Shown here piece after piece: positions 1 to 35,908 of a stretch of 35,908 nt of DNA (the stretch's first letter is position 1; every line of letters starts with the position of its first letter). The notes beneath the pieces are model-generated. The model worked only from the letters and a program-made list of their open reading frames with translations. It did not search any database and was not told where the DNA came from. This DNA is from Rhizobacter sp. (GTDB lineage Bacteria; Pseudomonadota; Gammaproteobacteria; Burkholderiales; Burkholderiaceae_C). Where the stretch lies: assembly GCA_021732645.1 (NCBI GenBank), contig JAKFUQ010000034.1, positions 1-35,908 on the forward strand. Direction: 5' to 3'. Made by a program: the position numbers and the translations under genes.

Positions 1-947
1 ACGGTGCCGGTGAGCTGCTCCATCGAGGAGGCGGCTTGCTGCAAGTTGGAGGCGGTCTGCTCGGTGCGCTGGCTCAAGTCCTGGTTGCCGATGGCAATCT
101 CGGCACTGGCCGTGCTGATGGACTCGGCGCCCTTGCGCAACTGGTCGATCTTCGACACCAGCGAGGTCTGCGCCTTGCTGAGCGAGGCCATCAACTGTGC
201 GATCTCGTCGTCACCGCCGCTGGTGGGCACGGGCACCGACAGGTCGCCCTCGCCGATGCGATGGGCCGCGGCGGTTGCCTCGGTCAGGCCCTTGGCGATG
301 CCGTGCGATGTGCGCCAGGCGGCCACCAAACCCAATGCCAAGGCGGCACCGAACAAACAGGCGACCACCAGCGTGAAGCTGCTGGTGATGTCTTTCACGC
401 CCGTCGCCAGTGTGGCATTCATCGCCTCTTCCAGGTCGATCAGCACATTGATGCTGGCCAGCCATTGCGAGAAAGCCGGGCTGGCTTGCGTCAACAACAC
501 GTCGATCGCCTCGGCCTGCTTGTCGGCGAGTCGCAGCTCGACCACCTTGGCGATGAGCGGCATCGTGCGTTGCTCGGCGAGCTTGATCTGCGTCAGCGCG
601 GATTTCTCGGCATCGCTGATCTCGGCGCTGTTCGCGTACAGCTCATCCAGGGGACCGGCGGACTTGGCGTAGTTATCGGTCAGGCGTTTGATGTCGTCGA
701 GATGAGGCTGCACGTCGGTCTTGTTGGCCACCAGCGTCACATCGCGCAGGCTGATCGCCCGGTCGTGCACGCTGCCGCGGAAGTTGATGGCGTAGCGCTG
801 CTTGACGCTGTTGACATCGTTGCTTTGACTCAAGCCGTCCGCCACCGCGCCAACGCGGTTGACCGCAACCAGCGCCTGCGCCCCCATGAGCACCAGGACG
901 ACGCCGAACACCAAGCCCAGGCGTTTGCCGATGGATAAATTTTTCAT
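1..947 (-). CDS. Methyl-accepting chemotaxis protein, N-terminal 315 codons (cut by window edge)
   Basis: Membrane chemoreceptor that would signal to CheA through CheW. Reading the minus strand from the ATG at 947 gives an unbroken frame to the window edge. Visible parts are a short cytoplasmic start, a first membrane helix (about residues 10-29), a periplasmic helical bundle of about 160 residues of the Tar/Tsr-like type, a second membrane helix (about 191-211), a HAMP segment, and the start of the signalling coiled coil with the typical NQDLSQRTEQTASNLQ stretch near residue 288. A GGAG sits about ten bases before the start. It lies 67 bp downstream of cheA on the same strand, so it is probably the last gene seen of that operon. 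The ligand cannot be deduced. The signalling tip and any methylation sites beyond the edge are not visible. Confidence 0.93.
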   Translation of the reverse strand, partial: MKNLSIGKRLGLVFGVVLVLMGAQALVAVNRVGAVADGLSQSNDVNSVKQRYAINFRGSVHDRAISLRDVTLVANKTDVQPHLDDIKRLTDNYAKSAGPLDELYANSAEISDAEKSALTQIKLAEQRTMPLIAKVVELRLADKQAEAIDVLLTQASPAFSQWLASINVLIDLEEAMNATLATGVKDITSSFTLVVACLFGAALALGLVAAWRTSHGIAKGLTEATAAAHRIGEGDLSVPVPTSGGDDEIAQLMASLSKAQTSLVSKIDQLRKGAESISTASAEIAIGNQDLSQRTEQTASNLQQAASSMEQLTGT

Positions 948-1014
948 GATGCTGATCTCCGAAGAAGGATCGAATGCGGTGGAATGAACAAACGGTGTGG
1001 CGGAGCTCAGCGAC

Positions 1015-3162
1015 TCAGTGCCGAGAGCGGCGCACCAGGCTGCCGACATCGAGGATCAGCGCCACGCGGCCGTCGCCCATGATGGTGGCGCCCGACACGT
1101 CGTCGACCTTGCGGTAATTGGCTTCGAGGTTCTTCACCACGACCTGCTGCTGGCCGAGGAGCTCGTCGACCAGCATCGCGACCCGGCCACCTTCGGCCTC
1201 GACGACGACCATGATGCGGGTCGTTTTTTCCTCGCGCGCAGGCGGTACGTTGAACAGGCGTTCGAGGTCGATCACCGGCATGTAGTCGCCGCGCACTTCG
1301 ACCACGCGACCGGTGCCGCCCACCGTCTTGATGGTGTGTTCGTGGACCTGGAAGGACTCGATCACCGACGACAGCGGCAGGATGTAGACCTCGTCGCCGA
1401 TGCCCACGCTCATGCCGTCCATGATCGCCAGCGTCAGCGGCAGGCGCACCGAGACGCGCATGCCGTAGCCCTCGGCCGACTCGATGTCCACCGTGCCGCC
1501 CAGCGAGGTGATGTTCTTCTTCACCACGTCCATGCCGACACCGCGGCCGGACACGTCGGTGACCACATCGGCAGTGGAGAAGCCGGGCGCGAAAATCAGG
1601 TTCCAGACCTCGCTGTCGGTCATCGAATCGGGCGCGTCGATGCCGCGCTCGCGGGCCTTCTTGATGAGCTTGTCGCGCGACAGGCCGCGGCCGTCGTCGC
1701 GCACCTCGATCACGATGGATCCACCCTGGTGCGATGCCGCGAGGGTGATCGTGCCGGTTTCCGGCTTGCCCTTGGCGACGCGGTCGGCCGGCATTTCGAT
1801 GCCGTGGTCGCAGCTGTTGCGCACCAGGTGCGTCAGCGGGTCGGTGATCTTTTCCACCAGGCCCTTGTCGAGTTCAGTGGCTTCGCCCTGCGTCACGAAG
1901 TCGACCTTCTTGCCGAGCTTGGCCGCCAGATCGCGCAACATCCGCGGGAAGCGGCTGAACACCATCGACATCGGAATCATCCGGATCGACATCACCGACT
2001 CTTGCAGGTCGCGGGTGTTGCGGTCCAGGTCGGCCAAGCCTGAGGCCAGCTGCTGGTAAAGCGCGGTGTCGATCTGCTTGCTGTTTTGCGCCAGCATCGC
2101 CTGCGTGATGACGAGTTCGCCGACCAGGTTGATGAGTTGATCGACCTTTTCGACCGATACCCGCAGCGTGGCCGATTCCAGTGCCGCGGCCGGGGCCTTG
2201 TCGGCCTTGACGGCGCTGCGTGCCGGGGTGGGAGTGGCAGGGGTGCCGCCTTCGCTGGGCGCGGCGGCGCTGGCGCCTGCTGCTGAGCCCGGTGCGCCCG
2301 GCGCATCGTCGAAGAAGCCAAAGCCGTCGTCGGCCGGTTTGGCCTCGGCACTCGGTGCGCCCGGCGCACCGGCGTGAAAGCCGAACCCCTCGGTCAGCGG
2401 CAGCAAGGCCACCTGCTCGCGCGACACGTGAAAGGTGAACAGGTCCAGCAGGTCGTCGTCGGTGCTGGTGGTGATGACCTTGAAGCGGCGGTAACCGTCG
2501 CTCGAGGTGCCACCGTCCAGCGGTGAGATCGTGCCCAGGTCGACAATTTCCTTGAACAGGTCGACCAGGTTGTCGGCGTCCTTCAAGTCGCTGAGCGGGC
2601 CGACCCGCAGCTCGAGGGCGCGCGCGGCTTTCGCTGCTCCAGCGGCCGTGACCGCGGGCGCGTCGGCTGGCGCCTGCGCCAACACCGAAGGCGCAGTGGA
2701 GGCAGGCGTGGCGGGGGCCGGCGCTGCGGGTACCGCCATCGCCTGCCCGGCGACCAGCGCGCGGATCTTCACCAGCAGCTCGCTGGTGTCCACCGGGTCG
2801 CCACCGGCGCCCTGGTGACGGGCCAGCTGCGAACGCAGTGCGTCGCCCGATTGCAGCAGCACGTCGACCATCGGTGCGGTGGGCTCCAGCTCATGGCGGC
2901 GCAGCCGGTCGAGCAGGGTTTCCATCTGGTGCGTCAGCTCGGCCACGTCGGCAAAGCCAAACGTTGCCGCGCCGCCCTTGACCGAGTGCGCGCAGCGGAA
3001 GATCGAGTTCAGCTCTTCATCGTCGGCGGCTTCGATGTCGATGGCCAGCAGTTGCTGCTCCATGCGGTCGAGGTTCTCGCCGGCCTCCTCGAAAAACACC
3101 TGGTAGAACTGGCTCAGGTCGATGCCGGCACCGCCTGATTGGTCTGTGTTCATGTCACTCAT
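1015..3162 (-). CDS. cheA: Chemotaxis histidine kinase CheA
   Basis: Central kinase of chemotaxis; it autophosphorylates in response to receptors and passes the phosphate to CheY and CheB. The 715-residue protein has the full CheA order: Hpt domain with the phospho-accepting His at residue 59 (AHSVKGG), a CheY/CheB-binding domain at about 185-265, an Ala/Pro-rich linker, the dimerisation helices from about 325, the ATP-binding domain with N-box (HLVRNSCDHG), DDGRG and GRGVGMD motifs, and a C-terminal CheW-like domain. The start at 3162 has GAGGTG seven bases upstream. It follows cheY by 54 bp and precedes the receptor gene. No cheW, cheR, cheB or cheD is visible here, so these should lie beyond the left edge or elsewhere. 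Confidence 0.97.
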   Translation of the reverse strand: MSDMNTDQSGGAGIDLSQFYQVFFEEAGENLDRMEQQLLAIDIEAADDEELNSIFRCAHSVKGGAATFGFADVAELTHQMETLLDRLRRHELEPTAPMVDVLLQSGDALRSQLARHQGAGGDPVDTSELLVKIRALVAGQAMAVPAAPAPATPASTAPSVLAQAPADAPAVTAAGAAKAARALELRVGPLSDLKDADNLVDLFKEIVDLGTISPLDGGTSSDGYRRFKVITTSTDDDLLDLFTFHVSREQVALLPLTEGFGFHAGAPGAPSAEAKPADDGFGFFDDAPGAPGSAAGASAAAPSEGGTPATPTPARSAVKADKAPAAALESATLRVSVEKVDQLINLVGELVITQAMLAQNSKQIDTALYQQLASGLADLDRNTRDLQESVMSIRMIPMSMVFSRFPRMLRDLAAKLGKKVDFVTQGEATELDKGLVEKITDPLTHLVRNSCDHGIEMPADRVAKGKPETGTITLAASHQGGSIVIEVRDDGRGLSRDKLIKKARERGIDAPDSMTDSEVWNLIFAPGFSTADVVTDVSGRGVGMDVVKKNITSLGGTVDIESAEGYGMRVSVRLPLTLAIMDGMSVGIGDEVYILPLSSVIESFQVHEHTIKTVGGTGRVVEVRGDYMPVIDLERLFNVPPAREEKTTRIMVVVEAEGGRVAMLVDELLGQQQVVVKNLEANYRKVDDVSGATIMGDGRVALILDVGSLVRRSRH

Positions 3163-3216
3163 CGCCCACCTCGCGTCGTGCTGTGCCTGTGTGATGCTGC
3201 GTGCCGCTTACCGGCG

Positions 3217-3579
3217 TCAGCGAATCACTTTCTTGATGACTTCGAGCAGCTTGGCCGGGTCGAAGGGCTTGACCATCCATCCCGTCGCACCGGCGCTGCG
3301 GCCGGCTTGTTTCATCTGGTCGCTCGACTCGGTGGTCAGGATCAGGATCGGCGTGGACTTGAACTTCGGGTGGTTGCGCAGGTTCTTGGTCAGGTTGATG
3401 CCGTCCATGCGCGGCATGTTCTGATCCGTCAACACCAGATCGAAGTCGCTTTGCGCCGACTTCTCCAGCGCGTCCTGACCGTCCACGGCTTCAACCACGC
3501 GGTAGCCAGCGCTCTTCAGCGTGAAGGTGACCATCTGGCGCATCGAGGCCGAGTCGTCCACGGCAAGTATTGAATGCAT
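3217..3579 (-). CDS. cheY: CheY-like single-domain response regulator (first copy)
   Basis: A 120-residue receiver-only protein with the complete acidic pocket (D8, D9), phospho-acceptor D52, T82/T83 and K104. It lies between the CheZ-like gene and cheA, so CheA is the likely phosphodonor. It is clearly different from the second CheY at 7192-7590: position 101, where motor-binding CheYs have Tyr106, is Trp here (GWMVKPF). That suggests a different output or a phosphate-sink role, which is inference. The open frame extends upstream, but the ATG at 3579 has GGAGA at suitable distance and starts exactly where the fold starts. It belongs to the operon driven by the sigma-28-like site at 4192-4218. 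Confidence 0.93.
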   Translation of the reverse strand: MHSILAVDDSASMRQMVTFTLKSAGYRVVEAVDGQDALEKSAQSDFDLVLTDQNMPRMDGINLTKNLRNHPKFKSTPILILTTESSDQMKQAGRSAGATGWMVKPFDPAKLLEVIKKVIR

Positions 3580-3631
3580 GACTGTCTCCGAGGGAACGTG
3601 GGGTGAGTGGGTGGCAAAAGGCGGCAAGCGG

Positions 3632-4108
3632 TCAGAAAAGATCGACCGAGCCGGCGTCCATTTCCGATTGCGTCACCGGGTTTGGGCGCAGCGGCGGCGC
3701 CGGTGGCGCACTGGGTTCGTCGTCGTCGTCGCCGAAGGCTTCGCGCGCCAGCGTGTCGACGCAACCGCGCAGCCGGTGGTTGGTGTGCACGATCAACTGC
3801 GACGCCATGTCCTGAAACTGCAGCGCCGTGACGGCTGCGCCGAGCTGCTGCATGAGTTCGTGGTAGGCCGCCGAGTCGCGCTTGTCGTCGCCGTCGGAGG
3901 AGTGGGCATCCATCAAGGCGTGGATCTGTTCGGTGGCGTTGTAGAAGCGTTGCAGCAGGGTGGTGCTGGCGTCGGCCAGCAGCGTGTGCAGGCGATCGAG
4001 GTCGTTGCTGGCCATCAGCAGATGGTCTTGCAGCTCGGCGGCCACGAACAGCGTCGCGTCGGCCTGCGGGCTGCTGGGCTGCTCGACATGCGTGCCGACG
4101 TGATCCAT
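3632..4108 (-). CDS. Small CheZ-like chemotaxis protein with DxxxQ motif and C-terminal CheY-docking-like tail
   Basis: A 158-residue mostly helical protein, first gene of the cheY-cheA operon. Its second long helix contains ALQFQDMASQ, which places D100 and Q104 at the same spacing as the catalytic Asp and Gln of CheZ (FQDLTGQ in E. coli, FHDLTGQ in the cheZ of this window). After the helices comes an acidic, proline-rich linker (about 127-147) and a C-terminal peptide ending GSVDLF, which recalls the CheY-binding tail of CheZ. The protein is about 60 residues shorter than true CheZ. I infer a CheY-P phosphatase or CheY-binding accessory protein; simple binding without catalysis is the main alternative. 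ATG 4108 was chosen because the frame further upstream is unlike the family and a GGAG lies before this ATG. Confidence 0.75.
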   Translation of the reverse strand: MDHVGTHVEQPSSPQADATLFVAAELQDHLLMASNDLDRLHTLLADASTTLLQRFYNATEQIHALMDAHSSDGDDKRDSAAYHELMQQLGAAVTALQFQDMASQLIVHTNHRLRGCVDTLAREAFGDDDDEPSAPPAPPLRPNPVTQSEMDAGSVDLF

Positions 4109-4191
4109 CGTGGTGGGCTCCGGGGGGTGACAGGGCGGTCGATGCCGAACGGCGTTCCGCCCGGCTGCGACAGTCCTGAGAATCTGCATTT

Positions 4192-4218
4192 TTTTCGGCC
4201 GTCGTCGCGAATACCTGA
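4192..4218 (-). promoter_or_regulatory. Probable sigma-28 (FliA) promoter of the cheZ-like/cheY/cheA/MCP operon
   Basis: On the minus strand TCAGGTAT, 11 bases, GCCGAAAA. The -10 matches the enterobacterial consensus GCCGATAA in 7 of 8 bases and the spacing is exact. Transcription would start about 80 bases before the ATG at 4108. The pattern agrees with the other sites in this window. Confidence 0.7.
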
Positions 4219-4313
4219 GCGGTATCGGCGCGGTGAAGGGCGGTCTACACCCGGCTTTTCATGGCATGGCGCAGCGAGCCGGTGGCTGTCAGCGCTGGCG
4301 GCATACTTGCGCC

Positions 4314-5450
4314 ATGACGCCCCGAGTCGCCGATCAGCCGCTGCGCCTGCTGCACCTGGAGGACTCGGAGGTCGATCACATCATGACGTTGGCCCATCTG
4401 CAGGCAGGCGGGTTGGTTGTTGAGTCGCGCCGTGTCGATCAGGAGGCGCAGTTTCTGCTGGCCCTCGACGAGCACTGGGACGTGATCGTGTCGGACTACA
4501 ACCTGCCGGGGTTCTCCGGGCTGGTGGCGCTCGACTTGTTGATGGCGCGTGGCAGCGATGTGCCGTTCGTCCTGGTGTCGGGCGAGATCGGCGAGGACAC
4601 CGCTGTCGAGGCCATGCGCAACGGAGCCAGCGACTACCTGCTGAAGAACAACCTGTCGCGCCTGGTGCCGGCGCTGCTGCATGCCATCGACGCCAGCGAA
4701 AGCCGGCGTGCACGGCAGCATGCCGACCAGCAGTTGGGGGAGTCGCAGCGCAGGCTGCACGAATTGGCGCAGCACCTGCAAACCAGCATCGAAATGGAGC
4801 GCACCGCGATCGCCCGCGAGATCCACGACGATGTCGGTGGCTCGCTCACCGCGCTGAAATTCGACCTCGCGTGGATGGCGCGGCATACGGAATCCGCCGA
4901 AGTGCAAGCCCGCGTGCAGGGGGCGCTGGACACTGTTACCGCGGCCATCGAAGCCAGCCAGCGCATCATGCACAACCTGCGCCCGGCCATCCTTGAACAA
5001 GGGCTGCTGGCGGCGTTGCAGTGGATGGCGGCCAACTTCGAGCGGCGCACCGGCACGGTGTGCACGCTGCGTGCGCCGTCGCACGCCGCGCCGCTGGGCC
5101 CCGGTGTGCCGCTGGTGGCCTACCGCACGGCACAGGAAGCACTGACCAACGTCGCCAAGCATGCGCAGGCGAGCCGGGTGTCGATCGACCTGTCGATGGC
5201 AGGCGGTGTGTTGTCGCTCGAAATCAGTGACAACGGCTGCGGGCTCACCAGCGACGATCTGGCGAAGGCGCGCTCGTTTGGCATTCGTGGCTTGCACGAG
5301 CGTGCGCGCACGGTGGGCGGTTGGGTCGATCTGAGCAGCAGCCCGGCTGGCACCACGCTGATCCTGTCGGTGCCACTCGAACACACCGCCCCGAGCGCAA
5401 GCGCGTCGGCGCCAGGCCCAGACGACCCGAGCGGCTGGGGCGCGCTGTGA
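4314..5450 (+). CDS. Soluble receiver-histidine kinase hybrid (REC-HisKA_3-HATPase)
   Basis: A 378-residue kinase without membrane helices. It has an N-terminal receiver domain (acidic LEDSE, acceptor Asp in VSDYNLPG, Lys in YLLKNN), a coiled coil, then a HisKA_3 dimerisation domain with the phospho-His in REIHDDVGGSL and a HATPase_c domain (EALTNVAKHA, DNGCG, GIRGLHERA). This is the NarX/DegS-type kinase class. It is followed by its likely partner regulator after 15 bp. It has no sensor domain: input must come by phosphorylation of its own receiver or by a partner protein. The frame is open from 4233, but ATG 4314 starts just before the receiver fold; no strong ribosome site is seen at either. 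It is divergent from the chemotaxis operon, sharing a 205-bp spacer with it. Confidence 0.9.
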   Translation: MTPRVADQPLRLLHLEDSEVDHIMTLAHLQAGGLVVESRRVDQEAQFLLALDEHWDVIVSDYNLPGFSGLVALDLLMARGSDVPFVLVSGEIGEDTAVEAMRNGASDYLLKNNLSRLVPALLHAIDASESRRARQHADQQLGESQRRLHELAQHLQTSIEMERTAIAREIHDDVGGSLTALKFDLAWMARHTESAEVQARVQGALDTVTAAIEASQRIMHNLRPAILEQGLLAALQWMAANFERRTGTVCTLRAPSHAAPLGPGVPLVAYRTAQEALTNVAKHAQASRVSIDLSMAGGVLSLEISDNGCGLTSDDLAKARSFGIRGLHERARTVGGWVDLSSSPAGTTLILSVPLEHTAPSASASAPGPDDPSGWGAL

Positions 5451-5465
5451 ACCTATGATGCACCC

Positions 5466-6101
5466 ATGATCCATGTGATGCTTTGCGATGACCACGCGTT
5501 GATCCGGCGTGGCATACGCGACACCTTGTCGGATGCGCCCGACATCCAGGTGGTCGGCGAAGCCGGCGACTACGGCGAGCTGCGCAGCCTGCTGCGCACG
5601 GCCACCTGCGATGTGCTGGTGCTCGACATCAACCTGCCTGGGCGCAGCGGCCTGGACGTGCTGCATGCGCTCAAGGAAGAGGGCTCCACCTTGCGCGTGC
5701 TGGTGGTGTCGATGTACCCCGAAGACCAGTACGCGATCCGCGCCTTGCGCGCCGGCGCGTTCGGCTACGTCAACAAGGGCGGCGACCCGGCGCTGATCGT
5801 GGCCGCGGTACGCACCGTGGCGCAGGGCCGCAAGTACGTCACCCCCGAGATCGCGCAGATGCTGGTGGAAAGCCTGACCACGCCCACCACCGAGGCAGCG
5901 CATCAGAAGCTGTCGGATCGCGAACTGCAAACGCTGGTGATGATCGCGTCGGGCAAGCGCTTGTCCGACATCGCCGAAGAGCTGATGCTGAGCCCGAAGA
6001 CGGTCAGCGTGTACCGGGCGCGGGTGCTCGAAAAGCTGGCGTTGACCAACAACTCCGAGATGACGGTTTATGCGATCCGCAATGGACTCGTGGGTGAGTA
6101 G
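5466..6101 (+). CDS. NarL/FixJ-family response regulator (REC-LuxR HTH)
   Basis: A 211-residue DNA-binding response regulator. The receiver domain has D8 and D9, phospho-acceptor D54 (VLDINLPG) and the conserved Lys in YVNKGG. A LuxR-type helix-turn-helix follows from about residue 143 (LSDRELQTL, LSPKTVSVYRARVLEKL). It is the next gene after the histidine kinase and on the same strand, so the two almost certainly form a phosphorelay. Targets are unknown; the position between two chemotaxis/motility operons suggests, but does not prove, a link to motility. The gene is followed at once by the 370-bp palindromic repeat and is convergent with cheZ. Confidence 0.93.
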   Translation: MIHVMLCDDHALIRRGIRDTLSDAPDIQVVGEAGDYGELRSLLRTATCDVLVLDINLPGRSGLDVLHALKEEGSTLRVLVVSMYPEDQYAIRALRAGAFGYVNKGGDPALIVAAVRTVAQGRKYVTPEIAQMLVESLTTPTTEAAHQKLSDRELQTLVMIASGKRLSDIAEELMLSPKTVSVYRARVLEKLALTNNSEMTVYAIRNGLVGE

Positions 6102-6127
6102 GCACTGCTGATCTCTCTGGTGAGACC

Positions 6128-6497
6128 GCGCCGGGTATTCGCCCCGGCGGGCGAGTTACTTTTTTCTGCGGGCCCAGAAAAAAGTAACCAAAAAAGAGGG
6201 CCCGAACACCAGCCATTTGAGTGGCCCGCTTCGGCTACAGGCGAACGGCAAAGGCTCTGGCACGAGAAGCCAAACCGAGGACCCGAAGGGTCGAGGCGCA
6301 GCGACAGCGCATGTTTGAACCTGAGCGAGGAAACCGGTGCGGTAGCTCGCTGGGTGTTCTCGAGCCAGAGCCTGTGAAGTAGGCGGCTGGCCGAAGCGAG
6401 CTGATCAAATGGGCTGGTGTTGAGGCCCTTTGCTTTGGTGACTTTCATTTGGGTCTGCAAATGAAAGTTACTCGGCAGCCGGGCCGAAACCCGGCGC
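6128..6497. repeat. 370-bp palindromic repeat element, copy 1
   Basis: One of two same-sized copies, the other at 20497-20866, about 90% alike by eye and in the same orientation. The ends are imperfect terminal inverted repeats of about 35 bp (6128-6162 against 6464-6497), both starting GCGCCGGGT. A perfect hairpin with 14-bp arms and a 6-base loop lies at 6155-6188, and another with 11-bp arms at 6441-6468. The dyad continues inwards: 6196-6260 is a recognisable inverted partner of about 6355-6435. It fills the convergent gap between the response regulator and cheZ. Short ORFs inside it follow the palindrome and show no protein-like composition. It could be a MITE-like non-autonomous element, a structured RNA, or a two-way terminator. 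No target-site duplication is evident. Confidence 0.88.
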
Positions 6498-6521
6498 AGT
6501 GCCTGCAAGGCAATCAACCTG

Positions 6522-7178
6522 TCAAAACCCCAGACTGGCCAGCAAGTCGTCGACTTCGCCCTGGTTGGCCACCACGTCGGTGCGAACTGTGGCGTCCACC
6601 ACCGGCCCCTGCAGCAGATGCTGCTCTACCTTTTGCACCTGCTCGGGCGGCGCCGCCTGCACCAGCAGTTTGACCAGGCTGTCTTCGAGGTCGCCCGCCA
6701 GCGTCACCACCTTGGCGACCACCTGGCCGGTGAGGTCGTGGAAGTCCTGCGCCATCATGATGTCGGTCAGGTGGGCGTCGATGCGCGCGGTGGTGGCTTC
6801 GACGTCGGTGACGAAGTTCAGCACCGCCCCCGAGGCCACGGCCTTCACCGGGTCGGCGACCAGGGCCGCCGCAATGCGGCGGGTCTGCTCGATGATGTGG
6901 GCGTGGTCGGCCTTGGCGCAGTCGACCGAATTGAGCACCTTGTTCGCGGCGGCGCCGGTTTTTTCGGCGATGTAGTTGAGTCGGCTGCGCGCGTCGGGCA
7001 AGCCTTCGGCGGCGGCCTGCAGCTTGGGGATCACGCCGAGATGGCTCAGCGTGTCGTGCAGCTGGCGGGTGATGGCGCCGAGTTGCTGGAAGACCTCGGC
7101 CGATGCGGCGGGCGCGGCAGGGGCTTGCGACATGGCCTGTGGATGCAGGTCGGCGGCGGCGAGTTCGTTCATGTTCAT
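6522..7178 (-). CDS. cheZ: CheY-P phosphatase CheZ
   Basis: Dephosphorylates CheY-P to end the motor-switching signal. The 218-residue protein has the long helical hairpin of the family, the active motif FHDLTGQ with catalytic D148 and Q152, a flexible linker and a textbook C-terminal CheY-docking peptide (VDDLLASLGF). The frame is open further upstream but that part is the cheY region in another frame; ATG 7178 lies 13 bp after the cheY stop. It is the last gene of the motA-motB-cheY-cheZ run, and its stop lies just beyond the end of repeat copy 1. Confidence 0.96.
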   Translation of the reverse strand: MNMNELAAADLHPQAMSQAPAAPAASAEVFQQLGAITRQLHDTLSHLGVIPKLQAAAEGLPDARSRLNYIAEKTGAAANKVLNSVDCAKADHAHIIEQTRRIAAALVADPVKAVASGAVLNFVTDVEATTARIDAHLTDIMMAQDFHDLTGQVVAKVVTLAGDLEDSLVKLLVQAAPPEQVQKVEQHLLQGPVVDATVRTDVVANQGEVDDLLASLGF

Positions 7179-7191
7179 GGTGGCTGTCCGT

Positions 7192-7590
7192 TCACGCCGT
7201 GGCGGCCAGTTTCTGCATGATCTTTTGCACCTTCTCTTCCAGCGTCGCCTTGGTGAAAGGCTTGACGATGTAGCCGGCGGCGCCATCTTGCGCTGCACGC
7301 ACGATGTCTTCCTTGCGCGCCTCGGCGGTCACCATCAGCACCGGCAAGTGCTTGAGGTTGTCGTCTTTCTTGATGGCAGCCAGCAGATCGAAGCCGTTCA
7401 TGTTGGGCATGTTGATGTCGCTGACCACGAAGTCGAACTTCTGGTTTTTCAGCATGCCGAGCGCCACCGCGCCGTCTTCTGCCTCTTCGGCGTTGTTGTA
7501 GCCAATCTCCTTGAGCAGGCCGCGCACGATGCGGCGCATGGTGGAGAAGTCGTCCACGATCAGGAATTTCATGTCGGTCGGCATGCTCAT
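7192..7590 (-). CDS. cheY: Motor-binding chemotaxis response regulator CheY (second copy)
   Basis: A 132-residue receiver protein very close to enterobacterial CheY. It has D13 and D14, acceptor D58, T88, Y107 and K110, matching E. coli D12/D13/D57/T87/Y106/K109. CheY-P binds FliM and the switch to reverse rotation. It sits directly before cheZ, its phosphatase, and 34 bp after motB. ATG 7590 has GAGGA at good spacing; an internal ATG at 7572 is the only close alternative. Because it keeps the tyrosine switch residue, this copy rather than the one at 3217-3579 is the likely motor effector. Confidence 0.96.
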
Positions 7591-7624
7591 GGCGGTCCTC
7601 GCAAAGGTCAGGCTGGATGGATGG

Positions 7625-8581
7625 CTATCGGGCGACGGGCGCCGAAATTGAGGGCAGGTCCACCGTCGCCTGCGGCGGCTCCTGCTCGGCAACCGGGTCT
7701 TCCGATGCCGCAATGGTGTTGAAGAACCGGTCCTCGGCATCGCGGTTCATCACGATGATGCTGATGCGGCGGTTGGTGGGGCTGGCGGGGTCGGTGTCCT
7801 CGAGGGGGCGGCTCGATGCCAGGCCCTGTACGCGCAGCACGCGGGCGTCGGGCAGGCCGCCGGCCAGCAGCTCGCGGCGTGAGGAGTTGGCCCGGTCGGA
7901 CGACAGCTCCCAGTTGCTGTAGCCGCGCTCGCCACTGCCGAAGGGTTGCGCGTCGGTGTGGCCTTCGAGCGTGAGCCGGTTGGGCACCTCGGCCAGCACC
8001 TCACCGATGATCTGCAGCAGTTCGCGCATATAGGGTTTGACGATCGAGCTGCCGCTGTCGAACATCGGGCGGTTGTCGGCGTCGACGATCTGAATGCGCA
8101 GCCCTTCGGGCGTCATGTCGAGGCGGATCTGCGACTGCATCAAGGCCAGCCTGGGGTTGGCAGCCAACACGTCCTGCACCTTCTGCTTGAGCTCTTCCAG
8201 CCGGGCCTTTTCGGCGGCCCGCTGCTCGGCCTTGAGGGCCAGCAGGTTGATGGTGTTGCGCTTGGCTTCGATGTCGCCCTTCTTGACCTGGCCATGGGTG
8301 CGCGACAAGTCCTCGCCGCCGCCCTTGATGACATGCGAGGAATCGCCGGCGCCGGAGCCGCCGCCCAGCGACACCTTCAGCGGCGAGGCGAAGAAGTCGG
8401 AGATGCCTTTCTTGTCGCCCTCGGTGGTCGAGCCCAGCAGCCACATCAGCAGGAAGAAGGCCATCATCGCCGTCACGAAGTCGGCGTAGGCGATCTTCCA
8501 GGCGCCCCCGTGCGCACCGTGGCCGCTTTTCTTGATCCGCTTGATGATGATCGGCTGCAGCTTCTTGGAGTCACCAGCCAT
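7625..8581 (-). CDS. motB: Flagellar motor stator protein MotB
   Basis: Stator subunit that anchors the proton channel to peptidoglycan. The 318-residue protein has a basic cytoplasmic start, one membrane helix (about 29-50) carrying the proton-binding Asp34 ([10 protein letters not shown]), a plug/linker region and a C-terminal OmpA-like peptidoglycan-binding domain ([27 protein letters not shown]). The Asp and the residues around it are of the proton-driven type. It lies downstream of motA with a 126-bp gap that holds a GC-rich short repeat, and is followed by cheY. ATG 8581 follows a G-rich stretch that may act as ribosome site. Confidence 0.97.
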
Positions 8582-8610
8582 ATGGAGCCCCCACGTCGCC
8601 GGGTACGGAT

Positions 8611-8660
8611 CCTGCCCCCCGAGGGGGCGCGCGGTCCGCTTGGGACGGCCCGGCGCTGGC
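8611..8660. repeat. GC-rich hairpin motif between motA and motB
   Basis: The gap between motA and motB contains a short perfect inverted repeat (GCCCCC-CG-AGGGGGC type) followed by a GGTCCGCTTGGGACGGCCCGG-like stretch. From memory, similar CCCCCCGAGGGGG motifs are common between genes in Burkholderiales. I see one copy here. It could lower expression of motB or stabilise the motA message. Confidence 0.5.
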
Positions 8661-8707
8661 CCGCCTTCCGCTAAGCGACAACGCTGAAATCAGTCCACCG
8701 AGCCGCA

Positions 8708-9568
8708 TCATTTTTTGCCTTTGACGTGGCTTTCGAGTTCAGCGAAGGTCGGCCGGTCGGTCGAGAACAGCACCTTGCGACCGAACTCCACCGCCACTTG
8801 CGGCGCATAGCCCTGCATGCTGGCGAGCAGCGTGGTCTTGATGCACTGCAGCTCCTTCGAGCCGTCTTCGACCTTCTGCTCCAGCAGCCCGCCCAGCGGC
8901 TCGACGAAGCCGTAGGCCAGCAAGATGCCGAGGAAGGTACCGACCAGCGCCGAGGCGATCATGCCGCCGAGGATGGCCGGTGCCTGGCCGACCGAGCCCA
9001 TGGTGTTGACCACCCCCAGCACCGCCGCCACGATGCCGAAGGCGGGCAGGCCGCCGGCCAGCCGCGCGATCGCGGCCACGGCGGCGTGCTCTTCGTTGTG
9101 GTGGGTCTCGATCTCGCTGTCCATCAGGCTTTCGATCTCATGGGCATTCAGGTTGCCCGAGACCATCATGCGCAGGTAGTCGGTGATGAACTCGACCACG
9201 TGGTGGTCGCCGCCGATCACCGGGTACTTCTTGAAGACGGGTGAGTTGTGCGGGTCTTCGACATCCTGCTCGATCGACATCAGGCCTTCCTTGCGCGCCT
9301 TCTGCAAGATGTCGTAGAGCAGCGCCATCATTTCCATGTAGCGCGCCTTGCTGTACTTGCTGCCCTTGAAGCAGGCGCCCAGGCCCTTCATGCTGGCCTT
9401 GATGACCTTCATTTGATTGGTCGCCAGAAAGGCGCCCAGGGCTGAACCCAGGATGGTGATCAATTCAAACGGCAACGCCTTCAGGATCACCTGGATGTTG
9501 CCACCGTGAACGATGTACACGCCAAAGATGCAGGCCATGGCCAGGCCCCAACCGATGAGTACGAACAT
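8708..9568 (-). CDS. motA: Flagellar motor stator protein MotA
   Basis: Proton-channel stator subunit that pushes on FliG. The 286-residue protein shows four membrane helices (about 2-20, 26-46, 168-190 and 200-222) with a large cytoplasmic loop between helices 2 and 3, as expected for MotA (E. coli 295 residues). The channel prolines lie in GGLPAFGIV and FVEPLGG. The frame extends to a GTG at 9601, but ATG 9568 gives the normal family start (MFVLIG). It is the first gene of the motA-motB-cheY-cheZ run, with a sigma-28-like promoter at 9626-9652 and a terminator that separates it from flhDC. Confidence 0.97.
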   Translation of the reverse strand: MFVLIGWGLAMACIFGVYIVHGGNIQVILKALPFELITILGSALGAFLATNQMKVIKASMKGLGACFKGSKYSKARYMEMMALLYDILQKARKEGLMSIEQDVEDPHNSPVFKKYPVIGGDHHVVEFITDYLRMMVSGNLNAHEIESLMDSEIETHHNEEHAAVAAIARLAGGLPAFGIVAAVLGVVNTMGSVGQAPAILGGMIASALVGTFLGILLAYGFVEPLGGLLEQKVEDGSKELQCIKTTLLASMQGYAPQVAVEFGRKVLFSTDRPTFAELESHVKGKK

Positions 9569-9625
9569 GCTGAGACTGTTTCCGAATTGATTGCCTGGCA
9601 CGGCAGGCTCGACGTGCTACCGCTT

Positions 9626-9652
9626 ATATCGACCCGATCGAATGCGCCTTGA
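9626..9652 (-). promoter_or_regulatory. Probable sigma-28 (FliA) promoter of motA-motB-cheY-cheZ
   Basis: Minus-strand TCAAGGCG, 11 bases, GTCGATAT. The -10 agrees with GCCGATAA in six of eight positions and the spacing is exact. It lies about 60-85 bases before the motA start, downstream of the flhDC terminator, so mot/che genes can be expressed separately from flhDC. Confidence 0.75.
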
Positions 9653-9741
9653 GTGTCGGCCGCCGGGGCTTCGGGGGAAGCCCGCATCAGCGGGGCCATC
9701 GAGGGTCATTAAGGGCAAAAAGCGGGGCCAGTGGGGCAGGC

Positions 9742-9768
9742 AAAAAAACGGACCCCGTGGGGTCCGTT
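9742..9768 (-). terminator. Intrinsic terminator of flhDC
   Basis: On the minus strand AACGGACCCC and GGGGTCCGTT form a perfect stem followed by seven T. It lies about 120 bp after the flhC stop. The remaining part of the 316-bp flhC-motA gap holds only the motA promoter. Confidence 0.9.
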
Positions 9769-9884
9769 GGAACGCACGCAGAGTGCGAGGAGGAGACTAC
9801 ACGCAAGAAATCAACGCAGCAGTGACGGTGATATCGACGTGGCGGTACGCGACTTGAGCGCGGCACCGACCGAGGGGGTGACAT

Positions 9885-10421
9885 TCAATGCAGCTGGATG
9901 CCGCCTGCAGCCTTGCCTTTGCCTGCACGCGCGGGCGGGTTGCACAGGCCGCAGATGTAGTGACGTGAAATTTCGTGGGGGTGCGTCACGAAGTGTCCAC
10001 CGCACTTCGAGCACTTGGTCATGGTCAGCATGCCGTTGTCGATGAACTTGACCAGCCGCCAGGCGCGTGTCACCGACAGCAGCGATTCAAGGCCTTGCGC
10101 CTGCGCTTGTTCCTGGTACAGCTGGTAGGCCTTGATGACGGTGTCGATCTCGTCCATCTCGGCGACCTTGTTCAGGTACTCGTGGATGTTCAGAAACAGC
10201 GATGAATGGATGTTCGGCTGCCAGGTCATGAACCAGTCGGTCGAGAAAGGCAGTTGCCCTTTGCTGGGTGACTTGCCCGCGACTTCCTTGTACAGGCGCA
10301 GCAAGCGCTCGTAGCTGAGGTCGGTCTCGCTCTCCAGCACCTGCAGGCGGGCGCCCAGGTGGATGAGCGTCACGGCGCGTTCGATTTGCCGTGCTTCGGT
10401 GAGGATGCTTTTGCTGCGCAT
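9885..10421 (-). CDS. flhC: Flagellar master transcription activator FlhC
   Basis: DNA-binding half of the FlhD4C2 complex that activates class II flagellar promoters. The 178-residue protein aligns end to end with the family; the zinc-binding cysteines are at 137, 140, 157 and 160 (CSKC, CGLC), the same numbers as in E. coli. The start at 10421 has AAGGA at good distance and is 15 bp from the flhD stop. FlhC is followed by a strong terminator. Having FlhDC rather than FleQ as master regulator fits Burkholderiales. Confidence 0.97.
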   Translation of the reverse strand: MRSKSILTEARQIERAVTLIHLGARLQVLESETDLSYERLLRLYKEVAGKSPSKGQLPFSTDWFMTWQPNIHSSLFLNIHEYLNKVAEMDEIDTVIKAYQLYQEQAQAQGLESLLSVTRAWRLVKFIDNGMLTMTKCSKCGGHFVTHPHEISRHYICGLCNPPARAGKGKAAGGIQLH

Positions 10422-10436
10422 GGTGTGTCCTTGTGA

Positions 10437-10760
10437 TCAGGCGGCTTCTTGATGGCGGCCGGCCATCAGGATGCTGGCGTGCAGGCGGCTGGTCATGTCG
10501 TTGGCGGCGCCCTTGCCGTGGTTGGTCAGCAGGCCCCAGACCATGTCGTCGTCCATGCGGAAGCGGCACAGCAGCGTGTTACCCGAGGCGATCTTCATCA
10601 TCTGCGAGGGGGTCATCAGGTTGAGCAGCGCAGCGTTGTCTTCGCTGATGCCCAGGCGGTACAGCGCCTGTTCACGGTCGCTGCGGATCAGGCTTTGCGC
10701 CAGCATCAGGTACGACAGGTTGGCTTCGCGGATTTCGGTCAGGATCTGGTCGGCGTTCAT
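10437..10760 (-). CDS. flhD: Flagellar master regulator FlhD
   Basis: Partner of FlhC in the hetero-hexameric activator of the flagellar cascade. The 107-residue helical protein contains the family core (IREANLSYLMLAQ, DREQALYRLG, MMKIA, LLCRFR). Start at 10760 with AAGGA eight bases upstream; flhC follows after 15 bp, so the two are co-transcribed. The 244-bp region upstream (10761-11004) must hold the promoter and its control sites; I see no site I can name there with certainty except an imperfect dyad at 10866-10893. Confidence 0.97.
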   Translation of the reverse strand: MNADQILTEIREANLSYLMLAQSLIRSDREQALYRLGISEDNAALLNLMTPSQMMKIASGNTLLCRFRMDDDMVWGLLTNHGKGAANDMTSRLHASILMAGRHQEAA

Positions 10761-10865
10761 GGCAATGTCCTTGTGTCGGGGCTACGGTGGCGAGGTGTCG
10801 GGCGGGTCTGAATGTCGCGCTGCCGGTGTCAAGATCGCCGCAACGTGAAACAGATTGTGAAGATC

Positions 10866-10893
10866 GGAGATGGGCCCTGACATCAGGCCATCT
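10866..10893. promoter_or_regulatory. Imperfect dyad upstream of flhD
   Basis: GAGATGG and CCATCTC arms with an inner CCTGA/TCAGG pair, about 105-135 bases before the flhD start. No T-run follows on the minus strand, so it is a poor terminator for the preceding sugar genes. It may be an operator in the flhDC promoter region or a leader hairpin. Confidence 0.35.
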
Positions 10894-11004
10894 CTGTGGC
10901 TTGAGTCCTTCTTTTGCCATCTGGCGTGTCAGGCAAATTCCTACAGCCAGGCCGTGATCCATGGCGCGCCGCAGGGACGCCGCCTGCCGAGGTGCCGGGA
11001 AGTC

Positions 11005-12135
11005 TCAGGCGGCTTGAAGACCGGCGCAGGCGCTGCGCACGGCCTCGACCACCGTACCCACGTCAGCGGGTGCGAGCGTGGGCCCCATCGGCAGGCTCAG
11101 TACCTGCTGCGCCCAGGCATCGGCCCGCGGCAGTTCCAGCGCCGACAGGGAGGTGTCGGCATAAGCGCCTTGGCGATGCACCGGCACCGGGTAGTGCACC
11201 AGGGTTGCAATGCCTCGATCGGCGAGCGCCCGGGCCAGCGCGTCGCGCGCGTGATGGCGCACCACGAACAGGTGCCAGGCCGAGTGGCGGGTGGCGTCGT
11301 CGGCCAGGGGCAAGGTGAGTCCGCCCATGCCGGCCAGCCCTTCAAGGTAGGCCTTGGCGACATCGCGGCGGTGCGCGTTGTCGGCATCCAGACATCGCAG
11401 CCGCTCGCGCAGGAAAGCCGCCTGCAGTTCGTCGAGGCGCGAGTTGACGCCGGCCAGCTCGTGCTGGTACTTCACGCGGGAGCCGTAATTGCCGAGCCGC
11501 CGCACGCGATCGGCGAGCGCCGCGTCGTGGGTCGTCACCGCCCCGCCGTCACCCAGCGCGCCGAGGTTCTTGCCGGGATAGAAGCTGAAAGCGGCCGCGT
11601 CGCCCAGGCTGCCGCACCGCTGCGCACCCAGGCGTGCCCCGTGCGCCTGGGCTGCGTCTTCGAGCAGCTTGAGGCCGTGCCGTCGGGCGATTGCCGACAG
11701 CTCGTGCATCGGTGCCGGGCGGCCGTACAAGTGCACTGCGACGATCGCACGGGTGCGCGAAGTGATCGCGGCTTCGACCCGGTTCGCATCGATGTTGCCG
11801 CTGGTCGCATCGGGCTCAACGGGCACCGGCCGGGCGCCGACGTGGCTGACGGCGAGCCAGGTCGCGATGAAGGTGTGCGAGGGCACGATCACCTCGTCGC
11901 CCGCCCCGATGCCCCAGGCGCGCAGCACCAGCTGCAGCGCGTCGAAGCCGTTGCCCACGCCTACTGCATGCGCGGTGCCGCAGTAGGCCGCGAACTCGTG
12001 CTCGAAGGCGGTGGTTTCCTCGCCCAGCAGCGCCTGTCCGCTGTCCAGCACACGCGCCATGGCGGCCAGGGCCGCGGCGCGGTGGCGCAAGTTGATGCCC
12101 CTCAGGTCGAGGAACGGCACCGACACCGGGTTCAT
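11005..12135 (-). CDS. DegT/DnrJ/EryC1/StrS-family sugar aminotransferase
   Basis: PLP-dependent enzyme that adds an amino group to a nucleotide-linked keto-deoxy sugar. The 376-residue protein has the family hallmarks: GNGFDALQL, the PLP-contacting D160 (EDAAQAHG), and the Schiff-base Lys189 in [14 protein letters not shown]. The next upstream gene is an FdtA/QdtA-type 3,4-ketoisomerase whose stop overlaps this start (TGATG), so the two are translationally coupled. The natural product is therefore a dTDP-3-amino-3,6-dideoxyhexose (Fuc3N or Qui3N), as made by FdtB/QdtB; which of the two cannot be told. The product probably feeds flagellin glycosylation, given the neighbours. It is the last gene of the sugar island before flhD. 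Confidence 0.9.
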
Positions 12136-12590
12136 CAGGCGACGCTTTCGGCGCAGGCCGACTCCCGAACCGCCTTGCGGCGGTGGCCATGCACCTGCAT
12201 CATGAAGTCGCTGTAGTCGCGCAGGTAGTCGGCCTCGTCGTAGCGCTCGGAGGCGAGCACCATGCAGACGCTGCCGGACGAAAAATTGTCCAGCTCGCGC
12301 CAGGTCATCGGTGGCAGGTACAGGCCCAGGTACGAGCGGTTCAGATGGATGCGCTTTTTCTCGAAACCGTCGTCGAGCACGATGTCGAAGCTGCCCGACA
12401 TCGCGATGACGAACTGGTGCAGGCCCAGGTGTGCGTGGCCGCCGCGCTCGGAGCCGCCGGGCACGTCGTAGAGGTAGTAGACACGCTTGATGTCGAACGG
12501 GATTTGCTGCCCGCCTTCAACAAAGGTCAGGTTGCCACGCGGGTCCTGGATGCGGGGCATGTCGATGATGCGGCAGTCGGCGATGGCCAT
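12135..12590 (-). CDS. FdtA/QdtA-type dTDP-4-keto-6-deoxyhexose 3,4-ketoisomerase (cupin)
   Basis: A 151-residue single cupin that would move the keto group of dTDP-4-keto-6-deoxyglucose from C4 to C3. The signature [12 protein letters not shown] carries the two His residues (52 and 54) that serve as catalytic pair in FdtA/QdtA, and the C-terminal part ([25 protein letters not shown]) is typical of the family. It precedes and overlaps the aminotransferase, giving the first two steps of a 3-amino-3,6-dideoxyhexose pathway. The frame is open upstream, but ATG 12590 has GGGAGA eight bases before it. RmlA and RmlB, which make the substrate, are not in the window. FdtA and QdtA differ only in product stereochemistry, which I cannot assign. 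Confidence 0.88.
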
Positions 12591-12609
12591 GGGGGCTCTC
12601 CCTTCGGTG

Positions 12610-14139
12610 TCAGTGGGCGCAGGCGGTGGTGCGTGTGTCGATGCTGGTGGCGCTGTCGGCAGGCGGCAGGTCGTTAGCTGCACCGCGGGCCAGCAGCAGG
12701 CCCTGGATGACCTGGTCCGACAGCGAGGTCGCGAACGGCCCCGCGCTGTTGGCAAACAACTCGACGCCTGGCCAGCGCGCCAGCAACTGCGTGCGCTGGT
12801 CGGCCTGTGCGGCGAGGCCGTCGGCGGTTGGCAGGGGCAGTGCACCGGGCATGCGCAGCAGCTTGGCGAAGTCGGGCGTCTGGCCGTCGTCGATCACACC
12901 GAGGGCGGCCAGGTCGTTCATCACGGCGCGCACGAGCGCAGCGTCGTCGGCCAAGGTGCCGTGGTGCGCTGCGAAGCGCTCGGGATTCGCCTCGATGACC
13001 AGGCGCACGCTGTCGCCGTCGTTCTCACCGGCGCAGACGCTGGCGTTGTTGATCCGATAGGCGCCGCTCGCGCTGTCGGCGATGTGCAGCACGCTGAACG
13101 ATTGCCGCAGCGCCGCGCGCGGCAGTCGCAGGAACGCCAGCAGCAGCGGAAGCCGCTGTTCAGGCGGTGGCGCGGCGCCGATGCCGCAGGCCAGCAACCC
13201 CTGGTGTGGCGTCTGGCCCCAGCCCAGACGGGCGGCGTGTGTGCGCCCCCCGCGTTCGAGCTGCAGCATGAAACCGTGCGCGCTGCGCTCGACGGTCAGC
13301 ACCTTCTCCTGATGCACCGTCACCAACGGCGATGTGTTCATCTGCGCAGCCAGCAGCGCGCACAGGTCGGCCACGCTGCCGTGTTGCGGGTAGCTGAACA
13401 CCGTGGGCGGCAGCGCCTGCGGCCGGCCCTCCAGCCAGGACAGCAGCGTTTCGGCCCAGTATAAGGGCAGCCACGGAATGCGGTGGTACAGCGCGGCCAG
13501 ATGCCCGGCATCGCGGCCGAGCACCTGGCGTGCGAACGGCGCGAACACCGCGTTGTGCAGCACCTCACCGTGGTTCAGGCGTGACACGGTGTCGCAGTCC
13601 AGCAGGGCGCTGTCACCCGGCGCGCGTCGACCATCGGCCAGCCACGCGTTCTTGCGGCTGGCGTGCCAGGGCGAGTGACGAGCGACCTCCACGTGATGAC
13701 GGAGCTCGGCGAGTGCCGCCGGCGCACAGGCCAGTTCAGGCAACGCGGCCAGGCCATTGGCCAGCAGCAGGTCGGGCAACAGGCGCCCACCGATCCACAT
13801 CTGCGGCGGCTCGATGGCGCGCGTGGCCTGCTGAGCCTGAACATAGTCACGCACCACGTCGCAGAAGCGGCCGATGTCGTTGCGCTGCAGCGGGTCGTAG
13901 CTGGCGAGCGCCGGCGGCGTCGCGGGTTGGCGGAACGAGGTGAATTCGTACATCACCATGCCCGCATCCCAGCGATGGCCATCGGCCTGCACACCGCCGA
14001 AATAGCCGCCCCAGGGGCCGCCCGGGTTGACGACCACCGTCGGCAGCCCGTGCCGTGCGCGCTCGGTGGCGGCGACCAGCACGGCCAGCGAGTTGCCGAT
14101 CAGCGCCAGCGGGGTGTCCGGATGATCGGCGTGTGCCAT
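12610..14139 (-). CDS. FAD/NAD(P)-binding oxidoreductase-like protein of unknown role
   Basis: A 509-residue protein with a Rossmann-type nucleotide-binding start (LALIGNSLAVLVAATERARHG, followed by VVVN at the end of the second strand) and GGPWGGYFGG shortly after, reminiscent of UDP-galactopyranose mutase and flavin amine-oxidase folds. The usual GxGxxG loop is replaced by GNSLA, so cofactor binding is inferred. The start at 14139 overlaps the stop of the methyltransferase gene (TGATG). The frame runs further upstream in the track of the other gene, but that part is out of frame coding. The gene stands between the methyltransferase and the ketoisomerase, so it probably modifies the sugar or its carrier. 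No specific reaction can be claimed. Confidence 0.7.
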   Translation of the reverse strand: MAHADHPDTPLALIGNSLAVLVAATERARHGLPTVVVNPGGPWGGYFGGVQADGHRWDAGMVMYEFTSFRQPATPPALASYDPLQRNDIGRFCDVVRDYVQAQQATRAIEPPQMWIGGRLLPDLLLANGLAALPELACAPAALAELRHHVEVARHSPWHASRKNAWLADGRRAPGDSALLDCDTVSRLNHGEVLHNAVFAPFARQVLGRDAGHLAALYHRIPWLPLYWAETLLSWLEGRPQALPPTVFSYPQHGSVADLCALLAAQMNTSPLVTVHQEKVLTVERSAHGFMLQLERGGRTHAARLGWGQTPHQGLLACGIGAAPPPEQRLPLLLAFLRLPRAALRQSFSVLHIADSASGAYRINNASVCAGENDGDSVRLVIEANPERFAAHHGTLADDAALVRAVMNDLAALGVIDDGQTPDFAKLLRMPGALPLPTADGLAAQADQRTQLLARWPGVELFANSAGPFATSLSDQVIQGLLLARGAANDLPPADSATSIDTRTTACAH

Positions 14140-14900
14140 CAGACCTCCCGGGCTGACGCGGCGCGCCGCAGATGGACGAAGATTTCCGAGCCCATGTCGG
14201 GCAGGTGTCGTGCCAGGCCGTACAGCCCATCGAGCATGCGCTCGTCGAGCAGGCCGTTGTCCTGCAGCTGCGCCATCTGCCGGTGGGTGAACGGCTTGAC
14301 GAAATAGCTTCCGTGTTCGAGCACCTCGAAGCCGCTTTCGGTGGCGACAGCGCTCAGGCTGGTGATGTCGAAGGTGCGCGGCTGCTGCAGGCGCAACTGG
14401 TTGTACGACAGCTGGTGCAGGTCGTCGATCAAGCCCATTTCCAACGCCAGCAACCGGTGCAGCGAGCGCGCATTCGGCACGTTGACATGCACCTGCGTCG
14501 TGGGGCTGCACAGCGGCTGCACGGCCACCAGCAGGCGTGCCGCGTCAGGCACTTCATGCAGCAGGCCGCTGAGCAATATGCAGTCGAAGGACTCACCGGC
14601 CAGCTGCGCCGCGGCGTCTTCCATGAAGGCCTCGACGACGCGGATGCGTGGATCGTGGCCTGCCTGTGCGCGCGCCTTCTCTGCGAAGACCGGGCCGGGT
14701 TCGACCACGCAGAAGCGCTCGAAAGCGGGGCAGTCGGCGAACAACGCGGCGTTGCCACAGCCGACTTCGAGCACCCGCGCTGGTTTCCAGCGGGCCAGCA
14801 GATCGAGCAGCATGCGCCGGCGCATCCGCGCTTGCACCGGCTCGAAATCGCTCGCCGCGTAAGCGCGCTGGTAGGCCTCGATGTCGCGCATGGCGCCCAT
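14139..14900 (-). CDS. Class I SAM-dependent methyltransferase
   Basis: A 253-residue protein with a Rossmann methyltransferase core: motif I VLEVGCGNA at about 43-51, an acidic residue ending strand 2 (VVEPG), and a later CILLSGLLHEV segment equivalent to motif IV with post-motif helix. The rest is typical of small-molecule methyltransferases acting on sugars or lipids. ATG 14900 lies one base after the stop of the FemAB-like gene and has GGAGC before it; ATG 14891 is a second option. Its 3' end overlaps the start of the FAD-type gene. Position in the sugar island suggests methylation of a glycan or its sugar precursor. Confidence 0.85.
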   Translation of the reverse strand: MGAMRDIEAYQRAYAASDFEPVQARMRRRMLLDLLARWKPARVLEVGCGNAALFADCPAFERFCVVEPGPVFAEKARAQAGHDPRIRVVEAFMEDAAAQLAGESFDCILLSGLLHEVPDAARLLVAVQPLCSPTTQVHVNVPNARSLHRLLALEMGLIDDLHQLSYNQLRLQQPRTFDITSLSAVATESGFEVLEHGSYFVKPFTHRQMAQLQDNGLLDERMLDGLYGLARHLPDMGSEIFVHLRRAASAREV

Positions 14901-14901
14901 G

Positions 14902-15909
14902 TCAGAGCTCCAGCGCCAGCGTTTGCAGCACCGTGCTGCGGCCACCGAACATTTCTTTCTGCGCCACCAGCCCGGCGTTGAGTTCACGGCCCATGTCGGT
15001 CGTCGACACACCGAAGCTGAGCCAGCGGCAGCCGTCAGCAGCGTCGTCGATCAGGTGGGCAATCACCGCGTCCAGCGCGCCGACCTCGCGACCGGCGGCC
15101 GAACTGGCCAGGTACTGGGTGTGCAGCACGCCGTCGTAGCGGTAGACCACGGCGCCGGCCAGCAGGGCTTCCCCCGCATAGGCACCGAAGCATCGAATCT
15201 GCGAAAAGCGCAGCGCCAGCAGCGTGATCTCGGCGAGTGTGTGCGTCGGTGCGGTGCCATGGCGTTCACCCAGCACCTCGCCGAGCAGCGCCCAGTAGGC
15301 AGCCAGGTCGTCGCTGGCCCGCACCTCGATGCCCGCACGACGGGCCTTCGCCAGCGCATGGCGGCGGCCTTTGGCCAATGCGGGGCGGCGGGCCAGGTCG
15401 ATGGTGGTCGACAGGTCGACACGCATGGTGCGCGCGCCGAGGCGGTGCAACGCGTACAGATCGTCTTCGGCCGGCTGGCGGTGAAAGAGGTGCGGCACCG
15501 GCTTGTAGATCAATCGGCTCGCATCGCGGTCGCGCAGGGCGTCGGTCAGCAGTTCGAACAGGTCCAGCGTCTCCTGCGCGCCGGTACTGGCGTGCAGCAC
15601 CAGCCCGCCGAAACTCAGGCCGCCGTGCGACACGATGTCATCGCCCAGCCGATGCGCCGGCAGCAGCGCGCGCAGCTCGGCGCCACGCCACAGCATCAAA
15701 GAGGCGTCTGCAAAGCGGTCGGCGTGGTAATCGAGGTAGCCGCGCTCGAACAGGAACACGCCATTGCGCGCGTTGCGCACGAAGGCGTTCCACGCCTGCG
15801 CGTGCTCAGGGCGGTAGTCGCAGGCTCGCCAGTGCGGCGCAGGCACGACGTGATGCACCGGGCGCGTGGCACGCACGGCCATATCGGGCGATGTTTCGGC
15901 GCTGAACAT
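14902..15909 (-). CDS. FemAB-like GNAT acyltransferase
   Basis: A 335-residue protein of the GNAT/FemAB-like (Acetyltransf_6) type. It has an N-terminal half with HGGLSFGGLVL and a C-terminal half with KGRRHALAKARRAGIEV, RCFGAYAGEALLAGAVVYRYDG and a YLASSAAGREVGALDAV helix, the usual acyl-CoA-binding region of this group. No hexapeptide (FdtC/QdtC-type) acetyltransferase is present in the island, so this protein may supply the N-acylation of the amino sugar; that is inference. Weak ribosome site at ATG 15909; a later ATG at 15882 is possible. It is followed after one base by the methyltransferase. Confidence 0.8.
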   Translation of the reverse strand: MFSAETSPDMAVRATRPVHHVVPAPHWRACDYRPEHAQAWNAFVRNARNGVFLFERGYLDYHADRFADASLMLWRGAELRALLPAHRLGDDIVSHGGLSFGGLVLHASTGAQETLDLFELLTDALRDRDASRLIYKPVPHLFHRQPAEDDLYALHRLGARTMRVDLSTTIDLARRPALAKGRRHALAKARRAGIEVRASDDLAAYWALLGEVLGERHGTAPTHTLAEITLLALRFSQIRCFGAYAGEALLAGAVVYRYDGVLHTQYLASSAAGREVGALDAVIAHLIDDAADGCRWLSFGVSTTDMGRELNAGLVAQKEMFGGRSTVLQTLALEL

Positions 15910-15975
15910 GGTGACCAGTCTGTCGCAATCGCTGCGCCGCTATCGCCGGTAAAGGGCGGCTTGCACCCCGCAACT

Positions 15976-18723
15976 TCAGGTGCCGAGCAAGCCCTTGAGC
16001 ACCTTGCGGAATCGGGTGCGAGAAAACTCCGCCTCGTAGAAGGCACGGGCGTGTCGACTCAGCGCGGCATGGCGGTCACCCACCTGGGTCAGCAGCGCCG
16101 CCAGTTGCTCCGGGCCGGACCAGCCCAGGGTGGGGTCGGCGTACGACGAGTAGTCGGCCAGCAGCGAGCCCGGCGCAAAGCCGTTGAAGCACAGCACCGG
16201 GTAAGCGCAACCCTGCGCCTCGATCGCGGCCCGCCCGCCCGAGACCGGCGCTGAGCCGATGTAGACGGCCGCATCGATCGCCTTCAGCGTGTCCCAGACC
16301 GACGGCACCAGACCCAGTGGCACGAAGCGTGACTCATCGAGGCCGCGTGCGGTCAGGTGCGTTCGGATCTCGCCCACCCAGGCCTCGTCGAGCGGGCCGA
16401 TGTGGAAGAAGCGTCCGTGCACCGTTGCGAGTGCAGCGGCCACGATGTCCTGCAGCGCCACGGCACCGTGGCGCGAGAACTTTGCCGGGTGGCCTGAGGT
16501 CACAACAGAGTAGTCCAGCCCCTGAACCAGTTCAAAACGTTTGGCGCCCTGGTCGGCGATGTACAGCGGCAGCCGTTGCGCTGGTGTGCCCAGGTGTTCG
16601 GAGCACAGGGTTTGCAGGTTGCCGATCAGGTCGATATGCTGCACCGCGGGCAGCGTGCAGCCCAGGCTCGGGTTGTGGTCGCCGTGGTGGACGAACAGGC
16701 GGCGTCGGCCCGGCTGTGCCAGCGTGCCGATGAAGGGGATCGGGTCCTGGTGGTGGCCGAAGTACAGCGTGCTGCGCGGCACCAGGTGCAGGTCGAGCGT
16801 GCGCAGCATGCGGCACTTCTCCCACAGCGGCACGTCGGGCAGCACGATCACCTGCGTGTGGGCAAAGCGCTGCTTCACCTGCTCCAGCAGCGCCGGGTGG
16901 CGGTGGTAGTTGCGAAACAGGTCGGTCAGCACCAGCACCGGCTGTTTCATCTCCCGCGACACCTCTTCCAGCACGCGGCTGTGGCCGCCCAGGTCGTACA
17001 GCTCGGTGGCGATCAGCAGCGGCACACCGGGCAGGCCCTTGCGCGGATGCCCCGGCTCGGCGCCCAGCGCCTGCGCCAGGCGCAGCACCTGTCGATCGAA
17101 CTCGGGGGTGTAGAGCGCGCGGTGCTTGATGCCCTCTTGCGTGTAGCTCAGGTGCACGTTGCGGTAGATCGCCTCGGTGGCGTCGCTGTAGCGACCAGCG
17201 TCGATCAGCGCATCGACCTCGCGGGTGGCTGGCTGCAGCACGAGGTCCAGGCCCTGGCTGGTCGCTGAGGCGCTTTCGGTGGGTGTCGCCGCGGTGGCCG
17301 ACGATGGCAGCGCGCGCGGTTGAGAGGGCGGTGCGGGCTCGCTTGCCGGCGTGGCCTGCGCTGTGCGACCGTGCCGCGCCAGGAAGGCCTCGTTGATCGT
17401 TCCACACAGTGTCGGGATCGGCCCGAAGCTGGCGTGCTTGTGCGCAAGCAGCGCAGCCGAATCGAAGAAGCCCTCCGGCAGCTGGTAGTCGGTGACCGAG
17501 TTGTGGAACAGCGGCAGCCGCACGATGTGCGGGAACACCTGGTGCTGGCAGATGGCGGTCAGGCACAAATCGGTGCCCCACAGGTGCCAACCCAGGGCCG
17601 GGTCGATCCGGTGGATCGAGTCGCGCGAGATCACGATCGCCAATTCGTCGATCGACACCGCCTTGTCCGACGCCGGGTGATCGGCCGCATGCAGCCGGTC
17701 GATCACGAAGCCAGCCGCTTCAAATGAATGAGTGGCCGCATTGACGCCCATGCCGACAAAGCCGATCAGCGTGCGCTGCCGCTCGGCTGCCGGCACGCTG
17801 GCCAGCAGCGCGTTCAAGCGCTGGCCGAAGCCGCTGGGAAAGTACACGTCCTGATGGCACAGCAGCACCCAGTCGGCCTCGCAACTGGGCAGGGCTTTTT
17901 GAAGTGCTTCGGCCGCATCGTGGGCATGGTGGCAGGAGACGATGCGCGCATCGACCTCGCGCAGTCCCGGCGACTGTTCGATGTTGAGCCGCAGCTGCCG
18001 CTCGCGGGTGGTGGGCACCACCACGGTGAAATTCGCCACCGCGGCTGACTTCGGTGCGGCAGCGAACGGGCGCTTGGCGCAGATCACGAACTGATCGATC
18101 GTCAGCATGCGCTGTGCCGTGCCACGCGGGATGTCCAGCAAATCAGCGATCGACAGGGCCGCTGCGGCAATGCCTGCGCTGCTCGGTTCGGCATCGCGAC
18201 TAGCGGCCAGCGTCGGCATCCAGCCGGCATCCATCAGCAGCTTGTAGACCGAGGCCGGTGAATGCGTGCGGGCATCATCGGCCCCGGCGATCACGGGCTC
18301 GCTGAGGTCGGCCTCGATCACCCGTTCGATGGTGGAAAGCGAGGCGCTGTTCTCCAACTGCACCACCAGGCTGGCGTCGGTGCTGGCCAGGCTGCCCAGG
18401 CTGGTCAGCCACGCGCAGGCGTCGTCACGGCTGCCCAGCCCCTGGCCGAGCACGATCAGATCGCAAGGTGAACCTGTGCGCGACAGCGAGCTGCGGTCAT
18501 TGGCGTGATGCCACTGTGCCTCGGGATGCCGCTGCCGGTAGGCGCTGGCCAGCTCGGCACTGCAACCGATGGCCAGCACACGCCGGGCGCCGGGCAGGGC
18601 ATCGAGCAGCAGTGGGTCGAACGCGCGCTGGGGCTGCAGCTCACGCGGTGCCGCATGGCCGCCATGGATGATGACTTCGACCGTGGGTCGAGCAGCTTTG
18701 GGGCGGACTGCGGTCGTGAGCAT
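15976..18723 (-). CDS. Three-module glycosyltransferase (methyltransferase-like, GT-A, GT-B)
   Basis: A 915-residue protein built from three parts. Residues 30-215 look like a degenerate SAM-methyltransferase fold (VLAIGCSAE, then DLIVLGQGL). Residues 230-450 are a GT-A-like domain (FTVVVPTTRERQLRLNIEQ; WVLLCHQDVYFPSG with an xDxD-like site; GTDLCLTAI), similar to family-2-like transferases. After a Pro/Ala/Ser-rich linker (455-490), residues 565-915 form a GT-B domain (LIATELYDLGGHSRVLEE; LFVHHGDHNPS; APVSGGRAAIEAQGCAYPVLCFNG). Two complete transferase folds suggest that it adds two sugars in turn. The neighbours suggest flagellin as final acceptor. Start at 18723 has GGAAG upstream. Confidence 0.85.
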   Translation of the reverse strand: MLTTAVRPKAARPTVEVIIHGGHAAPRELQPQRAFDPLLLDALPGARRVLAIGCSAELASAYRQRHPEAQWHHANDRSSLSRTGSPCDLIVLGQGLGSRDDACAWLTSLGSLASTDASLVVQLENSASLSTIERVIEADLSEPVIAGADDARTHSPASVYKLLMDAGWMPTLAASRDAEPSSAGIAAAALSIADLLDIPRGTAQRMLTIDQFVICAKRPFAAAPKSAAVANFTVVVPTTRERQLRLNIEQSPGLREVDARIVSCHHAHDAAEALQKALPSCEADWVLLCHQDVYFPSGFGQRLNALLASVPAAERQRTLIGFVGMGVNAATHSFEAAGFVIDRLHAADHPASDKAVSIDELAIVISRDSIHRIDPALGWHLWGTDLCLTAICQHQVFPHIVRLPLFHNSVTDYQLPEGFFDSAALLAHKHASFGPIPTLCGTINEAFLARHGRTAQATPASEPAPPSQPRALPSSATAATPTESASATSQGLDLVLQPATREVDALIDAGRYSDATEAIYRNVHLSYTQEGIKHRALYTPEFDRQVLRLAQALGAEPGHPRKGLPGVPLLIATELYDLGGHSRVLEEVSREMKQPVLVLTDLFRNYHRHPALLEQVKQRFAHTQVIVLPDVPLWEKCRMLRTLDLHLVPRSTLYFGHHQDPIPFIGTLAQPGRRRLFVHHGDHNPSLGCTLPAVQHIDLIGNLQTLCSEHLGTPAQRLPLYIADQGAKRFELVQGLDYSVVTSGHPAKFSRHGAVALQDIVAAALATVHGRFFHIGPLDEAWVGEIRTHLTARGLDESRFVPLGLVPSVWDTLKAIDAAVYIGSAPVSGGRAAIEAQGCAYPVLCFNGFAPGSLLADYSSYADPTLGWSGPEQLAALLTQVGDRHAALSRHARAFYEAEFSRTRFRKVLKGLLGT

Positions 18724-18768
18724 CGGGATACTTCCGGAAGTGGTGATGACGCCCTGGGTTCAGCGTGC

Positions 18769-20373
18769 CTAGGCCGCCAAGGCGTGGCCGTGGTCGGCGG
18801 GGGCCGTAGGCCGCGAGGTCGGCGGCAGTGCGGCGTCTTGCGATGGGCAGTCATCCTGTGCGGCGATCGCGATCTCGTCGTCGTGCGGGATCGCGTCCTC
18901 GGGCAACCGCAGGTCGGCCTGCATCGTGCGGGCGATGGTGCGTTCACGCGCCGTGGTCTCGACCTTCTGCAGCACCACGCGCATGAACGACGCGTTCTCT
19001 TTCGCGCAGGGTTGCAGCTTCAGGTCGAGGTAGCTGGAGCCGATCATGTTGAAGCGGTGCTCGAACCAGCCCAGGTACCAGAACCAGTCGCTGTAGTAGA
19101 TCCAGGAGTTTTCGTTCATCGCCCGCACATGCGTCGGGTCCTGCCAGGCGGTTGCGGCATGCTCATAAGGCACCTCGATCTCGAAGCGGCCACCGTCCTT
19201 CAGCAGCGCAAGTGCGTTGCTCATCATCAGCGTCAGGTTCGGCACGTGCTCGAGCACGTTGTTGGCGTACAGCACGTCGATCGACGCGGCGGTCAGTTCG
19301 ATCTGGCCACCGTAGCGGCTGTCCATCGCGAGCGGCAGCGACAGCGGTGCGCCCAGGTCGAGCACGGCATCCGGTTCGGCGCGGTCCTGCACGTCGAGGT
19401 TCAGCCAACCCGGGCGGTAGTCCTTGCCCGAACCGAGGTTGATCTGGGTCGGCCGCCAGGCGCCACCGTTGCCGCTGCCCAGCCGGTTGATGCCGTGGCC
19501 CTGCATGAAGCCGACGCCAAACAGCAGCAACTCGGCATAGTGATCGACGGGGTCGTGCGCGCGGAAAGCTGCCAGCCGTTGATGGGCTTCATCAATGTAG
19601 GCCGGCGTGGCGAAGTGCTGGGTGAAGAAGGTCTCCAGCGCATCGCCGGCCGGGTCGATCCAGAACACCGCGTTGTCGAAGGCGGCAGGGGCCTGCGCAC
19701 CTGGGCGCCGTTCAGAGATCACCGGTGTGCCCATGGACAAGCACTGGAACACGCGTGCCTGCTCGAAGCGCGCACTGTCGTAGAAGCTGCAGTTCAGCAC
19801 CGCTTTCGATTGCCTGATGTAGGCATCGCGCTCTGCGCCATACAGCGGGTGGTCGAACATCGCCACCGACACGCCGGTGGCTTCGATGCGGTCGATGAAG
19901 GCGCGCCGGCGTGCATTCATGCTGCCGAAGAACAGCAGGTCGATCGGCCGGTCGGCCAGCGGCACGGTGTCGGTTGATTCAAGGTAGGGCGCGTGCAGGA
20001 AGGGCAGCAGCGGCACGTCGGCCGGGTCGTCTGCGTAGGCCGCGACGTTCGATGCGTCGTAGTCGGCCACGGCCGAACTGCGCAGCAGCTTCATGTAAGC
20101 CTCGCTGACCGCCGCGCCGCCATCGCCCAGTTGTTCCAGGTTGACGAAGATGCAGGCATGACGTCGGCGCCAGTCTTCCGGAAAGCCGAGGTGCGCACCG
20201 AACACGATGTTCAGCGAGTCTTCCCGCAGCCGGTTCTTCGCCAGCGTGACCGTGGCGCCCAGCCGTCGCAGCTGGTAGCGCACATAGCGCGCCTGGTCGA
20301 GCAGTCCGAGTGAGTGCACATAGCCTGCGGGCTGCATCAGCGTGATGTGGATCGGGGGCAGGGGGGTCGTCAT
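18769..20373 (-). CDS. Bifunctional glycosyltransferase (CgeB-like GT-B)/methyltransferase fusion
   Basis: A 534-residue fusion. Residues 1-280 resemble CgeB-like GT-B transferases (DLLFFGSMNARRRAFIDRI; CLSMGTPVISERR with the usual nucleotide-sugar loop). Residues 305-450 are a SAM methyltransferase (INLGSGKDYRPGWLNLDV; VLEHVPNLTLMM; LKDGGRFEIEVP). The last 80 residues are low in order and rich in Ala, Pro and Asp. The two activities together fit transfer of a sugar followed by its O-methylation. It is 45 bp upstream of the 915-residue transferase on the same strand. The upstream gap of 552 bp holds the second palindromic repeat. Confidence 0.87.
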   Translation of the reverse strand: MTTPLPPIHITLMQPAGYVHSLGLLDQARYVRYQLRRLGATVTLAKNRLREDSLNIVFGAHLGFPEDWRRRHACIFVNLEQLGDGGAAVSEAYMKLLRSSAVADYDASNVAAYADDPADVPLLPFLHAPYLESTDTVPLADRPIDLLFFGSMNARRRAFIDRIEATGVSVAMFDHPLYGAERDAYIRQSKAVLNCSFYDSARFEQARVFQCLSMGTPVISERRPGAQAPAAFDNAVFWIDPAGDALETFFTQHFATPAYIDEAHQRLAAFRAHDPVDHYAELLLFGVGFMQGHGINRLGSGNGGAWRPTQINLGSGKDYRPGWLNLDVQDRAEPDAVLDLGAPLSLPLAMDSRYGGQIELTAASIDVLYANNVLEHVPNLTLMMSNALALLKDGGRFEIEVPYEHAATAWQDPTHVRAMNENSWIYYSDWFWYLGWFEHRFNMIGSSYLDLKLQPCAKENASFMRVVLQKVETTARERTIARTMQADLRLPEDAIPHDDEIAIAAQDDCPSQDAALPPTSRPTAPADHGHALAA

Positions 20374-20448
20374 GGGGCGGTCTCACTGCCGGCGTGATGC
20401 CGGGTGGATCGATCCTAGGCAGCCGGCTTGTTGCTGGTGCTTGGATCA

Positions 20449-20464
20449 AGCCGTCGAAACGGCT
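20449..20464. other. Short perfect hairpin in the 20374-20925 gap
   Basis: AGCCGT-CGAA-ACGGCT forms a 6-bp stem with a tetraloop on both strands, 48 bp from the left end of repeat copy 2. There is no T-run, so it is not an evident terminator. Besides this hairpin and the repeat I see nothing in the 552-bp gap. Confidence 0.35.
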
Positions 20465-20496
20465 GCTATTCGTGTTGGGTTTGCCTTGCTGGCACT

Positions 20497-20866
20497 GCGC
20501 CGGGTATTCGCCCCGGCAGGCGAGTCACTTTTTTCTGCTGGCCCAGAAAAAAGTAACCAAAGAAGAGGGCCTCGAACACCAGCCATTTGGTGACCACGCT
20601 TCGGACAAAGGTGAACGTCAAAGGCTCTGGCACAAGAACCCAAACCGAGGACCCGAAGGGTCGAGGCGCAGCGATCCCGCATGTTTGAACCTGAGCGAGG
20701 AAACCGAGGCGGTAGCTCGCTGAGTGTTCTCGAGCCAAAGCCTGTGAAGTAGGCGGCTAGCCGGAGCGAGCCACTCAAATGGCTGGTGTTCAGGCCCTTT
20801 GCTTTGGTGACTTTCATTTGGGTCTGCAAATGAAAGTTACTCGGCAGCCGGGCCGAGACCCGGCGC
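20497..20866. repeat. 370-bp palindromic repeat element, copy 2
   Basis: Same size and orientation as the copy at 6128-6497 with the same ends (GCGCCGGGT and its inverse). Subterminal hairpins lie at 20524-20557 (14-bp arms with one mismatch) and 20810-20837 (perfect 11-bp arms), at the same offsets as in copy 1. It lies between the TPR glycosyltransferase gene and the fused glycosyltransferase/methyltransferase. The flank TTGCCTTGCTGGCACT just left of it is a near-inverse of the sequence just right of copy 1, so the element may be up to 20 bp longer on that side. The two copies bracket 14 kb with flhDC, motAB and most of the sugar island. Confidence 0.88.
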
Positions 20867-20925
20867 GCTGCAACGCAAGTGCAAAAGCCCTTCGCAGAAG
20901 CGAGCCCCGGCGCGCTGCCGGCAGG

Positions 20926-22839
20926 TCAGCCAGCCGCTGGCAAGGCTTCCGGCTCCAACCCGGCCCGTGACCGCTCCACCATCCGCCGGTACAGCGACTC
21001 CAGGTCGCCAGCGAAGCGAGTGCCGTCGAACAACGGAAACGCCTGGCGCCCCTGCGCAAGGTGATCGCGCATCGCCTGCAGCCGCTCGGGCTGCTGCAGC
21101 AGCGCGATCACGCCTGCTTCGTAGGCAGCTGCATCGGCAAACACCAGCTTGTCGAGCCCGACCGCGGTCAGCAGGCTGGCTGCGACGCGGGAGGCGAAGG
21201 TCTCGCCGATCACCGTGGCCAGCGGCACGCCCATCCACAGTGCATCGCTGGCGGTGGTGTGGGCGTTGCACGGCCAGTTGTCGAGCATCAGGTCGGCCAG
21301 CGGCAGGCGGGCGAGGTGGTCGCTGACGCTGGCCTTGGGCGCAAAGATCAAGCGGTCGGGGTCGATGCCGTGGCGCGTGGCTGCGCGGCGCAGGTTCGCG
21401 CTGGCTTGCGCGTTGTCGTACAGCATCCACAGCACGGCCTGCGGCACCGCCTGCAGGATGTGCATCCAGGCGCCGAAGGTCTCGGGGGTGAGCTTGAAGC
21501 TCTGGTTGAAGCAGCCCAGCACCAGCGCGTGTTTCGGCAGGCCCCATTGCAGCCGATCCGAGGGCGCGGGCCGCGCGCGCTGGCTGTCGTTGGGCTGGTA
21601 GCAGTGCGGCATCTGCGCGATGCACTCGGTGTAGTGCGCGGCGTGCGACAGGGGCGTGGTCACCGGGTCGCCGATGAAGTAATCGATGCAGTGCAACCCA
21701 CTGGTGCCCGGGAAGCCCAGCCAGCTCACCTGCACCGGCGCCGCACGGTAGGCCATCACCGCGAGGCAGCTGTCCTGGGTGTGGCCCTTCAGATCGACCA
21801 GCACGTCGATGCCATCGGCCTGGATGCGCTGCGCCATCGCGCGTAGACCCAGCGCACGCAGGTCCACGACATGTTCGCAGGCGGCCCGCACCCGGTGCTG
21901 CATGGCGGTGTGATCGTCGTGGCCGTGGGAGTACAGCGTGACCTCGAAATCCCGCGCATTGCGCTGCTCCAGCGCCTCCACCAGCAACTGCGCCGTCGCG
22001 TGGTTGTGAAAGTCGCACGACAGGTAGCCGATGCGCAAGCGTGCCCCGCGCTCGCGCTGCCGCGTCGGTGCCGGCAAGGCCTGCACCGCACCGATCTGAA
22101 ATGCAGCGGCCTGCTGTGCCGCCACCTTGAACAGTGCGGCCGGGTGCGGCATGGCCAGCAGCGCAAACAGGGCGCCTTCGCCGGGCTCGGGCGCATCGGG
22201 CGTCAACCGCTGCATCAGGTCGATGGCGCCCGCACACTGCACATCGAAGTCTTGCCAGTCGCAGGCGTATTGCCGCATGTGGATCGCCATCAGCCGCGCT
22301 GCCAGGCGCTCGGGCGCCAGGGCGGCGGCGGTGGTGAAGCTCTCGGCCGCCTCGGCATACAGCTTCATGTCTTTCAGAACGAGCCCCACGCGCATGTGCA
22401 CGCTGGGGTCGGTCATCTCCACCGACAGCGCCTTCAGGAACACCTCCAGCGCCTCGTGCAGCCGACGCAGCTTCCACAGCGCGGTGCCGTGGTTGATCAA
22501 GAAGCTGAGCGTGGTAGCGGCTTCGGCCGTGCCGTCGTACTGGGCAAACACCTCGGCCGCTTCAGCCCAGCGGTGTTGTTCCATCAGGGCGATGGTCAAC
22601 ACCTGGACGGTGCGGAAGTTGTCGGGTTCTTGCGCCAGGGCCTGCCGTGCGGCGCTCACCGCGTTGGGCAGCGAGCCCGCATGCACGTTGGCGATGGCCA
22701 GCGATTGCCAGTCGCGTGCCGAGAAGCGGGCATCGCTCGCCAGCGCCTGCAGGCCCTGTGCAGCGCCAGGCCAGTTCTGACGGGTCACATGCGCATACGC
22801 GTTGCGCTTGGCCGTGAGGTAGGCGTTGTCGGTGTGCAT
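20926..22839 (-). CDS. TPR/GT41 SPINDLY-type O-linked glycosyltransferase
   Basis: A 637-residue protein with N-terminal helical TPR-type repeats (about 1-215) and a C-terminal OGT/SPINDLY catalytic domain (about 265-620). The catalytic part shows GYLSCDFHNHATAQLL (His280 aligns with human OGT His498), DLKGHT, QVSWLGFPGTSG, NQSFKLTPETF (Lys449 matches human OGT Lys842) and NAHTTASDALWMGVP at the nucleotide-sugar site. These enzymes transfer a sugar to Ser/Thr of proteins. It is divergent from the first flagellin gene, so flagellin is the likely substrate and this is the likely first transferase of the glycan. Weak ribosome site at 22839. It is the first gene on its strand after the fliC promoter region. 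Confidence 0.93.
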   Translation of the reverse strand: MHTDNAYLTAKRNAYAHVTRQNWPGAAQGLQALASDARFSARDWQSLAIANVHAGSLPNAVSAARQALAQEPDNFRTVQVLTIALMEQHRWAEAAEVFAQYDGTAEAATTLSFLINHGTALWKLRRLHEALEVFLKALSVEMTDPSVHMRVGLVLKDMKLYAEAAESFTTAAALAPERLAARLMAIHMRQYACDWQDFDVQCAGAIDLMQRLTPDAPEPGEGALFALLAMPHPAALFKVAAQQAAAFQIGAVQALPAPTRQRERGARLRIGYLSCDFHNHATAQLLVEALEQRNARDFEVTLYSHGHDDHTAMQHRVRAACEHVVDLRALGLRAMAQRIQADGIDVLVDLKGHTQDSCLAVMAYRAAPVQVSWLGFPGTSGLHCIDYFIGDPVTTPLSHAAHYTECIAQMPHCYQPNDSQRARPAPSDRLQWGLPKHALVLGCFNQSFKLTPETFGAWMHILQAVPQAVLWMLYDNAQASANLRRAATRHGIDPDRLIFAPKASVSDHLARLPLADLMLDNWPCNAHTTASDALWMGVPLATVIGETFASRVAASLLTAVGLDKLVFADAAAYEAGVIALLQQPERLQAMRDHLAQGRQAFPLFDGTRFAGDLESLYRRMVERSRAGLEPEALPAAG

Positions 22840-23252
22840 GGAGCGGCAGAGTGAGTGGATGACGACCGGAACTTGAATCTTGCAAGCGACGTACTTCCGC
22901 GATACGTGGAAAAGGTCGCAGACGAGATGCCTTATCGGGTTGACACGGGCCGGGTTTTCCGAATGTCCTCAAGTCGTCTGGCGATCTGACGAAACAGCCA
23001 CCAGCGAGGTGTGAGTCCCAAGCCTCGTGGTCCGGAACAGCCGAGCGCAGGTCCCCACAACCAATCAAACGGGGGTTTGCGCGATGACTGCCGCCGGGCG
23101 CAGCCGGTCCAGGGAGCCCCGGAAAGTGCCTGGTCACACAGCCCAAGCACAGCCAGCCCGAAGACTGGCTCGATGGAGGTGGGGCAACCCGCCTCTGTCG
23201 AGGCAAAGCCGGCGTCCACGCCGGGAGTTCATCAACCTAAGGAGCTTTTCTC
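22840..23252 (+). promoter_or_regulatory. Divergent flhDC-island/flagellin spacer with long fliC leader
   Basis: A 413-bp gap between the TPR glycosyltransferase (left, minus) and flagellin 1 (right, plus). It holds the sigma-28-like site at 22969-22995. If that site is used, the flagellin message has a leader of about 250 bases. The leader contains several stems, for example around 23001-23035 (CCAGCGAGG with CCTCGTGG) and AGCCAG/CTGGCT near 23150-23170. The flagellin ribosome site AAGGAG lies at about 23239-23244. I find no ORF of substance. Confidence 0.6.
22969..22995 (+). promoter_or_regulatory. Probable sigma-28 (FliA) promoter of flagellin gene 1
   Basis: TCAAGTCG, 11 bases, GACGAAAC. 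The -35 is the same TCAAG form seen before motA, fliD, fliS and the 83-residue ORF. The -10 is weaker than at the other sites (five of eight). Confidence 0.6.
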
Positions 23253-24446
23253 ATGGCATTGACCATCAACACCAACGTATCCTCGCTGACGGCACAGCGC
23301 AACTTGAGCACTTCGCAAAGTTCGCTGTCCACGTCTTTGCAACGTCTGTCGTCTGGCTTGCGCGTCAACAGCGCCAAGGACGACGCCGCCGGCCTCGCGA
23401 TCGCTGAACGTCTGAGCTCGCAAGTTCGCGGCCTGAACGTCGCGGCCCGCAACGCCAACGACGGCATTTCGCTGGCGCAAACCGCTGAAGGCGCGCTGGG
23501 CAAAGTGACCGAGTCGCTGCAACGCATTCGCGAACTGGCAGTTCAGTCGGCCAACGCGACCAACAGCGCAGACGACCGCAAGGCGCTGCAAAACGAAGTC
23601 TCGCAACTGCGTGACGAAATCGACCGCGTCGCCAAGAACACCACTTTCAACGGCACCAAGCTGCTTGACGGCTCGCTGACCGGCGCCACCTTCCAGATCG
23701 GCTCCGGCGCCGGCGAAAACATCACCGTCTCGTCGGTGACGAACGCCAGCGCCAGCAACCTGTCGAGCGTGACCTTCGGTTCCGGTGACGTGGCTGACAT
23801 CAGCACCGGCTCGGTCACGACGCTGGCCGCCATCACGGCCGGCACGCTGGCGATCACCGTTGACGGCACCGAATACGACCTGTCGGCCGTGGCCGCCGCC
23901 GACTCCGCCGAGCAGCGTCTGGGCCAAGTGGCTGAGGCGATCAACCGCCGCACCTCGGACACCGGCGTCACTGCCTACCTGTCCAAGGAGGCCGACGGCG
24001 AATACGCTTTGGCTTTCCGCTCCAGCAAGCTCGACTCGTCTGACGCCGCCGCGGCAGTCTCCATCGGTGGCTTCACCGTGGCGACCACCGGCATTGCCGA
24101 TGGCAGCCTGACGGTGGCCGCTGACAGCGTCACTGGTGTTGAGGATCTGTCGGTGGAAACGGTTGAAGACGCGTGGTTGGCCATCAAGCAGATCGACGAT
24201 GCGCTCGACCAGGTCAACAGCGCACGTGCCACCTTGGGTGCGGTGCAAAGCCGCTTCGAGGCGGCTGTTTCCAACATCGCCACGCAAGTCGAGAACACGG
24301 CCGCCGCACGGGGCCGGATCGTCGATGCGGACTTCGCATCGGAAACGGCGAACCTGTCGCGTGCTCAGGTTCTGCAACAGGCGGGTACGGCCATCGTGGC
24401 CCAGGCCAACCAGTTGCCGCAGCAGGTGCTGCAGCTGTTGCGATAA
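23253..24446 (+). CDS. fliC: Flagellin, copy 1
   Basis: Filament subunit of 397 residues. The N-terminal D0/D1 region (MALTINTN start, [36 protein letters not shown]) and the C-terminal D1/D0 region ([31 protein letters not shown] end) are typical. The middle part (about 170-295) is Ser/Thr/Ala-rich and less conserved; it would be exposed and carry glycans. Start at 23253 is preceded by AAGGAG. A strong terminator follows at 24488-24515. The protein differs from the second flagellin mostly in the middle and shares long identical stretches with it at the ends. Confidence 0.97.
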
Positions 24447-24487
24447 GCGACACCGGTGTGCGCCGCGCGCTGCGCGGCGTCATCTTC

Positions 24488-24515
24488 AAAGTGCCCGGCC
24501 CTGCCGGGCACTTTT
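24488..24515 (+). terminator. Intrinsic terminator after flagellin gene 1
   Basis: Perfect 12-bp stem (AAAGTGCCCGGC/GCCGGGCACTTT) with a 3-base loop and T-run, 42 bases after the stop. The two flagellin genes are therefore separate transcription units. Confidence 0.93.
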
Positions 24516-24673
24516 CGTTTCTGCGTCAAATTAGGCAGGGCTTCGGGCACCTTATCGGGCTAATGGCGTGGCGCAGTGCTGTTGAGAATCCAACCCACAC
24601 ACAGCGGTCTTGGTGATCGCGACGGTGCCGACGGTGGGTTGGTGCCGATTTCTGTAGACGTTGGAGACCGACC

Positions 24674-25873
24674 ATGCCACAGACGATCAACACAAACATC
24701 AACTCGCTCACCGCGCAACGCAACTTGACCGCGTCGCAAAGCTCGCTGGCCACATCGATCCAGCGGCTGTCTTCGGGCTTGCGCGTGAACAGCGCCAAGG
24801 ACGATGCGGCCGGCCTCGCGATTGCCGAACGACTGAACACCCAGATTCGCGGCCTCAATGTGGCCGCTCGCAACGCCAACGATGGCATCTCATTGGCCCA
24901 GGTGGCTGAAGGTGCGCTCGGCAAGGTGGGCGACTCGCTGCAACGCATTCGTGAGCTGGCGGTGCAATCGGCCAACGCGACCAACAGTGCCAGCGACCGC
25001 GCTGCACTGCAGGCCGAAGTGGCGCAGCTGACCGATGAAGTCAACCGCGTCGCCAAGCAGACCTCGTTCAACGGCACCAAGCTGCTCGACGGCAGCTTCA
25101 CCGCCGCCAGCTTCCAGATCGGCGCCAACTCCGGCGAGGCGATCACCATCGCCGCACTCACCAACGTGAGCACCGATGGCCTGTCGAACGTGACCTATGG
25201 CACCGGCGATGTCACCGACATCAGCAGTGGCGGGATCACCACGCTGACCGCCATCGCCAGTGGCACGCTGGCGATCTCGGTCGCAGGGACCGAGTACCCA
25301 TTGGCCGGTGTCGCCGCCGCCCGCAGCTCGGAAGAGCGGCTGGGCCAGGTGGCCGAAGCCATCAATCGGCGCACCTCCGACACCGGAGTGACCGCCTACC
25401 TGTCCAAGCAAGCCGATGGTGAGTACACGCTGGCGTTCCGGTCGAGCACGGTCGATGCGGTGACGGCCACGGCAGCGGCCGTGACCTTCGGCGGCTTCAG
25501 CGTGGCGACCACCGGCATCGGCGACACGAGCGCCAACATCGCCTCGACCAATGTCTCCGGGTTCAGCGCCCTGTCGGTGGCCAGCACCGAAGACGCGTGG
25601 CTTGCCATCAAGCAGATCGACGACGCACTTGACCAGGTCAACAGCGCACGTGCCACCTTGGGTGCGGTGCAAAGCCGCTTCGAGACGGCGGTGTCGAACA
25701 TCGCCATTCAATCGGAAAACACTGCTGCCGCGCGTGGCCGCATCGTCGATGCCGACTTCGCGGTCGAAACGGCGAACCTCTCGCGTGCGCAGATCCTGCA
25801 ACAAGCGGGCACCGCGCTGGTGGCGCAGGCCAATCAGCTGCCGCAGCAGGTGCTGCAGCTGCTGCAGCGTTGA
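24674..25873 (+). CDS. Flagellin, copy 2
   Basis: Second filament subunit, 399 residues, with the same D0/D1 signatures as copy 1 ([51 protein letters not shown]) and a Ser/Thr-rich middle. GGAG lies nine bases before ATG 24674. Over 200 bp separate it from copy 1, with a terminator between, so it needs its own promoter; I find no good sigma-28 site in this spacer, unlike the other late genes. It may be the minor or differently regulated filament protein. A hairpin follows at 25902-25946. Confidence 0.96.
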   Translation: MPQTINTNINSLTAQRNLTASQSSLATSIQRLSSGLRVNSAKDDAAGLAIAERLNTQIRGLNVAARNANDGISLAQVAEGALGKVGDSLQRIRELAVQSANATNSASDRAALQAEVAQLTDEVNRVAKQTSFNGTKLLDGSFTAASFQIGANSGEAITIAALTNVSTDGLSNVTYGTGDVTDISSGGITTLTAIASGTLAISVAGTEYPLAGVAAARSSEERLGQVAEAINRRTSDTGVTAYLSKQADGEYTLAFRSSTVDAVTATAAAVTFGGFSVATTGIGDTSANIASTNVSGFSALSVASTEDAWLAIKQIDDALDQVNSARATLGAVQSRFETAVSNIAIQSENTAAARGRIVDADFAVETANLSRAQILQQAGTALVAQANQLPQQVLQLLQR

Positions 25874-25901
25874 TCCGGCGAACTGAAATCGGTCATCGAC
25901 A

Positions 25902-25946
25902 CACGACCCACGCGGTCCGAGCGGGCTGGGTGGGTCGTGGTCATTT
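25902..25946 (+). terminator. Probable terminator after flagellin gene 2
   Basis: CACGACCCAC and GTGGGTCGTG form a perfect 10-bp stem with an 18-base loop, followed by GTCATTTT. It lies just before the sigma-28-like fliD promoter. Confidence 0.75.
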
Positions 25947-25951
25947 TGGAC

Positions 25952-25978
25952 TCAAGTTGCGCCACCTGCCGTCGATAC
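25952..25978 (+). promoter_or_regulatory. Probable sigma-28 (FliA) promoter of fliD
   Basis: TCAAGTTG, 11 bases, GTCGATAC; -10 agrees in six of eight positions with GCCGATAA. It lies about 30 bases before the fliD ATG. Confidence 0.75.
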
Positions 25979-26004
25979 GACACGAACACTGAAGGAGCGT
26001 TCTG

Positions 26005-27459
26005 ATGGCGACCATTTCGTCCCCCGGCCTGGGCAGCGGACTCGACGTCGACTCGATCGTCGGCCAGCTGGTGGCGATCGAGCGGCGCCCGATCGAGTTG
26101 TTGACGCAACAAAAGACCACGCTGCAGGCCAAGCTGTCGTCCTTCGGCTTGCTCAAGAGCTACACCACCAACGTGCAGGACGCGGTGTCGCGCCTCGCCG
26201 ATCCGACGCTGTGGCAACGGACCACGGCAGTGTCGAGCGACACGGCCAGGCTGACGGCCAGCTCGACGGCGGTGGCCGTACCCGGCAACTACAGCATCCA
26301 GGTGTCGCAGCTCGCCCAAGCCCATTCGCTGGCGTCGGGTGTCTACGCCAGCAGCAGCGCGTCGGTCGGCACCGGCACGCTCACCATCGACCTCGGCAGC
26401 TACGACAGCGGGTCGAACTTTGTGCCGCGTACGCCACCGGCCTCGGTCAGCATTGCCATTGGCGTTGGCGAAGACTCGCTGGAGTCGGTGCGCGCCAAGA
26501 TCAATGCTGCCAATGCCGGGGTGACCGCCACGATCGTCAAAGACGCTTCCGGCGCACGCCTGGCGATCCAGTCCACGGCCACCGGCGCCAGCAGCGCCAT
26601 CCGCATTGCGGTCGCTGCCGACACGCCGTTGCCGGTGGGCCCCAGCGATCCGCCGTCGCTGGCCAGCCTGGCCTACGACCCTGGCGTGCCGGCCACCAGC
26701 CAACTGACCCAGACCCTCGAACCCAAGAATGCGCTGGCAACGATCAACGGCCTGAGTGTGGCGTCGACGACCAACACCTTCACCGACGCCATCGAAGGCG
26801 TGACGCTGAATGTCGCCCAGGTCACCACCAGCGCCGTCCAGGTTCGCGTGGGGGCCGACAGCGACGCCTTCAAGAAGGCGGTCACCGACTTTGTCCGGTC
26901 GTACAACGAGATCAGCAACTACCTGTCGGCGCAGACCAGATTCGATCCCGACACCAAGGTGGCCGGCGCGCTGCAAGGCGACCGGGCAACCTTGTCGCTG
27001 CAATCGCAGTTGCGCACCGCTGTTGCGCAGCCCAGCGACGCCTCCGCCACCTACCGCACGCTGTCCGACCTGGGCATCGAGCTGCAAAGAAATGGCACGC
27101 TGACCGTCAACGACAGCAAGCTGACCGCTGCACTGGGCAACCTCACTGAGGTCGGCAAAGCATTCAGCAACCCGGCCACCGCGGGTGCTGGCGCCACCGG
27201 GATTGCGGTGCGGCTCAAGGCACTGACGACGGCGGCCAACAACAGCGACGGCGTGGTCACCACCCGTGCCGAGGCATTGCGCGCATCGATCAAGCGCAGC
27301 GACACCAGCGTCGAGCGCTATGAGTTGCGGGTGGCGGCCACGCGGGCGCGTCTGTTGGCGCAGTACGGCGCGCTCGACACCCGGATCAGCACGCTGAACA
27401 ACTTGAACACGTTTGTCACGCAGCAGTTCTTCAACACCTCGAACAGCAACAACAACTGA
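26005..27459 (+). CDS. fliD: Flagellar filament cap protein FliD
   Basis: Caps the growing filament and folds flagellin. The 484-residue protein begins with the family N-terminus (ISSPGLGSGLDVDSIVGQLV), has the coiled N-terminal helix region, a beta-rich exposed middle with ATINGLSV and IEGVTLNV motifs (FliD C-terminal family start), and a C-terminal coiled segment ending in short Asn-rich tail. AAGGAG precedes ATG 26005. Position after flagellin and before fliS is the usual one. No flaG-like gene is present between them. Confidence 0.96.
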   Translation: MATISSPGLGSGLDVDSIVGQLVAIERRPIELLTQQKTTLQAKLSSFGLLKSYTTNVQDAVSRLADPTLWQRTTAVSSDTARLTASSTAVAVPGNYSIQVSQLAQAHSLASGVYASSSASVGTGTLTIDLGSYDSGSNFVPRTPPASVSIAIGVGEDSLESVRAKINAANAGVTATIVKDASGARLAIQSTATGASSAIRIAVAADTPLPVGPSDPPSLASLAYDPGVPATSQLTQTLEPKNALATINGLSVASTTNTFTDAIEGVTLNVAQVTTSAVQVRVGADSDAFKKAVTDFVRSYNEISNYLSAQTRFDPDTKVAGALQGDRATLSLQSQLRTAVAQPSDASATYRTLSDLGIELQRNGTLTVNDSKLTAALGNLTEVGKAFSNPATAGAGATGIAVRLKALTTAANNSDGVVTTRAEALRASIKRSDTSVERYELRVAATRARLLAQYGALDTRISTLNNLNTFVTQQFFNTSNSNNN

Positions 27460-27472
27460 GCGTCTCGCGCAC

Positions 27473-27500
27473 TCAAGTGCCCGCGCTGCGGTGCCGATAA
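27473..27500 (+). promoter_or_regulatory. Probable sigma-28 (FliA) promoter of fliS-fliT-ycgR
   Basis: TCAAGTGC, 12 bases, GCCGATAA. The -10 is a perfect consensus match; the spacer is one base longer than at the other sites. It lies right after the fliD stop, 33-60 bases before fliS. Confidence 0.65.
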
Positions 27501-27532
27501 ACAAGCACCCAGACTTCTCGAGGATGCCCGCG

Positions 27533-27985
27533 ATGTACGCCGCAGCCAACCCCTTTCGCAATGCCAGCTTCAGCGGGCAGTCGAATGCCTATCGCGAGGT
27601 CGGAGTCACCTCCGCAGTCGACGGGGCGAACCCGCATCGGTTGATCCAGATGCTCTACGACGGGCTGCTCGAATCGATCGCCCAGGCCCGCGGGGCCATG
27701 CGCGCGAACAACGTCGAGCTGAAATGTCACAGCCTCAGCCGCGCGGTGCGCATCGTCGAGGAAGGCCTGCACGGCGGGCTGGACCTGGCGTCGGGTGGTG
27801 AGCTGGCAGCCAACCTGAGCGTGCTCTATGGCTATGTGTCGCGGCGACTCACGCTGGCCAATCTGCGCAACGACGAGGCCATGCTGCAGGAGTGCGCCGA
27901 CCTGGTCGAGCCGCTGCGCGATGCCTGGTCGCAAATTGCCGCACAGGCCACGGCATCAACACCGAAACGGGTTGTCAACGGATGA
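27533..27985 (+). CDS. fliS: Flagellin export chaperone FliS
   Basis: Cytosolic chaperone that keeps flagellin unfolded for export. The 150-residue helical protein carries the family motif NPHRLIQMLYDGLLESIAQARGAM and an LYGYVSRRLTLANLRND segment. Two in-frame ATGs exist at 27524 and 27533; 27533 fits the GAGGA spacing better. The gene ends overlapping a possible start of the next gene at 27982 (ATGA). Confidence 0.95.
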   Translation: MYAAANPFRNASFSGQSNAYREVGVTSAVDGANPHRLIQMLYDGLLESIAQARGAMRANNVELKCHSLSRAVRIVEEGLHGGLDLASGGELAANLSVLYGYVSRRLTLANLRNDEAMLQECADLVEPLRDAWSQIAAQATASTPKRVVNG

Positions 27986-28020
27986 AACTGCAGCCGCAAA
28001 CCACCCCCACCGGAACGGAC

Positions 28021-28320
28021 ATGAGCACCACCTTGCTCCAGTACTACGAGGCCATAGAACGCGCCAGCCAGGACATGCTCGAGGCCGCACGCAATGGCAA
28101 CTGGGACGCCGTGGTCAAGCTCGAAGGCGCTTGCGCCTTGCTGATCACACAGCTCAAGCACGCCGCCGCGAATCAGAGGCTGGCCAGTGAAGAGTTGCAA
28201 TTGAAGTCGCGCATCATGCAGCGCATCCTGGTCAACGACGCCGAGGTGCGGGTGCTGGCCGAGCCCTGGCTGGAAGGCCTGGATCACCTGCTGGGGACGA
28301 CCCCGGCCACGCTGCACTGA
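28021..28320 (+). CDS. fliT: FliT-like flagellar chaperone
   Basis: A 99-residue helical protein after fliS. The N-terminal part (LLQYYEAIERASQDMLEAARNGNWDAVVKLE) fits FliT-type chaperones, which bind FliD and can hold FlhDC inactive. The assignment rests on gene order as well as weak similarity, since FliT is poorly conserved. An earlier ATG at 27982 overlaps the fliS stop by four bases; 28021 is preferred because it matches the family start and has GGAAC upstream. Confidence 0.8.
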   Translation: MSTTLLQYYEAIERASQDMLEAARNGNWDAVVKLEGACALLITQLKHAAANQRLASEELQLKSRIMQRILVNDAEVRVLAEPWLEGLDHLLGTTPATLH

Positions 28321-28336
28321 GCAGCGTCACCTGGCC

Positions 28337-29095
28337 ATGGACACGCTGCCGATGCCGCTGGACGCCGTGGCTGCTGCGCATGGCGGCCTCGACGACTTCC
28401 ACATCACCGCGCCGGTGGAACTGGCGGCCATGCTCAAGCAACTGCTCGATGCCAATGTGGTGCTGAACCTGAACGCACCCAACGGCACGGCGGTGGCCGT
28501 CACGCTGTGGACGGTGGATGCGGCGCGGGACATGATCAGCTTCAGTGCCGATCCCCAGTCGCCGCAACTCCAGGCGCTGATTGAATGCAACGAAGCGGTG
28601 GCCGTGGGCTACCTCGACAGCGTCAAGTTGCAGTTCGACCTGCAGGGGTTGCTGCTGGTGCACAACGGTCGCACCAGCGCGATCAGCTGCAGCTACCCCC
28701 GCGACATGTTCCGCTTTCAGCGCCGCAACGGCTACCGCGTCCGGCCGCTGCTGCGGCATGCACCGATGGCGCAGCTGCGCCACCCCATGTTGCGCGACAT
28801 GCCGCTGTCGCTGCGCGTGCTCGATGTGAGCATCGGCGGCTGTGCGCTGTTTCTGCCCGACGATGTGCCGATGATCGAGCCCGGCGTGCTGCTCAACGGC
28901 GTGGCGCTTGAACTCGATGCCGACACCCGCATCAGCACGCCCTTGCGACTGCAACACGTCACCTCGCTGCAGCACGATGCGGGCGGCGTGCGGCTGGGCT
29001 GCGAGATGGTCAATGTCGGTGCCGACAGCCTGCGTGCGCTGCAGCGCTACATCGACCAGACACAGAAGCGTCGGCGCCAGATCGCGCTCGACTGA
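28337..29095 (+). CDS. ycgR: Flagellar brake protein YcgR (PilZ domain)
   Basis: c-di-GMP-binding protein that slows the flagellar motor. The 252-residue protein has the N-terminal YcgR domain (about 15-115) and a C-terminal PilZ domain (about 125-245). The binding motifs are present: RRNGYR at 129-134 gives the RxxxR motif and DVSIGG at 163-168 gives D/NxSxxG. It follows fliT by 16 bp and may be in the same transcript. A c-di-GMP switch inside the fliS operon links attachment signals to swimming. Confidence 0.93.
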   Translation: MDTLPMPLDAVAAAHGGLDDFHITAPVELAAMLKQLLDANVVLNLNAPNGTAVAVTLWTVDAARDMISFSADPQSPQLQALIECNEAVAVGYLDSVKLQFDLQGLLLVHNGRTSAISCSYPRDMFRFQRRNGYRVRPLLRHAPMAQLRHPMLRDMPLSLRVLDVSIGGCALFLPDDVPMIEPGVLLNGVALELDADTRISTPLRLQHVTSLQHDAGGVRLGCEMVNVGADSLRALQRYIDQTQKRRRQIALD

Positions 29096-29137
29096 GCACT
29101 GCACCACGCGTTGTTACAACGTGGCGGCGGGCTGCCG

Positions 29138-29164
29138 TCAAGTCCACAGCGCAGTCGCCGACAT
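29138..29164 (+). promoter_or_regulatory. Probable sigma-28 (FliA) promoter of the 83-residue ORF
   Basis: TCAAGTCC, 11 bases, GCCGACAT. Spacing exact, -10 six of eight. The predicted start point is about 35 bases before ATG 29205. Confidence 0.65.
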
Positions 29165-29204
29165 CCTGGATACGGGCAGCGTGCCCCGAATGCCGGAGTG
29201 AACC

Positions 29205-29456
29205 ATGAACCTTAGCAAAGTGACTGCCATCAGCGCGGGCGCTCCGACGATCGCTGCGGTTCGGCCTGCCGACGCTGCCAGCGATTCGTCCCAGCAGTCG
29301 TCGCAGCGCGAGCAACAGCAGTCCGAGCCCGACACGGGAGCGCGCCGCTTTCCCTGGTTGAGCTGGGAAACCAGGCAGCTTGAAGCAGCATCGAAGCAGC
29401 CCTCACCGTATGGCCGCGTGCCGCTGCTCGGGGAAACGCTGGACCAGAAGGTGTGA
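29205..29456 (+). CDS. Hypothetical 83-residue protein with sigma-28-type promoter
   Basis: I do not recognise this protein. It is 83 residues long, low in hydrophobics, with a Ser/Gln/Glu-rich middle (SSQQSSQREQQQSEPDTG) and an aromatic segment (RRFPWLSWETRQLE). There is no signal peptide or membrane helix. GGAG lies eight bases before the ATG and a sigma-28-like promoter lies 41-67 bases before it, so it is probably a late flagellar gene. It is convergent with fliE, with a GC hairpin between. Possible roles are a small chaperone, an export-linked protein or a regulator; nothing in the sequence decides. Confidence 0.7.
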   Translation: MNLSKVTAISAGAPTIAAVRPADAASDSSQQSSQREQQQSEPDTGARRFPWLSWETRQLEAASKQPSPYGRVPLLGETLDQKV

Positions 29457-29459
29457 CCA

Positions 29460-29480
29460 GGCGGGGCGTGAGCCCGCGCC
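29460..29480. terminator. GC-rich hairpin between the 83-residue ORF and fliE stops
   Basis: The 24-bp gap between the two convergent stops has an imperfect stem GGCGGGGC/GCCCGCGCC with a GTGA loop. No T-run; possible two-way stop of transcription. Confidence 0.35.
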
Positions 29481-29804
29481 TTACACCTGCATGTTCATGA
29501 TGTCGCTGTACGCCTGAACCAGCTTGTTGCGCACCTGGATCGTCGCCTGGAAGCCGATCTGAGCCTTCTGCATCGCGACCATGGTCTCTTCGATGCTGAC
29601 GTTGGGGTTGTCGAGCTGCACCTCGCGCTGCAGCCGACCCGCCTGGGCTTGGGTGTTGCTGACCGCGCCCAGCGCCTGGGTCAACGCCGCCTGAAAACCA
29701 CCGCCCTCTGCCGCGGCCGCCTTACCCAGCGGTTGCCCTTGAAGGTTCAGGCCGGCGCGCGCCACCGCCTGTGAAAAGTCGAACGGCTTGAGCGTGACAT
29801 TCAT
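29481..29804 (-). CDS. fliE: Flagellar hook-basal body protein FliE
   Basis: Small rod-base protein joining the MS ring to the rod and needed for export. The 107-residue protein has the family C-terminus (SIEETMVAMQKAQIGFQATIQVRNKLVQAYSDIMNMQV type). AGGGGTG lies before ATG 29804. It is divergent from fliF over a 215-bp spacer, as often in proteobacteria, so promoters for both should lie in 29805-30019; I see no certain site there. FliE and FliF are normally class II, FlhDC-dependent. Confidence 0.96.
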   Translation of the reverse strand: MNVTLKPFDFSQAVARAGLNLQGQPLGKAAAAEGGGFQAALTQALGAVSNTQAQAGRLQREVQLDNPNVSIEETMVAMQKAQIGFQATIQVRNKLVQAYSDIMNMQV

Positions 29805-30019
29805 CCTGCACCCCTGAAATCCACCGGCAGCGGCGCTGGTGAGCCGCGCGCCGATGGCCGGTTTTGATGGTTGTCATCGTAGCCAGGCGGACGGCCAGCG
29901 ATGGGGCGAACTGACCGGGGTTTGGTTCGCTTCTCGATCCTTGGTGCGCCCGTTGGAGTTCGAATAATGGCTTCCATCGGCCGGCGCTTTCGGCTTTGCA
30001 ATCTCACTGAACGAGAACG

Positions 30020-31705
30020 ATGGACAACGCTGTCACCTTGAAGTCCCCCGGTGCCTTGAACGCCGATTCCAGTGTGGTTTCCCGCCTCGCCGCCCTGCCG
30101 CCGAAAAGCAAGTTCAACCTGGGTCTGGGTGCCGTGGTGCTGGTCGGTGTCGCGCTGGCCATGCTCTCGTGGAGCAGCCAGGGCGACTACAAGGTGCTGT
30201 ACGCCAACCTGTCGGACAAGGACGGTGGCGCGATCATCGCGCAGCTGTCGCAGATGAATGTGCCGTACCGCCATTCCGAAGGGGGTGCCGCGATCCTGGT
30301 GCCTGCCGCGCAGGTGCACGATGCCCGCTTGAAGCTGGCGTCGGCCGGCTTGCCCAAGGCGTCGGTCGGCGGCTTCGAGATGATGGACGGCGCCCGCTTC
30401 GGGCAGACCCAGTTTCAGGAACGGCTCACCTTCCAGCGCGGTCTGGAAGGCGAGTTGAGTCGATCGATCAGCTCACTGGCGGCGGTCGCAAGCGCACGCG
30501 TGCACCTCGCACTGCCGAACCAGAACGGCTTCTTTCGCGAGCAGCAAAAGCCCAGCGCGTCGGTGGTGCTGGCGCTGCACGCCGGGCGCACGCTTGATCG
30601 TGGCCAGGTCGCAGGCATCGTGCACCTGGTGTCGAGCAGCGTGCCCGAAATGAATCCGAAAGCCGTCAGCGTGCTCGACCAGACCGGGGCGTTGATTTCC
30701 TCGCCCCCCGACACCAGCGGGCAGGCCGGCCTGGACGCGCAGCAACTGCAGTACGTGGCACAGATCGAGCAGGGTTACAGCAAGCGCATCGCCGAAATAC
30801 TGGAGCCGGTGGTGGGCCGCGAGAACCTGCGCGCCAACGTCACCGCCGACATCGACTTTGCGCAGATCGAATCGACCGAAGAGGAATTCAAACCCAACCA
30901 GGGTGCCAGCGCCACGGCGACGGTGCGCAGCCAGCAGACCACCGAACAATCCGGAAGCAGTGCGGCCACACCCGCAGGCATCCCCGGTGCCGCCAGCAAC
31001 CAGCCGCCGCTGCCCGCCGCCGCCCCGATCACCGGTGCAGCCAGCCCACTGCAAACCGCGCAGGGCGGTGGTGTGACGGGCAACAGCCGCCGCGAAGCGA
31101 CCACGAACTTCGAGGTCGACAAAACGGTGCGTGTCACCCGCAACGCCACGGGCACGATCAAGCGACTGAATGCGGCCGTGGTGGTGAACAACCGCAGCGT
31201 CACCGATGCGAAAGGCAAGGTCACGCAGGTGCCGCTGTCGTCTGACGAACTCGAAAAAATGACCGCGCTGGTGCAAGAAAGCATAGGCTTCAACAAGGAA
31301 CGCGGCGACTCGGTGCGGGTGGTCAACGCGCCGTTCAAGGTCGACCCGCTCAGCGTGGTCGAAACACCGCTGTGGAAGCAGCCGGAAACCGTGGACATGC
31401 TGCGCACGGTGGCCGCTCCGCTCGGGCTGTCGCTGCTCGCGCTGCTGGTCTACTTCGGGATGATCAAACCCGGGCTGAAGGTGGCGTTGGCGACCCCGGC
31501 TGCCGGGCGCGGTGGCTCGCTCAATGCGCGCGTCGACGATGTCGACGCCTTGCCGGGCCTGCCTGGGCTGCCCAGCCCCCAGGTGCGGGCCCTGGAGGCG
31601 CCGCGCGACACCGTGAACCTCGATGCGGCCCGCGCGCTGGCCAAGGAAAACCCGGCGGCAGTCGCCCACATCGTGCGCGGCTGGGTCAGTGGGCAGCCCG
31701 CCTGA
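30020..31705 (+). CDS. fliF: Flagellar MS-ring protein FliF
   Basis: Forms the membrane ring on which the flagellum is built. The 561-residue protein has a first membrane helix (about 32-50), YscJ/FliF ring-building domains (YANLSDKDGGAIIAQL; RFGQTQFQERLTFQRGLEGELSR), a Gln/Ser/Pro/Ala-rich periplasmic loop (about 290-365), a second membrane helix (about 460-480) and the C-terminal FliG-binding tail (ARALAKENPAAVAHIVRGWV). The start at 30020 has a GAGAA. First gene of the fliFGHIJK operon. Confidence 0.97.
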   Translation: MDNAVTLKSPGALNADSSVVSRLAALPPKSKFNLGLGAVVLVGVALAMLSWSSQGDYKVLYANLSDKDGGAIIAQLSQMNVPYRHSEGGAAILVPAAQVHDARLKLASAGLPKASVGGFEMMDGARFGQTQFQERLTFQRGLEGELSRSISSLAAVASARVHLALPNQNGFFREQQKPSASVVLALHAGRTLDRGQVAGIVHLVSSSVPEMNPKAVSVLDQTGALISSPPDTSGQAGLDAQQLQYVAQIEQGYSKRIAEILEPVVGRENLRANVTADIDFAQIESTEEEFKPNQGASATATVRSQQTTEQSGSSAATPAGIPGAASNQPPLPAAAPITGAASPLQTAQGGGVTGNSRREATTNFEVDKTVRVTRNATGTIKRLNAAVVVNNRSVTDAKGKVTQVPLSSDELEKMTALVQESIGFNKERGDSVRVVNAPFKVDPLSVVETPLWKQPETVDMLRTVAAPLGLSLLALLVYFGMIKPGLKVALATPAAGRGGSLNARVDDVDALPGLPGLPSPQVRALEAPRDTVNLDAARALAKENPAAVAHIVRGWVSGQPA

Positions 31706-31753
31706 TGGCCACTCACCGCCACCCCACGCCCGCTTTCCCCGGATGACCCGACG

Positions 31754-32761
31754 ATGAGTGCCGATACCGCCGACGAAGGGCTGGAGAACGCCGCCATCTT
31801 GTTGATGTCGCTGGGCGAGGAAGAGGCGTCGCAGGTCTTCAAGCACCTGACCCCGAAAGAAGTGCAGGCGCTGGGCGAGACCATCGCCAAGATGAAGGCC
31901 GTCACGCGCGACCGCGTCGATGGCGTGCTGTCGAAATTCTCGGCCATGGCCGGCGAGCAGAGCATGCTGGTGGCCGACAACGACGAGTACGTGAAGGGCG
32001 TGCTGCGCCGTGCGCTGGGCGATGACAAGGCCAATTTGCTGATCGACCGCATCCTGCAAGGCAGCGATGTGTCCGGGATCGAAAGCCTGAAGTGGATGGA
32101 TCCGCAGTCGGTGTCCGAGCTGCTGCGCAACGAGCACCCGCAGATCGTTGCGGCGATCCTGGTGCACCTGGACTACGACCAGGCGTCTTCGGTGCTGAGA
32201 CTTTTCACCGAGCGGCAGCGCAACGAGGTGCTGGTTCGCATTGCGACGCTCGATGGCATCCAGCCGTCGGCGCTGAAGGACCTCAACGAGGTGATGGGCA
32301 AGGTGCTGGCCGGCGGCGACAAGATGCGCAAAGCGTCGCTGGGCGGCGTGAAGCCGGCCGCCGAGATCATCAACATGATGGGTGGCAGTGTGGAGACGGC
32401 GGTGCTCGACTACATCCGCGAAGCCGACAACGAGCTGGCGCAGAAGATCATGGACAACATGTTCACCTTCGACGACCTGGAGAAGCTCGACGACAAGGCG
32501 ATCCAGACGCTGATGAAGGAAGTGCAAAGCGAGTCGCTGGTCATCGCGCTCAAGGGCGCGACACCGGAGATGCGCGAAAAAATCTTCCGCAACATGTCCA
32601 CGCGCGCCGCCGAGACGCTGCGCGAAGACCTCGATACACGCGGCCCGGTGCGGGTCAGCGAGGTCGAGAGCGAGCAGAAAGAATTGCTCAAGATCGTGCG
32701 CCGTCTGGCCGACGAGGGCCAGATCCAGTTGACCAGCGGCGGCGACGATGACTTCCTCTAA
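31754..32761 (+). CDS. fliG: Flagellar motor switch protein FliG
   Basis: Rotor protein that receives torque from MotA and reads the switch. The 335-residue protein has N-terminal FliF-binding (ENAAILLMSLGEEEASQVFKHL), middle (LLRNEHPQIVAAILVHLD, the EHPQ FliM-binding motif) and C-terminal torque domains (FDDLEKLDDKAIQTLMKEV, charged helix). 48 bp after fliF. Its 3' end overlaps fliH by 14 bp. Confidence 0.98.
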   Translation: MSADTADEGLENAAILLMSLGEEEASQVFKHLTPKEVQALGETIAKMKAVTRDRVDGVLSKFSAMAGEQSMLVADNDEYVKGVLRRALGDDKANLLIDRILQGSDVSGIESLKWMDPQSVSELLRNEHPQIVAAILVHLDYDQASSVLRLFTERQRNEVLVRIATLDGIQPSALKDLNEVMGKVLAGGDKMRKASLGGVKPAAEIINMMGGSVETAVLDYIREADNELAQKIMDNMFTFDDLEKLDDKAIQTLMKEVQSESLVIALKGATPEMREKIFRNMSTRAAETLREDLDTRGPVRVSEVESEQKELLKIVRRLADEGQIQLTSGGDDDFL

Positions 32762-33506
32762 ATTCAAGAACGTGCCGCCGCCCGAGGGGAGTGGCAAGGC
32801 CTCGGTCTACGCCCGTTTCATCCCGCGCGAAGAGCTCAGCGCCTTCGAGGCGTGGAACCCCAGCGCGCTGTCGGGCGGTGATGCCCATGACAGCGCCGGC
32901 CTGCCCACCGCGGAACCCGAAGCGCCCCCGCTGTCGGTGGCCGAGCAACTGGCCGCGCAGTTGCGCGCCGCACGGCAAAGCGGCTACCAGGATGGCTACC
33001 GCGACGGGCTGTCGGCGCTCGACGGCTTCAAGCAGGGCTACGCCGCACAGATCACCTCCCAGCTCGGCCGCTTGATGGCATCGCACGGCGCACAGCTCGA
33101 TGGCTTGCAGCAACAGTTGGCGCAGGCGATCGCGGTGTGCGCCAACGCGATTGCGCGCCAGGTGGTGCGCAGCGAACTGGTGGCGCACCCGGCGCTGGTG
33201 GCCGCCGTGGCGCAGGAAGCCGTCGAGGCGTTGCTGCTCAGTGCGCGTCACATCACCCTGCGCGTGCATCCCGATGACGCGCCGCTGGTCGCGCAAGGCG
33301 CCGCTGAGGTGATGAAAGCACGTGGTGCACGGTTGATCCCCGACGCCAGCATCGCGCGCGGCGGCTGCCGCGTCGACAGCGACATCGCCAGCGTCGACGG
33401 CACGGTGGCCGCGCGGTGGCGCCGCGCCTCGGCCGCGCTGGGTTCGGGCACCGAGTGGACCGATGCCGACCCCAGTGATGCCGACCCCGGCGAGGCCACG
33501 CCATGA
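32748..33506 (+). CDS. fliH: Flagellar assembly protein FliH
   Basis: Regulator of the export ATPase FliI and anchor to the export gate. The 252-residue protein has a disordered N-terminal part rich in Pro, Glu and Ala with [15 protein letters not shown], a [16 protein letters not shown] helical stretch of the GxxxG kind used for the stalk, and a C-terminal domain (FliH/HrpE type: [34 protein letters not shown]). Start codon lies within the fliG end; the stop overlaps the fliI start (ATGA), so it is tightly coupled. Confidence 0.94.
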
Positions 33507-34972
33507 TCAACACCCCGCAGGAGACCGACGCCTTGCAACGCGCCGCCGACAGTGCGCAGCAGGCTCAGGCGAGTGTCGATGGCCAGCCTGACGATTGGAC
33601 GCGCTACCTCGACACCTTGCAGATGTTTGCGGCCGACCCGGTGGCGCTGGAGACCCAGGGCATGCTGGTGCGCGTGGCCGGCCTGGTGCTCGAAGCCGCC
33701 GGCATCCGCGAGCCGGTCGGTTCGGTGTGCGAGGTGCGCATGGCGGGCCAGCCGCCCGTGTTTGCCGAGGTGGTCGGCTTTTCCGGCGACCGCACCTACC
33801 TGATGCCCACGGGCGATGTGCACGGGCTGGCCAGCGGCGCCCGGGTGGTGCCGAAAAGCTCGCCGATGGTGCCGCTGCTGCTGGGTGCGCCGCGCCACCC
33901 GTGGCGGCGCAGTCTGGACCGCACCTTGCACCTGCCGGTCGGTGATGGACTGCTCGGCCGCGTGGTCGATTCGCACGGCCACCCGATGGACCGAAAGGGG
34001 CCGCTGGCCGATGTGCACAACGCGCCGCTGGTGCGCCGCGCCATCAATGCGATGGATCGCGACCCAGTGCGCCGCCCGCTCGACACCGGCGTGCGCTCGA
34101 TCAACGCGATGCTCACCGTCGGCCGTGGCCAGCGCCTGGGCCTGTTTGCGGGCACCGGTGTGGGCAAGTCGGTGCTGATGGGCATGATGGCCCGCTACAC
34201 CGAGGCCGATGTGATCGTCGTGGGCCTCATCGGCGAGCGCGGTCGCGAGGTCAAGGAGTTCATCGAGGACATCCTCGGGCCCGAAGGCCTCGCCCGCTCG
34301 GTGGTGGTGGCCGCACCGGCCGACGCACCGCCGCTCACCCGCATGCAGGGCGCCAGCTACGCGACCGCGATTGCCGAACACTTCCGCGACCGCGGCCAGC
34401 ATGTGCTGCTGCTGATGGATTCGTTGACTCGCTACGCCATGGCGCAGCGCGAGATCGCCCTGGCCATCGGCGAGCCGCCGGCCACCAAGGGCTATCCGCC
34501 CAGTTGTTTTGCCAAACTGCCTCAACTGGTTGAACGCAGCGGAAACGGCATGGCTGGCAGCGGCTCGATCACGGCGATCTACACCGTGCTGACCGAAGGC
34601 GACGACCCGCAGGACCCGATCGCCGATGCGGTGCGCGGCATCCTCGATGGGCACATCGTGCTGTCGCGTGAACTGGCCGAGGCCGGGCATTACCCGGCGA
34701 TCGACATCGAACGCTCGATCTCGCGCGTGATGACGAATGTGGCACCGACCTCGCAGGTCGAATCGGCGCGGCGGTTTCGCCAGCTGCACTCCAAGCACCA
34801 GAAGGCGCGCGACCTGATCCAGCTCGGCGCCTATGCGCCCGGCCACGACGCCGAACTCGACAGCGCCGTGCGCCTGCATGCGCCCATGACCCAGTTCCTG
34901 CAGCAAGACATGCATCAACCCGCCAGCCTCGACAGCAGTGTCGAGTGGCTGCGCGCGGTGGTATCGGCCTGA
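33503..34972 (+). CDS. fliI: Flagellar export ATPase FliI
   Basis: F1-beta-like ATPase that powers unfolding and entry of export substrates. The 489-residue protein has Walker A GTGVGKS (217-223), Walker B-like [11 protein letters not shown] with Asp306, [10 protein letters not shown] and the [16 protein letters not shown] motif of the family. The C-terminal helical domain ends at 489. The N-terminus is about 30 residues longer than in E. coli. It overlaps fliH by four bases; fliJ follows after 31 bp. Confidence 0.98.
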
Positions 34973-35003
34973 GCGGCACAGACCTCGACGCAAGGAGTTG
35001 ACG

Positions 35004-35468
35004 ATGAACCCCCTGGAACCCCTGATGACCCTGCTTGGCCAGGTCGAGCACGAGCGCGATGAGCTGGCCCTCGGCTGCCAACGTGCCGCGCAGGCGCAAC
35101 AGTCCACTGCCACACGGGCCGAGCAACTGCTGACCTACCGCCGCGAGTACGAGCAGCGCTGGGCGCACCAGTTCCGCACCGATGGCCGCATGGAGCTGGT
35201 CAACTGCTACCGCGGCTTCATGGAGCGCCTGACCCAGGCGGTCGACCAGCAGCGTGCCATGGCCGAACAGGCGCAGACCGAACTCGACAGCGCACGGCTC
35301 GCGCTGCGCGAGGGCGAGATGCGTGTGGCCTCGGTGCGCAAGCTCATCGAGCGCCGTGTCGCCGAAGTGCACACCGCCGTGCGGCGGCGCGAGCAGAAGG
35401 CGAGTGATGAGTTCGCGTCGCGCGCCACCTGGAATCGGGCCGCCAGCGGTCTGACAGGTGTCGCATGA
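35004..35468 (+). CDS. fliJ: Flagellar export protein FliJ
   Basis: Coiled-coil protein of the export apparatus, chaperone escort and gamma-subunit-like partner of FliI. The 154 residues are almost all helical with long Glu/Gln/Arg-rich heptads (REYEQRWAHQF, LREGEMRVASVRKLIERR), matching FliJ length and pattern. AAGGAG precedes ATG 35004. Its stop overlaps the next start (ATGA). Confidence 0.93.
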   Translation: MNPLEPLMTLLGQVEHERDELALGCQRAAQAQQSTATRAEQLLTYRREYEQRWAHQFRTDGRMELVNCYRGFMERLTQAVDQQRAMAEQAQTELDSARLALREGEMRVASVRKLIERRVAEVHTAVRRREQKASDEFASRATWNRAASGLTGVA

Positions 35469-35908
35469 GCGCGCTGAACCTGCTGGTGCCGCCATCGTCT
35501 GTCGTCAGCGCGGCCTCGGCGACCAGAGCGGCCCCGGCCCCCGAGACCAGGGATGACAAGAACCCGGCCACGTTTTCGCGGCTGCTGGCACGCAGCCGTG
35601 CGGCGGCCGAGACGGCGCCACAGCCCCCTGCGCCGTCGGCCCGCCAGGCCGCCGCTGCAACGCCGAATGCGACACCGAATGCGTCCGCCCATTCAGCCAC
35701 GAAGCCGAACCCAGCCGCGCGCGCCGAGCGGCGCGGCCACGATGACGCCGATGACCGCGCTGGCGATGCGCCCGACGCTGCCTCGCCCCGCTCCGCTGCC
35801 AACGATGCACCGCAGCGCAGTGCCGAGGGGGATGCCCGCGCTGAGCCCAGCGACGCTGCTGGTTCGACACCAGACGACCTGCACGCGGGGGCGACCCTGC
35901 CCAGCCCC
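35465..35908 (+). CDS. fliK: Flagellar hook-length control protein FliK, N-terminal part (cut by window edge)
   Basis: From ATG 35465 the frame stays open to the window end, 148 codons. The visible part is Ala/Pro/Asp-rich and unordered (many SA, AP, DD runs), as expected of the ruler part of FliK. The conserved C-terminal export-switch domain would lie outside. The call rests mainly on gene order after fliJ and on composition. Confidence 0.8.
   Translation, partial: MSALNLLVPPSSVVSAASATRAAPAPETRDDKNPATFSRLLARSRAAAETAPQPPAPSARQAAAATPNATPNASAHSATKPNPAARAERRGHDDADDRAGDAPDAASPRSAANDAPQRSAEGDARAEPSDAAGSTPDDLHAGATLPSP

Follow-up and report, generated by a model that had tools for sequence, protein, structure and literature searches.

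The open reading frame at positions 29205..29456 (+ strand) of the window, which is the whole stretch of 35,908 nucleotides of Rhizobacter sp. DNA analysed here, is hereafter called X. It begins with ATG, has 83 codons and ends with TGA, and is preceded by a ribosome-binding site, GGAGTG (29195..29200, + strand), of which GGAG is invariant in nine aligned relatives. The upstream neighbour on the same strand is ycgR (28337..29095), coding for a PilZ flagellar brake (PilZN, 4.8e-17, and PilZ), which in turn follows fliT (27892-28320). Downstream lies fliE (29481..29804, - strand; 8.2e-27), convergent with X, the two stop codons being 24 nt apart. A GC-rich hairpin, GGCGGGGC-GTGA-GCCCGCGCC (29459..29481, assigned to neither strand; -17.5 kcal/mol), is found between these stops and is a probable terminator common to X and fliE; in the relatives it is weaker and variable.

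A sigma-28-like promoter was identified upstream of X, with a -35 element, TCAAGTCC (29138..29145, + strand), and a -10 element, GCCGACAT (29157..29164, + strand), separated by 11 nt. This TCAAGTCC-N11-GCCGACAT begins 67 nt 5' of the ORF and scores 12/13 against TCAAGT/GCCGATA. According to a third-order Markov model of the window, with both strands counted, 0.05 sites at this level are expected per whole window and approximately 8e-5 per 110-nt upstream stretch, whereas four were observed in the window, including one before fliD (25952) and one at the fliS start (27473, 13/13). TCAAGT and GCCGA are both invariant in the nine aligned upstream regions of relatives, corresponding to 6/6 columns of the -35 hexamer and 5/6 of the -10, compared with 0/13 in the spacer region. 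The spacer thus drifts among relatives with nearly invariant boxes at near-constant spacing, and the -35 element begins 59 to 71 nt ahead of the X start codon (16 sequences). Both the arrangement and its distance from X suit a promoter of the FliA type (TMAAGTnn-N11-GCCGATnn). FliA is encoded in the genome (TIGR02479, 267 bits, above the cut-off; C53) and the separate flgM bears TAAAGTCC-N11-GCCGAT, so the sigma-28 motif appears to be in use in the Rhizobacter genome. In E. coli, FliA binds TCAAGTCC...GCCGATAA at flgKL and ...GCCGACAT at aer (PMC4183435), and both half-sites of X therefore have experimentally bound counterparts with the same letters. The preliminary description had proposed an 83-residue ORF with a ribosome-binding site and its own sigma-28-like promoter; the ORF occupies exactly the interval given above, the GGAG is kept in the nine aligned relatives, and the promoter is present, far above chance and conserved.

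Other elements were observed around the promoter. GTTACAA (29113..29119, + strand) lies 18 nt 5' of the -35 element and recurs at 17-19 nt in most of 16 relatives, across genera; it may serve as an activator site or UP-like element, or may simply belong to the 3' end of ycgR. The E. coli aer promoter is a sigma-28 promoter requiring CRP (PMC2859248). An inverted repeat overlaps the -35 element in relatives, for example TTGACGGC-N5-GCCGTCAA at L010:3917-3937; the corresponding repeat in the window (29122-29142) is imperfect. The arms of the repeat co-vary in some relatives (e.g. L007, L009 and L011), and the repeat may be a hairpin at the 3' end of the ycgR transcript, or else an operator.

Elsewhere in the cluster, the 13/13 site, TCAAGTGC-N12-GCCGATAA at 27473-27500, is located just 5' of the likely fliS start, which suggests an own late promoter for fliS-fliT-ycgR; the TTG at 27413 with which the 190-aa fliS ORF starts probably lies upstream of the true start. 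There are two tandem flagellin genes. The first (23253-24446) has a weak sigma-28-like site, TCAAGTCG-N11-GACGAAAC, at 22969, and just upstream of the second (24674-25873) no match to TCAAGT/GCCGATA of at least 10/13 was found.

The N-terminal approximately 46 residues of X are variable, of low complexity and hydrophilic, and no clear Sec signal is seen in them. The conserved core consists of the C-terminal 37 residues (residues 47-83, RRFPWLSWETRQLEAASKQPSPYGRVPLLGETLDQKV; 29343..29453, + strand), with the pattern RFPWLSxxxxxLExASKQPSPYGxxPxLGxxLD; it was delimited from alignments, pN/pS and an AlphaFold block of pLDDT 63-79 and reads RFPWLSxLxxELExASxQPSPYGxxPxLGxxLD across genera. The pN/pS ratio is about 0.10 in the core versus about 0.52 in the N-terminal part, and between the window and three relatives pN in the core is 0 while pS is 0.44-0.62; the core is under strong purifying selection. 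The AlphaFold model, which is of low confidence (pLDDT 57, pTM 0.22, nine closely related sequences), shows the N-terminus as disordered and places a single main helix at about residues 50-63, and the N-terminal approximately 46 residues are probably disordered.

X had no match above chance in Pfam, NCBIfam, PHROGs or PDB sequences, and no description of the gene was found in the literature searched. PDB profile matches to MIF (E at least 0.69), four weak matches within the same genome (E 0.03-0.85) and class-level matches over 16-21 residues (E 0.006-0.009) were taken as chance. Four loci (L024, L025, L036 and L037), each obtained in one search only, with a single protein or a profile, were rejected as chance, no flagellar neighbours having been found.

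Relatives of X are 32-73 % identical overall. A scan of GTDB genomes gave eight outside loci with relatives that share 50-73 % identity along almost their whole length, and at all eight, and in several further genera, X sits between ycgR and the convergent fliE. The gene order fliD-fliS-fliT-ycgR-X, with fliE convergent on X and fliF beyond it, was present wherever the neighbourhood was read, with one exception (L034/L074) in which X has been relocated inside the cluster. The short gap to fliE, 24 nt in the window, is also kept at most loci. X was found in 13 of 301 genomes of the same family, in six genera, compared with FliE in 238/301; the search scored only the best candidates per genome, and very diverged relatives may have escaped it. 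On these counts X is an accessory and not a general part, and since most flagellated relatives are without it, it is dispensable for building the flagellum in general. Order- and class-level searches gave no credible relative outside the bacterial family, and none was found on the plasmids searched. In the FliE/FliF tree most carriers fall into two groups, both inside a wider clade with non-carriers among its members, and the relocated copy belongs to a distant group (placed from a partial FliE only), a pattern consistent with gain, loss and one or more transfers. At three loci (L059, L062 and L066) the gap between ycgR and fliE is occupied, in place of X, by a protein of 160-190 aa whose N-terminus (GFTLIELAAVMAILGIVLAVAVP) resembles that of a type IV pilin.

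The exceptional copy (L034/L074) lies between fliT and ycgR, in a genus of which two other members have no X at that place. It has its own TAAAGTTC-N11-GCCGATAG directly upstream, and because this independent promoter is kept, the promoter is separable from ycgR; the relocated copy is the best single argument for X as a sigma-28 gene in its own right. In another, diverged copy (L035) the FPWLS motif is gone, and TCAAGT/GCCGA boxes are absent just upstream of it. The suggestion in the preliminary description that X resembles no flagellar protein agrees with the database searches. Homologues do occur between ycgR and fliE, and the lack of conservation in near relatives that would have spoken against the gene is not seen, as sequence, position and promoter are all conserved. 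The proposal that X is a small, new addition to the sigma-28 motility regulon is supported by this conservation and by the relocated copy with its own site, with the qualification that X is a lineage-restricted accessory.

X is a genuine gene, very probably coding for an undescribed, lineage-limited flagellar accessory protein, and we are highly confident that the gene is of the sigma-28 class. The reading preferred here, with a probability of roughly 0.6, is that X is a FliA-controlled, partly disordered small adaptor or regulator which docks on a flagellar partner by its C-terminal core; a choice of any one mechanism would be tentative, well short of even odds. X would be transcribed from its own FliA (sigma-28) promoter once the hook-basal body is finished, co-expressed with the late class (flagellin, the FliD cap, FliS and FlgM), and would most likely act as a small adaptor or regulator. 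Its first half would be an unfolded, poorly conserved tail, as in FlgM and other late proteins competent for export, and may itself permit export. The last 37 residues are predicted to comprise an amphipathic helix (FPWLSxxxxxLExAS) and, after it, an extended segment, QPSPYG..P.LG..LD, and the helix and the PSPYG segment would dock on a conserved flagellar partner. Gene neighbourhood points to FliD, FliS and FliT, which make up the late chaperone/cap set, or else to the YcgR brake, as the likeliest partners.

A more specific possibility, rather unlikely as it stands, is that X partners the YcgR brake or the motor, the core binding YcgR and tuning the c-di-GMP-dependent slowdown of swimming. 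X adjoins ycgR at every credible locus, usually directly after it, and also where it has moved upstream of ycgR, but several genomes of the same family have ycgR beside fliE without X. The relocated X moreover accompanies a much more divergent YcgR, 35 % identical, and X is therefore not bound to one YcgR type. Secretion of X as a late flagellar export substrate, either like FlgM or as a minor protein associated with the filament or cap, is similarly doubtful. The promoter class, the small size, the lack of a clear Sec signal in the disordered, hydrophilic N-terminus and the proximity of the cap/chaperone operon would suit such a substrate, although it is the C-terminus that is conserved and not the N-terminus. 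It is improbable that X is the first member of a new family of small flagellar regulators of the late class which, in a single branch of the Burkholderiales, couple export or cap completion to the c-di-GMP brake. The promoter could in principle matter more than the protein, sigma-28 transcription running against the convergent early gene fliE and damping it late in assembly, as the convergent layout with its short gap would allow. This is very improbable in view of the strong protein-level selection on the core, the GC-rich hairpin between the stops and the relocated copy, which is not beside fliE.

Being short and matching no family, accessory flagellar genes confined to one lineage are missed in annotation. 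The conserved promoter and position, the relocated copy with a sigma-28 site and the selection on the 37-residue core make X a testable case for such a gene, and the core is a defined peptide which could be used as bait for partners.

Among known systems, FlgM, the anti-sigma-28 factor (PF04316), is similar to X in being the product of a flagellar gene of about 80-110 aa with a disordered hydrophilic N-terminus and a sigma-28 promoter. That X is an FlgM-like anti-sigma factor or a FliA co-regulator, as this size, disorder and promoter class could suggest, is nevertheless very improbable, and identity with FlgM was rejected. X has no PF04316 domain (0 Pfam families), the conserved cores are unrelated, and the genome has a bona fide FlgM of 108 aa on another contig (C280), the sole similarity of X to which is in low-complexity N-terminal composition (6 bits). 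YcgR (PF07317/PF07238), which is likewise FliA-dependent in E. coli (PMC4183435), adjoins X but has no sequence relation to it, both domains being absent from X. The E. coli FliA regulon also includes accessory genes without an obvious role in building the flagellum, such as flxA and modA (PMC4183435). Genes of this type have, like X, their own FliA-type promoter and stand outside the conserved flagellar structure, whereas X is located inside the flagellar gene cluster, in a place kept across genera.
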